From assembly GCA_900095095.1 (NCBI GenBank), contig FMBT01000304.1:62001-126000 (forward strand): a stretch of DNA of 64,000 bases, read 5' to 3'. The stretch is from Fragilariopsis cylindrus CCMP1102. Taxonomy: Eukaryota; Bacillariophyta; Bacillariophyceae; Bacillariales; Bacillariaceae. This document shows, piece by piece, positions 1 to 64,000 of this stretch; position 1 is the stretch's first letter; every line of letters begins with the position of its first letter. The position numbers and the translations under genes were made by a program. The notes beneath the pieces are model-generated. The model made no database searches, was not told the origin of the DNA, and saw only the letters and a program-made list of their open reading frames with translations.

Positions 1-165
1 AACATCAGCAATACTGAGATCATGCGTGAAGCATTGAAAGTGATACAGGAAAAAGGTACAATGCAACTTAAATTTATATCTATATTACATATTATATATA
101 CATACATGGGACAAAGAAGATACACTGGCTGTGTTGCCCAGCCCGTCCATTGTGACGCAAAATAA
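1..165 (+). CDS. Possible 3' exon of a gene entering from the left
   Basis: Frame 1 is open from the first base to a TAA at 163-165. Only the first 18 codons (NISNTEIMREALKVIQEK) look like ordinary protein. A GGTACA at 55-60 could be a splice donor, after which the reading continues into AT-rich, non-coding-looking sequence. The likely reading is the end of an exon belonging to a gene outside the window. The peptide is too short to assign a family. Confidence 0.3.
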   Translation, partial: NISNTEIMREALKVIQEKGTMQLKFISILHIIYTYMGQRRYTGCVAQPVHCDAK

Positions 166-321
166 AGACAAAATAAAAATTAATGAATGATTACAATCAA
201 TGATCAAAACTACATTTACCATTCTAGTGTACTGTATATTATTCCGTAGCGTCCTATAGTATTGTTATTCACATCCGATAGTACTGTAGAGTACGGTATG
301 TAGATAGAACTAATTTTTTTT

Positions 322-1873
322 TTAAATAACAACTCGATATAAACACACATTCCTTCCTTCAAATGGTAATACATGTCGTTTTATATCCGATGATTTATTT
401 TCTAAATATTGCAATAATTCATCATACGTAGTAACAAGTTTCGTGGCTGTTTTTTGTTGCTGGTGCGTCTTTCCATTTCCATTTCATTTCCATTTCCATT
501 ATTATTTTTCAGTTTCATTTTCATTTTCATTTTGATTATTATCATCTGTATCAGTATTTGTTGTACTAATCAATGGTATTCGTCTATTCGGGAATTCACG
601 ACTGTAGTACAACATGGTACCACAAAGAAGGAGATATTTTTATATAATGCTGCATCAATGATTGCATCCACTGCTTGATCTGGATGCATACCAACAATCA
701 GATTACATTTTGATACCACATCTACTGCATATTGAAATGTTGGTATGGAGGACTGTACATGTTGGGCTGATGGTGTGTATTATTATAATTATTTTGTTGT
801 TGTTGTCGTCCGTTGTTGTTGTTAGTAGTAGTAGGTGCGGTTGTCACAATTTCCATTTCTTTTTCATCGGTTGTTATTGCATTGTTAGCTTTTGCTGTAT
901 TTTCATTTGACTTCCACAACTTGGCTTCAGTGTCAGTTTTCGTTGCGTCGTCATTTTTCTTCTTTTTCTTTCCTTCGTTGTTGCTGTTGTTGTTTTACTA
1001 TTTGCAATCTTTACAATATGCGTCATGCTCATTATTGTCATCACCAACCGGTGGCCATATCCAACCTTTTGCTTTGTAGATATTCTTATCAAATTTTATC
1101 TTTCTACTCTGTTCTTCTTCTTCTACTTTTTGTTTTCGTTCTTCCTTATTTCCTGTTGATTCTTATTTTCATCGCCATCTTCCTCTTCTTCTTTATTATT
1201 TGTATTATCTTTAACATTTTTTTCTTCTATCCATAATTCATTTGAAAAGAAACAATATAAATGATCCACATTTCTTTCAATATCCTTTTGATTTCTAATA
1301 ATATCCGTTTGTATGATTGTTGATGATCTATGATAATAACCTTTTTGTAATCGACGTTGAAACCGATCGAGTTTTAATGGTCGTGGATCCACAACATAAC
1401 AACTTTGGACATTATTTAAATTTAATAATTGAAATGCTAATTCACCTTTCCCACCCGCCACATCTAATACATTCCATTTTTCAAGTATATTACTGTTGCC
1501 ATTCCTATTCCTATTCCCATTCCCATCACTGTTCATGTCATTAATTGTTGTTGCAATAAAGCAACGTAATTGTGCAACTCTTGCATCATTCCTGGTTTGT
1601 AATCGTCCACCAGCGGATCGATGTCGATTTGGATTAGTATTTTGACTTTGACTTTGTCTTTGACTTTTTTGTTTTTTTGTTTCACCAAGTTTTGGAATCT
1701 CATAATTTTCTGGATGGGAGAATTTACATAGTCCTTTATTATGATACAAACATGATTTTGATTTTAACCAATGTTTACAAAATGGTTGTACTACTAGTGG
1801 TTGTGGTGTTGTTGTTGTCGATGCCGACGGCGATGGCGAGGATGATGCCGAGGATGATTCTACTAGGACCGTT

Positions 1874-1909
<36 letters not shown>

Positions 1910-1947
1910 GCTGCTGCCGCTGCTGCCGCTGCGACTATTGTTGCCAT
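322..1947 (-). pseudogene. CCCH zinc-finger / SAM-dependent methyltransferase, frame-broken
   Basis: The first 274 codons (1947-1123) hold a poly-Ala start, a CCCH zinc finger (FCKHWLKSKSCLYHNKGLCKFSH) split here as C-x8-C-x7-C-x3-H, and a Rossmann SAM-binding motif I, VLDVAGGKGELAFQLLN, followed by YVVDPRP. Further pieces of the same fold continue downstream in other frames: KGWIWPPVGDDN near 1060, LIVGMHPDQAVDAIIDAAL ending FFVVPCC near 690-610, YSREFPNRR near 600, and a C-terminus TTYDELLQYLENKSSDIKRH then LPFEGRNVCLYRVVI with stop at 322. The order and spacing match the family in which a VVPCC motif is followed by an FPxRR motif and a PFEGRN end. At least four frame changes and several stops interrupt it, mostly in Asn/Gln/Lys-rich tracts. 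One lies between VVPCC and YSREFP, where no sensible intron fits. It is either a decaying gene or carries assembly indels; some of the breaks could hide introns. Confidence 0.6.
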
Positions 1948-2493
1948 AATTAGGGTAGGATGATCGTTTATCCCTACTCTTTCTACAATTTTTGTTATTG
2001 TTGTTGATACCGATGTTACTTTTCTTCAAAACTCTTCGGATCTACCGTATCAGAGGAGGTGCCGTCTAAGAATGTTGTCGATCGTTCTTGTCGTCGTTCA
2101 TTGTTTGTGTTTTTTGGTTGGCAAGAGAAGTTGTTTTCTGGAAAAAGGAAATAAAATGTGTGATCCTACCGTACGACAGTATCGATCTTTAAATTGATTG
2201 GTTAGCGCGCGCCATTTGTGTCGCGCATGTTAAAAAGGGGAAGAAGAGGGTGTGATAATTTACAAACAGGCCAAAAAAAAATCGGATTCTTAATCGCGTG
2301 TAACACGCGAAGCACTTAATCGGATCCATCTTAAACGGATCCTTCAAGTGGATCTTCGATTCTTAATAGGGCAAGACTCTAACCTAAATTAGACAGCCAA
2401 GGGAAGCCAAGTAACTCACACACTAAATACACACATCTCGTCTTTAAATTTAAATAAAGGTAGTATAGTAGCCTTAGTACTTCTTGTATTGGT
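1948..2493. other. Intergenic spacer, 546 bp
   Basis: This contains the presumed promoter of the methyltransferase gene and the 3' region of the next gene. Around 2290-2365 the motifs CGGATCC and GATTCTTAAT recur several times, and CG-rich blocks (TTAGCGCGCGCC at 2202-2213, GTCGCGCATG) stand out from the AT-rich background. I see no gene or RNA. Confidence 0.5.
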
Positions 2494-4420
2494 TTATTTT
2501 ATTTTTATCGTCGTCTTTTTCCACTTTTTTGGATACTTATTACCGGTATTATTTGTATTACTACTTGTACTTGTATTTGTTTTACGGAATGGAAATGGTT
2601 GTTTTAATTGTTTACAGTCACCAACCTTCTTCACAAGTCCTGTATCCATATTGATATGAAATCCACCTAAATATGCAAATGCTGTATCCATCATCATCAT
2701 TGGTGTCATTGGTGTCATCGTTGTTTCCTTTTTGCTTTGTGGTTGCTGCTGTTCTTCTTCATCTTCTTCTTCTTTACCACCTTCATCATTGTTCTGACTA
2801 ATGGTGCTGTTGTTGTTCCTGTTGTCCCTCGCTGCATTAACTGCTGATGCTGCTTTTGTTGCAATCTCTTCTGCTGTTTTTATAAAATTTTCAATACGAT
2901 CTAATGAACCACCAATAGCACCCTATGATGGATAGAAAAATATAGGAGAATCAATGAAAGAAGAAGGAGAAGAAGAAAAAGAAGATAAGTGAGTACAGTA
3001 TAAGAAGCGTTCGAAACTGTGTCTGTGTCTGTGATAATGACAATGGCAGTGACAGTTGCATTACTGTAGTAACACGTAACCCAACGCAAAGATTGCAACG
3101 TAGCGCACCGCGTAACAAACGTAATAAGAATAATGAAGTGAATTGTAACATAATATAACAAAGTGTATACGTACCGCTGGTTTATACCGTCCAGTATTAC
3201 GAAATTTTCGAATATTATTTTTCAATAATTCTTTTCTTGATACAATTGGAAAATCAAAGTGCAGCATATTCTCATTCTCACTATCATTATCGTCATTAGT
3301 ATTAGTAGAACCACCACTACTACTACTACTACTGCTACTGCTACTACAACCACCACCCCAAGATATAAATTTCACTGGTCTATTACATTGTTGTGCTGCA
3401 TTTAATGCAATAACATATTCGGATGGACGTGAATTTGTATTCATCCATACCATATTAGTTTTTGAATTTGAATTTGAATTTGAATTCGAATCATCATCAT
3501 CATTTGAATTATTTGATTCTGAATCATCACCTGATAATAATGTATATAATTGATTTTCACTACGGCGTATACCATCATTAAATATATTTTGTGGTACATA
3601 TAATTCAACATATGGTGTTTTAATTAATGCCTTTGCTGATAATAAATGTGCTGATTGTGATGTTGTTGTTGTTGTTGCTGTTGCATTTATGAGCTGGGTA
3701 GCAGCAGCAGCAAGAACTACTAAGACTGGTGCTGTTGTTGTTCCTTCTTGTTGTTCCTTTTTTGCTAATGTCTTCTCTTCGTCGTCATGATCGTCTTCTA
3801 CTTTTTCTTCTTCGTAAGGAAGATCGTCTACACCATCACTGCCTACTAATGATGATGTCTGATTATTATTACTATTATTATCGTTATTGCCTTCATCATA
3901 TTCGTCTTCCACAAGTAATTCACTCAGTTTCAATATGTTCATTTGTTGTTGTTTTTGTTGTTGTAATTCCATTTGTTTATTCATTTTGATTGACATTTGT
4001 TTTTGTTGTTTTAATTCATTTTCCATAATAACTTCACCAATTACTTCGACAGTAACTTCTTCTACAGCATTGATTAAATCTTCCATAATTAATATTCGTC
4101 TTTGTCTAAAATATTCGACTGTATCACCTGCCTGTAGTGCTATTTCTCTTATCCTTATTGCAAATTCTTGACGAGTTATCCGTCCAGCTAATCGTAAACA
4201 TACATTCCGTATTTCTATATCAGTGGCTTCATATTTATTAGACATACGTAGTAAACGATCTTTTACAGTAATATCATCATATAATATTTGATTCCCAATC
4301 TCATCCGTTAAATGAGATGATTCTGGATAGATATAGGCAGCTAATGGTATACGATGATATACACCTATTGAATTAGATCGTAAATTAATAATTTCATAAT
4401 TTAAATCTATATCTGCTTCG

Positions 4421-4452
<32 letters not shown>

Positions 4453-5058
4453 GCCGTTATCGTTGTCGATGCCGTTATCGTCAGTGCCTGTATCAATGCC
4501 AAGTTGTTGTAGTTGTTGTTGTTGTTCGGAAAGCAGATACGATTCGATTGCTAATTTTTTATTCGAACAAGGTGGTCCAATCGTTATTAACAACGGTGCT
4601 TTATCATTGTCATTGTATTTGGAATTTCGATTTGATTTTGATTTTGACTTCTTCGTTAATAGCATCTCTTCATCTACTTCTTTTTCTTCTTCCACTTGTT
4701 CTTCTTCTTCTTTTTCTTCCAATTGTTCTCCTTTGATATTATTAGGAATTTCGTCTAAGGACGAAGACGACGACGACGACGACGACGTTGAAAATAGCCG
4801 CAAAAGTTGAGTTATTCTTGAATGATTATGTTGTTGTGGTTGTTGTCGAAGGTCATTCGCATTATTATTACTATAATAATGTGATTGATAGGGTGGCGTA
4901 AAGGATTCTACTCTTGCAACGATTGGGATGATGAAGACGACGACGATGTTCACATCGTTATAAGAAAGTAATAATGATAGTGCAAGTATTATTATCGAAC
5001 CTAATAGCTGTTGCTGTCGCTGCCGACGTGGTACTTGTACAAGTCTTGGTGGTCGCAT
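2494..5058 (-). CDS. Plastid-type secretory protein with degenerate P-loop, two exons
   Basis: Exon 1 is 5058-3175 and exon 2 is 2922-2494. The donor is GTACGT and the acceptor ends CATAG, phase 0, giving 770 residues. Residues about 15-50 form a hydrophobic signal segment, followed by RVESFTPP, an ASAFAP-like site suggesting import into the secondary plastid. A segment LLITIGPPCSNKKLAIES near residue 155 resembles a Walker A loop but lacks a proper GKT/S. An ordered helical block (residues about 220-350, GVYHRIPLAAYIYPE to INAVEEV) is followed by Gln/Asn/Asp-rich linkers. A second ordered block (TPYVELYVPQNIFNDGIRR, then SRPSEYVIALNAAQQC) runs into the conserved-looking join GRYKPAGAIGGSLDRIENF across the intron. 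The C-terminus is Lys-rich. I do not recognise the family; nucleotide binding is only a guess. The gene start is the only ATG ahead of the signal segment. Confidence 0.75.
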
Positions 5059-6328
5059 CGTCGTCCTACAAGTACAATGATAAAAGAAACTACTACTTCC
5101 TTTTTTGTCGCTGTAGCATGAAAAAATACTCTTTATACTGCCTGTTTACTATACTTTTTCCCCCCCCTTTTTTTTTGGCTTGCTGCTTGCTACAGTACTC
5201 CACGCCTTGCTTTGCCTACGAACTAACTGACTCTATATCTATCCCTTCTGAGTGCTGATTTGTGTTGATTGACGTTTGACGTTTGAAACTGTGAGTGGCT
5301 GGCCTGATGTTATGATATGATACAGTACAGTAGACAGTAGATACTACAGCAGAGATATTATAGGTAGCATCGTTATCATCTACAGTACAGTACAGTACAG
5401 TATCTGAGATGTCTGATTGCTGATGTGAAGCAAAATAGAACAAACAACACAAAACAAAAAGAAAACACACCAAGAAAGATATTCAACAAAAACCTGCAAA
5501 ATCATCAACCAACATAACGGATCTATTGTACCGTACTTCCACGTGTAGTCGCGGGTAGTTTTCGGCTGTCTGTCCATCCATCGAGCGACACGACAAGTGC
5601 AATTTTTGTACCATGCATACTACTAAGTAATATCAACCTAGCCTTGCCTGCCTGCTTGCTTTGCACTTACAAAAGCATGTGTTTGGACTTTAGAAGAAGG
5701 AGGAACAACCCAAACATTAACGCTGCATACATGGACCTAACCTCCTGTAGGTAAAACTATGGAGGTTGCATGTGCTATATATGCTTCTTTGCAAGAGTCA
5801 CTACTTATTATGATCATACCACCAGCTAACTCAATAGAGTGGCTCCAGCACAGCAACAGCACTTTAAATAACTGATTGCAACAAAAGTGTCAAACTTTCC
5901 GCTGCCTAAGCTCAAGTATGTCAACTTCTAAATTGTCCTGTGGCCATATCATCCCCCTCCCCCCCCCCCCCCCTGCCATATGTTATACAATAATATTCTT
6001 TAATACATTGTTATGTTGGTGATGCTACAAGAAGTAGGGAATGGTGTTGGGGATTATTAGTAATTGTTGCCCATTTCACACAACCAACCAACCAACCAAC
6101 CAACTGCACACCACAGCACTTTCAAGGCAGAGATGAAGCTTCAGTTTATCTTTTTCAGATATATATTTATATATATATATATATTACATAGTAAATCAAT
6201 GAGTTAAATTAAATTAAATTATCTTTTTCAGATCTGCTGAATGAAATTGATCCATATGTTCTGGGCACAGTGGTGGGCACAGTGGTCATATGCATGTGAA
6301 CAAAAAAGTGAAGGAGATGCATTGTTAC
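5059..6328. other. Intergenic spacer upstream of the P-loop gene
   Basis: Presumed promoter DNA near 5059-5600, with runs of CAGTA (5320-5402) and several TACTGTA/TACAGTA palindromes. Further out lie a C14 tract near 5955, (CCAA)n at 6080-6105 and a TA-rich stretch at 6160-6185. No supported gene. Confidence 0.5.
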
Positions 6329-6330
6329 TA

Positions 6331-6717
6331 CTTCCTCCAGCTAACGCTTATTGACAGCGCGCTGCCGGGTGAAAATTTAACATGTGTTATTAACATGTTC
6401 AACGGTCAATCTTGATTTTTTTAACGTGCATTTTACACATGCTAATTTAGTCTATCAGGTTGCCTATTTCAGCTAGGGAAGAACCTTATGGATGTTGATA
6501 TATGACATCTGTGTAGAATAATAGTTTAGATAGAACCTTCAAATTTTGAAAGAAATTGTTTTTTGATAGAGTTGCACACAGTTGAATGATGTATAGTTTT
6601 ACTAGTATTTGCTAGTTATCTTTTGGGCATTATTTAGTTTTTTGAGTGATATCGTGTTAATTACAAGCTAAATTTTCAGCCGATAGCGCGCAGTCAATAA
6701 GCGTTAGCTGGAGGAAG
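6331..6717. mobile_element. Stowaway-like MITE (TA target, about 50-bp inverted repeats)
   Basis: Left end 6331 and right end 6717 are inverted copies. The outer 25 bp are identical (starting CTTCCTCCAGCTAACGCTTA), and similarity continues with about five mismatches to roughly 50 bp, ending in TGAAAATTTA. TA lies on both sides (6329-6330 and 6718-6719), as for Tc1/mariner-type insertions. The 387-bp element has no coding capacity, so it is non-autonomous. The CTTCCTCC terminus resembles that of plant Stowaway/mariner elements. A lone end of a related element may lie at 26095. Confidence 0.85.
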
Positions 6718-7033
6718 TACTGTAGGTTTCCTAATAATGTACCTGTGAAAGTATTATAGTTGTAGCACTCAAGTTACCTAGGATTTAGTTGTAGGCACTG
6801 CTATTATTTAGCAAACACGACCGCACACGATACAAGCAAACGCATGAATACTGTGTTATAGCATACCACATCAACTCGTTTCTTGGCGTGCATCAGAATG
6901 GAAATATATACCATCTACGTAATTAAAAGATATACTATATACGAAATTGAAAATAACGAAAATGGAATTACTACACTACCGATGTTCACTTTATTTAGAT
7001 ATAATGTCTATACAGTACACATTATATATCTCA

Positions 7034-8804
7034 CTAAAATTCTCCACCAACCATTGATGCGGTGCGGTGATCTGCCATTGAAATGTACACAGCTACTGCT
7101 CCATAAGCAGCAGCAATTGCAATTACACCAAATATAAATGTAAATGCAAATGGTCGATGACCTGTCAATTGTAAATATTTTTTAGAATCACATAAATGAG
7201 ATACACCATTATGCAGTGCAAGAATAATTTGATCACATGCCGCATTACAGCCCATATTTGGATTATCACATGCTAAGGATTGTAATCGTTTAGCATTTTC
7301 ACGACATGTTGATTCCTCTAATAGACGATGACAACCTTCTGTTATACCCTCCTGGGTAATACTTATTCCATCATTTTTATAAGCTGAATGTCCAGAAGAA
7401 TCTCCGTTAAATTTTGGTATATGTCCTAATGATGTTGCACAACCTGTATCTAATAATAGTTGTGCATTCCCAGGTTGATCCCCAAAGAAAGGTAATACAC
7501 CTACGTGTTACGTTAAACAGCATGGAGAGTGAGATATAGAGTGAAATAAAATAAGAGAATTACAAACAATCGTAGACGGCGATAATTTATAAATTGTAAT
7601 TGTGTTTAAACAATGACCGTAACGTGGACGTACCTATTGGTTTCCCACCAGCGATACATTCTAATGTACCACCCCAACCACAATGTGTAATTACTCCATC
7701 TATATAATCACTTGCTAATAATGATGGTTGTGGTAACCATGAACTGAAATGGAATTTACTATTATGTTCTTCATTAAGATTGATAATATATTCTTGTTGT
7801 TCTTGTTTTAAACTCCATACAACAACACAATTATTGTTTAAGTTACAAAACGCATTATACAGTAATTTTACTAACCATTCTTCCATACGAATTAAGCTAC
7901 CGGTTGTTACTAATAAAACTTTCTTATTTTCATTCCGTGCTTGTACTAAAAAAGTATGTAATACTGGATGAGTTCTGGGAAATTCTAGTTTCGATCGGAG
8001 TGGTGGCATAATCGGACCAACCATCATTATATTCGGAGGAACAAAGAGACGTGGTTTTTCTAATCCCCAAAATGAATTTACTAATACAATAGTATTATTG
8101 TTACCAAATATATTTGTTCGGGTACGTTTTGTGAAATTACCCCAATCTTTTATATTAAAAAATGATAGAAAACCAAACAAATCAATTGCTTTGAATGATA
8201 TATATAAACCACCAAATGCAATTGCGTATCCATTCACACCGTTACCTTCAAGATTTACTGGTAGTGTAAATGCAGGTATGATGTGCATTGGACCGGGAGT
8301 GTTGATAACTAATGTAATGTTATGCTTGTGAGCATATTCTTGTGGATTCAATGTCATCAAATCACAAACAATGATAGTTGGTTGAAATTTATTTAACTCT
8401 TTTTCTAGAAGAGGTTTCCACCTATCAGCAAAAGTTGGGAATGGGAATTTTTTGGAATCTAAATCTAATTTTATCATGTCATTATTGGTGTGTAATCCAT
8501 CAATATGTGAAATACTAATATTAACTTTCAATTCATCGCATTGTTTTTGATATTTTGTATGACCATCTTCACCGAATGTAAATACACAAATTTCATACGT
8601 GTATTCATAATTATCTTCGTTGTTGTTGATAATATTGTCTCGCTTCGATACAAGACCTTGTACGAGACTCATAATTGGATTCATATGTCCAGAGTGTGGT
8701 ACGGAACAACATGCGATTTTTAATGTTTTCTTCTTCTTTTTCATCATCATTGTCGTCGTCGTATCGCCGTTCGGCATGCTGTTCATTGTCATCATGCTGG
8801 CCAT
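7034..8804 (-). CDS. UDP-glycosyltransferase (GT1), two exons, C-terminal membrane anchor
   Basis: Exon 1 is 8804-7634 and exon 2 is 7500-7034. The GTACGT donor and CACGTAG acceptor join in phase 1 (PI-G-VLPFFGDQ), giving 545 residues. GT-B family 1 enzymes move a sugar from a UDP-sugar to a small lipophilic acceptor such as a sterol. The N-terminus has the usual beta-strand and His motif (IACCSVPHSGHMNP). The C-terminal half carries the sugar-donor signature: SSWLPQPSLLASDYIDG, then THCGWGGTLECIAGGKPIG, then FFGDQPGNAQLL across the splice. Near the C-terminus FAFTFIFGVIAIAAAYGAVA is a membrane helix, as in animal ER-type UGTs and unlike soluble plant UGTs. There is no cleavable signal peptide: the N-terminus is Met/Thr/Lys-rich. 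The acceptor substrate cannot be read from sequence. Confidence 0.88.
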
Positions 8805-10262
8805 CTTGTCAGTACTTTTTTGTAGTAGATATGGTAAAGTGCTGCTTTTATATCGTCAACGGGCGCGTTTCTTTCGTTGTCGTTTTCGTCGTTGTCGGTG
8901 ACAGTTGAATCGAATGAATCGCTCGTCGAATATCAAATCAAATCGTAGATCTGTTTACGTCGGATCTGATCGAGTGAGTAAAAGCGATATTATTCTAGTG
9001 GTATAGTACAGTTTTTGAATCGTCGAATCGTCGAATCGTTGGACTTCTTGTATCGTTGTTGTTTGTTGTTAGTTGTAGGTTGCTGTTGCTGTTGCTGTTG
9101 CTGTTATTATTGATGTTGATTATGTTATGTTTTATTGGTACCATACTCTGTATTATGACGAATGAAATATATTGTTAAAACGGATACTCACTGGGACAGA
9201 GGTGATGAAATGTACTGTACTATTACCCAAGCACTTTCATGCTTTTGACCTTAAGCCTTAGATCGGTATTCACTTCCATGATCATTACTGTAGCCTCTCC
9301 GCCCGGCGAGAAGAGTAAAAGTTGCGCGATACTGTACTGTAATCATGGTTGGGTATTGATCTCTAACCTCTGCCTCTGCTTCTGCCTCTCTCTACAAGCG
9401 TATCTCTTGCAACTTAAACTTAGCTGTCGACGAGATGTTGAGATGTTTCTTCTTGCACTACTTGTGCTGTACGTTAGTTGAATAAATAAACAATTTTGAA
9501 ACAAGAAACTGCGCCCTTCGAAATCCAGAATTCCGCCGAGGAAGATATGGGAAGTAAGAACTATATAATGTCCGGATAGTCCAGGCAGGCAGAGATTTGT
9601 GAATGATGTTGTGGTAAAACACTAAATAAGATCCAATCTTTGTGAGTTAGTAACATTACATAACTACAAAGTAGCATCGCCTTGGCACAACATTCTACGA
9701 TCCTGTGATCGCATTTCTCGCGTGGTGGTTAGTAGATATACCACTACACCAATGGTTGCGCTGTGGTAATGTCCCCCCCGACCAGTTCTTATAGCCTATA
9801 ATAAATTGAAGTAATATTGTCTCTTTTATTTTTTCTATTGATTAACATCATCTAATATTTAGAAAAAATTCTTATTGATTGACGAAAGGTATTTTCGAGG
9901 AAATTAAGGCAGAAGTCAAGTTTGATTCGATTCGTTCTAAGGTACTATGATTATATAGTATAGTATTATGTTATTTTATCCTCCATCGATCCTCCATCGA
10001 TCCCCGAACAGAATAAATATATAAATGAATGAATCTTTCGTTCAATTGATCGATACGTATTGACGACAATATATACACGTATGATGATGAAAATATGACT
10101 GCATATAAGTTAAATTAATTCGAGCCGTATCATATATTGCAGTCAATCATCAGATATTAAGTAAATGATTCTTGCAGCTAAAATCGGTTGTTATGAAAAA
10201 ATTCAACTTGTAATATCAAATCCAGAAGCAGCACGCCAAAAATAGATGCGATACTGCAACCA
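8805..10262. other. Intergenic spacer, 1.46 kb
   Basis: Promoter side of the glycosyltransferase gene at 8805-9130, with GTCGAATCG and (GTTGCT)n repeats near 9010-9100. TACTGTAC palindromes occur near 9213 and 9330. A tRNA-like sequence lies at 9685-9761. CCTCCATCGAT is duplicated in tandem at 9982-10002. No convincing gene. Confidence 0.5.
9685..9761 (-). ncRNA. tRNA-like or tRNA-derived sequence, degenerate
   Basis: Read on the minus strand the 77-nt segment starts GCGCAAC and ends GTTGTGC, a seven-pair acceptor stem with one wobble. TTGGTGTAGTGGTAT sits at the proper place and matches the polymerase III A box and D arm. The expected T arm (AGGATCGTAGAAT) only weakly resembles a B box and does not pair, and the anticodon stem is poor. 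It is probably a tRNA pseudogene or SINE head rather than a working tRNA. Confidence 0.25.
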
Positions 10263-11187
10263 CTAGCTACTAATATTTTTACCAGCGACCTGACACAAAA
10301 TTATCGCGGCATGGTTCACAGCATTCCCATTCAGGTGGACCCACAAGGACAACACAACCATTGCAAATTTTCTCGCTACATCTCCAACAATCCACCATGC
10401 CACAACAAAAGTGATTCTCGCAGTGCTCGCACCATTCCATACTGCAATTATCATCATTGCATCGAATCGATCCGCATTCGTTGCAATTTGTGAAGCATTC
10501 CTCGCAAACGATTTCATCGCACTCTTCGCAAGTACCAGAAAATCTTTCACTTTGCGGATCGAATGTGTTGCTACATTTAGGGCACGGAGTTGCATTATTA
10601 GTTGCGCTGGATAATTGCCTTCGACGAGCAGCAGCAAGCCTTCGGCGATTATCAGAAGGATCAGCTGCGACAGAAGATTTTACTTCCTTTCCTTCATCGT
10701 CTGCAGTGTTTGTATAGTTACTAGTTGTGCTGGATAAATATCTTCGGCGAGCAGCAGCAAGCCTTATGCGATTATCAGAAGGATCAGCTGTGGAAGAAAA
10801 TTTTGCTTCCTTTCCTTCATCGTCTGCGGTGTTTGTATGATTACTAGTTGTGCTGGATAAATATCTTCGGCGAGCAGCAGCAAGCCTTATGCGATTATCA
10901 GAAGGATCAGCTGCGACAGAAAATTCTACTTCCTTTCCTTCATCGTCTACGGTGTTCGTATGATTATTAGTTGCGCTGGATAATAGTCTTCGACGAGCAG
11001 CTGCGGCAAGACTTTGGAGATTGTCATTAGCATACACCATGCTTTTCTTGTTCTCTTTTTCTGCAAGAAAATTGATTTTCTTCGTAGCGCTCTCCAATAG
11101 AAACACGAGGTCTTTGTGAATTGCTCTGCACTCAGTTAATAACTGTGTACTTTTAATCTGATTGATTACAGAAGCTTTGGAATCCAT
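10263..11187 (-). CDS. Cys-rich zinc-binding protein with 41-residue repeats
   Basis: A single exon of about 302 codons beginning ATG at 11187; the coding end lies near 10279. Residues about 1-60 are helical. Three and a half tandem 41-residue (123-bp) repeats follow, each running LSSATNNHTNTxDDEGKE to ADPSDNRIRLAAARRR. The last 100 residues hold about 20 cysteines in CxxC pairs (CPKC, CEEC, CEEC, CNEC, CEHC, CWRC, CEPC), as in RING, B-box or LIM-like zinc folds, but I cannot match a named domain. The repeats are nearly identical at DNA level, suggesting recent expansion. Its role is unknown; the basic RRR clusters would suit nuclear or nucleic-acid contact, which is a guess. Confidence 0.75.
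10640..11010 (-). repeat. 123-bp coding tandem repeat
   Basis: AGCAGCAGCAAGCCTT recurs at exact 123-bp spacing (for example 10749 and 10872) inside the Cys-rich protein gene. The copies differ by only a few bases, and the period is a multiple of three, so copy number can vary without breaking the frame. Confidence 0.8.
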
Positions 11188-12128
11188 TTTGTTTGAGGCG
11201 TTATCTAAGTAAACTTTATACTGAGGAATTGAATGGAGTACTGTGCGATTTTTTGAAATTATAAGCGTATTGCTTTGGTGGGGAATTTTGTTGGTTCTTG
11301 TTGTGAGAATGAGATAAAGAACTTTTGCTTTGAGATGGTTTGTCGCAAAAATTTAATCGGTAAAATGAAAAGGCACGTTTGCTGCTTTCGAACAAAAGCC
11401 TGAGAAATGTCATCTTGTCAGTAGCGTCCGAAAATTTCACTTATTTTGAAAATACGTGAAATTTCAAAGTTTCATACAAGCAAATAGAAGTTTCACATGC
11501 ATTGGTTGAAAGTTCGAAGTTTCTTCGAAATGATTGCGTGAAATTGAAAGATGCATAGGTATCGTGAAACATAAAAATTTCAAACGTGCACAAAAGTGAA
11601 GTTTTCGAACGCTACTTGTCAGTCCCATTACGGGAAAGATACCGCAGGTCAATTACTCATAATAGCATACAAGGTACTTAGTCATATTATTACACGATGA
11701 CGAGACGCGCACAATTGGCGAACCATGGAATGAATCAATCAATCAATTAATGATCAATCGAAAATCATTCATACCTCGTACTGTACTACCACGAATCAAT
11801 CAATCAATCAATCGAATGAATGAATCATCCATTCTTACCTGGCGTATCCTACCTTATCGGCGAAGCTGATATCACTCTTTGACTACTAGAGAATAAGCAG
11901 AGTACTGGTATTGGTCGCTTACTGACGAGACCTATATCATTCCAATATGTTGTCCTCCACAAAATAAAATAGTCTAAACACATAACCACAATAACAAACA
12001 TACAAACAAACAAACAAACAAACAAACAAACAAAACAAACAAAACAAAACAAAACAAAGCAAAGCAAAGCAAAAACTTCAAAAGCAAATTATACTAAAGT
12101 CAAAAAATATTTATATACATAAATAAAT
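11188..12128. other. Intergenic spacer with simple repeats
   Basis: Apart from the MITE at 11420-11616, this holds (AATC)n at 11736-11815 and (AAAC)n grading into (AAAGC)n at 12000-12080. A TA-rich stretch just before 12129 may be the core promoter of the small FSWTDL gene. Confidence 0.5.
11420..11616. mobile_element. Small MITE with 23-bp inverted repeats and TGTC duplication
   Basis: The left end AGTAGCGTCCGAAAATTTCA and the inverted right end AGTAGCGTTCGAAAACTTCA match over about 23 bp with two mismatches. TGTC flanks both sides (11416-11419 and 11617-11620). The 197-bp interior is rich in GTGAAATTTC-type motifs in both orientations and has no ORF. The superfamily is uncertain; a 4-bp target site does not fit Tc1/mariner. 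Confidence 0.7.
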
Positions 12129-12512
12129 ATGATCGTTACTACTTCCTCTACCACAACAACTGCTTCGACGATGTCCGAAGAAGTCTCTACCATCTCTGCT
12201 AAATTAATGCTCGGAACCTTTTCATGGACAGATTTAGGAATTATGATACACGAAGATGATGCTGATTGTTCGACGTCGCCGTCACCAATTGTGATACACG
12301 AAGATGATGCTTATTGTTCGATGTCACCGTCGTCGTCATCACCATATAGTAAAAGGCGGCACGTTGACATTATTAACAGTACTAATGGTAACAATGAAAT
12401 AAGAAGGAGACGACCAAAATATCAATCTCAAACAGTTATCCATCGACCAACTATCCAACCAGAAGTGGCCAATTTTTCTTGGACGGATCTAGCAATCATA
12501 ATGGAAGAATAA
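12129..12512 (+). CDS. Small protein with two FSWTDL motifs
   Basis: An ATG-initiated single exon of 127 residues, preceded by TA-rich DNA. The motif FSWTDLGIMIHEDD (residues about 33-46) recurs as FSWTDLAIIMEE at the very C-terminus. In addition, VIHEDDAYCSMSP repeats IHEDDADCSTSP. The middle is Ser-rich with a KRRH and RRRR basic patch. I do not recognise the family. Two short Trp-containing acidic motifs around a basic centre look like docking or activation motifs, but this is inference only. Confidence 0.6.
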   Translation: MIVTTSSTTTTASTMSEEVSTISAKLMLGTFSWTDLGIMIHEDDADCSTSPSPIVIHEDDAYCSMSPSSSSPYSKRRHVDIINSTNGNNEIRRRRPKYQSQTVIHRPTIQPEVANFSWTDLAIIMEE

Positions 12513-12841
12513 AGATGAAACAACATACACAACATACACAACATATACAATGTACAATTAATATACAATAATATACACATGCGTCTACTGTAGTACCTTG
12601 CTAGCTAGATTTTCATTATTATATATCCTTTTAGTTTTGCTGATGAAATGAAATAAGTAGATGGCTTATGTTAGCACGAACTTCCTATTCCTTTCGATGT
12701 AGTCATAAAAAGAGTTGTCACAAAATTGCAACTATGAGTCTGATATGATCCTGTCACATACACCATAACTCAAAAACAACGTAAAGGCTTCTATTTTAGC
12801 TCCACAATTTCTATTGTTTAATTTTAGCTCCACAATTTCTA
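12513..12841. other. Convergent 3' spacer
   Basis: Lies between the ends of two converging genes. TTTAGCTCCACAATTTCTATT is duplicated in tandem at 12796-12845, running into the RCC1 stop region. Otherwise nothing seen. Confidence 0.5.
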
Positions 12842-14143
12842 TTATTTAATTTCGACTTCAACAGGTCGTGATGAAGGTTCACGATCTATATCGCCATCGT
12901 TTTGTGCGCCTTTTCCTCCGATTCCCAATTGGCCATTATCATTCTGACCAAACACAAACACTCGTTCCTTTGATGTGGTCAACACTGTATGTGCATATCC
13001 TGCAGATATACCAATCACTTGGCCCGCATCTGTTGGGATTTCTACCGCGTGTGGTGACAATACGGGTGCACCTTCTTCGCCGTCTGCATCTTTGCTGGAA
13101 ACCCCACACTGGCCGACATCGTTTGCACCAAATGTGTAAGCCACTCCATCATCTCCCAAGACCACACTATGATTAGCACCAGCCGCAATACCTATCGCAT
13201 TTCTACCTTCGGGAAGCACCACGGGAGTTACTGTTTTTCTCGGTTCCGTATCATCAGCCTCGTCGCCATCTTCGTCGATGAGTCGCCCATCACCTCTTTG
13301 ACCTTCTTCACCACAACCCATCGACAACACTTTTCCAGCAGCCGTCTTGACGAGAGTATGGCAATATCCTCCTTCCACGCTTTCTACTACTGTATCTCCA
13401 ATTTCTTTCACTCGGACCATTTCTCGAAGATTGCGAGGTCCTGCTCCGCATTGTTTGTTTTGATTTTCTCCAGCACAATACAATGATCCCGATGAACCAC
13501 CGACAATAGCAAAGGTATTATAAAATCCTGCTCCTATGGCCACTACTTTTTTGTCTTGACCGGAATCATCTATTCCTTGAATCGGAGCAGGTGTGAGATC
13601 GACAGGCAATCCAGAAGAATCGGTGCTGTCGGAGGTGATGTGGCGGCCAAGCTGTCCCAATTGTCCTGCACCAAACGTATACACGATGCCAAGACGAGTC
13701 AACACCACCGAGTGATATGCCCCCGCCGATAGGCTAACGATTGGATCTTTAATGTTGTAAGGGTCGTCTGGTACTAGTGCGATCGGTTGCGGTGGTTCGC
13801 CTAGGTCGGTCGTCGTATTTGCTCTCGGACCCAATGCTGGGATTACACCATCCAGATTGGGCGTTCCATCTTTGGCAAGGTCTACAAATGTCCCACATCC
13901 CCAAGTATACAGTTGACCCTGTGTAGCATCAACCGCTAGATTGTGATAATACGATGCGTGAAACAACCGACAAGGCTTGCTTTCGTCGCCGAGTTTTACT
14001 TTTTGTAAGTGAAATAGTGCCGCGTTCAATGGGTAGTTTCTACACCAACCAAGTCCACATGCCCCGGCCGAGAAGAGCGACTTCGTCTTCGAGTCATAGA
14101 ATAATGTGTGTTCCCCACCAGCAGATGCAGAAGTTTCGACCAT
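12842..14143 (-). CDS. RCC1-repeat beta-propeller protein
   Basis: A single exon of 433 residues. The first true ATG is 14143-14141 (MVETSASAGGEH); the open frame extends slightly upstream only through a GTG. Successive RCC1 blades are visible: GGEHTLFYD, YTWGCGTF, AYHSVVLTRLGIVYTFGAGQ, GLYCAGENQNKQCG, CHTLVKTAAGKVLSMGCGEE, NHSVVLGDDGVAYTFGAND, AHTVLTTSKERVFVFGQNDN. This is about the seven blades expected for one propeller. RCC1-like propellers serve as Ran exchange factors, ubiquitin-ligase parts or generic scaffolds; without the RCC1 exchange loop clearly visible I assign only the fold. Codon use is less repeat-laden than in its neighbours, and no signal peptide is seen. Confidence 0.88.
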   Translation of the reverse strand: MVETSASAGGEHTLFYDSKTKSLFSAGACGLGWCRNYPLNAALFHLQKVKLGDESKPCRLFHASYYHNLAVDATQGQLYTWGCGTFVDLAKDGTPNLDGVIPALGPRANTTTDLGEPPQPIALVPDDPYNIKDPIVSLSAGAYHSVVLTRLGIVYTFGAGQLGQLGRHITSDSTDSSGLPVDLTPAPIQGIDDSGQDKKVVAIGAGFYNTFAIVGGSSGSLYCAGENQNKQCGAGPRNLREMVRVKEIGDTVVESVEGGYCHTLVKTAAGKVLSMGCGEEGQRGDGRLIDEDGDEADDTEPRKTVTPVVLPEGRNAIGIAAGANHSVVLGDDGVAYTFGANDVGQCGVSSKDADGEEGAPVLSPHAVEIPTDAGQVIGISAGYAHTVLTTSKERVFVFGQNDNGQLGIGGKGAQNDGDIDREPSSRPVEVEIK

Positions 14144-14157
14144 GTCCACACACTCTT

Positions 14158-14370
14158 ACAACGTAGACTTGCTATCTGTGATTCGAAGGGCAGTCTTCGT
14201 CGGGAAGTAATGTATTAACGCATCATTATTCTCCAATAAAGGTAATAATGATTGATTCTACAACGTACAACGTAGACTTGCTGTGATTCGAAGGGCAGTC
14301 TTCGTCGGCAAGTAATGTATTACTGCTGCACATCATTATTCTCAATAAAGGTAACTTAATCATGATTCTA
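14158..14370. repeat. Tandem duplication of about 105 bp upstream of the RCC1 gene
   Basis: ACAACGTAGACTTGCT, TGTGATTCGAAGGGCAGTCT, AGTAATGTATTA and CAATAAAGGTAA occur in the same order in two adjacent copies, with the second diverged by small indels. The copies cover the probable RCC1 promoter. Confidence 0.75.
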
Positions 14371-14679
14371 AAGCGACTGCTGTGCGTCACTCGTGCGTGT
14401 TTGAGAATGATACATGACTCACTCATGCGCGCACAAATTCAAATCGCGCGATGTTACTTGGTACTGTACTTTTGTTCCCGGATGAGGATAACGTGGTTGA
14501 TGAATTTTTGAATTGCTTTTTAAGACCTACTAGCGCGAGAAAAAACCTGTCCTCGGAAAAACCTGTCCCAAAAAAGTGACGATCGCGCACCTCAAAAAAG
14601 TTATCAATCACCCAACCACCCTTTTTTTTGCTTTGCTAAATCTTTATTATTTTTTATTACATTACTTCCTAATGGATTT

Positions 14680-15340
14680 GACCATGGTGGCTCAATTTTA
14701 GACTACTTCCAATGAATGAATATAAACAAAACCACTTTCGTTCAAACAAGCTACTCAACTACTACTGTTGCTATCATTTTCTGGTTCAAAGTCCAGTTTT
14801 TGAAGCCAAAATATTATTTATTACTAAGCAGGGACTGTTGGTGAAGCAGATCAGTCATTGACCATGGTGGCTCAATTTCAGACCACTTCCAATGAATGAA
14901 TATAAACGAAACCACTTTCATTCGAACAAGCAACTCAACCACTACAGTTGCGCTCCTCTTCTGGTTCAAAGTCCTATTTTTGATGCCAAAATATTATTTA
15001 TCACTAAGCAGGGACTGCTGGTGAAGCAGATCATTCATTGACCATGGTGGCTCAATTTTAGACCACTTCCAATGAATGAATATAAACGAAACCACTTTCA
15101 TTCGAACAAGCAACTCAACTACTACAGTTGCGCTCCTCTTCTGGTTCAAAGTCCTATTTTTGAAGCCAAAATATTATTTATTCCTAAGCAGGGACTGTTG
15201 GTGAAGCAGATTAGTCATTGATCATGGTGGCTCAATTTTAGACCACTTCCAATGAATGAATACAATCGAAACCACTTTCATTCGAACAACAATCTCAAAT
15301 ACTACTGAAGCTCTCATTTTCTGGTTCTAAGTCCGTCAAC
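14680..15340. repeat. 180-bp tandem array, about 3.6 copies
   Basis: GACCATGGTGGCTCAATTT begins copies at 14680, 14860, 15040 and (as GATCATGG) 15220, an exact 180-bp period. Each copy ends with AAGCAGGGACTG and GTGAAGCAGAT. Copies differ at only a few sites. The array lies inside the transposon-like unit, just downstream of its gene. Confidence 0.92.
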
Positions 15341-15417
15341 ATATCACAATTCAACAATCAACCAAAGGTATGTCATAAAAATGAATTAAATATATATATT
15401 ATTTGTATTGTTAAATG

Positions 15418-17451
15418 TTAATCTTGTCCGTAGAACCCATGGCATGATTCAAATCCTGGATTCAATGACACACAATCATGTGACGACAACATGAGATCAT
15501 ATACGAGCTCAAATAAATATGCAACTAACATAAGACGTTTGTCTTTTTCTGTTCCAGTAACTTTCCATTTTTTGATAGCATCCAAAGTAATATCATCCCA
15601 ATCCAATATACCATTACCAGATGTATCTACCAGACGTTCTGTATTTGATCTATCAAAACCTAAGCCACAAAACGATGATAGATGGTCAAAATACCCAATA
15701 CGGGATCCTTCTGAAATATTTGGATTTGATTTATGAGGATATTTACCATATGACCCTTTGCTGCTTCTTTTTGCTTCCTTTTCATGAAATTTAATTCTTT
15801 CATGCATTACGGTGGGTGAAGCTTTACCACTGCGTACAAAGCAACCCCTCTGGTTATCATAAAACAAATAACAGCCTTCCAAAATTGAATCTGGTGCAAT
15901 GACATGAAATCCATGGATAGATACTGATAGCAATGATTCTGTCACTCGAACAGCAGAAAGATCTTTCTTGATATGGCATGCCAAGCAACTAATAAGAGAG
16001 ACCTTCGTAAACTGTTTCCTGGCCCATCTAAAACACCAATGAACCCAGTACATAGGATCTGGGATTCTTTTTAGGTGAACGTCCATTCTTACTTCCAAAT
16101 GGGTTGCCAATCTTTCTGCCTGTTGAACCAGTTCAATTGTTATATCAGCAGCGTACCTTACACCACACACTTCATTTCTGACTGCTGCTATCCATTCTTC
16201 TTTCTCTGACAAGGATTTTACTGACGGTTGATGATAAGGGACAGTTGCTGTACATATAGTTCCCAGTACGGTAGGACGAACACCAACAACTGTCAACGGA
16301 TCTTGTTGTTCTGTATTGGCTTCTATAGACCTCAGAATCACAGGCATGTGTTTTACTTTCATTGCATGTACCAGGGTGGTGTCTTCGCCAGCTTCAGCCG
16401 AAATTATTGTGCCCTTTTTGACGTCCTTAAACTTAATGCCATTCCATTCAGCATCAGCTGGTCTGGAGGGTGTTGTAAATAGTCTGCAATGTACAAAAGC
16501 TTTTAGTGTTGGAGCTTTACAGGTAAAGAAATTATCAAAAGTGGCAGTCAACAAATCAGCAGGAAGTTTTGATTCACATGATGCATTATCAGTAAGTAAA
16601 GTCTTGACTTTGTTATCTTTGTCTACTTTCTTTATCCTTGCTATCTCGCCTTGTTGTTGTAGTTTCAGATTGCGTGCAAGTCTGATTGGTTCTGAAGAAT
16701 AACACATTGCTCTCCCATGTACAATCGCTAAGGATCGTCTTGGTCTTACTTTACCTTTTCTATCCTCATCCTCAGAAAAGCCAAGCTCATCAAAAAGTTC
16801 CTCCGGTATTTTTCCGTGACTTACAAATGCATCATATAAGGTATTGAAATGGGTTTTGATAAGTTCTACTTCTGTCACTGCTACTGGACGTCTGCAAGTT
16901 CCAATGATTTTGTCAAAGTCGGGCCATGTTTCGCTTTCCCTATCAACAGCACCCCCTTCTACAAATCCTTGAATCACTCCACTTGGTGTTACACTCCTAA
17001 ACAGAAGTTCAGGTAAACATACAATGAAATCAATGATGCAATGCAGTTTGTCTCGGCTGAATTTGATATCACCCTTTTTATCGAGTTCCATTATGGCATC
17101 GTAGATCTTTTTCTTGAATCCCTTACATGGTCTGCTCTTTGCGGTTAAAGTTTTTACAATGCGATGTACATTCTTGAAGATTTTTGCTAGATCTAAGTAT
17201 TGTTCAGCACCACTTCTACTTGCTGAATGTTTGCACAATGTAAGTAGTAAATTATCAGCCGCCACCAGAGAGTCTTCCTCCAACAGATGCATCATCACAA
17301 TATGCTGCAGCATCAAGAAGAGATAAGGCAGCATGTAGAGGGTTGTTGGATGTTGGTTCTTTGATGGTAGCCATTTTGTTGTATCAGTAATGGAATTTAT
17401 GAGAGAAGAAGTGTGTAGGAAAGTTTGATGAACAATTGAACAATGAGGCAA
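15418..17451 (-). CDS. Transposon-borne protein with C-terminal GIY-YIG-like nuclease domain
   Basis: The open frame is 677 codons; its first codon is TTG. The first in-frame ATG is at 17334, giving about 638 residues, unless an upstream exon supplies the start. The last 150 residues resemble a GIY-YIG endonuclease: GCYLFYD (GIY strand), CFVRSGKAS (YIG strand), an Arg/His helix HERIKFH, then LFELVYDL (the catalytic Glu) and LNPGFES (the Asn). Upstream are helical regions without a recognised fold (about residues 60-330) and a beta-rich middle (ILRSIEAN, GTICTATVPYHQ). Codon use lacks the trinucleotide runs of the host genes nearby. The gene sits alone inside the inverted-repeat unit, so a role in moving that unit is plausible but unproven. 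No DDE triad or HUH motif is seen. Confidence 0.7.
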   Translation of the reverse strand: MPHCSIVHQTFLHTSSLINSITDTTKWLPSKNQHPTTLYMLPYLFLMLQHIVMMHLLEEDSLVAADNLLLTLCKHSASRSGAEQYLDLAKIFKNVHRIVKTLTAKSRPCKGFKKKIYDAIMELDKKGDIKFSRDKLHCIIDFIVCLPELLFRSVTPSGVIQGFVEGGAVDRESETWPDFDKIIGTCRRPVAVTEVELIKTHFNTLYDAFVSHGKIPEELFDELGFSEDEDRKGKVRPRRSLAIVHGRAMCYSSEPIRLARNLKLQQQGEIARIKKVDKDNKVKTLLTDNASCESKLPADLLTATFDNFFTCKAPTLKAFVHCRLFTTPSRPADAEWNGIKFKDVKKGTIISAEAGEDTTLVHAMKVKHMPVILRSIEANTEQQDPLTVVGVRPTVLGTICTATVPYHQPSVKSLSEKEEWIAAVRNEVCGVRYAADITIELVQQAERLATHLEVRMDVHLKRIPDPMYWVHWCFRWARKQFTKVSLISCLACHIKKDLSAVRVTESLLSVSIHGFHVIAPDSILEGCYLFYDNQRGCFVRSGKASPTVMHERIKFHEKEAKRSSKGSYGKYPHKSNPNISEGSRIGYFDHLSSFCGLGFDRSNTERLVDTSGNGILDWDDITLDAIKKWKVTGTEKDKRLMLVAYLFELVYDLMLSSHDCVSLNPGFESCHGFYGQD

Positions 17452-17783
17452 TTTGTTTTGTTTTACCTCAGAGTTGCTGAGTCAGAAAGAATGCTGAGAG
17501 TTCCCACCCAAATAGAATTTTTTAGTTAGACTAAAAACTAGAATGTGTGATTAACATCCAAGGCCGCCTGTCTTCCCTCTCAATTTTGAATGAGATTCTC
17601 AAGTAGGCAGGTATTAGTCCCTCAAAGGGAAAAGCCCACCACACCCTTCCCTCCTCATTCAAATCCCATAGTATATATACTACTGTACTATGACGTTATG
17701 TGCCCCTATCATCATAAAATGGGATGTTCGTACCTCATGTATACTACGCGTCCGTGTGCGTAGTCTGTCCATTGATATATAAC

Positions 17784-17813
17784 ATATGTATATGTATATG
17801 TATATGTATATAT
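17784..17813. repeat. TATATG/ATATGT microsatellite
   Basis: Short repeated TATATG units within a long AT-rich arm of the transposon-like unit (17500-18300), which otherwise has no ORF. Confidence 0.7.
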
Positions 17814-18369
17814 AGTCCTACTATATATACTATGTACTATATATAACAAGTAGTTTGGAGCCATGTTGCATGCACATCATACTGCGCTAACTACCGATAC
17901 TATGCTCATCACACATATTATTACATGCATACTACTAGACACTATCTATCTCACATATGTATACATGTAAGTATCATGCATATGTCCATGTATGTTTCTA
18001 TGTATACATATATATAATGATTATATGTGTGCACCTAGATATACTACATGTAGCTGTCTAATACATATATTGTTATAATAAATAATAATATTGAAGTATT
18101 AGTAATAGTAGTTAGATGTCAATCTATTGTAGTCTTAAGTATATATATAGAACGTACTACATACATTTTGAATGCAGTCCTATGTATTATCTTTCTATGT
18201 ATATGGAGTATAATGGTAGGACCATATCTGTGTTTGTTGTATGTTTTTGCATAAGAAGAGCTTGTTATTACTATTTTATTTTATTATTCGCGTACATTTA
18301 CTAGTAATTTGCACCTAAAAACGGTTGACGTACGGACAACCTGTCCGGACAGGTTTTTTCTCGCGCTAG

Positions 18370-18628
18370 CCTACCGGTATTGATTCGTAGTGAGAGATAG
18401 TTTTTGGACGATAACACCGGTATTATTACTCTCTGGATCACGCCTCCTAGATAAAACATTGAAAGACAGATGATTAGAAACAAATAGCATTTTCCACGTA
18501 TTATGAATAAATGGGGAATTGTAAAATAGTATAACGAGTAGTAGAGCTTGTACATTTTCAAGTAGAGGAAAAAAATAATCATTAATATATAGAGGAAAAA
18601 AATAATCATTAATTTACAATTGTTTTCA
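18370..18628. other. Short spacer and golgin 3' region
   Basis: The segment AGAGGAAAAAAATAATCATT is duplicated in tandem (about 18563-18612) just after the golgin stop codon on the minus strand. No gene. Confidence 0.5.
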
Positions 18629-21600
18629 CTAAGACCATTTCAGATTAAAAACACTTGTAGCTACACTATCTATCACGGATCCGTTGCCCTTGTCCAGTTG
18701 CTCTATTGCATTAAGTTGTTCTTCTTGAGTTAGACACAGTACCGTCCCTATCACCGGAAGCAAAGCCTTCTTTTCTTGTATACTGGTTGCATTTAAGTAA
18801 CTTAGCATGATATTTTTAAGATACTCAAGATTAACACTTCCTTCCTCTGGACTTTTCTTTAGCTGTTCTTGACGTTTCAAACGAGACTGCGCATCCTCCA
18901 TCATCCGTTTCATCTCTCGCATATCGTCCATCGCCTCTTCTTTAGTAGATTCGGCATCCCCCAATAAATTAGCCATCCGGGTGATTTCATCTCTGGCCTG
19001 TGACAATTCTGCCTGTTTTTCCATTGCGTAGAAAAGTGGCATCGCAGCGTCTTGATTATTGTGAGCGCCACCACCACCATTCATCATCGCCGCACTGCCG
19101 TTCGAGTGGGATGATGCTGATGATTCCCTCTCCTCCATCGTAGCTTTTAGTGTTTCCTTTAAGTCCTTAATTGCTCGGTTCGAATCTTGAAGTTCTTGTT
19201 GCAGCATAGCAATCGTTGCTTCTGCCTCTGCATTCCGTTCGGGGACAACGGTTGCTGTTGCAGCGTCGGATGCATTTGATTGGGATTTGTTTGCTTCAGT
19301 TAGACGTCGGATGTCGTCATTATTCCTTTTCCCTTCTTTGCGTAATCGCTCAACCTCGTCGTATAGTTCACTCGATCGATCTTGTTCGGCAGATGATGCC
19401 TTCTTCAAATGAATCATGGTAAGCTGGTCCGCTTCTAAACGACCCGAAGCACTCGTAAGTTCGCATTTAAGTTGTTCATTCGAATCTTGGTACGCTGCCG
19501 CCTCTTCTCGTATTTTTTCTAATTCAATTGTAGATTTATCCAAGCTATCTTTGACCGTGTTATACTTTGCAACTTCCTTTTCCATTTCGTCAACATATGT
19601 CTCAGCCTCGGCAAGTGCCTGCTTTCCATTCATTTCTGCCGTCAATGCACGTTGCATGGCAGAATCTGATGTTGTACGAGCAGCACGAGCCTCCATCTCC
19701 GCTTCTTCCCTCGATTGAACCGCTGATGCAGACCGTGCATTAGCCAATGCCAATGATTGCTGTGCCTTTTTCTTATATGCACCTAACGATGTCTCTCCCT
19801 TTTTCTTTTCCTCATCGATGGACATAGTCGCTTCCTGCAGTTTATTTTCTTTCTCTTCAAGCGATGAACGTAGCGTAATCAATTCCTCTTGAATTCCTTG
19901 TGAGGAATCATTCATATCCATACCGGTTGCTTCCAATTGTGTAATCCGATCCTGTAAATTCACATTATTCGATTTTAATAGATCAATTTCCGACGACAAC
20001 GTCCTACATGCGGCACGTCGATCCTTCAATTCGGTAGCGACACCCTTAGCACGATCCTTAAGAGTTTGATATTCGTCATGTGATGATTGTATTTCTTTTT
20101 TTGATTCCTCAATTTTTTTCTATGTAGCGTGAATGGGGTGTCAAAAGCGAATCACAAGAATGATAGGGACGACGAATTTGTGAGCGAGGAAAACTATGCA
20201 CTGTCTAAAATAATCACGACTTCTCGTTCATGTGACAACCAAATAAAACAAAAACAACAAAAATTTCACTCAATATAAATAGATCTTACAGAAAGCTTAC
20301 CTCAAGATTTTGTACAGTTTGCCCTAAGTTATTAGATGTATCTTCACGACGATTCACTTGTTTTTCCATATCACGCAATTGTTTTAAATGTAATTCTTGT
20401 ATACGTCGATCTTCTTTTTCTTTATCAATTAATAATTCATTTTTTGTTTTTAATTGTTTTTGTATACCATCAAATGATTCTTTTAATTTTGTATACTGTT
20501 GGTCAGATTGTTTCGATTGTGTTGATATTAATAATTCACGATCGTGTACCTCCTTTTGCCAATGTTGTACTGTACTATCCAATTGTTTATTTGAATTTAA
20601 TATTTCTGATTGATGATTTTCTTCTAATCGTTGTAATTGTTCTGAAAATTGTTGTTGCATTTGTTGGATTTGTATTTCCATTTGCATTTGCTGTTGTTGT
20701 AGTTGCTGCATTTGCTGATCATCCTGCTCCTCGTCATCATCAACATCCTTCTCTATGATATCTTTCCTTTCCCCCGAATCGTTGTCTTCCGACGATGAAG
20801 GTGGTATCGGCGGCGAAGATAATTTCTGCTCTTGTTCTTTTTTTACATCATCAACAACTACACTTCCTGTTGTTGTTCCATCTTTATCTTTGTCATCGTT
20901 ATCCTTTTCAACTGTATTTGTTCTTGTTTTTGTTGTTGTCGGATGGTCAACTATTTCTGACGTTGACGTTGACGTTTTTGGGTTGGGTATACTATTATCT
21001 ACCGCTGTTGTAGTCGTTTTCGGAATAGTTATCGACTTTGATGGTGAGAGATTGTTGCTGTTACTGCTGCTGCTGCTGCTGCTGTCTTTGTCATCCTTTT
21101 CGCTAGTAGTGCTGGTACTACTACTTTCAGCGGAAGGTTTAATGACATCATCCTTGGTAGTAACAGTTTTTGCTGTTGCTGTTGGTGATGCTATTGCTGA
21201 TGCTGATGTTATTGTTGTTGGTGATATGGTATTGATAGATGGTGATGTTATTGCTGTTGTTGTAGTCAACGATTTCGGCTGGAGTGTTGACTGTGGCATT
21301 GACTTCGACTTTGGCTTTAGCTGCTGCTCCTGCTGTTGTTGTTCTATTACGGGTTTTTTCGTTCCCGCCGACATCGACGTCGACATCGGCAGTTTAGTGA
21401 CCACCATTGGAGAAGCTATAGGGACAACTTTTTTCTTCTTCATCACCCCTGCTGCTGTTGTTGTTGTGATTTTTTTGGGTATCTTTGTTGGAAATGATAA
21501 TTTCCCTTTTGGTGCTAATGGAGTTTTTGATATTGTAGAAGAAGAAACAGGAGTTTTAAATGCATTCTTGTTATTATTAGTGCCGTTTGCTGCTTTACCA

Positions 21601-22260
21601 GCCGTACTAAATGATGATGATGATGATGACGATGAAGCGTTCGTTGGAGTAATCATCGGAGCGGTGGAATGAGTAGTAGTAGTATTGGGTTTGTATGACT
21701 GTTGTTGTTTTGACTGTTGTTGTGACTGTTGAGGATTAAAAGTATAAGAAGAAGAGGAGGATGAACCGCCACTACCACCACGTGTATCATCATCTGCCCT
21801 TGCCGCCATCGTTTGATCATTTTGATTCTTTCCTGGATTTTTTGTTGTATCTTCTTCTCCTGTTGCTTGTAATGAATCCATATTAAATAATCCACTAAAC
21901 CCTGCACCAGCACCGGCAGCAGCAGATGATAATACATTTGGATCCTAACATAATATTAATATTAATATATAGTAGTTTTGACAAAATTGAAAAAAAGTTA
22001 AAGTTGGATGTGTAAGCGAAAAAGAAAGGAAAACAAAAATGGATAACGCTTATACACGATGGTCGTATCGTTACGTGATTAATACCCATTCCATGGTCCC
22101 CTAGTCTACAACTAGAGTCACTCAGAAAAGAAATAGAATAAAATTCATATCGGTACGACATAAACAAATAAATCAATAAAGTACATACCAAAGAAGAGGT
22201 TGCCTGTTCTTGTAATTCTGCAGCCTTTTTCGCCAAATCGGCGAATGAAGATCCCCACAT
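18629..22260 (-). CDS. GRIP-domain golgin, trans-Golgi tether
   Basis: Three exons: 22260-22189, 21944-20301 and 20119-18629. All junctions are in phase 0 with GTATGT and GTAAGC donors, giving 1068 residues. The N-terminus MWGSSFADLAKKAAELQEQA is typical of golgins. Residues about 60-330 are Ser/Thr/Asp low complexity. From about 400 to 990 comes long heptad coiled coil (many E, Q, K; for example EELITLRSSLEEKENKLQEA). Near residues 1004-1052, EYLKNIMLSYLNATSIQEKK, ALLPVIGTVLCLTQEEQ fits a GRIP domain, with the Tyr that contacts Arl1-GTP. Such proteins sit on trans-Golgi membranes and catch endosome-derived vesicles. The exon-2/3 intron interrupts the coiled coil. Confident as golgin; orthology to a specific animal or yeast golgin (Imh1/golgin-245 type) is not claimed. 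Confidence 0.85.
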
Positions 22261-22581
22261 TATGGTGCTGAGTGATATGCTATGTTGTGCTGTGTCCGTG
22301 CCGTACTGTAGACCTGTGCTGTGCTTTGTCGGTCTTAAAAAAGAAGCTGTCGTTCGTCTCGTCTCTAATAGGATGCCTCAATTTTCTTTTCAACAACAAC
22401 GACCCGAAGGATATTTATTCAATGCTCATTGTGTCTGTTTTATGGAATATGCATACCGGTATTATTACGACAGATAAAAGACACGATGCCCCTCACCACT
22501 CTAATAGCTTTATTGCTCGAACGAGTCGAATATTGCGCGCGCAAGATATATCCAGAAATCTCAGTGGTAAATACACATTAC

Positions 22582-23100
22582 CCACAAAATGTCTCATTTG
22601 AAAGGGTTGCAGAGGACAACACCAAATAGGCCGGTTGCACTAACATCCACATAGTGTACTAGAACACTGTGTTTGTCTCCTACAACTTTTCTGTTCCTAT
22701 GGTTAAAGAATAAAATTCATTTCACTTTTGTGGCATGCACAAAAACAATGATTCTTGACCAGAAATGAACCACAAAATATCTCATTTGGAAGGGTTGCAG
22801 AGGACAACACTAGATGAGTCAGGTGCAAAAATATTCACATAGTGTACTAGAACATTGTATTTGCCTCCTACCACTTTTCTATTCCTGTGGTTAAGGAATA
22901 AAATCCATTTCATTTTTGTGGCAAGCAAAACAATAATAAGATTTTGGATTAGAAATGAACCACAAAATATCTCATTTGAAAGGGTTGCAGACAACAGCAC
23001 CAGCTGGGTCAGGTGCAAAAACATTCACATAGTGTACTACAACTTTCCTCTTCCTGTGGTTAAGGAATAAAAGTTGTTTTGCTGTTGTGGTAGGCACAAA
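22582..23100. repeat. About 190-bp tandem repeat, three units
   Basis: CCACAAAATATCTCATTTGA starts units at 22582, 22770 and 22960 (spacing 188 and 190 bp). Each continues with GGGTTGCAGAGGACAACACC, ACATAGTGTACTA and a TTCCTGTGGTTAAGGAATAA block. Inverted copies of the same unit occur at 43095-43540 and 44255-44490. Confidence 0.88.
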
Positions 23101-23482
23101 AACAACTAGGTGAACAAAAGATCCAGGTGTAGGTGATAACAGTAGGTTGGTATGAAACACAATGGTTCAACAGTACTAGACAAATTGAATGTGTGCACAC
23201 AACATTACACACAACCATCCCTGATGATTCATCATCACCTGACTAAAGTAATTCTGTCTGGTACCATTTTTATCTCACAAATTTTCCAGTGGAGTTTGGT
23301 GATTGGAATATGAAACAACTTTGAATAATAAGATGAATAACTTCTCCTTGGGTTCTAGAACCAGCATGGTGCACCAAAATACCAACCAGTCATCCATCTC
23401 ATACCCATAAAGGATAAACCAAGGGTCATGATCCCTCATACTTACCTTATTATTGCCTCCAGAATACAAGCATTGCATTTTG

Positions 23483-24128
23483 ACCAACATGTCATATTTC
23501 CATGCCCAAAAGTATCATTCAGAAATAGGCTGCCACATTGCACAGCATCAAAAAAAAAGGAATTGGATCACGGTTTTAACACCCAGATACCTACCATATA
23601 TGCGTATGGTCAAAATACACCAACAATACTTAGAACATTTGCCATATTGGTGGTGTGGTGGGTGTGGAACAATAGAATATAGACATAAAATAGCCCAACA
23701 TGCACACATTACAAAAATATTTGAGATGCTACCCCGCCCATACCAGGTATGCTGAGTCCCAAATAAAATAGCTAGGCATCAACCTAACTCATAAAGGTTT
23801 TAGATCATGTCATTGCCTTAGGTAACCTTACATATGTTTGGGGTGTCAGCGGTCAAAACCAACCGCTATTAAAACACACAATTTGTCTAAGTACCATCAA
23901 TACAGAACTACTAACCTTGGAAGATTATATGGAGCTCAATATTATACCTATGGGTACAAGGTACAACTATTGCTTAGGGCTGTAGGGAGATTAGGAAGGT
24001 GTCAGGGTGTGCTAAGCCCCAAGAAGGGTCATGTAGGCCCCAAAACAGGTTGCCAAGTTTATATTGACTTTGGTGTATATGGTCAACCCCATGTGCTTAC
24101 TTTGAGATAATTCATCCTTTTGAGTGTG
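23483..24128. repeat. Dispersed repeat body, copy 1
   Basis: Collinear with 43554-44239 on the same strand, sharing blocks such as CCAACATGTCATATTTCCAT, CAAAATACACCAACAATACT, AACATTTGCCATATTGGTGG and CCCATACCAGGT. By eye identity is about 70-75 percent. No ORF. Class unknown: no terminal repeats or target duplication could be defined. Confidence 0.8.
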
Positions 24129-26094
24129 TACTAGCGCCATTTTCCCATGTCCTAGGCTGCATCACACCCTTTACCACCTTCTTCAAGTGTGTAGAACACA
24201 TGCCTAGCACCCCAAAGTCTGGTCCAGGTATCCACCCTATGCATATTAAGCTCAGATTATACCATATCTGATTGGGACTTTATACATGCTAGGATGGGTT
24301 AGAATGCAAGAAAGTGAAATGGTACAGGTAGCAAGTACCATAGGACATGATTTAGTACTTTGGCGTTATTTAAAATAAAAACTAAATAAGTATAAGTCTG
24401 TCCTTTGACTAGAAATTAAAGTGTTACTAAATGATTACTTTTTCTGCTCAAAAGTCACAGTGCTTTTAATTAATTAAAAGCCTGAAAAAGTTAAAGTGTG
24501 TCCAAAAACCCGTAGAGTTAAAGTGTTTTGCCTGTACGGCACGGTAGAGGTTTGGGATTGAAGAACTGTGCCAATTGAGGGTTTAAAGGGTTGAGAAATT
24601 ATTTGGTTTTGACCATGGTAGTTAAATCATAAAAATGAATTACTAAAAAGAAGTGAGATTTGGATTTCAATCCCACAAGAAACAACCAATGAAAGGAACA
24701 AAAAAAGCCTTACTTCTGAATTTGTTAGAAGTTTCACATGGACAATTAGTGAAGAATATGAATCAGATGTTATAGTAATATATAAAGCTAACAGACATTG
24801 TCACAGCAATTCAAAATAAATAGGACCAACACCTAGTTTTATGCTAGTAGTGAGTACCTCATAGGTTTGTTAAACTTGGATATGACACAAAAAGAAGTAT
24901 GTATTATATTATTACAGCTATTAGTTTAGAAGTACATTATTTGTAGTCTAAATAAAATAGTAAGCATGCAATTACAATATGTATTAATGTGCATAGTTTT
25001 TATTCCTGTGCTGTGTGAGGATATTGTTGATTTGCAAAGACCACTGGAAAGTTGAATTGTTCAAGTGTTCTGTTTTCTGAGCATAGGTGGAACTCTGCAT
25101 TTCTTCAGGAATAAAAAGAAGACTAACTTTGACTCATATGATTAAAACTAGAGTCTTCATATTTAACCAGAATTGCTTCCCTGCCGTTAGTCTTCTACCA
25201 TTAGAGACTTTCAGTCCCTTGTATCACTTGTATTCATACCCCTATTGTTTTGTTAGAACAGCAATAGGAAGTTAAACCTGTAAAGAATCAGTTGCAGTAC
25301 TAGGTTGTATTACAACTCTTTAATTGCTAGACTTAGAGTTCTCCTCTATATTTATACATAATCTCCATAGAAAATACTAACCTCCCTCCCCTTTTCCCTT
25401 CTTGTTTTATCTACTTGGTATTGCACTAACTTAGATGCTACATAAGTTTGAAACTAAATAAGTATGTTTCTGCATATTTTATTCTTAAATAGTTCAAACT
25501 TGTTTATCACTATCATTTTCGTACATACCACCCCGAAGTAGTGCATAGAAATAATCTACATATGACGATTTTTATTTTTACTTCAGTCCCTGTATAAATG
25601 GATGCTCAGGGGTGCTTGTATGAGTGTACGAAAGAGAGCACCAAAAATAATTATGTGCCTGATTTTATAATTTGTGTGTGCTAAACTACATACTGCGCTG
25701 TACATTGTCTTAGCTCAATTACTCGCAGATTTTAGGAAAAGTGTGTGAAGCGCGTTAATTACTGTTATCACGCTAATAGGGTGAAAAATTCGCGTTGATC
25801 TTGATCTTGCCACCTTAATCGTAAAATCTATCTGTATGTTCTTCCCGATACATAAACGCAAATACGAACGCGATGCTTGACGTCCGTTCAGTCTTGCAGA
25901 ACACTAAAAAATGCATAGGTGTCATTGTATCATCACTCAAGAATAAAATAGGATTATCTAATGCACAACACAGCATTATTCGGATAAAACTAGTAAAAAC
26001 TGTAAGAATATAGAAGAATAAATCACATCTATCTCCTAAGGTCAAAGTTTACGGGTCGAAAATATTATTTTTCATTGGTTAATACTTCCTCCAG

Positions 26095-26130
26095 ACAACG
26101 CAAACTGCGAACGGGGGCCTATTGCGTTAA
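26095..26130. mobile_element. Possible lone MITE end
   Basis: TA followed by CTTCCTCCAGACAACGC resembles the terminus of the MITE at 6331 (CTTCCTCCAGCTAACGC). No inverted partner is seen within 2 kb, so this is at best a remnant. Confidence 0.3.
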
Positions 26131-26596
26131 ATGGTTAATAAAATTTGTTATTTAGTTTTTTTGGAAAGGTGAGAGAACATTGTTTGTAGTACTATAAGTT
26201 TAAATACCGTAGTCAGCAAAATTGCATAAGATTTATTGTTAGTAGCACGCGATGGTTCAGTAACACCATACTCATTGTATTATATTATGGAGAAGAAAAA
26301 GTGGACGTGTATCTCTTATTATTGACGAATTTATTATACTACTACTAGTACTGTAACAACAAAAAACCTTAAAACCGTACTTTGTACGCAAAACCTCACT
26401 GTAACAACTCCACTTTGACACTCCACTCACAAACTTTTCTCTAACATTATCATAACCACAGTAACTGATGGTATGTGTCTCCAGAATTGAATCCGGAATT
26501 GAATAAATCAATCCTCGACGTAAGTAACTAACTAACGTCAATGCAGATACTTACTTCACATAATATATAGCTTCCTAGTATTTTTTAACAACAACA

Positions 26597-28291
26597 ATGA
26601 ACAATAACAACAATAAGGATTGCCACCGCACTGCTGTGCTGGATGTCGATGCCTACAATAATAGAGGAAGTAATGGCGAGGGATATTCAAGTCTAGCTCC
26701 TCCTCCTCTTATTGCTGCTGATACTGCTCATTTATCAGACAGTATTTCTGCATTCTTCGCTGATCTGTTTGAAGAACGTCATCGTCGAGGAAGAGCAAGC
26801 GGAAGCGGAAGTGGAAGTGGAAGTAGAATTGCTGCTGATACGATTGCTACTATTGAAATCGTACCAGACAATGCAAAACTAAGAAGTACAGCTCAACGAA
26901 GTGTATACTTTCCATCACTAAAGCAAGATAAAGAAAGGAAAAGTATAAACCGATGGCATAGTATTGATAGTCAGAATCAAAGTCATAATCAAAATCGAGG
27001 ACAACGTAGTAGTAGTAGTAGTAGTAGTAGTATGCGGTTGTCATCTCAATTGCTACCTACAGTGAATAGTCAAACTGTAGAAGGTAATGGGCAGCAATGT
27101 CAACACAACACTACCAATAATACACCACCACGAAGAAGATTGTCAACATCATTATCACCAACACCTCCATCAAGAAGACGAAGTAGAGATAATCGATTTT
27201 TATCTCCAGTAAGAAGAATTGAAAAGCAGATAGGATCATCATTGCATACGTTCATTAAATCTGATTTCGGCATGATGAGGAATGATAGGGCAAAGATAAT
27301 AAACCCCGCTACTACTCAGATGAATCAGAACGAAATAGACCGTTCATCAGCGCATTCGTCATCATCATTTTCTTCGGCGGGTTCATTACATTGGGAAAAA
27401 TTTAGTAGCAGCATTACTACGGTACCGTACGCATTACGTAGTCAACATACCACATCATCATCGTCATCAAGTACTCCATCATTATCTTCCTCTTCTCGTC
27501 GAGATGACGATGACGTTGATATTGACGCTGATATTGGCGATGAGAACAATAACGAAGAGGAAGAAGGAGGAGAAATATGGCAGTTGTTGCAATCGGATGA
27601 ATTATCACCTACTCAACCTGTAAGACGAAAATCCTTTGAAGACGACGATGATGATGATGATGATAATGAAAAGGACAACAGCGAACAAGTAGCTGCAGTG
27701 GATGCATTAATCAAAAAGGTCCGAAATCTCTCTGCACAAGAAGTGGGGGTAGCATCTTTTCCATCCGTTCCAGGTCGACAACAGCGAGGAGGAGGAGGAG
27801 GAGGAGGAATTAATGATAGAATACATAATAGTAGTAAGAGGAGGTACTATGGGATGAGGAGGAGGCGATCTCCTGTTAATAGTATGAGGAGGAAGCGATC
27901 TCCTGTTCCTACTTCTACTGGAACAAGAGCAATCCGATCATCATTAACACATACTAATCCTACAAATAGCAAAGTCATTACAGGAGGAATGCCAGTAGTT
28001 AATCAACCTTCGCCTCCTGATGTACATGTATTACCACCACCACCACCACCACGACTTTTACAATCGATCGATACACGGCCACAAACACAACCGGCTAGTG
28101 GATACGGGAATGTTGTTGGTGGTGGTAATTATGAGAATTATGCGGATGATGATGATATCAATGCTGCGATGGTGCCGAGTCTGATCGAAGCGTCAAGACG
28201 ACGCAGGATTAGCAATGCTAACAAGTTTTTGTCTATCAAACACGAAATCTTTATCGATGATGACCATGATAATGATGCATGCAAATCGTAA
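26597..28291 (+). CDS. Ser/Arg-rich low-complexity protein, unknown function
   Basis: An ATG-initiated single exon of 564 residues. Ordered islands sit in low-complexity sequence: LSDSISAFFADLFEERHRRG (about 47-66), LHTFIKSDFGMMRNDRAK, VDALIKKVRNLSAQEVGVAS, and a C-terminal ASRRRRISNANKFLSIKHEI. Between them are poly-Ser, poly-Asp and Arg-Ser stretches such as RRRLSTSLSPTPPSRRRSR. Many SP and RRxS sites could be phosphorylated, and the basic Arg-Ser content would suit a nuclear protein; neither is demonstrated. No family is recognised. The uninterrupted frame through so many repeats argues that it is expressed. Confidence 0.65.
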   Translation: MNNNNNKDCHRTAVLDVDAYNNRGSNGEGYSSLAPPPLIAADTAHLSDSISAFFADLFEERHRRGRASGSGSGSGSRIAADTIATIEIVPDNAKLRSTAQRSVYFPSLKQDKERKSINRWHSIDSQNQSHNQNRGQRSSSSSSSSMRLSSQLLPTVNSQTVEGNGQQCQHNTTNNTPPRRRLSTSLSPTPPSRRRSRDNRFLSPVRRIEKQIGSSLHTFIKSDFGMMRNDRAKIINPATTQMNQNEIDRSSAHSSSSFSSAGSLHWEKFSSSITTVPYALRSQHTTSSSSSSTPSLSSSSRRDDDDVDIDADIGDENNNEEEEGGEIWQLLQSDELSPTQPVRRKSFEDDDDDDDDNEKDNSEQVAAVDALIKKVRNLSAQEVGVASFPSVPGRQQRGGGGGGGINDRIHNSSKRRYYGMRRRRSPVNSMRRKRSPVPTSTGTRAIRSSLTHTNPTNSKVITGGMPVVNQPSPPDVHVLPPPPPPRLLQSIDTRPQTQPASGYGNVVGGGNYENYADDDDINAAMVPSLIEASRRRRISNANKFLSIKHEIFIDDDHDNDACKS

Positions 28292-29882
28292 ATAGTTTTA
28301 GTTTTGCCATCAGCAATCCGATGATGTCTCTCAATCACCTGCCTAGATGTGGCTAGTAAATAAAGGGAATGGAGCATGCTGGTAGAACATAAAAAGAAGC
28401 ATAATGCTATCTTTTTTTTTGGGGGGGGATAATGGTATAATCGAATCGAATCGAATCAACCATACTTCGAAGTAACAAGTTTAATCTAAAAAAATTAAAT
28501 TTATAAAGCTGCTACAGATTAATCGTAAGATATGGTACGATATGGTACGATATGGTACGGTACAAATGAATTGGAATAGCATAAGTTTATTCATTAAAGA
28601 CGTAAATGTTAGTCAAAGTCACTGCTATATTCTTTCGTGCGATACAGTATCCCTCTTTTGTATCATATCATCTCCTACTTTTCCCCTTTCAGTCAACGCA
28701 AAATTCACATGCACTATCTATTGCTTTGCACCCGTTGCAACACCACATATTGTTTCTATCCACACTTCGTTCGTTTCCCATTCCACAGCCGATTAACTTT
28801 CGCCTGCAGATATTCCTGCGAGATCTACCGCTACTAATAAACCTGCAACGACCATATCTCCCCCCGACGCTGCTGCCTAGCCTTTTGCAACCAAGAAGCA
28901 GATAGTTGCTTTCCCCCCTCATTCTCCTACCATCCCTGCTTGAACAAATTCGATCATGTATCACCAGCAACCAACTAGCATTCCTATATATCCCACCCGA
29001 GAAAAATCCACCGTTTGAATCGAATTGATTTATTCATTTAGTTTCTTCTCTACCAACTTCTCGAATTTTCAAATAACTCGTAGGAGATTAGGCCCTATAT
29101 CGTCGTGGATTTTAGAAACTTGAAACATAGAACTGCTGCTGCTGCTGCTGCTGAAAATGATGACTCTACCAACGAGCACGACGGGGAAAAGAAGAAGAGA
29201 GCATTAGTACGAAGACCCAATTCGAAACATCAACTTCCACCTCCGGTCCATAAACTTAGCGAGGAGAGGAATGAATTACCTATCTTCAATCAATAGTATA
29301 CTGCTGTGAGTTCTCCCAGGGATATAACGTTCGCGGATCCTCCCAACGCTCAAAGTAAGTAAGTAAAGAAAACCGTAACGAAACGAAATGAAAACCTGTA
29401 CAAGATCTGTTCGATTGGCAATGCGCTGATGTACACTTTTACTCCAACAAATCAATACTCGTTGCTTATCTGTTTGTGTTTCTTTTTCTGAAAAATATTT
29501 CAAGTCGTGCAAACATTGCAAGGATCGTATCTTATTACATTTGCGAGTTTTTGTTAGTCACTTTACTGTGCTTTTTATTATTATTATCAAAAGATTACGC
29601 GATTCAATCGCGCCCCTTATCGAGTTACCGCGGGTTTGCCTTGCTTAACGAAAGTCATACGATCAATAGCACGCGTCGCGAGCAAAATCTGGTCACTCCT
29701 CTATGAAAAAAAACATCGTCTTCTCCGTCGCGTAGGAACATGAATATTGCATACAACGGTAATAATGCGGCTGGGAAGAACATGTACTGTATTTCATCTC
29801 ACAAAATCAGAATCAAAAAGCAAACAACACACAAAAAACAACGACAAAAACAAGAGCAGTGGTAGATAAATAATAATCAATC
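28292..29882. other. Intergenic spacer, 1.6 kb
   Basis: A T9G8 run near 28410 and a three-copy decamer GATATGGTAC (28529-28560) are present. The region 29105-29296 has a short open frame lacking an ATG (DFRNLKHR to LPIFNQ, with a poly-Ala start and KKKR patch) that could be a stray exon. I see no convincing gene. Confidence 0.4.
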
Positions 29883-30179
29883 ATGGGTTGTGGTCCATCA
29901 CGTGTATCATCATTAAACAATCTAGATGATTCCCGACATGTAATGCAAAATCGTGATATGAAATTTTTACAAAAAAAGGGACAAGCACCACCAGCATTTA
30001 AACCACGTGCTGAAAATATAATGATAAAAACAAAAGCTATTAGTACAAATACAAATACAGATATCGATACAAGCTTCAGTGGTTTTGGTCAAATACAATT
30101 CTTTTTACCTGAGCCTAGATCAATGGCCACAGGTGCACCATATCGATTGACTCAGCTCATGACTGGGTATCGGTTGTAA
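29883..30179 (+). CDS. MGCGPS-type N-myristoylation protein, 3' end replaced by transposon sequence
   Basis: ATG at 29883 begins MGCGPSRVSSLNNLDD, a strong N-myristoylation signal (Gly2, Ser6) with Cys3 as a likely palmitoylation site, so the protein would attach to membranes. The first 65-70 of 98 residues look host-like. From about SMATGAPYRLTQLMTGYRL the sequence aligns in pattern with PiggyBac transposases, so the reading frame ends in transposon remnant. Either the host gene continued through introns not seen here, or the insertion created a truncated, chimeric protein. No family beyond the lipid-anchor signal is recognised. Confidence 0.55.
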   Translation: MGCGPSRVSSLNNLDDSRHVMQNRDMKFLQKKGQAPPAFKPRAENIMIKTKAISTNTNTDIDTSFSGFGQIQFFLPEPRSMATGAPYRLTQLMTGYRL

Positions 30180-30540
30180 CAGATCATGAGTTGTATTTGT
30201 ATTACAACAAGTACACCTACTCAAACTGACCGGTTATGGGAGGTGAGAAATCTTATTACTGCATGGAACAAAAACATGGAAGACCTGTATGTTCCTTCTT
30301 GGGTGAGCTACTTAAATGAATCGATGTCGATATGGAACATGAGATGGACTTGTCCTGGATACGTTTTCTGTCCACAAAAGCCACATCCTGTTGGCAATGA
30401 GTACCATGCATACTATTGCTGATGGTATGACTACAATCCTTTATGCTGCCAGCTGATTATGTAAATGAATATGAAAAGGAGGAGGGCAAACGAGTTCACT
30501 ACTGGCACGACTTACACGATCGATTTGGCACAATGAATAC
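30115..30540 (+). mobile_element. PiggyBac transposase fossil
   Basis: Across several frames the peptides PYRLTQLMTGYRL, DRLWEVRNLITAWNKNM, VPSWVSYLNESMSIW, WTCPGYVFCPQKPHPVGNEY and ADGMTTILYAA follow the order of the DDE_Tnp_1_7 domain (FWEVR...AWN, then DESMS.W, then CPGF.F.PRKP.PFGNEYH, then G..LY). The catalytic region Asp of DESM is Asn here (NESM). A stop separates the first two peptides and another follows GNEYHAYYC, with a frame change before ADGMTT. No TTAA-flanked ends are recognised. A decayed, inactive DNA transposon fragment of about 0.4 kb. Confidence 0.75.
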
Positions 30541-30905
30541 TACTACTACTAGTACATCAGTGGTACTGTAAATTGATATATCGTACAAAATTAAAGCAAA
30601 TTAGCTAAGCTAAACGTTACTGTTCTACTATTTCATTTTCTTTTTTTAGGCTGATTTTAATTTTTTTCTCGTTCTCTCTTTTATATTTCTTCTGGTATAG
30701 AAATATTTTGCTGTCATAGACATACATATTTTTTTTTCTTTTTGTGTTGTTTTTCTATTAAATCTTCTGTTGTTTGATTCAATTATTCTTGTGGTTCTTT
30801 TTTTCTTGTCTTTTCTTCATTTTTTTTACCTGTCAATTTGTCATCTCTCATGTTTTTCCGTATAATACTATTAATTTTTCCTTTTTAGTTCCTGTTTTTG
30901 TTCTT
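30541..30905. other. T-rich convergent spacer
   Basis: The plus strand is very T-rich (30640-30905), that is, A-rich 3' untranslated sequence of the Ca2+-ATPase on the minus strand. No gene. Confidence 0.5.
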
Positions 30906-33900
30906 TTATTCTTCCTTTTCTTTTGTCTTACGTTCACGTTCTTTCCGTTCTGATTCATTACGACGACGACCAATATATTTTAAAATTTCATCCAGTATAA
31001 TGACTGGGAATGAAAACAAGAATACTAATATCCAATCAATTGTATTATGTGGTGAAATACTAAATACAGTTGCCATTGCAGGTACATATAATATCAAGAA
31101 ATGCATAATGAAACTGGATGCCATTGCCAACAACAGATATGGATTCACCCATGGTGGAATTGTTAATAGTGAACCATCTTCTGATACAGCATTTAATGCA
31201 TTGAACATTTCAATTGTTACTAATACCGAAAGAGATAATGTTGATGCTTTCATTTTACCCTTGGTGAAATAAGTACATGGTTCAGATGTAAAATCTTCAA
31301 TGAAACCATCACCGGTATTATCAAAATCATTGACAGAAAAACCTTCAAAGATTGTACCAACAGCCTCAGAACCAGTACGGCATTGTCCCCAATGTGTAAG
31401 TTGTGCGTAGGATACCATAGAATGGCCATCATATGTGGAACCTAATGTATTCATTAGGTCCGGACCTAAATAATTCACAAATGGTTCATATCCAATATAC
31501 CAGAATATAAAAATACCAACGGTAGCAAAACCAACATATAAACCAATGACCATATAACGAAAAAATACCCAATTATTAATTAATGCATCATTTTTACCAC
31601 GTGGTGGTTTTAACATCACATCTGGATCCGGTGGATTAAACCCTAATGCTGTTGCTGGTGGACCATCCGTGACTAAGTTCACCCATAACAATTGTACTGG
31701 AATTAATCCTTCTGGTACACCTAAACTAGATGTTAAAAAGATTGATACCACCTCACCAATATTGGAACTAATCATATAACGAATAAATGCTTTCATATTG
31801 GAATAAATGGATCGTCCCTCTTCTACCGCATCGACAATTGTTGCAAAATTATCATCTGCTAATATCATATCCGATGCTTCCTTGGCAACTTCTGTACCAG
31901 ATATACCCATAGCAATACCAATCGATGCTTGTTTTAATGCTGGTGCATCATTGACACCATCACCTGTCATGGCAGGTACCTCATCACAATTTCGTAGTAG
32001 TTTGACCAATAATTGTTTATCACGTGGTTCTGTTCTTGAAAATACACGCGAACCACCACCGACCATAATAAGTCTGGCACGTTCTTCATCCGAAATGGAT
32101 CCATGAAAAAATTCTGCACCAGTAAATGATTTACCTTTTAAATCAGAATCATCCTTGGTAAAAATACCAACATCTCGTGCAATGGCTTCTGCTGTTACTT
32201 TATTATCACCAGTAATCATAATCACACGTATACCAGCATCCTGACAACGTTGGATTGCACCACGCACTTCCGGTCGTGGTGGATCTTTAATACCAGTTAA
32301 ACCAATGAAAGTTAATTCACTTTCCACTGCTTCGTATTCATTAATATTTTTTAATTCCGATGGTAATTTTTCTTTGCTATTCATATTTTGTTTAATTGCC
32401 ATCCCTAATACACGTAATGGACGTTGACTCATAGTCGTAATTTGCTTTGCTAAAGCATTACGTTCAATACTAGTTAATTTTACAACTTCACCATTTGGAC
32501 GCATAATTGTGGTACATCTTTGAAGTAATAATTCTGCTGCACCTTTGACAAATAATGTACGTTTATTAGTATCAATAGATTTACATAATACCGACATTGA
32601 TTTACGATCACGACAAAATTCCAATGTTGCTTCTAAGACATAACGACTTTTTAAGATCTTTCCATAATATTCAGCACGTTCCACTTCATTCGATGGTGGT
32701 GTAAAAGATGGCAGACCCATTTTTTCCACTAAACATTTTAATGCTGCTTCCGTTGGTTCACCAATTCGAACATATTGTCCATCTTTATACTTAATGATAG
32801 CTTCATTACATAATGTACATACTAATGCCATCATTTCTAAGGAGCTACCGTTCGATGTATCAGCGGATGTATTATAATCTTGAATAGCACCATCGGTTGG
32901 TGAATATTCGGTACCAGTAATATGATATTCACGTATATTATTACCACTATAATCATCACTATTATTACTACTATCACCACCATCACCATTACTACCATCA
33001 CCAGAAATACACATGGATTCCACTACCATTTGATTAGTGGTTAAGGTACCAGTTTTATCACTACAGATCACAGTACAACACCCTAATGTTTCTACCGATG
33101 GTAATCGACGTACAATAGCATTACGTTTGACCATTTTTTTCGTCCCTAATGCCAGGCAAAGAGTAATGACTGCTGGTAATCCTTCTGGGATTGCTGCCAC
33201 ACCTAATGCTACTGCAATTTTTAAATAATAGATACAACCTTTAAAGACACCCCCGAAGACCGGATCAAAAAACTTATTATAATTCATCACCCATACCAAA
33301 ACACAAATGGCGGTAATCACTTTGGTTAACAAATCACCAAATTCATCAAGCTTTTGGGTTAAGGGTGTCTTTTCTTGTTCCTCCGAGGCTTCGGAGACAG
33401 CGGATTGAATTTTACCAATTTCCGTTTTCATACCAATACTACAGACAATACCAATAGCTTTTCCACCGGAGATAGTGGTACCAGCAAAGACCATATTTTT
33501 TTGATCACTAATTGACGACTTTGAACTAGAACTACTAGTTGGTTCTAATTGTTTTAATACCGTTTCAGATTCACCAGTTAAGGCACCTTCATCGGCACGT
33601 AATGTAGCAGTAATAAATGAAACAAGACGACAATCAGCTGGGGATCGATCACCGACACTAATCTTCACAATATCTCCTGGTACTAATTCTTCGGTGGGTA
33701 ATTGATCATACCATATACCACCTCTAAGGCAAGGTGTGTGGAGCGATTGCATTTTTTTTAAAGCCTCTAAGGCATTTTCAGCATTGGATTCTTGCCAGAC
33801 ACCCACAATAGCATTAATAATTAAAATTAATAAAATTACAGCTGGTTCAACGAACGCTTCAATCCAATGTCCACCCTCAATATCTTCAAAGAAGGCTAAG

Positions 33901-34136
33901 ACAAAACTTAGCAGTGCTGCAAATAATAAGATTTGTACTAATTTATCATCAAATTGTTCTAATACTAATTTCCATAATGGTGTCCTCTCTTCTTTTTCTA
34001 ATTCATTGGAACCATATGTTGCACGTAATGCATGTACACGATCTGTGGATAAACCAGATTTTAAATCAGTATGTCCATGATTTTTTAATACTTCCTCCAC
34101 TGTTACTTGATATGGTAGAGTATTAGAAGAAACCAT
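30906..34136 (-). CDS. SERCA-type P-type Ca2+-ATPase
   Basis: A single exon of 1076 residues starting at ATG 34136 ([17 protein letters not shown]). The open frame runs 48 codons further upstream but only from a TTG and lacks family similarity. It pumps Ca2+ from cytosol into ER or SR-like stores using ATP. It shows the cation-ATPase N-terminus, TM1-2 ([17 protein letters not shown]), the actuator motif LTGES (about 187), TM4 [11 protein letters not shown] with the Ca2+-binding Glu, the phosphorylation site [13 protein letters not shown] (about 355), hinge [15 protein letters not shown] (about 723), TM5 [10 protein letters not shown] and TM6 [20 protein letters not shown], then four further helices. 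The TM6 NxxTD pattern is of the SERCA (type IIA) class rather than PMCA. A Gly/Asn/Ser-rich insertion (about 395-420) lies after the phosphorylation site. The C-terminus is charged ([16 protein letters not shown]), without a KKxx end. Confidence 0.95.
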   Translation of the reverse strand: [1076 protein letters not shown]

Positions 34137-35358
34137 CTTTGAACACAACCGTACTTTGTCTAAGATCTTGTCTTTCTCTCTCTCTATTCTTCCGATAAGA
34201 TAAGACAATGTTGTTGTGAAGTAAGGGTGTCTAGCTATCGATCGTGTCTTCTTCTCTTTTCCAATCGAATTAAAAAACAAAACTCCACTACCTAACGGCG
34301 TTACAGTACGCTACGTTACGTCCGATGCAGTTTAACACGATCTTTGTGTTCGCTGTTTTCACAAAGAAAAAGAAAGCACAACGTGTAACGCGATCAGAGG
34401 TTAGGCGAAGCAAAAGTCAATGCGCAATATCATGATATCACTCCTACGAGAAAGGCAGATTTTTTTTGCTTTTTGAGCACGCGTCAACGCTTCAATGCGG
34501 ACCGTTGGTTTTTGCTTCATGTAATCATGTGTATGTGTCTGTATTGTTGATGTTTTTGTATCATGATGCATACTCCGTTTGAGTTTCGCCGTAAGAGCAA
34601 AATTACTGTAGTCGAATGAGTCGAGTCGTTCAAAGTCAGGGCAAGTCAAAACGAAATTATTATTGTGAAAAAAGTATAGGAACGAAAATATCCCCTCACT
34701 TTTCTTTTGCTCGGTATATGCCAACGAGAAATACGGAATCAATCAATCAATCTTTATCGCAATCGAAACAAACACTACTACTTCTCTGAACGTAGATAGA
34801 AACTAGATTGCATCCAGATTGGTTCAGACTCTGTCTCTCAATACTCTGTCTTTCAAAAGTACAATAATCACCACGTCAATACAAATAATAATAATGATAA
34901 TAAGATCGTTACATTTTGCTGTGTGTTGTATGGTGTATATCTACAATTTCCTATACACCATTGTATGTTTTCTATTCTTCCGTACTATTATATATATATT
35001 TGAAAGGGTGGTAATTTAATTATTGTACTATATTATTTTATATCCGACAGGTAAATGGTTTCATATTCGAGAGGGCAGAGTAGTACAAATAAATGGCACA
35101 CTATTTTTCTCCCCGACAATAAGAAAATGTCAAGATCAAGGTTATCATCACATCACACAGCATATATATTATAATTGTGTGATTTATTGGATTCAACCTA
35201 GTTCCATCATTATTTCTCTAGTCAGGGGGGTGGGATAGGTATTTTCAATTCATTCAAGTTATACAGTGAAGTACCGTACAGTTCTCACGAATACTGCATA
35301 TCGTCATCATCATCATCATCTCGGGTATACTGTAAATAAATGATGATATAGGATATTA
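34137..35358. other. Intergenic spacer, 1.2 kb
   Basis: The left part is the probable promoter of the Ca2+-ATPase; the right part is the 3' region of the glutathione peroxidase, where a SECIS element should lie. At 34931-34960 a 10-bp perfect hairpin (ATGGTGTATA, 12-nt loop, TATACACCAT) is visible but lacks the SECIS core. No gene seen. Confidence 0.5.
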
Positions 35359-35880
35359 TTATTCTTTCATTAATGTTTCGATATCTTTTTCGACATTCGT
35401 AGGAATACTTACTTTTCCAGACTTTGAAACTAAATACGAAGTACTAAAATTCCATCTCGGGTCTTTGGAATTGTTGGATATATTATTATCCCTCATATAT
35501 TTCCATATATTCGATGCAGTAGTACCCTTCACACTACCTAATGTCAGTAGTACACCAACACTCTCAAAAGGAAAGTTTTTTTTCAGGGCAAATGAGGATA
35601 TTTCTTGGTTGGTACCAAATTCTTGGTTCCCAAATTCTTGGGATGGAAAGGCTAATATTGTTAATTCCTTGGAGGAGTATTTTTTTCCCAACGATTCGAA
35701 TAATTTATATCCACGTTGGGTGGCACCTCACTGTGATGCGACATTGGTCGCATAGATAACTTTGCCCTTCGACTCCGCCATCGAGATGGTGGATCCATCC
35801 GATTGGACACCCGACAGTGAATAAAAGGCAGTAGTACTATCGGGACTACTACTACTACTACTTGATGATGGCGGCGACAT
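35359..35880 (-). CDS. Glutathione peroxidase with in-frame TGA (selenocysteine)
   Basis: ATG 35880 opens a 173-residue frame with one internal TGA at 35730-35728 (codon 51) and a TAA end at 35359. The sequence around the TGA, KVIYATNVASQ-U-GATQRGYKLFESL, is the canonical GPx active site, where Sec or Cys is always found. It continues TILAFPSQEFGNQEFG (Gln of the catalytic tetrad), FPFESVGVLLTLGSVKG and RWNFSTSYLVSKSGKV (Trp and Asn of the tetrad). The length matches compact monomeric GPx/GPx4-like enzymes lacking the dimer loop, which reduce lipid and hydrogen peroxides. The N-terminus is poly-Ser with no clear signal peptide, so a cytosolic or unknown location. Reading TGA as stop would leave a useless 50-residue peptide. 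A SECIS element is required in the 3' UTR; I could not identify one convincingly by eye. Confidence 0.88.
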
Positions 35881-36478
35881 AGTATGAATAGAGAAGTTGG
35901 TTGTTTCGAAATTCTTGTTGTTATTGTTGCTTTTGCTTATTCTATTAATGATAATTATGTTGATATTGATAATAGTAGTGACAGAGGAGTGGATTTTGTT
36001 TTACTATTATTCACATTCATCGCAGTTATCAGTGCTTTTTAAAGAAAAGAAGAAAGATGCTGCTAAAACATTCATTGCTTCTGTTGTCGTGACTCACTCA
36101 TTTATTTGTGTTTCTGATGTTTTCGCTGTCATGTGAACGAAAATATTGACGCACGATTGAACTCAGTCACTAACATTCGAGAACTAAAAAAAATGAAAAA
36201 GGGGGAGGGGGCGGCGCGCGGCACGTGAGAACCGTTGAGCATGCCAAGAAGCCAAAGTCAAAGTCAAAGTGTCGTGTGAAAACTACTATCTCTTCGATTT
36301 TCTTTTCTTTTTCAAAGCAACAATAGACACAACGACGACAACAAAACGAAGAGACAAGAATAGTAATGGCATCCTCACGATAACCACTGACTAGCAAGAT
36401 TAAAAAGAAAGAGTTGAACAAGAAGAGAAGATAATAACAATAGTTCTACCTAGCTAGTATAGTACTACCCATACTAGT
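35881..36478. promoter_or_regulatory. Divergent promoter region, GPx / Sec6
   Basis: A 598-bp region shared by the two diverging genes. It includes a GC-rich island at 36200-36232 (GGGGGCGGCGCGCGGCACGTGA) here noted by its CACGTG E-box core, unusual in this AT-rich DNA, and an AAAGTC triple repeat at 36251-36268. The exact start sites are not visible. Confidence 0.4.
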
Positions 36479-39400
36479 ATGTCGAATGATGGAGCATCAT
36501 CAGCTGGAGCTGGTGGAGCAAATCCATTTGACTTTGATGTGGATTTTGATAAAGTACAAAAAAGACGTGAACAATATTTAGCCAGAAAAGCTGCGGAACG
36601 TGGTGAACCATTAATGAGTGGTATAGATAAGCAGGATGGTGACAACAACGACAATGATGATAACAGTGCACCATCTCAACCCCAGGGACGATTCGCTGGT
36701 GTTGGTAAAGGACTAAACTTTTTAATGAAAAGTAGAAACACAAGTGGTACTAACAGTGGTAGTGGTAATGATATAACGAGTAGTGCTGGAGCTGGAGGAG
36801 GCGGTGGCGATAATGATGCAGGCGGTGGATCAAGTACAATTGGTGAAACCAACAACACTACTGCAGTGTATCAGCAAGAACAGCAAAGAAAGAAAAAAGA
36901 AGCAGGCGTTGTTGGTGTATTTGGTGGTAAACAAATTGTACGATGGCCATATGATGATTATCATGAAGTACAAAAGAAATATTATACTAAACTCGAGGAG
37001 GATGCTGCACTAGTACTAGCAGCACAAGAAAGTAAAGATAATGATGGCGACGAGGGTGGTGGTGGTGACGATCCATTAGCACAAGGTACACCTCAAAAAC
37101 GTGGTTTCTTTGGTTTTGGTGGTGGTGCTGCAGCACAAAATGAACTTATTGCAGCACAAAATGCTGCGAACGCTCTTAGTAAACAACAAGATTTATTATT
37201 ACAACGTCCCGAGGATCCCACTGATATACCCACTGCGGTACAAGGATTATCCTTATCCGAATTTGAAAGAAAAGCCGAAGAACGTGCGATATCGATCGTG
37301 AGTACCTGGTTATTTGATTGTGGTTTAATTGATGAATTATTAGTACATGGTGGTATGGGTAAATCTACAATGAGAACAGCACAAAAACATTATACTACAC
37401 CAAAAGATGGTAACGGTAGTATTAACGGTAGTAATGGTAATGATACTATATCAATTGGTGATGATTCTAAAACTACCATGACCACACAAGATAATCAAGG
37501 TTCCGTGAAAACATCCGAGGGTATCGAGGTGGGTGCCTTTGGACATATTATTGAAGGTCCATCGAAAATGGATAAAGAAATATCCAAATTACGGAATGGT
37601 ACCTCACGACAATTAACGATGGTGAATTCCAGATTAAATGATGGTGTGGCGGCATCGGGTGGTGAAGTACAAGAATTAGTCAATGCGGTGAACAGTACCA
37701 AAGATGATTTAGGTCGATTGCGGGAATTATCCACCTACATTGGTGGTGTGGTGACTACTAATCCATCGAATACTAATGGTTTTGATGATATTGGTAGTGT
37801 TGGAAATGGTAGTACTTCTGTGGTTAAAAATAATATGATGGCAAAATCACAAACATTTATGTTAACCAAATATCCAAAATTAAAAAAAGCTATTAATGCC
37901 AGACGTAATTTAGCCAGATGTTTTCGTGAATTAGATTTTTATTCACAAATTCCTGTAACATGTGATCGTTTACGAGAAGATTTACATCAAGCCGAATGGA
38001 CCGATATTGAATGGAATTCATTACGGGAAGTATCCCGAGAACATGTGGAATTAGAAATTTTCTTAGTAGAAGCAGAAGCTGGTATGAAAAAAAGAATTGA
38101 TGAAGAATTTCAGGAACAAAATGATGGTGGTGGTGGTGGTGGTATGGATGATATGGATAATACTACAAGATCATCACATATACGTCGTTCGACTCGTGGT
38201 ATGATGAGTTCGCATCATAATCGTGGTGGTGGTAATAATGGTGCAGCTGGAGGATTAAGTTCAATGATGAATTATGAAGAAGTTGATAATTTTTTACACG
38301 AACATGTGAAGAATGTATGGGAATTAGGTGATGAAATTCGTATGAGAATTATGTCAGGGATTGGTGCAGCATTTGAATTAGCAACAGATAATCCAGCTGG
38401 ATTAGTTGCATTGGTGGAAGCTGTGGAAGTATATGAAACTGCTAATGATGAATATAGGACAGTACATGGTCAAGAAGCTGGTGGTAGTGGCGGTACTACT
38501 ACTCGTAATTCAACAAATAAACAAAATCTGCGTTTTACTGATATGAGAGCATCAGCATTAAAACAAATGTATCAAGATTTTGAACTACGTGGATTAGAAA
38601 TTTTTCGAGAGGTGCATGAGGTTGCACAAGCACGGGGTGTTGATGTTGATGAGTATAATGATGACGATCCAGAAGAAGCAACGGAATACTTTAATGCTAT
38701 ATTACGTGCAGCAAATGAATTAACAGCAGAAATTGCATTTGTACAGAATCAAATGTCACCATGTTTTCCACTTAATTGGGCATTAGAAATGTTATGGAGT
38801 ACATGTGTCGCACACGTGTGTTCAAAACAAATTCTAGATCAAATTGGTGGTACAGAGGGACATAAGTTACCTGATTTGACTGTAACACAATTATTGGATT
38901 TAGTTGCATGGATAGAAAGTTTCCGATCAACTATTGAAGAAACATTCCCTAATATTGGTGAACACATATCAAAAAAGACATACTTTAATAAACGTCCTGA
39001 TTTATTACAGGAAGATAATCGTGAAATTGATATGGATGTTGCAAAAGATTCTTTGGCGTGGGCAAATAATATGTTATGGGAAGTCCATGATTTAGCTAAA
39101 GATGAATTTTTATTCCGAACAAAAGAACAAACCCACGAATGGCTTGATAATGTATACGAGTACGTCTTATGTGTTGCGTTTTTGTCATCTGCTTATTGTT
39201 TATTTATTATGTGTTATGATGATGATGATGATGATACATCCGTCGCTCACATCCTCCGCTTTCCTTTCTTCTATCCATCTCATTCCGCCTTCGACTCTCT
39301 ATATCTTCGTCTTTCTCCTCCGAACCGTCTTTCGCACGCACTCTCTATCCCTTACACATAAACGCACCCCGCCTCGACCCTTCCTCTTGTAGTGCTGATC

Positions 39401-40590
39401 ACACCAAGAATCAAACTTCTGAGGGACGGCTTACTACATCATTGAGTGAAGATGTTTACTCCCTTGCGGGTGTACAACTCCGGACTATCCAAGAACGGCT
39501 AACACGCCGATCGGAAGCATTAGTACAGGCTGTAGGTGTTATCTTTAAGAATTTGTATGAGAAACAAATCGCATGTCGTAATAATTTCTTACTGGATTTT
39601 GAAACAAGTTGTGCTGCATCGAATGACTTTATTCGGATGAGTGAAAATTGTGAAGAAATTTTAGCAGACTTAGTCGAAGAATCTAATTTACCAGAGGATG
39701 CAACAAATCAACTCGAGGAACAGTCGGGTGTACTATTGGGTTTGTATAGTGGGGATGCTGTCTTCGCTGCCCAAAAGGTTCATATTTATATATTTGAACC
39801 AATCGAAGAAGCAATCGCGGAAGAACTTTTTGGTGATGAATGGTTGAATGAACTAACTGCAAATGAATTAGCATTAACGTTAGTTAAGACTCTTGAAGAT
39901 TTTGTGGGTGATTTAGAAGTTTTCTTAGATGAACTGATGGTCGGCAAAACATTAGATGCATTAGTTACGGCAACTGTAATATTTTATATCAGATATTTAT
40001 TGAAGAAGGTTGCCGATCACAAGGATAATAAAAAACCACTTTGGTCGGACAATAAAAGAGCATTAGATCGGATTAGAGGTGATATTGAAACCATGAGGGA
40101 ATACTTCGATAGTCTAATGGATATCTATCCTGCATTGAAACGTGCCGTTCCAGAACAATTTGAGATATTAGAAACCTTCCATGAATTATTATCCATCGCT
40201 GCCGGTTTGTCACAATCATCCGATCGTGATTTTGTTATCTTATTACAAAAACGGATTAGGAATATCCCTATTACGAAACTTGTTGTTGGTGACTTATGGC
40301 ATGCAATGAATCCGAAAGATGAAAAGGATATATACGAGAAGATTGATGTGATGGAAACAGAATTGAATGCTGTTGCACCGAACGATGCAGAGGCATTCGA
40401 TGTTGCATTAGCTCGTCAAACTGTACCAGGATTACGATTAGATCAAGAATTGGCACGATTGTGTGACGAAAATAAACGTAACCGTCCTGGATATAATCGT
40501 ACCGCTGCCGAACAAGGTAATATCATGCTTGGTAAATGGAGAGAAACTTGGCAGAATCTCGTTGATGAAGTAGCTGTCGTTAAGGAATAG
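36479..40590 (+). CDS. Exocyst complex subunit Sec6/EXOC3-like
   Basis: Exon 1 is 36479-39159 and exon 2 is 39393-40590. The intron 39160-39392 begins GTACGT and ends TTGTAG, phase 2, giving 1292 residues. The N-terminal 160 residues are Gly/Asn/Asp low complexity with an ordered start (NPFDFDVDFDKVQKRREQYL). A coiled-coil block AINARRNLARCFRELDFYSQ, IPVTCDRLREDL (about residues 470-505) has the pattern of Sec6. An all-helical C-terminal half follows, with LPDLTVTQLLDLVAWIESFR (about 800-820) and, after the intron, SLAGVQLRTIQERLTRRSE and RYLLKKVADHKD. Sec6 is a core exocyst subunit that tethers secretory vesicles at the plasma membrane. It is longer than yeast or animal Sec6 (about 750-800) because of Gly/Asn/Asp insertions. 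Subunit assignment rests on pattern, not alignment; another CATCHR subunit is possible. Confidence 0.72.
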
Positions 40591-40879
40591 GAAATAATTG
40601 GTAGTGAGAGGATAAAAGTAAGGAGAGAGGATTCGCGTGTACGCGAACGGAAAGAGATGAAATTTCACGAAAAAATTTTACGATGAATTATAATAAATAT
40701 ATATATAATCGATCGAATAATGTAATATATAATATAGTCTACAAACAGTTATATGATTGTCGTCGTCATCGTCGACGTTATGACTTTTAAATTGTTTTTT
40801 GTAATGCATGCGATTTCTCTCTCTCTCTCTCTCTCTCCCTCCTTCACACAGCTTATGCATTATTTTTTTGTTCCAACTA
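40591..40879. other. 3' spacer after the exocyst gene
   Basis: Includes (CT)n at 40816-40838 and a TA-rich stretch at 40695-40735. No gene. Confidence 0.5.
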
Positions 40880-41158
40880 CATACCCTTGTTTTCGATATC
40901 GATATGGGATACCATACCAGTAGATGATTGTGCATTATTAATAGCTTCTGATGCGCTTTTTGTATGTCCTAATGCATCATAAAATTTCATAATCGTTGCT
41001 TTTTCCTGTTACTCCTCCTGTTGCTGGTTCTTCACTTATACCCATTTGCACAAACGATATATTAGCGATGTCTCGTGAACCAACTATACCACCTTGTAAA
41101 CTTGCACCTATATTAGGTATACATCGGACGAGTAGACTCTGTTGAGGTTGTTAATTTA
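40880..41158 (-). pseudogene. Short coding-like fragment, two frames
   Basis: On the minus strand QPQQSLLVRCIPNIGASLQ, GGIVGSRDIANISFVQMGIS, EEPATGGVTGKSNDYEIL ends at a TGA. Overlapping it in the next frame, MKFYDALGHTKSASEAINNA, QSSTGMVSHIDIENKGM ends at a TAG. Both look like real protein (no low complexity, balanced composition), and together they suggest a gene remnant or exons of an unrecognised small gene. It lies immediately 3' of the MYND gene on the same strand. Confidence 0.4.
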
Positions 41159-41162
41159 CGAT

Positions 41163-42459
41163 TTACTTTTTCATTGTATTACAAAAATGTTTGTGACTTG
41201 ACCAATCCTAAAAGTTGCAAGTTTTGTTGGCATCAAACGTACAAGCAAAAGAAACATTGAAAAGTTGTTAGTCTGTTCAATAATAGAAAGAAAAATTGTA
41301 CCTGTGAGTATTGATAGAAAGAACTTACAGCTTTTTGGCATTCAGCCGAACAGTAAGAAACAGACTTGCACCTTGTGCACTGCATGACCATTCCACCATC
41401 CGGTTTACGACCCGCCTTACATTTTACACACGTGTATTTGTTCTTCCTAATTTCCTCCTCATCTTCATCAACAGAGATCCCTCTCATTCCTTGAATTATA
41501 CCGTGAAGATTTCCTTGGTTACCTTCAGTAATTGGAAGTTGTTGAAAAAGAGTATGTGCTTGTTGAGCACATAGAGGCAATTGATCAGTACGTCGTTGTG
41601 GACCATAAAGTTCATCTTTGCGGATTGTTGCTTTAATACATTTATCGAAGTGTGTTTTTGCATCCTCGACGGATCCGATGGATGGATCATTCAATGTCAA
41701 TGTAGTAATACCAAGCCAAGCATACACCTCTTCAATGTTTATATTATCCCGATGAAATTCACTAGCAACTCGTGTAAACTCTATATGAATTCTTCTGTCA
41801 TCTTTCAAGATGAAACTAGCCCACAGGTGTGCTCTTGAAAATCTAGCCTTTGTGAAAAATTCATCAATTTTTAGAGCGTTCGTTAAATCCTTGATGGCCT
41901 TTTTACGATTTCCCATTGCCGTGTGTAACGAACTTCTGTGGAACAAAAGATTCGTCCTCGTCAAACACCCTCCAAGGATATCCTTATCAGGATTCTCAAT
42001 AGAAGGATAGTCTGCAATTGCATCCAATAGCACTTCCGTAGCGGTCATTGCCACTGCAATCGAACTTTGATGTTTACCAAAAAAAGGTTGCGCTATCATA
42101 ATTTTCAACACAGGGCACGCATAACTATTCACATCAGCTTTCGCTAGTGCAATCAACAAGTCTGAATCCAATATCCAATGTTTATTTTTCTGATCTTTTA
42201 GATTGTCAAGTTTGTCCATTGTGATAGCAACACTCCGATTATTGAGCAGGAACGCACATGTTATCTGATTTGCAGCTAATTTTAAGTCACCACCTGAGCG
42301 GGCAAGTTTGAGCCCTTGACGGAATAACTCCACCGCTTGAACAAAGTCTTTTGCTTCGGGATCGTCCGTCTTTTCTAACAGCTTTTCACTCCGCCCGACC
42401 AATTCATTTAATTCTTGTTCGGTTCGATCTCCACATTCAAGCAATTGTTGACGTGACAT
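41163..42459 (-). CDS. MYND zinc-finger protein with TPR-like helices
   Basis: Exon 1 is 42459-41329 and exon 2 is 41207-41163. A GTAAGT donor and CTTTTAG acceptor join in phase 0, giving 391 residues. ATG 42459 (MSRQQLLECGDRTEQEL) is chosen because the frame upstream has only a GTG. Residues 1-320 are helical, with TPR-like signatures (FRQGLKLARSGGDLKLAA; MGNRKKAIKDLTNALKID; ARFSRAHLWASF). The C-terminal MYND finger reads CVKCKAGRKPDGGMVMQCTR, CKSVSYCSAECQKADWSSHK, HFC, and the intron splits it: exon 2 supplies only DWSSHKHFCNTMKK. All zinc ligands are present. MYND fingers bind proline-rich partners; the TPR-MYND layout suggests an adaptor. It is one of many such proteins in diatoms; the specific role is unknown. 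Confidence 0.85.
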
Positions 42460-43094
42460 GGTGATGACTTTGTGCTGAATGCGGTGCTGGAATATTTTTA
42501 TCTGTACCACTGTATTGTTGATTGTTGAGTGTGTCGATATTGGTAGATTGGTAACGGTACGTTGTTGTTGCTAACTTTGCTTGGTGCGTTACACCCCTCA
42601 AACAGAATGTTCTTTTAATTTTCGCGCCGAATAAATCTCCGCATGGAACTAAGTTAGTCATTAATATAAAAACTAAATCATGCTCAAATGTTACAAGTAT
42701 TTGTTAGTCTAGTATATAATAACAACTTTAGCATCAAATATATACACCTAAATAGTCATATTTTTGGAAAAGTAAACCATGAACTTTACAATTGACCTAT
42801 TGGATGGAGAACTTTTATATTTCTATGTCTTCTAAGTCTACTGGTATCACACAATGAAGGCTCACACATAGCACACATCAAATAACCCCCAAAAATGGCC
42901 CATTAGAAGTGTTTTGTGGACATACAGTACACTCAAAAAGGTGATTCATCACAAAATATGTGGATGGAGTGCACCATATATACCAAAGGGAACTTACTCT
43001 TGGTGCTTCGTGTTGATGACCCAGCCTAGGTGCCCATAATGCGGCCCTATCTTCATTTTCTCCAAGGAAACCTAAGCATTATGTGAACCTTGTA

Positions 43095-44490
43095 GGTATA
43101 GGTAAAATGGATGCTAATGCACCCAACCCATCTGGTGTTGTCTTCTGTAACCCTTTCAAATGAGATATTTTGCTGTTCATCATGGTGTTTTTTTTTTGTG
43201 CATTCCACGCACAACAGCAAAATGAATTGCATTCCGCAGCCACAGGAAAAGGAAAGTTGTAGGAGGCAAAAACAATGTTCAAGTATACTATGTGGATGCA
43301 AGTGCACCCAACCCATCTGGAGATGTCCTCTGCAACCCTTTCAAATGAGATATTTTTGTGTTCATTTTTGATTGAAAATCATGATGTTGTTTTTAATATT
43401 GTGCCTTCCACAACAGAGAATTGTATTTTATTCCGCAACCACAAGGATTTTAAAGTTGTAGGAGGTTCACATTATGTTCTAGTACACTATGTGGATGCTT
43501 TTGCACCTGACCTGTCAGGTGCTGTCATCTGCAACCCTCAACATCGCATTTCAGCCAACATGTCATATTTCCATGCCAGCCAAAAAGTAGTAGCATTTAT
43601 AGAAATAGGCTAGCACAACATTAAAAAAAATCAATTGGGCCATGGTTTGCACATCCAGATCCCTTACATATATGCATATTATGATCAAAATACACCAACA
43701 ATACTTGGAACATTTGCCATATTGGTGGTGTAGTTGGGAGGGGAACAATAGAATCACATAAATTGGCCCAAAATACGCACATTGCAAAAATATTTGAGAT
43801 GCTACCCGCCCATACCAGGTGTGCTAATCACCAGTAAAATAGCTAAGGATCCATCTCATAGAAGGATTAGTTACTACCTTTGTTTTAGAAAGCCATATAT
43901 ATATTTGGGCTGTCATGGGTCATAACCCACCGCTTTAAAACACACTGAAATCCCCCCAAATAACAAAAATGTGTGTAATCAAACCAACAAAAATATATGA
44001 AGCTCACCATTATACCTATATCTACAAGGTCCACATGATGCTTAGGTTTATATGGAGGTTATGAAGGTAAAGTGATGTATTTACCACAAAATGGGCCATT
44101 TAGGCCCTAGACCAGGGGTTTCAACTTTAGTGCACACCTCAGCTGGATCATCAACACAAAGCACCAGGAGTAAAATATCTTTGGTAGATATGGTGAACCC
44201 CATCTGCTTATCTTGGAATTGTTCATCTTTTTGAGTGTGCAGCCACAGGAAAATAAAAGGTTAAGTAGGCACACCACTAAACAATGATCTTGTACACTAC
44301 GTTGATGCTAGTGCACCCGGCCCATCTGGTGTTGTCCTCTACAACCCTTTCAAATGAGATATTTTGTTGTTCATTGTGTGATTGTTGTTTGTGTGTCTTC
44401 TACACAGCAAAATGAATTTCATTCCACAGCCACAGGAAAAGAGAAGTTGTAGGAGGCAAACACAATGTTCTAGTATGTGAAGTGGTACTA
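43095..44490. repeat. Dispersed repeat, copy 2, with flanking inverted 190-bp units
   Basis: Units of the 190-bp repeat seen at 22582 occur here inverted (GGTGTTGTCTTCTGTAACCC near 43133, again near 43320, a partial one near 43513). Then comes the body 43554-44239, collinear with 23483-24128, and then one more inverted unit (GGTGTTGTCCTCTACAACCC near 44329). So in this copy the units bracket the body, while in copy 1 they lie on one side in the opposite orientation. No ORF. Confidence 0.8.
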
Positions 44491-44680
44491 GTGTGTGCTT
44501 GATGATTTGATGATCACCTAGACCTCAGATATTTTTGCGCCCTTAGCGTCATCCACCAATGGATTAGTTGTGCAGTTTTTTGAGTAGTGATATTTTAGTT
44601 CTTGCTTGGGTTTGGGTGGATATTTAAAACATAGTTGGAAGCAACAAATTCTACTGTATTTCACACCTCTCTCCCCTCAG

Positions 44681-44775
44681 TCATCTACCCCCCCCCCCTC
44701 CTCTTGTATTTTCTTCTAACTAACCATAGTCATCTACCCCCCCCCCCCCTCTTGTATTTTCTTCTAACTAACCAT
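44681..44775. repeat. Duplicated C-tract segment
   Basis: TCATCTACC plus a C run, then CTCTTGTATTTTCTTCTAAC and TAACCAT, occurs twice in tandem at about 50-bp spacing. Confidence 0.8.
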
Positions 44776-46029
44776 CCCCCCTCCCTTCCCCTTTTGCCAT
44801 GTAGACTGACTCGACTCAATCAGACAAATCAATAATACAATTCAATAAAATAATCAATCCAAAAATTATATGAAAACCTAATCCAACTAAATATTCATTG
44901 CTAGTTGTTATAGTAATAAATAGTAGTAGTTGGTCACTAAGCACTTGGATTAAACTGGTGCACCAACACTCAGCAATAAACTTGGTCCACAACTTGGCAA
45001 GCTACTTGATGACTCATTTGGTACCTCATCTCACTCAGAAGCTTGGTCATGAATGGTCATTAACTCCTAGGAGCCCAGAACTTGAGACAGAACTTGGGAT
45101 AGTAATCCAAATAGTGGTCAGACCAACAGTATGAATATATAGCTACAAGAACCTCACTCTCAGATCAACACTCGATGATGATGCACTTGGATCCTTGCTA
45201 CTAGAGATAAACTTAGAGAAGAAGAACTTCAACTCCAAATGAAACTTGTTGGTGGTACAATAAGGTCTGGTTCCAAGCTCACTCTGGTATGAATGGAACA
45301 AAATGAGATCCATAATTGGAATTAACAATTGTAACAGAACTATGACCACCACTTACTTGTGCTGCAGGCAGTGCTCGAAATTGAATAATCAATCAAGACT
45401 TGAAACTAGAACTAGACTGTGATGCATTCATTTTAACAAACAACATAATCAATCAATTATTTCACACTCTCTTCATAATATTTTGTACCAATTTAATTTA
45501 GGAACTTCTTTGATGAAGTGAGACACTCTTATTGTTGCATTCCCCTTCCATAATAGAAGGAATGTGTTTTGATTTATTTTGTATCATCACCCTCAAAATT
45601 GGGTTCATGTCGATATGCTTTGTTCTTGTTGTCACTCATGATACTGATGGATGCTGAATGTTGAGTTTGTCGATCGATACAGTATTGTTACTTTGTTGTC
45701 TTGTTGATGTGTAGTGTACAGGGCCACACCCTTCGTTTAAAAAAAAAAATTGATTCACGCATTTACTTCGTAACTCACTCAGCAAAAATAAATGACGTTC
45801 AAACGGGGTCAATCAATCACAATAATTCTCATCTGACGGTGTCAGTCGTGTGTCAGTCAAACAAGAGCAAACAAACATCCAAAGAGATCAGGTAATAATA
45901 TCATCTACCACTCACAAACATCGAACAGGCGAGACAGTAAAGAAAGAAAGAAAGAAAGAAGGACAAAGAAGATAACAGCCAGGAAGGAACAACAAGAGAG
46001 AGAAAGAGAGAAAGAGAGAAAGAAAGAAG

Positions 46030-47100
46030 ATGAGAATTTTCAACAGTAGCGTCGTTTCAGCGATTCTTTTGTCGGCAGCCACGATGACTGATGCCTTTAC
46101 ACCGATTAATATCATCAAACACACCAACATCAACATCAACAAGAATAGTGATGCTCGTATCAGTAGTAGCAGTAGTAACAGCAACAGCAACAGCTGTATC
46201 GTCTTGTCATCTTCATCTACTACAGAGGAACAACAAGAACAACCCTGTGATATGCCCTCCGATATGGAAGAAATTGATGGTACCTTAAAAAATTCCAAAG
46301 CATTACGGAATGCTCTTGTCACAAATGTGGATGGTGAACAAATTGCATTAGGTGATATGTTGGGACTTGAAAAAGATAAACCAATGACATCAGTGGTGGT
46401 ATTTTTAAGACATATGGGATGACGTAAGTTTACTTAAATTAAATGTGAATCAATATTTGCTTGTCTTTCTATTCTATTCTATTGAATCGTATATCATCAT
46501 TCAATCGTTGCCTTTTCTTCTCTACTAACAATCTTGCTTTTCCTTGATCCAATTCGATTCGACTCTACTGCATCTGCGACAACAACAATACATTACAAAC
46601 AAAACAAAACAACAGCCTATTGCTGGACGTATGCCAATGAATGGCAAAACGTACAGCAAAAATTAAATGATCATAATATAGTAGGACCAATATTTGTTTC
46701 GGTGGGTGATTCTGAGAAATTAAATACTTTCTTAGATAAAAATCCTTTGATCAATAGAAATAATATGTTTGTCGATGACTCCACCACATTTGATGCCTAT
46801 GACACTGTTGGATTTACAAAAAAATTTACTGACACGTCCCCAGAAGATGCCAAGGCTGTGAATTTAAAACCACCCTCCTTAAATTTTAAACAATGGATCA
46901 CATATATAACATCAGTTGGTACATTAAGTCCAATACCAAAAGATGGTGTCAAGATAGGTGGTGGTGTACCAGAAGGTGTATTACGACTGGGTGGTACATT
47001 CGTTGTCAAAGGGGATGATATTATCTATCAATGGAATGATCGTTTACCAGGTGATCATCCAAATATTGAGGAAATATTATCGATTGCTGTTAGTTCCTAA
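46030..47100 (+). CDS. Peroxiredoxin-like (AhpC-TSA_2/PRXL2) selenoprotein with UxxC site, plastid-type presequence
   Basis: Exon 1 is 46030-46423 and exon 2 is 46616-47100. The donor is GTAAGT and the acceptor AACAACAG, phase 1, giving 292 residues with one in-frame TGA at 46420-46422 (codon 131). Across the splice the site reads VVVFLRHMG-U-PYC-WTYANEWQ. In this thioredoxin-fold family the place is held by CxxC, so TGA is read as selenocysteine and Cys134 is the resolving residue. The downstream pattern fits the family: GPIFVSVGDSEKLNTFLDKN, DDSTTFDAYDTVGF, GGVPEGVLRLGGTFVV. The N-terminus is a signal peptide ending TMTDAF-TP, an ASAFAP-like site, which predicts transport into the plastid. 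It is related to vertebrate SelU. The TGA lies one base before the exon junction. A possible but oversized SECIS-like fold is at 47264-47362. Confidence 0.85.
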
Positions 47101-47845
47101 AAAGCAAGCATTGGTTTCAGTAACATAGCACGACTGTTACGATTACGATTATTATTATTATGGTTATTATGATGATTATTATTATTATTATTTGACTGAA
47201 ACGAAACAAAACAAAACAACACACGAACAAACTAAATCTGAAACAAAAAACAGACAGTAAAGAATGACGTCTTTTTTATATTGTTATTTACGAAAACAAA
47301 ATACAACCTCCTCTGGGAGGACTGTTTTTTATATGGTACTCTAATAGTACAAAAGACTGACATTTACTTTTTAATAAAAACAGACAAACATGTTGTGCGT
47401 ATGCTTTATGTTACCTTCCGTCAATAATGCAAATAATAGAATACTATAATGTAATTTATATTTTTAAAAATAATATCATTATAACTATACTGAAGTTATA
47501 TGTAGGACCTGAACACGTCTTTTCCTGTCATAGTTACAATCATAGCCGTGACATGATGTCATGTCATGTCATGTCATATCGTCATCGTTGTCTTTTTTTT
47601 CGTTCCCCATGAATTACATCTACCGACGAACTCCCCGCTCCTCGACCTGCCTGTTGTTGTGGCTGTTATTCTCGTTACTAATGGCCATTCTTTCAACCTC
47701 ATCTACGATCGATTCCTTTTCTTCGAGAATGATACTGATGTCGGTGGAAGCGGCTAAACGGACACGCGAATATATAATCAATCATATGAGAGATACAGTA
47801 CTGTACAGTAATACCCAACCATTATCGCGCAACTTAGTCTTCCCG
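47101..47845. other. 3' spacer and possible SECIS region
   Basis: Holds the 3' UTR of the selenoprotein, with a strong small hairpin CCTCC-TCTG-GGAGG near 47310 and the ATGAC/CTGAC bracketed fold at 47264-47362. Tandem GTCAT units lie at 47550-47580. An open frame on the plus strand at 47609-47908 (MNYIYRRTPRSSTCLLLWLL, signal-peptide-like start) runs antisense into the neighbouring gene's 3' end; I consider it doubtful. Confidence 0.4.
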
Positions 47846-50369
47846 TCAGAGACTACATCCACGAATAGAATTATAACAACCACATTTATTACTGTTACTG
47901 ATGGATAGTTCATCATAGGATATCATCACACGTCGTTTTTTAATATCATGTTTGTAATCTTGTGTCTTATTATCAAAAACAACACATGATACAGACGATA
48001 TTGTTTCACATTTGTTAAGTGCCCGTGTGTGTTTATTAAAATCACGTAATGATGTAGCAACCTTCAATCGGATCTCAGATCGATTTGCGATTGGTACCCA
48101 AAATCCACGTTGGTCCCATTTCAAGAACCGTCCCCTCCGACGTTCAACTTCCTCAACAATCGACCATGTAAAATCACGTTTAGCTGTTTGTGTTAATGTT
48201 GCATGATCAGTCTTCCTTTCTTCAAGAAGTCCCTTAAATAGTGTATTACCAGGATGGAACATACATGGCTTTGTTCGTTCATATAGAACATCATGAAGTC
48301 GAGGACATTCAATTGCACCATAACATGCACCAGGTACAAGTGGATCACTTTTCCTATTACTACTTGTAGAAGAAGGATCACCAGAAAAGGAAGAGCGAGA
48401 AGCGGCTAATGCTGCTTGCTTTTCAAGCATAACACGTGTCTTGTACCATTGTGTATAATTCTTCGTTTTGATTTTACCACTTTCTGTTGTTGGTAATACC
48501 TGTGTTGGGATGCCATACCCCATGAGCTGGTATTGTATTTCTTGTTGTTCGCCTGAAGTGTCGTGTGTGCATTTGTATGTGCATGTGGTAATAAAGAGAG
48601 AGTGAGTGAGTGAGTGGAAATGCAGTTGTAACGTTACGTTACGTAATGTAACGTAACGCACTATATCGCAACACAATCGTACTGTACATCGTACCACACC
48701 GTACTTATATTTTACTTACCGGTATGGAAATTAGCTCTTGCACGTATATCTGATCCAATAACTACCATGAAAAATGAACGTATGAAATTAAATAATGGTG
48801 TATCTGGCCAACAAAAATGTATACCAACTACACGTAATGGGCTTGCCTTCAAACTTTTACGACATACCCTTCTTTCTTCTTGTAGTGGCATTCGTATATT
48901 AGTTGATTTACCTGGCCACATAACAAATAAACAACCATTCCTTTGTGTATCAACATCTTCTGATGCAACTGTTAATACGTATAAGAATATCTTTACCTGT
49001 TTTAGGGTAGCAGTTAGTTCGTTAGTTAAGTAAAAGAAGAATCGATCGATGAGCGCAAAATCAAAAAAATGAAAGAAAAAGTGAGCGAAATATTGAAATT
49101 CTCTTTTTTATCATTCACGATTAAAAATGATTCTTGATTGATTGATTATTCATTCACTCATCCATCGCCGATCCGGGATTGAAAGAAGAATCAGAACGAA
49201 TGCCGGAAATAAATAACTTTTTTAATTTGTAAACTAAACTGCTACTATCGGCACAACAATGGTGGTACAATGGTACAGTTGTGCAATCAATCAATCAATA
49301 TATGGTACTGTATATAGTACAGTACAGTACAGTACAGCACAGTACTAGGACTAGTAAGTTTTTTACTTACTCTAATGATATGATTATGTGACATAATATC
49401 AGATAATATAACCATAACTCTTCTGCCACTTCTATCACGATATGGTAATAATTGAACTAAACCACTTCGTAGTATACTTTTATCACCTTTCCCTTTAAAG
49501 TCTGTTGTACGTAATGGTCTTTTAAGAACATCGATACCAAATAATTTATATATTAAATCTAAATATACACATAATCGTATTGCTGCTTTTTTTGGATCAA
49601 ATAATTCTGCTCTTAAAAAACGTAATTGAAATTTACGTGATGTAACATAAGAACTTGAACTTGAATTACTTGTACTTGTACTTGTACCAGTAGATGTAGA
49701 TGAACCAGTAGTAGAATCAGTAGAGGATTCAGTAGATTTAGAGGATGAAGTTGTTGTTTCAAATAATAATGTCTTGTTGTTGGACGATGTTGTGGCAATC
49801 GTATATGCAACTTTGTCTTTAATATTAATATTCTTTATTTCATATAATAATTCTTTAATTGAGTTATTTAACATAGCAGGATTTTCAGTAATTGCCATAT
49901 TATATACACCATGTATTTCTTCATTAATTTGATTCCGATCATTAAATGATAATTCCATTAATTCTTTTGTTAGTAGTGTACTAATATCACAGAATGGTTT
50001 TCCTGGTGTAGCAGCAGCAGCAGCAGCAGCATCTACTGTTGTTGTACTACGTGAGTGAGAGTTTTCGTTGTTGGAGGATTTTTCGTTTTGCTCTTCAGTT
50101 AAAGATGGTGAATGTGATCTATAACTACTATCATCCGATGGATTACCGCTGCTACTAGCTTGCGATGGCCTGCTGCTATTACTACTACGACTACTAACTT
50201 GATTGTTGTTAGTATTTATTTCGTTTTCGTTTTCGTTTTGTTGTTGCTGCCGCAGCTCTTGTTGACAACGTCGACGATCATCTTCGTGTTGACAATGATG
50301 TTCATCATCATCATCATCATCAGACGAGAGGGAGAATACGTCATCGTATTCGAATAGTTTCGGTGCCAT
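47846..50369 (-). CDS. CRAL-TRIO (Sec14-like) protein with C-terminal DUF6824
   Basis: Three exons: 50369-49371, 48996-48720 and 48552-47846. Donors are GTAAGT, phases 0 and 1, giving 660 residues. Residues 1-130 are acidic and Ser/Asn-rich (DDDDDDEHH). About 130-300 form a helical part with CDISTLLTKELMELSFNDRN. The Sec14 lipid-binding core spans exons 1-2: RSGRRVMVILSDI, FLYVLTVASEDVDTQRNG, CLFVMWPGKS, PLRVVGIHFCWPDTPLFNFI. It ends in exon 3 with YQLMGYGIPTQVLPTTESGK. From about 513 to 600 comes DUF6824: DVLYERTKPCMFHPGNTLFK, then GRFLKWDQRGFWVPI and KVATSLRDF. The usual FGRG of DUF6824 is YERT here. The pairing of a phosphoinositide/lipid-transfer fold with DUF6824 is a diatom-type architecture. 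Function unknown. Confidence 0.82.
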
Positions 50370-51371
50370 ACTTGAGTGTACTTGATTTGACTTGAGCGTA
50401 CTTGATTTGACTTGATTTGATTTGAGCTGAGTTGAATTGAATTGAATTGAATTGAATTGAATTAATTTGAGTGTACTTGACTTTAGTTAAGTTTTGAGAG
50501 GAGCGAATTGTTTTGATTTTCAGTGTTGCACGCTTGCGATTGCTTGGTAAAGTAAAGAGGAATGGTACATACTGTACACCTGGGGGGGGAGGGGTCTTGT
50601 CTCAATGAGGTTGGATGCTTTGAATACTGTATTTCGATAACGATTAGCGCGACGGATTGTTATAAGAATGAACAACACAACGAGCGAAGGATTACGTAAA
50701 AAATAATTCTTCTTTGTTCTCTTGACGTGCTTTTAAAAGAATTTAATCCGGGAATTGTGAATGGTGCCAGAGGTGTTTTTTTTGCACTTCTTGCATCCTA
50801 TCAAAATGTGAGACGAGAGGTGAATTGGAAAGTTACCGTCCGTACTACTGTAGCCCTCGTCACTGCTGTGTTTGTTGTCGTGTAACTGTACATTGATCAG
50901 TCGAACTAGTCGAATAATCAAGCAATCATTACATCGCTACTCCATGTGCTTTCTTGGCGCAAAAGTCGGTTATGCGCGATTTTTGAACATACTGTACTAT
51001 TAATGCTTAGACGCGATGAAGCAAGCACGCATCATAAATGAAATCATCAAGAGGCTGAGGTCAACCGTAACATAACGATAAGATTTTTAATTTTCAAAAA
51101 GCACATTATCTTCAACGACACACACAGACAGAAACCCAGCAAGCTTTCCATGAAGAGGCGCGTGACGACAACGACACATCTTTTTCAATCTCTCATTTAT
51201 TACAAGCAACAGACGAAGACAGTCCCCACCACCACCAGAACATAGTACCTAACTTACTGCCTGTAACGAATCACAAGCATCCGAATACAGTAGGCATAGA
51301 GAATAGCGTTGTGTCTTCTTCTCTATTGAGCAACCTACCTGGGAGATAGGACGCTACATACCGTAAGAAAA
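50370..51371. promoter_or_regulatory. Divergent promoter region, CRAL-TRIO / GPPxSFG protein
   Basis: 1.0 kb shared by two diverging genes. Near 50370-50470 repeated TTGAATTGAATTG and GTACTTGATTTGA units lie just upstream of the minus-strand ATG. Further out are a G8 tract at 50582-50589 and TACTGTAC palindromes (50565, 50990). No gene. Confidence 0.45.
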
Positions 51372-54300
51372 ATGATACTAATGCCTCGCTTACTCCCGCG
51401 GTTGCTATTACTACTACTATTACTTGTAGTGATAGAAAGGGATGATCATCAATACTATTGTATTGCCTTTCTTCCTCATAGTAGCAGCAGCAGCAGCAGC
51501 AATAACAACAACAACAACATCATCAGAGGGGAAGGCGTCTTCTCAAGAATATCATCGTCCAGGGGATTTTATAATAATAATAATAATAATGGTTTCGTTG
51601 GGGGTAATAATGATGTGATGATACCATCGTCGAACAATAATTTATTATTAAATCATCGTAGAGCAGTTCCTTCTCCTTCTCAAATAATAACAATGGTTGC
51701 TGCTACTGCATCCGGGGGATCGGAGGAAGGCGAATCCGAAGACAACGACGACTACAAGAATGCTGGAAAAAAGAATACAAAGAGTGATGGTAGTAGTAGT
51801 AGTATGTCATCAGAAGAGGCATGGGAATTTGCTATGCAATTAGAAGATCGATCTACATTTCAACCATCATCATCATCAAAGAAGATGAAGGGAGAAACAT
51901 CATCCGCAACGGCAACGCCGCCATCATCATCACAGCAACAGCAACAACTGCCAATATTTTCGGATCCAAAATTACAAGATATTGTGGAACAAGGTAGAAA
52001 GGTTGCAAAGGATTTATTAATGAATGATGATGGCGAAGACGATGATGATGATGGTAACGGTGAAGACTTCCCATCGTCATCGTCATCCACAGCAACAAGC
52101 GTATCATCATCATCATCATCAAATGATGATGACGACGATGATGATGATACTCTTGAAGACGACGAATTATCACTAGAAGATATGGCAGAACAATGGATGC
52201 AATCGCATAATCAGAATGACAATAACGATAGTGATGAAAGTGTCGCCAAAGAGGAGAAGAAAGACGACGATGACGAGGACGACTCATCATTATCAGTAAG
52301 TGCCGCTGAGGAGGACGACCGTAGTACCGAAGTATTAGGTGATATGCAGGAGAATATGGAAGACATTGAGAAATTAATGGATACAGAAATACCAGATATT
52401 GGTCTAACTGATGAAGATATTGAAAATGTAAGACAATTATTAATTGGCAGTACTAGTAAAGGAGATGGAGACGATGCTGACAACAATGATAATGACGATG
52501 AAAGCAACAGGATGATGAAAGAAATGTTATTAAATGCCTTTGATACCGGTGAATTAGAAGATGTCTTACAAGATCCTGTTGAATGGCAAAAAATTGTTCG
52601 ATTAGGTCTTGGAATAAATTCCAGTAATGATGACAATAATGATGATGAAGGAGCAAGTGAAGTAGAAGCGGAACAAGAAAACAATGATGAAGTAGTTATG
52701 TCTACTAATTCTTCTGATGACGTTGAAGTCACAAACAAGAATAAGAATGATAGTAATGACGACGACGAAGAGATAACAACGGAGGAAGAGAAGGAGGTTA
52801 CGGAGGACGAGGAGGTATTAGATCCAATGTCAGAATTAAAACGTCGACTTGCAGGAGCAGAAGCGGTTTTAGAAGTACCAGTATCTGCTGAAGTAGAAGC
52901 AGCAGATCATGGACTGAGAAATGATGGAGGAGTTGGTGGTCCTAGTCTTGCAGAACGGATCAATGCTGGTTCAGGAATGTTAACATCAACAACGAAGTCC
53001 AACAATAAAGATACTACTAATGATGTTGTGAAAGACGTCAAGAAGAAAAAGGAAAAGATCAAGATGCCATCACGTACACCACCATTACCACCACCACCAC
53101 TGCCGCCACCACCAACGAGTGATGATAAATACTTTAAAGCACAAAGACAACAGGAACAACAACAAAAACGACAACGACCACGGCAAAGAACCGATAAAGA
53201 TAATTTGTTTGAAGTTATTGGTCGAACGGTAGGAGGTGGTACTACAGGGAATATTGATAAGAAGGTTGTTGGTGGTGGTGACAGTGGTGGTGGTCCACCT
53301 GCATCATTTGGTGAATCTGTTGCAGCTTCGTCTAGTAGTAAAGCAGGTGCAAGTGATGCCACAGGAAATAAGCAACAGCAGCAACAAGATCAATCAACAC
53401 CACCACCACCACCACCACCAGTAATACCAGAAGAATTGAAGAAAAAAGGACCACCATCAACATTTGGTTCTTCTGTTGCTCAAGCAAGTGGTGCACAAAC
53501 GGGTATTATTCCACCTGCTGATATTGATCGAACTATTGATCCAGGGGAGATTGCTGGTAGCAAACAAAATAATAAGAACTCAAATGATAACGACAAAGGC
53601 CCACCTGCATCATTTGGTGTATCTGTTGCTATGGCAAGTTCTGGACAAGTGTCACCATCATTATTAAGTCGTGGTACAGCATCAACGGATGCCGCAACAA
53701 CAGGTAATGGTGGTGGTGGTGGTAGTAGTAGTAGTGAACCGATAAGTAGTAGTACCGGGAGTACAACGGGATCAGCATCAGCATCATCATCATCTATGAA
53801 GAAGTCACCATACGACAATATTATTGATGTACTTGATGTCGTATTTACTAAAAAAGACGACGATATCAAAAAGAGAAAGCAGAAATTATCTGCTACTGCC
53901 ACTACGCCTACTACTAAAAAAACATCAGCATCAGCATCGTCATCGCTGCCTCCGCCTCCTCAAAAGGTCAAGACTATCGATACCACTATCAATACCCCTA
54001 TTACCAAAAATCAGAAAGACCAGCAGCAGCAGAAAGAGGAGAAGAAGGAAATCAAAATACCACCTCCAGCAGCAACATCAACGAAAAAAATTCCCTTCCC
54101 AATGAAAGTGAGCGAAACTGTGAGGACAAAGACAACAGCGTCGACAGGACAAAGTAGTAGCCCTTTTCCAAAGAAGAAGGAGCTTGATGTTGTTGTCCCT
54201 TCCCCTCCTTCTGTTAATATTGGTCGTCGTATGATGCCCGATCTTAATAAAGATGATACTAAAAAAGACATGAAGAAGAATTCGATGAACGATCAGAATA

Positions 54301-56717
54301 ATGACCTACAAGTGAAGCAAGAAACAAAGCACACTAACGAGAAGCCTGTTGTTGTAGTGGAAGAAAAAGAAGACAAAGAAGAAGAAAAGAGTATGGAAGA
54401 TAGGGTCGCAGAATTGCTGAAGGAGGCTTTTTCATTAAGTAAAGAGGATAGTAGGGTTGCTGATTTATTGCAAGGAGTGGTTTCATTAACTGCCACTGGC
54501 AGTAGTAGTGGTAGTAGTAGTAAAATGGACCAAGATAAGAAGACGAAAAAGAAGGACACTATGGATATGGCAGATAACGAGAAAGATAACAGTGCCGACG
54601 CAAGTGTTGTTCCCGAAATAGCTTTGGACGATAATTCTGAGGAAGACGACGAGGAGGGTGAGGAGGAATTAGACGCAGACGATTTCGATGAGGATTACGA
54701 AGAAGATGAATTGGGAGAGGATGACAACGACGGGGACTATGAAGACGAAGACGATGAAGAAGATTACAGAAGAAACGATTCGAGAAACGATTCGAGAAAT
54801 GATTCAGAATCTCTCGATGAAAATTATCGCCGAGGCTCACCACCCGAGCCTAGGATTGAGAATGTAAGGATCGAGAATGAGTGGGGTGATGATGCATATA
54901 TAGAAACTCCTATACCGTTCGATAGAGACAATTATGACGCCAGAAGAAGGGGGGCTCGCTACGACGATGACGATTTTAGGCGTGAAAGAGACGGGTACGA
55001 TGATAGGTACGATGACGAGTACAACAGCTTTAGGGACAATAGGGGAAGGGGACCACTACCACGGCAGCGACGAGGACCGGAACCACCCATGCAATCTCGT
55101 GAATATTCTGTCCGACCACCACCATCTGTCCGGCCACCACCACCGCCTAAGCAACGTTTTGAGAGTGACGATGACTATTATTTTCTCAAATTTGGTTCTC
55201 CGCAACCTCCTCGGTTTAATGATGACATCGAAGACGCGTATTTTGAAGACGACGATGACTGGGATGATAATTATGACGAAGACGAAAACGACGACGACGA
55301 TTATGACGACGACGACGACGACGATGGGCTGCAACCTGGAAAGGTTCGACCGCAATTTGAAGTTTCCGATGACGGTCCCAAGGGACCACCGTCTTCATTT
55401 GGAAATTCTGTCGCTTCAGCAAGTATGTCGAAAACGGGCTATGCCCCGGTGTCGATGAAAGAAGATAATGATTCTCCGAACCGGGTTTCAGACGGCGAGA
55501 CGTACGACAACAACGATGACGGAGAAGATTGGGGCGAGGAAAAAGGGGCTAATACCGGTAGCATGATGTCTCCACAAGGAGTAAATAGGAGCGCTGTTAG
55601 TGGTGATGGAGGCGGTGGTGGCGGTGGTTCCCAACAACAGAAAGCATCATTTGTTGTATCTGAAGATGAAACCGATAGTGGAGGTCGAGGAAAGAAAGGT
55701 CCCCCTTCTTCGTTTGGGAAGTCCGTTGCTTCGGCTTCTGAATTTCAAACAGGTGAACTTCCACCACCTATCAAGGGTGAAACACCAACTGGAAGTATGG
55801 CTTCTCCCAAGAGAAAAATACCTCGTCCCGCTGCAGCTGGTGGTGGCAATCCGACCCCAGCCTCTACTACTAGTGGAGGAGGAGGGGGAAAGCAGCAACA
55901 AAAGAAAGCATTATTCGTTATTTCCGACGACGATGCTCCAGGTGTAAGATATTACGGTTTGTTGTTGCTATCGCTATCGCTATTTGTCTGTATCGTTCGT
56001 TGTTTTTCAAGCTCTTTCGTTCTATGCACCGGCACCTCTAACATACGCTGTCCTTCTCTTCTCTATAACAGGTACCTGATTTCGGTGGATCGGTTGCAGA
56101 AGCTAGTGGCTCTAAAACTGGATGGGCACCGAAGGCTACTAAGAAAGCAGTAAGAAACACAATAGACTCATCGGGTAGCGGCATGACCGGAGGAATGCGC
56201 CCAAGTGGAATTACACCGAAGAAATCTACTACGTCATCATCTCAGCGAACTCAACATCAACAAACACCTTCTCGTCCATCTTTTGGCTCGTCTGTGTAAG
56301 TTTGGTGATTCAATCTCCCTCAATTTGTTCAATTTGATAGACTACACCTTACTTCATGTGTACATCGTAACTAACTAACATGCGCGTTCATTGCTTCGAT
56401 CTGCTCTCCACCTCACTTACCACAGGTACGAAGCTTGTCCAACATTACCTACCGAGACGTATAATACGCCAAATAACACCCCTCTGGCACGTAAACAAAA
56501 ATTTGTGGCATCCGATTTGCAGCAAAAACTACAAAGGAATCCTGCAGTTAACCTACTCGACGGAGGTGCTTCGAAGGAACCACCTAGGACTTTACGATAT
56601 GCCGGTTCAATGATGGCAGCTCGGGTTCCGAAGACAGTCGACCAGGAACCACAGGAAACAACACCCGAAGAAGGGATAGAAGAAGATTCGGAAGAGGAAG
56701 AAAAGGCAAGTAAATAA
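51372..56717 (+). CDS. 1695-residue secretory/plastid-type acidic protein with GPPxSFGxSVA repeats
   Basis: Exons 51372-55943, 56072-56295 and 56426-56717, phases 0 and 2, all with GTAAG donors. A signal peptide (RLLPRLLLLLLLLVVIE) is followed by CIAF-LPHS, an ASAFAP-like site. Most of the chain is Asp/Glu, Ser and Pro low complexity. A 19-residue motif recurs six times: GPPASFGESVAASSSSKAG (641), GPPSTFGSSVAQASGAQTG (693), GPPASFGVSVAMASSGQVS (743), GPPSSFGNSVASASMSKTG (1338), GPPSSFGKSVASASEFQTG (1443) and VPDFGGSVAEASGSKTGW (1525). A seventh, degenerate PSFGSSVYEACP spans the last intron. The C-terminal 150 residues are the most ordered. Acidic repeats of this kind suit an unstructured matrix or assembly protein; this is inference. 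I do not recognise the family. Confidence 0.78.
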
Positions 56718-57776
56718 AAATATAAGCATACTGCACGAACCTTCAAAAGAAAACAACTCAGGGACAAATAAAAAAGGACTTATTAGATGGAGAAAGAACG
56801 ACATCGTTGGGATTACTCTTCTTTTTCTTTTCTTTCGTATTTGCTGCAATGTAACAAAACCATGATGCAAGTAAGTAAGTAAGGCCTATTTAATGAAGAA
56901 AGAAGAAAAATGCTTCACCGCACAAAACAAGGGGGAATTAAAAATAACACAAATGTGTACAGTACACGACGAAAACTTCTATTTCAAGCTATAAAAATAA
57001 ATAATATGTAATTCGAAAAATTAAATGTGTCAACACTTATGATGGGATTTTACTTAGTATTATTAAATTTCTAGATATATATGTTATTCATCTGCGAGCT
57101 GTTTTCTAATTAAAGGTTCTGATCTACTTCAGTTCCTTCTGTTTTCGGTAGACTGTGTATGGTAGTAGGAATAGGAACCAATATATGCAAAGCGAAAAAC
57201 AAGCAGCCTCGATGTCTAGAGGTCGGCAGACATATATGAGTGGCATGGTAACGAATTCGCAACCGCAACACCATCATAATCATGTTTGTTTTAACACGTA
57301 GTACGACAATCACAAACCGCCTCCGATTGATTCGTAGTCCATTATCCTCCATGGTGACTGACGCCTAGGCCATCACAAAAAATACCGCCACATCCACCTA
57401 CCTCTATCATTATTGCCCCCAAGTTTCAATACTAAATGTTGTGATTGCATTGCCGATGTCATTCATTCGACATCATCAGCACAAATGGAGTACTTGTTGT
57501 GATTTACTTGACTTGCCCAATACATCACCAGTAGTGGGGGGGGCGGACCAAAAAAAAGAGACTCTCTTCACGTTGCAAAAATCTACAAAGGAAAGAAAAA
57601 CCCAACAATTGAGATCGTAAACTATACATATCTTTTCATTTCATAATATAATATAATAATAAAAGAAAAGTTTTTTTTAGTCGGTGCTGAAGAGAAAAGA
57701 AGATTATCAGTCAGTCGTGCCAAATCAAAAAATACTTATATAGCCGCCGCCGTAACCAGCAGAGAAGAGCAATGTG
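56718..57776. other. Intergenic spacer, 1.06 kb
   Basis: No supported gene. A G8 tract lies near 57536 and TA-rich DNA at 57640-57670. A short GC-balanced stretch at 57110-57360 has no credible ORF with context. Confidence 0.45.
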
Positions 57777-59181
57777 ATGAAGAGAGGTCACAAAATAATA
57801 GTACATTGTACAGAACAATTCGCAATCAAGAGAAAACACAAACAGTACTGTACAACCAACAATACAATACAGATCCTACCAAATACTACGAGCATGTGCA
57901 CCAACAAGACTGCACCGTTGAGGGAACTCAACTCTTCGGATAGGACCAATGGAATTATTAATAATGACGAAGACGATCATGACGATGATGATGATGATGA
58001 TTCGCGACGAACACGAAGAAGAATAAAGAGGAATACTACTACTAGTAGTAGTAGTGTTAGTCTATTATTCGATGAAGATAATTTTAGTTGCTTTTTAGAT
58101 CAATTAAGTAAAGAAAAAAAATCAAATAGGAAAGTGTTAGTTTTTATAATTTATGGTTGAAACATTATTTAGAATCAAAACAAGTTTATCGGACTGTAAT
58201 AGACGATTTGAGAATGCTATACTAAAACAACTGCAACTACAAATTGATAGTAATAACGATTCTTATAATTCTCATTCCACTAATAATAGTAATAATAATA
58301 GTAATAATAATATTGATACATCCATACTATTAGATGAGTCCATTCCGGATCATTTTCAAGGTCGTATAATGCTGGATGATGCCTATAAAGAATATAGTCT
58401 TGGTGATTTCTTTGAGGGCAATAATAGTAAAGGTGGTGGTACTACTACATCCGCCTACTTTGAAGAATATAGAAAGAAGAAGAATAAAGGAGTAGTAGGA
58501 ACAGATAGAAGAAAAGCAATAATAAGGAGTGTCGATCCTCTGATGGAAATTTTGATGGAAGAAAGTAACGACATCAATAAACCAATACTACTGCATAGTA
58601 GTAGTAGTAGTAAAGACCCTTCACGTATGGATATCAAATTCAAAGGTAGAATGACAAAAGAAACGACGACAACAACAACAACAGCAAAGCTAAGACCGAT
58701 TACACCTGCCTACAACACTAACAACAATAACAACAACAACGATCACGATAAGAACGGTAACGGTAATGGTAGGGTATACAGGGAACTCACCAACAATGAT
58801 ATTGTGTTTGGTCGTGGTGGAAAAGCCAATCATCATGTAGGGAATGTCCGATATAGGAAGGAGATACAACGTTTTGAACAGTGCTACAAATCTGCAGGAA
58901 CACGATCGGAAAAAGAATGGATCGTGGAGACAGTTGTACACTGTCTACAATCATCCAATGGTAGTACCACTACTAATTTCCTGGAAAAAGAAGTGGGCAC
59001 AGGTAAAGGCAAAGGCAATACTACTAATTGTAGTAACTGTTGGTGGTTTGTGGTGGAGGAGGATATTATTCGTCGTAAAGTACATCAAGCGTTACGAGAA
59101 AATAGAGATCCGAAGAAACGTCAAGCAAAACGTCGACGGTTCTTAGCAAAGAAAGCAGCAAGTAGCAGCAGTAGCAGATGA
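57777..59181 (+). CDS. DUF6824 protein, frame-shifted or with a very small intron
   Basis: Upstream part 57777-58135 (about 120 codons, KKMCTNKTAPLRELNSSD-type N-terminus, acidic run, FSCFLDQLSKEKKS). Main part from about 58153 to 59181 in another frame. The two would join through a 37-nt GT-AG segment (58136-58172), far below normal size; alternatives are an indel, or a start at ATG 58153. In the main part a LDESIPDHFQGRIMLDDAYK block precedes Asn/Thr-rich linker. Then comes DUF6824 at about 210-315 of that part: NDIVFGRGGKANHHVGNVRY, KEIQRFEQCYKSAGTRSEKE, WWFVVEEDIIRRKVHQALRE, with the FGRG and H/GN motifs intact. A basic tail KKRQAKRRRFLAKK could be nuclear-targeting. DUF6824 proteins are suspected regulators in diatoms; the target is unknown. 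Confidence 0.72.
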
Positions 59182-60122
59182 AGCAAAATACAAAACAAAA
59201 AAAGGGAGAGAAAACAAAAATAACTAGATGGATACATCTAGCTAGAACTAAATGTTTAAGCGATACTCTGTACATCCAAAGCTATGTTTAGTACTATTCT
59301 TCTTCAATCGGACAATCGACACGCAAACCGTTACTAGGGGGATCGCCCTTATTGTCATCGTGTCGAAAAGTTCCGATGTTTATTTTGTAGGGGTGGTGTA
59401 GTCATCCTTCCAATCTCTTGAGGTTCATGAAAGTTTTTTCAGTTGGGATCTTGCATAGTATTGATTCGAATTTCTAGATTCGATTGATTGATTGATGCAT
59501 TCATACGTATTTTCGCTGATGACCACACAAAATTTGAAACGATATTTGTATCGTGGTAAAACTAGAACGTGAACCTGAGCTTCGCTTTTAGAACTTCTTT
59601 GTTGTTTTTAATTCTACAATAACAACAACAACAACAACAACAACAACAACGATAACGAAAACGATAACGATAACGATAACGATAATAACAGCAACGGTAT
59701 CTGTTGATGAAGCTACAGTATAATCATCAAAGGATTCTTACTCACGCCTTAGCCGAAAGAGTATTCGTATGACGAGCTAGTTAGTTGTCTACCGAATAGC
59801 GATTGGCTTCTAGAATTGAGTTCCGTACATAATATTATAACAAGTATATATATTATAACATATTATTTTCACTATTTTTTATAGTTGTTAGTAGTAGTAG
59901 ATGTCCGATATACCATCCGCTAGGCCATATTATACTATCGAAGCTGCGATTTCATCGGAACTTGGAGTGGAAGTACATCAACAACCAGCATTGTTGGATG
60001 GGCTATCTACTATTTAAGGTTGAAGAAGATACGAGGGATGAACAAAAAACGATGAAGATAGTGTGGATAGACTTGAGCTGGAAACAGGGATCAAATTTGT
60101 AGCTCGATCCACTAGATCTATT
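59182..60122. other. Intergenic spacer with microsatellites
   Basis: (ACA)n at 59622-59650 followed directly by (GATAAC)n at 59651-59685. A 38-codon ATG frame at 59901-60017 (SDIPSARPYYTIEAAISSEL to STI) has protein-like composition and follows a TATA-like stretch. It may be a micro-protein or a lone exon, but support is weak. Confidence 0.4.
59901..60017 (+). CDS. Possible 38-residue small protein
   Basis: ATG to TAA frame MSDIPSARPYYTIEAAISSE, LGVEVHQQPALLDGLSTI. The composition is unlike the repeat-born frames around it, and TATATATATTATAAC lies 60 bp upstream. It could equally be a first exon: a GGTTGA follows the stop, but no good donor is seen inside. No family. Confidence 0.25.
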   Translation: MSDIPSARPYYTIEAAISSELGVEVHQQPALLDGLSTI

Positions 60123-60965
60123 CTATGGAATGCTGTCGATTTCGTTAGGTTTCTCGGCACTGGTTTCCGTTACCCCATTGTCAGTCACGACACTCGGGTT
60201 GCGATCCTCGGCAACGAACAGAATCGCGATCCCGACAAGATATACCACGTGGAACAATCCGTTGTGGTTGAACTCCATAGGATTGTTGAAGGGACAATTC
60301 TTGAAACAGTCCACATAGGCGGGATCGCCGCATTTGGTACGAAGGATTATTTGGATCACGAGGCTCGCGAGCATAATAAGCGTGCCTAGGGCCTTGATAA
60401 CGTAGATTTTGGGTCTAGCCACGAGGTATAGGACGGTGGTGGTGAGGTACACGAGCATGCCCATGAACGAGATAGCGGCCATCATCTCAAACGCCGCATA
60501 AATCCCCACGGCAGTCAAGAGTGTCAAGGTGGTCCACCAGATCCCTTTTTTCCATGTCTCGTGGCTAAGCATACAAATGTTGACCAGCGCAAGTCCGTAG
60601 AGAGCCAAAAGAATAGATGAGCCACCAAAAAAAACCGAGGTGATGACCTCAAAAATCGCTTTTGACTGTTTCTGGCTTCTTGAGGTCACAACGATGTGGC
60701 CAATCGCGGCGACGAAAAATGATATGCCCATGGCGAGGAAAAAGTAGGGCATTAAGACGTTGATATAGTGTGATGCAGTTGCGCAGCCGTAACTGCCGAG
60801 TTTTACAAAGGCAACTACGCCCACAAAGGCAATGGCAAAGTTGGTGGACCACGTCCCGACGGTGCCGTCTAGCTCGAAATCCTGGTTGTAGTCGGCTTCA
60901 GGACATCCCGCGTCGATAAAGTTTTGGTCGTAAAGGATGCGGGAAGTTGGTTCGAAGAAGGACAT
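60123..60965 (-). CDS. Seven-helix membrane protein, unknown
   Basis: A single exon of 280 residues; ATG 60965. Seven hydrophobic segments are evenly spaced: FAIAFVGVVAFV, VLMPYFFLAMGISFFVAAIG, IFEVITSVFFGGSSILLALY, GIWWTTLTLLTAVGIYAAFE, SFMGMLVYLTTTVLYLVA, ALGTLIMLASLVIQIIL, GLFHVVYLVGIAILFVA. Before the last helix EFNHNGLFHVVY has an N/H pattern reminiscent of the CREST hydrolase/receptor superfamily (for example ceramidase or PAQR-like), but the other metal-binding residues cannot be confirmed. GC content is higher and amino-acid runs are absent, so its codon use stands apart from its neighbours. A likely organelle or plasma-membrane protein; the substrate is unknown. Confidence 0.78.
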   Translation of the reverse strand: MSFFEPTSRILYDQNFIDAGCPEADYNQDFELDGTVGTWSTNFAIAFVGVVAFVKLGSYGCATASHYINVLMPYFFLAMGISFFVAAIGHIVVTSRSQKQSKAIFEVITSVFFGGSSILLALYGLALVNICMLSHETWKKGIWWTTLTLLTAVGIYAAFEMMAAISFMGMLVYLTTTVLYLVARPKIYVIKALGTLIMLASLVIQIILRTKCGDPAYVDCFKNCPFNNPMEFNHNGLFHVVYLVGIAILFVAEDRNPSVVTDNGVTETSAEKPNEIDSIP

Positions 60966-61310
60966 CTTGATACTACTGTTACTAGAGAGGGTTTAAATGT
61001 TGTTTCAGCATACACGCAATATATTTATGAGAACGAACGTACAATAAATAATTGATTGACAAGAAACGAAGTGTGGTTTTTACTAACTCTGTCCACGAAA
61101 TAAATGTGTACTGTCCACGGTTTGAAACACGATTTGAATTTTTCGTTTAACGGAATCATCAACGCCAACGCAAAAAAAATAATTAGGCAAAAAAAATTTA
61201 AATAATGATTACTCAAGTGTGATATGGAATGCGACATCCTAAGTAGTGTAAAATAAATAGGACCTACTCGTATGTGACACCCTAGGTATTTATTACCTCA
61301 TTTTTAAAAA
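60966..61310. other. Intergenic spacer
   Basis: Promoter side of the seven-helix gene. Nothing else recognised. Confidence 0.4.
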
Positions 61311-61741
61311 ATGTTCTTCAAAGTGAAAGGAAACTTCAACAGTAAAGCGTGTTGTATTGACATCGAGTATATAGCCGCAGTTGCTGCTGATGGTTCCAAA
61401 AGACTGGTAAAGTTTGTAACGAATATAGTTGGAACGAAACGGCAAGTGTAGAATAGCCCGTACGGGTATTCAAAAACGTTAGCAGAAAAAGCTGCATCGG
61501 AATTCGTTAAGGATAAGGACTGCAATTACGAATTAATTGTTATCAACCATTAATTGGCATGACCCGTACTTATGTATGGCGTGCTGTTAATGTTGAAGCA
61601 GGAATGGATAATTCCAAAAGTATTCAGGGTTTAAACATGGAATACAAACCATTGAATGTCACTATGCAAGATATGTTTATACAAATTGTTGATGATGGTT
61701 TCGTGAATGATCCTACTATTGCTGTTAAAAAGAAAGAATAA
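61311..61741 (+). pseudogene. Extended SDR (dihydroflavonol-reductase-like) pseudogene
   Basis: Frame pieces follow the order of NAD(P)-dependent epimerase/DFR-like reductases: AAVAADGSKRLVKFVTNIVG, then after a TAG at 61447-61449 the catalytic-helix motif YGYSKTLAEKAASEFVKDKD, CNYELIVINH (the family's YxxxK and ExxVxxP regions). A TAA follows, and finally NMEYKPLNVTMQDMFIQIVD, DGFVNDPT, like the family C-terminus (YxPxxVTxxDMxxSIVDxG). The N-terminal Rossmann half (GxxGxxG) is missing. A 5'-truncated relic with at least two stops. The last 60 codons (61559-61741) remain open with an ATG but are unlikely to make an enzyme. Confidence 0.6.
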
Positions 61742-62086
61742 AATGATTATAAATTTTACTTAAATGTATTTAAAATGAGGATAGCATTGTTGATAGAATG
61801 CGAGAGATGGAGAAACGAAGGAAGGAATGAGAAATAATCCCCGCCTTGCGTATCCATACAGTATAAATTTACTGCATCTGATTTGTGTACAATTCAAATA
61901 ACATTCTACTTCTTGTTTTATGTGGTACATATCATTATAACATCGAAATCATGACGTTGTTGTTGAAGATTCGGGTGCAACGGCGGATAGAGCGAGAGAA
62001 AACAATGCATACATTCTCGCCCGGTCAAACACCCTCTTACTGTGACTGTGACTGTCATATTCACTGTTAATATCAAATTCATTTTC
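61742..62086. other. Intergenic spacer
   Basis: TGTGACTGTGACTGTCATAT-type direct repeats near 62041 lie at the 3' side of the LRR gene. No gene. Confidence 0.4.
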
Positions 62087-64000
62087 TCATTTCGTAAACT
62101 TAATCTGTTTCTTAACACCACGAGGATAATATTCACGTTTACGTTTATACCGTACTGTTTGTCCAGATGCAAAGATTGGTCCATTTCGTAATAAATGGTA
62201 AACAATATCATATCGTATTTCTTTTTTAAAAGTATCTTCATCACGTATATCACTATCTTGATTACATGTTCGATACGATTTACGGAATGCTTTAAAAATT
62301 GCTAGTGGCCAAACTGAAAGAGGAATTGTTTCTGGTCGTTGTTGTACTCCTTCTCCTTGATTGGTTGTCGTTGCCAATGCCGATGCACCCATCTCTTCAG
62401 AATTCCCTAAAGGATTTCTTCCATCTTCATTTCTAGTACTATTAGCAGCACCAGCACCGGGAATAGTAGTATTACGTGTACCACCACCACCACGAATATC
62501 ACCACCACCTGTCATTGAAAATGCATTGGTAGAATTCATTGAAAGTAAATATTCAATCTTGTTTATCTTTTTTCTTTGATCACTTGGAAGTAATATCATA
62601 CGCTTGTTGTGTATATGTGTAATTGAAGGACTGTTTTCCCTGAACGAAACAACACCATCTTTACCCATACATGAACCATAACAAAAAACTTTCATTATAC
62701 CCACCGTCGGATAGAGTTTTTCCAAAAAGTATATAACACTATCTAATTCTTCATTGTTAACTTCAATTCTTGTACCTGATAGTTTGATTGTTTTCAAATT
62801 CGTTGCCATTGTTGTTGGCACTACTGGAACATAGTTATTATATGATGGTGGTGGTGGTGGTGGTAACTGCAATACGTCCATAAAGGAATTAATTTCAGGA
62901 TTATCATTTATGACAAGAGTATGTAAATTAGGAAATTTATTATCAGATAACATACAAAATAATATATTACTTAAATCTTTATTTGTTAAACGTGAACCAC
63001 TAAATGTTATACACTGTAATGACAAACGGAATTGAAATTCGAATCTCACTACTTGTACCGGTACTACCGGCTGCTGCTGTTGCTGCTGCTCGTTCGATGG
63101 TAATAGTACATTGTTGTTGTTGTTGTCATTCATCGATGATGACGATGCCAGCAACGACACTTCTGTTGTTGCTGGTGCTGGTGCTGAAACAACAACTGCT
63201 AAAGATAATTCATTTATCCAACGATTCCCTAAATTAATTGTATTATTATTTGATTTATCCCATCTCATTAATGATATACGTTTCAAATTGGATAAATTTT
63301 GAAATTTAATTGGTGTTAAATCTTCACAATCAGTAATCTTTAATTCCATCAAATTATGTAACCTATTATTATTACTATTATTATTATTATTATTGGTGTT
63401 AATGGCAGTAGTTTGAGTACCATCACAACCACAACCACTATTCCCTACTCCTAATCCTAATAATGATAAATCAATATTACGACAACCATCTAATTGAAGT
63501 CGTTGTAAACAATTTAAATAATTCATTGATTTTGGTAACCGACCAGTACAACGATATAATTCCATTATTTGCAATTGATCCAGAATAGCAATATCTTTTG
63601 TCATTCTCCACATTGGTCTTGGACCTAAAATTCTTGGTGGTAATTGTAATTGTTCAAGATGATCATGATTTCGATTATTTCTATTATTTGCATTTCTATT
63701 TGCTGCAGCTGCATTCCGAAATGCTAATATTAATTGAAGACGTTCATAAAATGTATTATCAATAATTTTAAGGTGTGTAATCCGTCGACTACTAATACTA
63801 CTACCACCAGGATTACTATTAGTATTTGTTTGTGATTTTTCATAACATTGTTGTGGTCCTGATGGATAGGATCTCCATTTCGAACGATCAATTAATTTTA
63901 ATAATACACTCTCTTCCATTCGTTGTATTTGTTGGATGGTGGGTATTCGTTTGGATAAGTTAGTTCCATATAGGGATGATGATGTGATACTACTGCTAAC
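62087..64000 (-). CDS. Leucine-rich-repeat protein, N-terminus outside window
   Basis: The frame is open from the window edge (64000) to a TAA at 62087: 637 codons, with the first visible Met at 63919 (MEESVLLKLIDRSKWR) preceded by 27 further open codons (VSSSITSSSLYGTN...). LRR units are visible: LDQLQIMELYRCTGRLPKSM, NYLNCLQRLQLDGCRNIDLS, HNLMELKITDCEDLTPIKFQ, NLSNLKRISLMRWDK, LQCITFSGSRLTNKDLS, FPNLHTLVINDNPEINSFMD, TNLKTIKLSGTRIEVNNEEL. They are interrupted by Asn/Gln runs. The C-terminal 100 residues (LSVWPLAIFKAFRKSYRTCN, GPIFASGQTVRYKRKREYYP) are basic and non-LRR. LRR arcs bind proteins; the partner is unknown. No kinase or membrane segment is in the visible part. Confidence 0.75.
   Translation of the reverse strand, partial: VSSSITSSSLYGTNLSKRIPTIQQIQRMEESVLLKLIDRSKWRSYPSGPQQCYEKSQTNTNSNPGGSSISSRRITHLKIIDNTFYERLQLILAFRNAAAANRNANNRNNRNHDHLEQLQLPPRILGPRPMWRMTKDIAILDQLQIMELYRCTGRLPKSMNYLNCLQRLQLDGCRNIDLSLLGLGVGNSGCGCDGTQTTAINTNNNNNNSNNNRLHNLMELKITDCEDLTPIKFQNLSNLKRISLMRWDKSNNNTINLGNRWINELSLAVVVSAPAPATTEVSLLASSSSMNDNNNNNVLLPSNEQQQQQQPVVPVQVVRFEFQFRLSLQCITFSGSRLTNKDLSNILFCMLSDNKFPNLHTLVINDNPEINSFMDVLQLPPPPPPSYNNYVPVVPTTMATNLKTIKLSGTRIEVNNEELDSVIYFLEKLYPTVGIMKVFCYGSCMGKDGVVSFRENSPSITHIHNKRMILLPSDQRKKINKIEYLLSMNSTNAFSMTGGGDIRGGGGTRNTTIPGAGAANSTRNEDGRNPLGNSEEMGASALATTTNQGEGVQQRPETIPLSVWPLAIFKAFRKSYRTCNQDSDIRDEDTFKKEIRYDIVYHLLRNGPIFASGQTVRYKRKREYYPRGVKKQIKFTK

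Follow-up and report, generated by a model that had tools for sequence, protein, structure and literature searches.

The unit studied here is very probably a non-autonomous derivative of a cut-and-paste DNA transposon that arose by internal deletion. It lies in a 64,000-nucleotide stretch of Fragilariopsis cylindrus DNA, hereafter the window (C464:62001-126000), and copies of it were sought in the whole genome (67.9 Mb, 818 contigs). The reading is based on its matching ends and target site duplications (TSDs), on copies at other places in the genome, on the empty site of a sister element and on the homology of its long open frame with one half of a protein that is intact elsewhere. The features of the unit are listed in Table 1.

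Table 1. Features of the transposon-like unit, in window positions.
Feature	Position	Strand	Basis
Left 4-bp TSD, CCTA	14526..14529		read from sequence
Left terminal inverted repeat (TIR), 23 bp	14530..14552	+	pattern searches of window and genome
Left subterminal direct repeat AAAAACCTGTCC, copies at 14541-14552 and 14557-14568	14541..14568	+	sequence, by eye
180-bp tandem array, 3.7 copies	14678..15334		unit resembles dispersed genomic repeat
677-codon open frame, putative C-terminal transposase half	15418..17451	-	homology to C206 protein
Native start codon (17374) and 94 bp to deletion point	17281..17374	-	comparison with C421
1281-bp deletion junction relative to C421, 6-bp microhomology CTGTTG	17280..17281		comparison with C421
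18-bp palindrome AACCTGTCCGGACAGGTT, "palindromic" end	18338..18355		sequence
Right TIR, 23 bp	18347..18369	-	pattern searches of window and genome
Right 4-bp TSD, CCTA	18370..18373		sequence

Ends, copies and insertion sites of two element families

The perfect 23-bp inverted repeats and the bordering CCTA reported by the first-pass annotation were found where it had placed them. The left repeat, CTAGCGCGAGAAAAAACCTGTCC, has a mismatch-free inverted partner at the right end and, with up to 3 mismatches allowed, matched the 64-kb window only at the two unit ends, while none of 100 shuffles contained any match. CCTA stands immediately outside each end. Genome-wide and at the same threshold, the 23-mer produced 12 matches versus 0 for a reversed control pattern, and these comprise two single ends, in C297 and C566, and five pairs. 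Paired ends delimit the window unit itself, a second long copy (C421:34456-39566) and three miniatures, each 611-613 bp long, in C149, C324 and C367. Over 2761 bp the two long copies show 99.5% identity, which drops to 88%, with numerous indels, in the last 1.1 kb; a search with the window flanks (2 kb on each side) gave no match within the 10-kb C421 locus. Between the miniatures and the unit, clear similarity is confined to the extremities, approximately 45 bp on one side and 75 bp on the opposite side. The annotation had proposed to look for further copies with the same ends and a different 4-bp flank, as well as for similarity running past the inverted repeats: copies do exist at other sites, most of them with different flanks, and in C421 the similarity stops at the ends.

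Apart from C421, a genome search with the protein of the window unit picked up two loci of weak similarity, C163 and C206. The latter carries an uninterrupted frame of 1191 residues, the only intact long frame seen, which is enclosed by perfect 24-bp inverted repeats (CTACGCGCGTTGGAAACTGGGAAT) followed by the 4-bp repeat AAAT. With up to 3 mismatches, the C206 end had 22 matches genome-wide (0 for the control). Ten of these are single ends, and the others form six pairs: C206 and five miniatures, 556-609 bp in length. Degraded relatives that contain stops and show 64-90% identity, depending on the segment, are present in C44 and C163; because the two have in common 20 bp outside one end, they are probably allelic copies. 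Comparison of C206 with the C163 relative gave a dN/dS of 0.28 over 320 codons, a value compatible with a protein that was formerly held functional.

A perfect 4-bp TSD was observed in 11/11 of the elements found with both ends, the two families taken together; this count covers paired elements, and the 12 single ends (10 of the C206 type and 2 of the window type) stand outside it. The TSD is CCTA (in the orientation of the window) in both the window unit and C421, though their sites are unrelated, and CACA, CAGT and TTCG in the three 611-613-bp miniatures. In the sister family it is AAAT for C206 and CATT, GATT, TATT, AGTG and TACT for its five miniatures (all but CCTA in contig reading).

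When the flanks of C206 were fused over one AAAT, they matched other copies of a dispersed repeat of ~195 bp across the junction. At least 11 copies of this repeat (~190 bp) span the C206 junction with 92-98% identity, 40 of 58 candidates having been scored, and in C299 a base-by-base comparison found 58/62 positions identical and no interruption at the junction. Judged from these alignments, the match of the C299 type is a paralogous (related) empty site for the C206 element, with a single AAAT. For the window site, this assembly contains the filled site only and no empty allele.

The first-pass annotation had interpreted the inverted ends and the four-base flanking repeat as the footprint of a cut-and-paste insertion, and the copies with the same ends at unrelated sites, together with the paralogous empty site of the sister element, are in line with that interpretation. 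The inverted repeats and CCTA might instead be the product of chance or of a segmental duplication, with no transposon involved, and only CCTA being common to both long copies would fit such an origin; it is rendered extremely improbable by the contrast between the 12 genome matches of the end and the empty reversed control, by the TSDs of all 11 paired elements, by the different flanks of the long copies and by the related empty site of C206.

The ends of these elements are also asymmetric. In 11/11 paired elements the subterminal motif is palindromic (18-20 bp) at one end, and at the opposite end it occurs as a direct repeat (by eye), an arrangement common to both families. Relative to the gene, the two long elements are arranged in opposite ways: the window unit has its palindrome on the 5' side, C206 on the 3' side. 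Counting from the palindromic end, A is the second base of the TSD in 10/11 paired elements (binomial p 6e-5, a value that does not allow for the choice of position). Ten distinct single-ended loci were obtained by reading 11 of the 12 single ends and setting one allele aside; here A was counted at the second base in 6/10 by script (p 0.05) and in 7/10 by eye, the script having typed two decayed palindromes as direct ends. These counts are suggestive of a polar TSD preference with A at the second position. Taken with the recurring end asymmetry, such a possible polar target suggests that the two ends may be treated differently at insertion.

The long open frame and its deletion

The "one long gene" of the first-pass annotation is present as a long open frame of 677 codons, but the gene is not intact and the frame appears to be the remnant of a broken transposase. 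Its residues 68-675 are homologous to the C-terminal half of the C206 protein (residues 566-1191; 21% identity, E 7e-23), and no significant match to C206 residues 1-565 was detected within the window unit. The N-terminal half is supplied by C421, in which a 441-codon frame starts with MATIKEPTSNN. Aligned globally with the N-terminal half of C206, this half scored above all 100 shuffles; in local alignment, 22/300 shuffles were as good.

The window unit and C421 have the same ATG (position 17374 of the window) and are identical for 94 bp, after which there is a jump of 1281 bp, with CTGTTG at both deletion points. C421 was also considered as a unit with a nested insertion, an option that was rejected: the extra 1281 bp constitute an N-terminal open frame running from the shared ATG, which makes the window copy, in our reading, the one that suffered the deletion. 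From its native start, the window copy encodes 31 native residues before the frame is lost and a stop follows after 39 residues. Since the native start is out of frame past the 1281-bp deletion, the window "gene" is taken as a remnant. The C421 protein is broken as well, its parts being split over several frames; with both long copies broken, no transposase source for the window's family was found. As far as its sequence tells, the window copy is non-autonomous.

A frame that is free of stops over 677 codons could also be regarded as a functional accessory or domesticated gene and not as a transposase remnant. This is very unlikely in view of a homology that sets in halfway along the sister protein of C206, a native ATG whose reading frame is lost after 31 residues, the joining of 6-bp repeats at the deletion and the division of the C421 homolog among several frames. 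The window frame had no match in Pfam, and the idea that it encodes a GIY-YIG nuclease was dropped for lack of a Pfam match to the frame. A structure prediction of the frame alone reached a mean pLDDT of 36, too low for use. As the window frame represents the C-terminal half, the fact that no DDE core is visible in it is uninformative on the family.

The satellite-like array noticed inside the unit in the first reading corresponds to the 180-bp tandem of Table 1. Of the 40 places that were scored among 62 candidates, 38 lie outside the two long copies and match its repeat unit, mostly over ~160-220 bp; six of them were aligned. The array is found in C421 too and is therefore older than the divergence of C421 and the window unit. 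We read it as a segment of a dispersed repeat that was amplified in tandem within the element.

Altogether, the preferred reading, that of an internally deleted transposon, can be formulated as follows. The full element would measure ~5 kb, with ends of the form CTA(G)CGCG... and ...CGCG(C)TAG and a motif directly repeated at one end and palindromic at the other, and would contain one long gene encoding a transposase of ~1200 residues. This enzyme would bind the subterminal motifs and excise the element, which would then be joined to a target cleaved with a 4-bp stagger, and repair would generate the 4-bp duplication. The window copy lost 1281 bp of the gene between two CTGTTG repeats, and with them the N-terminal portion and most of the region that is putatively catalytic. 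If this copy was mobile after the deletion, it would have needed a transposase from outside, and the same would hold for the ~600-bp miniatures.

The candidate enzyme and its relation to known superfamilies

Inspection of the C206 protein by eye revealed NYDFTSTFFWDG, RIHVDSDMQQI and TTMCYQPMDVGEFFK, in DDD order, and in C421 the motifs STDDSG, SCSDGG (in another frame) and QYLD could be read in the same order. QPxD..FK marks the third catalytic residue of pogo-type enzymes. TTMCYQPMDVGEFFK resembles TTHITQPTDQNYGMFK, located at residue 505 of the C307 protein and within its borderline Pfam DDE_1 match (residues 430-529, 23 bits for a cut-off of 22); the DDE_1 protein of C354 has no such motif under the same patterns. 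In shuffles of C206, the TTMCYQPMDVGEFFK motif appeared 1 time in 20000 in its strict form and 32 times in 20000 in a looser form, both patterns having been composed after the sequence was seen.

Membership in DDE_1 was not supported by sequence comparison, as there was no Pfam match and the alignments fell within the range of shuffles. The C206 protein had no DDE_1 match in Pfam up to an E of 10, and its locus is absent from the 8 DDE_1 places of this genome. The hhalign probability for C206 versus C307 was 0.1-0.3%, and all hhalign probabilities were <1%; in local alignments of the C206 protein, the score with C307 was equalled by 165/300 shuffles and that with C354 by 23/300. The control pair, C307 versus C354, performed hardly better (43/300 shuffles as good in local and 1/100 in global alignment), and therefore the DDE_1 alignment test has little power. 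The C206 protein had no integrase, XPG nuclease or helicase match in Pfam either, and searches with the proteins against curated Pfam, NCBIfam and PDB sequences gave no match. Below cut-off, the C421 frame had one Pfam match (E 0.09); two matches were obtained in PHROGs (E 0.37-0.4), and comparison by sequence with solved structures returned weak matches only (best E 0.12). No relatives were confirmed in viral contigs or in bacterial and archaeal genome contigs. Considering the motifs, the enzyme is likely of the DDE/D type.

The QPxD..FK-like motif behind two acidic motifs (by eye), its resemblance to the TTHITQPTDQNYGMFK that lies inside the DDE_1 match of C307, and a putative D2-D3 spacing of ~37-40 (by eye), which falls within the DD29-56D given for pogo (PMC7386202), could be accounted for by a far member of pogo/IS630-Tc1-mariner in which a variable 4-bp target cut has replaced TA. 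However, the TSDs described for pogo are TA, TAA or TAAA (TAA and TAAA in Fot and Fot-like elements; PMC7386202), whereas the TSDs reported here are variable 4-mers, of which four of the 11 start with TA when one of the strands is read (TATT, TACT and, in two elements, CCTA/TAGG) and none is TAAA. With no DDE_1 match for the C206 protein and with alignments to DDE_1 proteins that do not rise above shuffles, in a test that is weak given its control pair, this affiliation seems doubtful.

In terms of TSD length and enzyme type, Sola (Sola1/2/3) is the closest superfamily on paper, a likeness by description only. A DDD transposase is claimed for Sola, together with 4-bp TSDs, a size of mostly 2-9 kb and TIRs that are very variable in sequence and length (PMC10741241); the elements of this study have 4-bp TSDs in 11/11 cases, reach several kb, differ in their inverted ends and show D as the putative third catalytic residue. 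On the other hand, TSDs such as CCTA, CACA, CAGT, TTCG and AGTG depart from the AT-rich type, such as AWWT, that PMC3627910 gives for its Sola2 elements, and a divergent branch of Sola is thus considered unlikely.

Other users of short TSDs resemble these elements in that trait and differ in others. Ginger1/2 elements produce TSDs of ~4 bp (PMC10045372) and have ends of the type TG...CA of 40-270 bp (PMC10741241), unlike the CTA...TAG ends of 23-24 bp observed here, and no integrase match was found. Academ (AcademX) shares a 3-4-bp TSD (PMC10045372), but the 1191-residue protein, the one intact protein tested, had no XPG or helicase match. The remark of the first-pass annotation that the enzymes of Ginger and Academ are not visible can thus be extended from the window to the sister's protein, as regards Pfam integrase and XPG. 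Some IS481EU families have 4-bp TSDs as well; those of Trichomonas end in TNT...AYA (PMC10045372) and not in CTA...TAG, and no domain match was obtained here.

TTAA is the target of piggyBac, Kolobok and Sola3. It was found in 0/11 of the TSDs. Pogo, Ginger, Academ and the TTAA users each miss a feature that was tested. A survey of the literature by titles and abstract openings found no description of these ends or of this family at that level of the sources. The proposal of the first-pass annotation, a new DNA transposon family, agrees with what was searched, the comparison with Sola being one of descriptions. Tentatively, these elements may represent a new eukaryotic superfamily of cut-and-paste transposons, an assignment that is possible but short of probable. 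It would be characterized by a transposase of ~1200 residues in which a degenerate DDD core of the pogo-like type is joined to a large new region at the C-terminus, by CTA...TAG ends of fixed asymmetry (one motif, palindromic at one end and directly repeated at the opposite one) and by a polar target of 4 bp whose second base is A.

A single genome thus contains a transposon group with two families, miniatures, an exact empty site and an intact candidate transposase frame (C206), which was recognized by no domain library searched. If the combination of a pogo-like core and a 4-bp cut is true, it would tie the length of the target cut to the lineage of the transposase in a testable way.

The sister element and its host site

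The long element of the sister family (Table) lies in a repeat of about 195 bp of which numerous further copies occur across the genome. At another locus of the source genome (G000:C678:90108-90520) the outer flanks of this site were matched and the host repeat was absent. On sequence comparison, this locus is perhaps an allele or a paralogue of the site without the repeat.

Among the degraded relatives of this element, the QPMD motif, whose D was picked by eye as the putative third catalytic residue, reads QPMN on contig C163 (L055:8563-9549), replacing D by N, whereas the D is retained on contig C44.

Repeats in the window and other transposase-like frames

The RCC1-like frame has its 5' end beside the 105-bp tandem duplication.

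Coordinates of features (L, loci cut from contigs of the source genome, G000)
Feature	Position	Strand	Remarks
C206 sister element	L054:3466-8366 = G000:C206:50965-55865		ends perfect; 1191-codon frame intact
RCC1-like frame	window 12842-14149	minus	
105-bp tandem duplication	window 14157-14370		immediately left of insertion
Tandem array	window 10594-11001		period 123 bp
Tandem array	window 22582-23043		period 188 bp
C307 large frame	L088:1114-3732		872 aa; borderline Pfam DDE_1 match
C354 large frame	L089:1127-2989		620 aa; borderline Pfam DDE_1 match

The large frames on contigs C307 and C354 perhaps represent additional, little-described transposase groups in the source genome.
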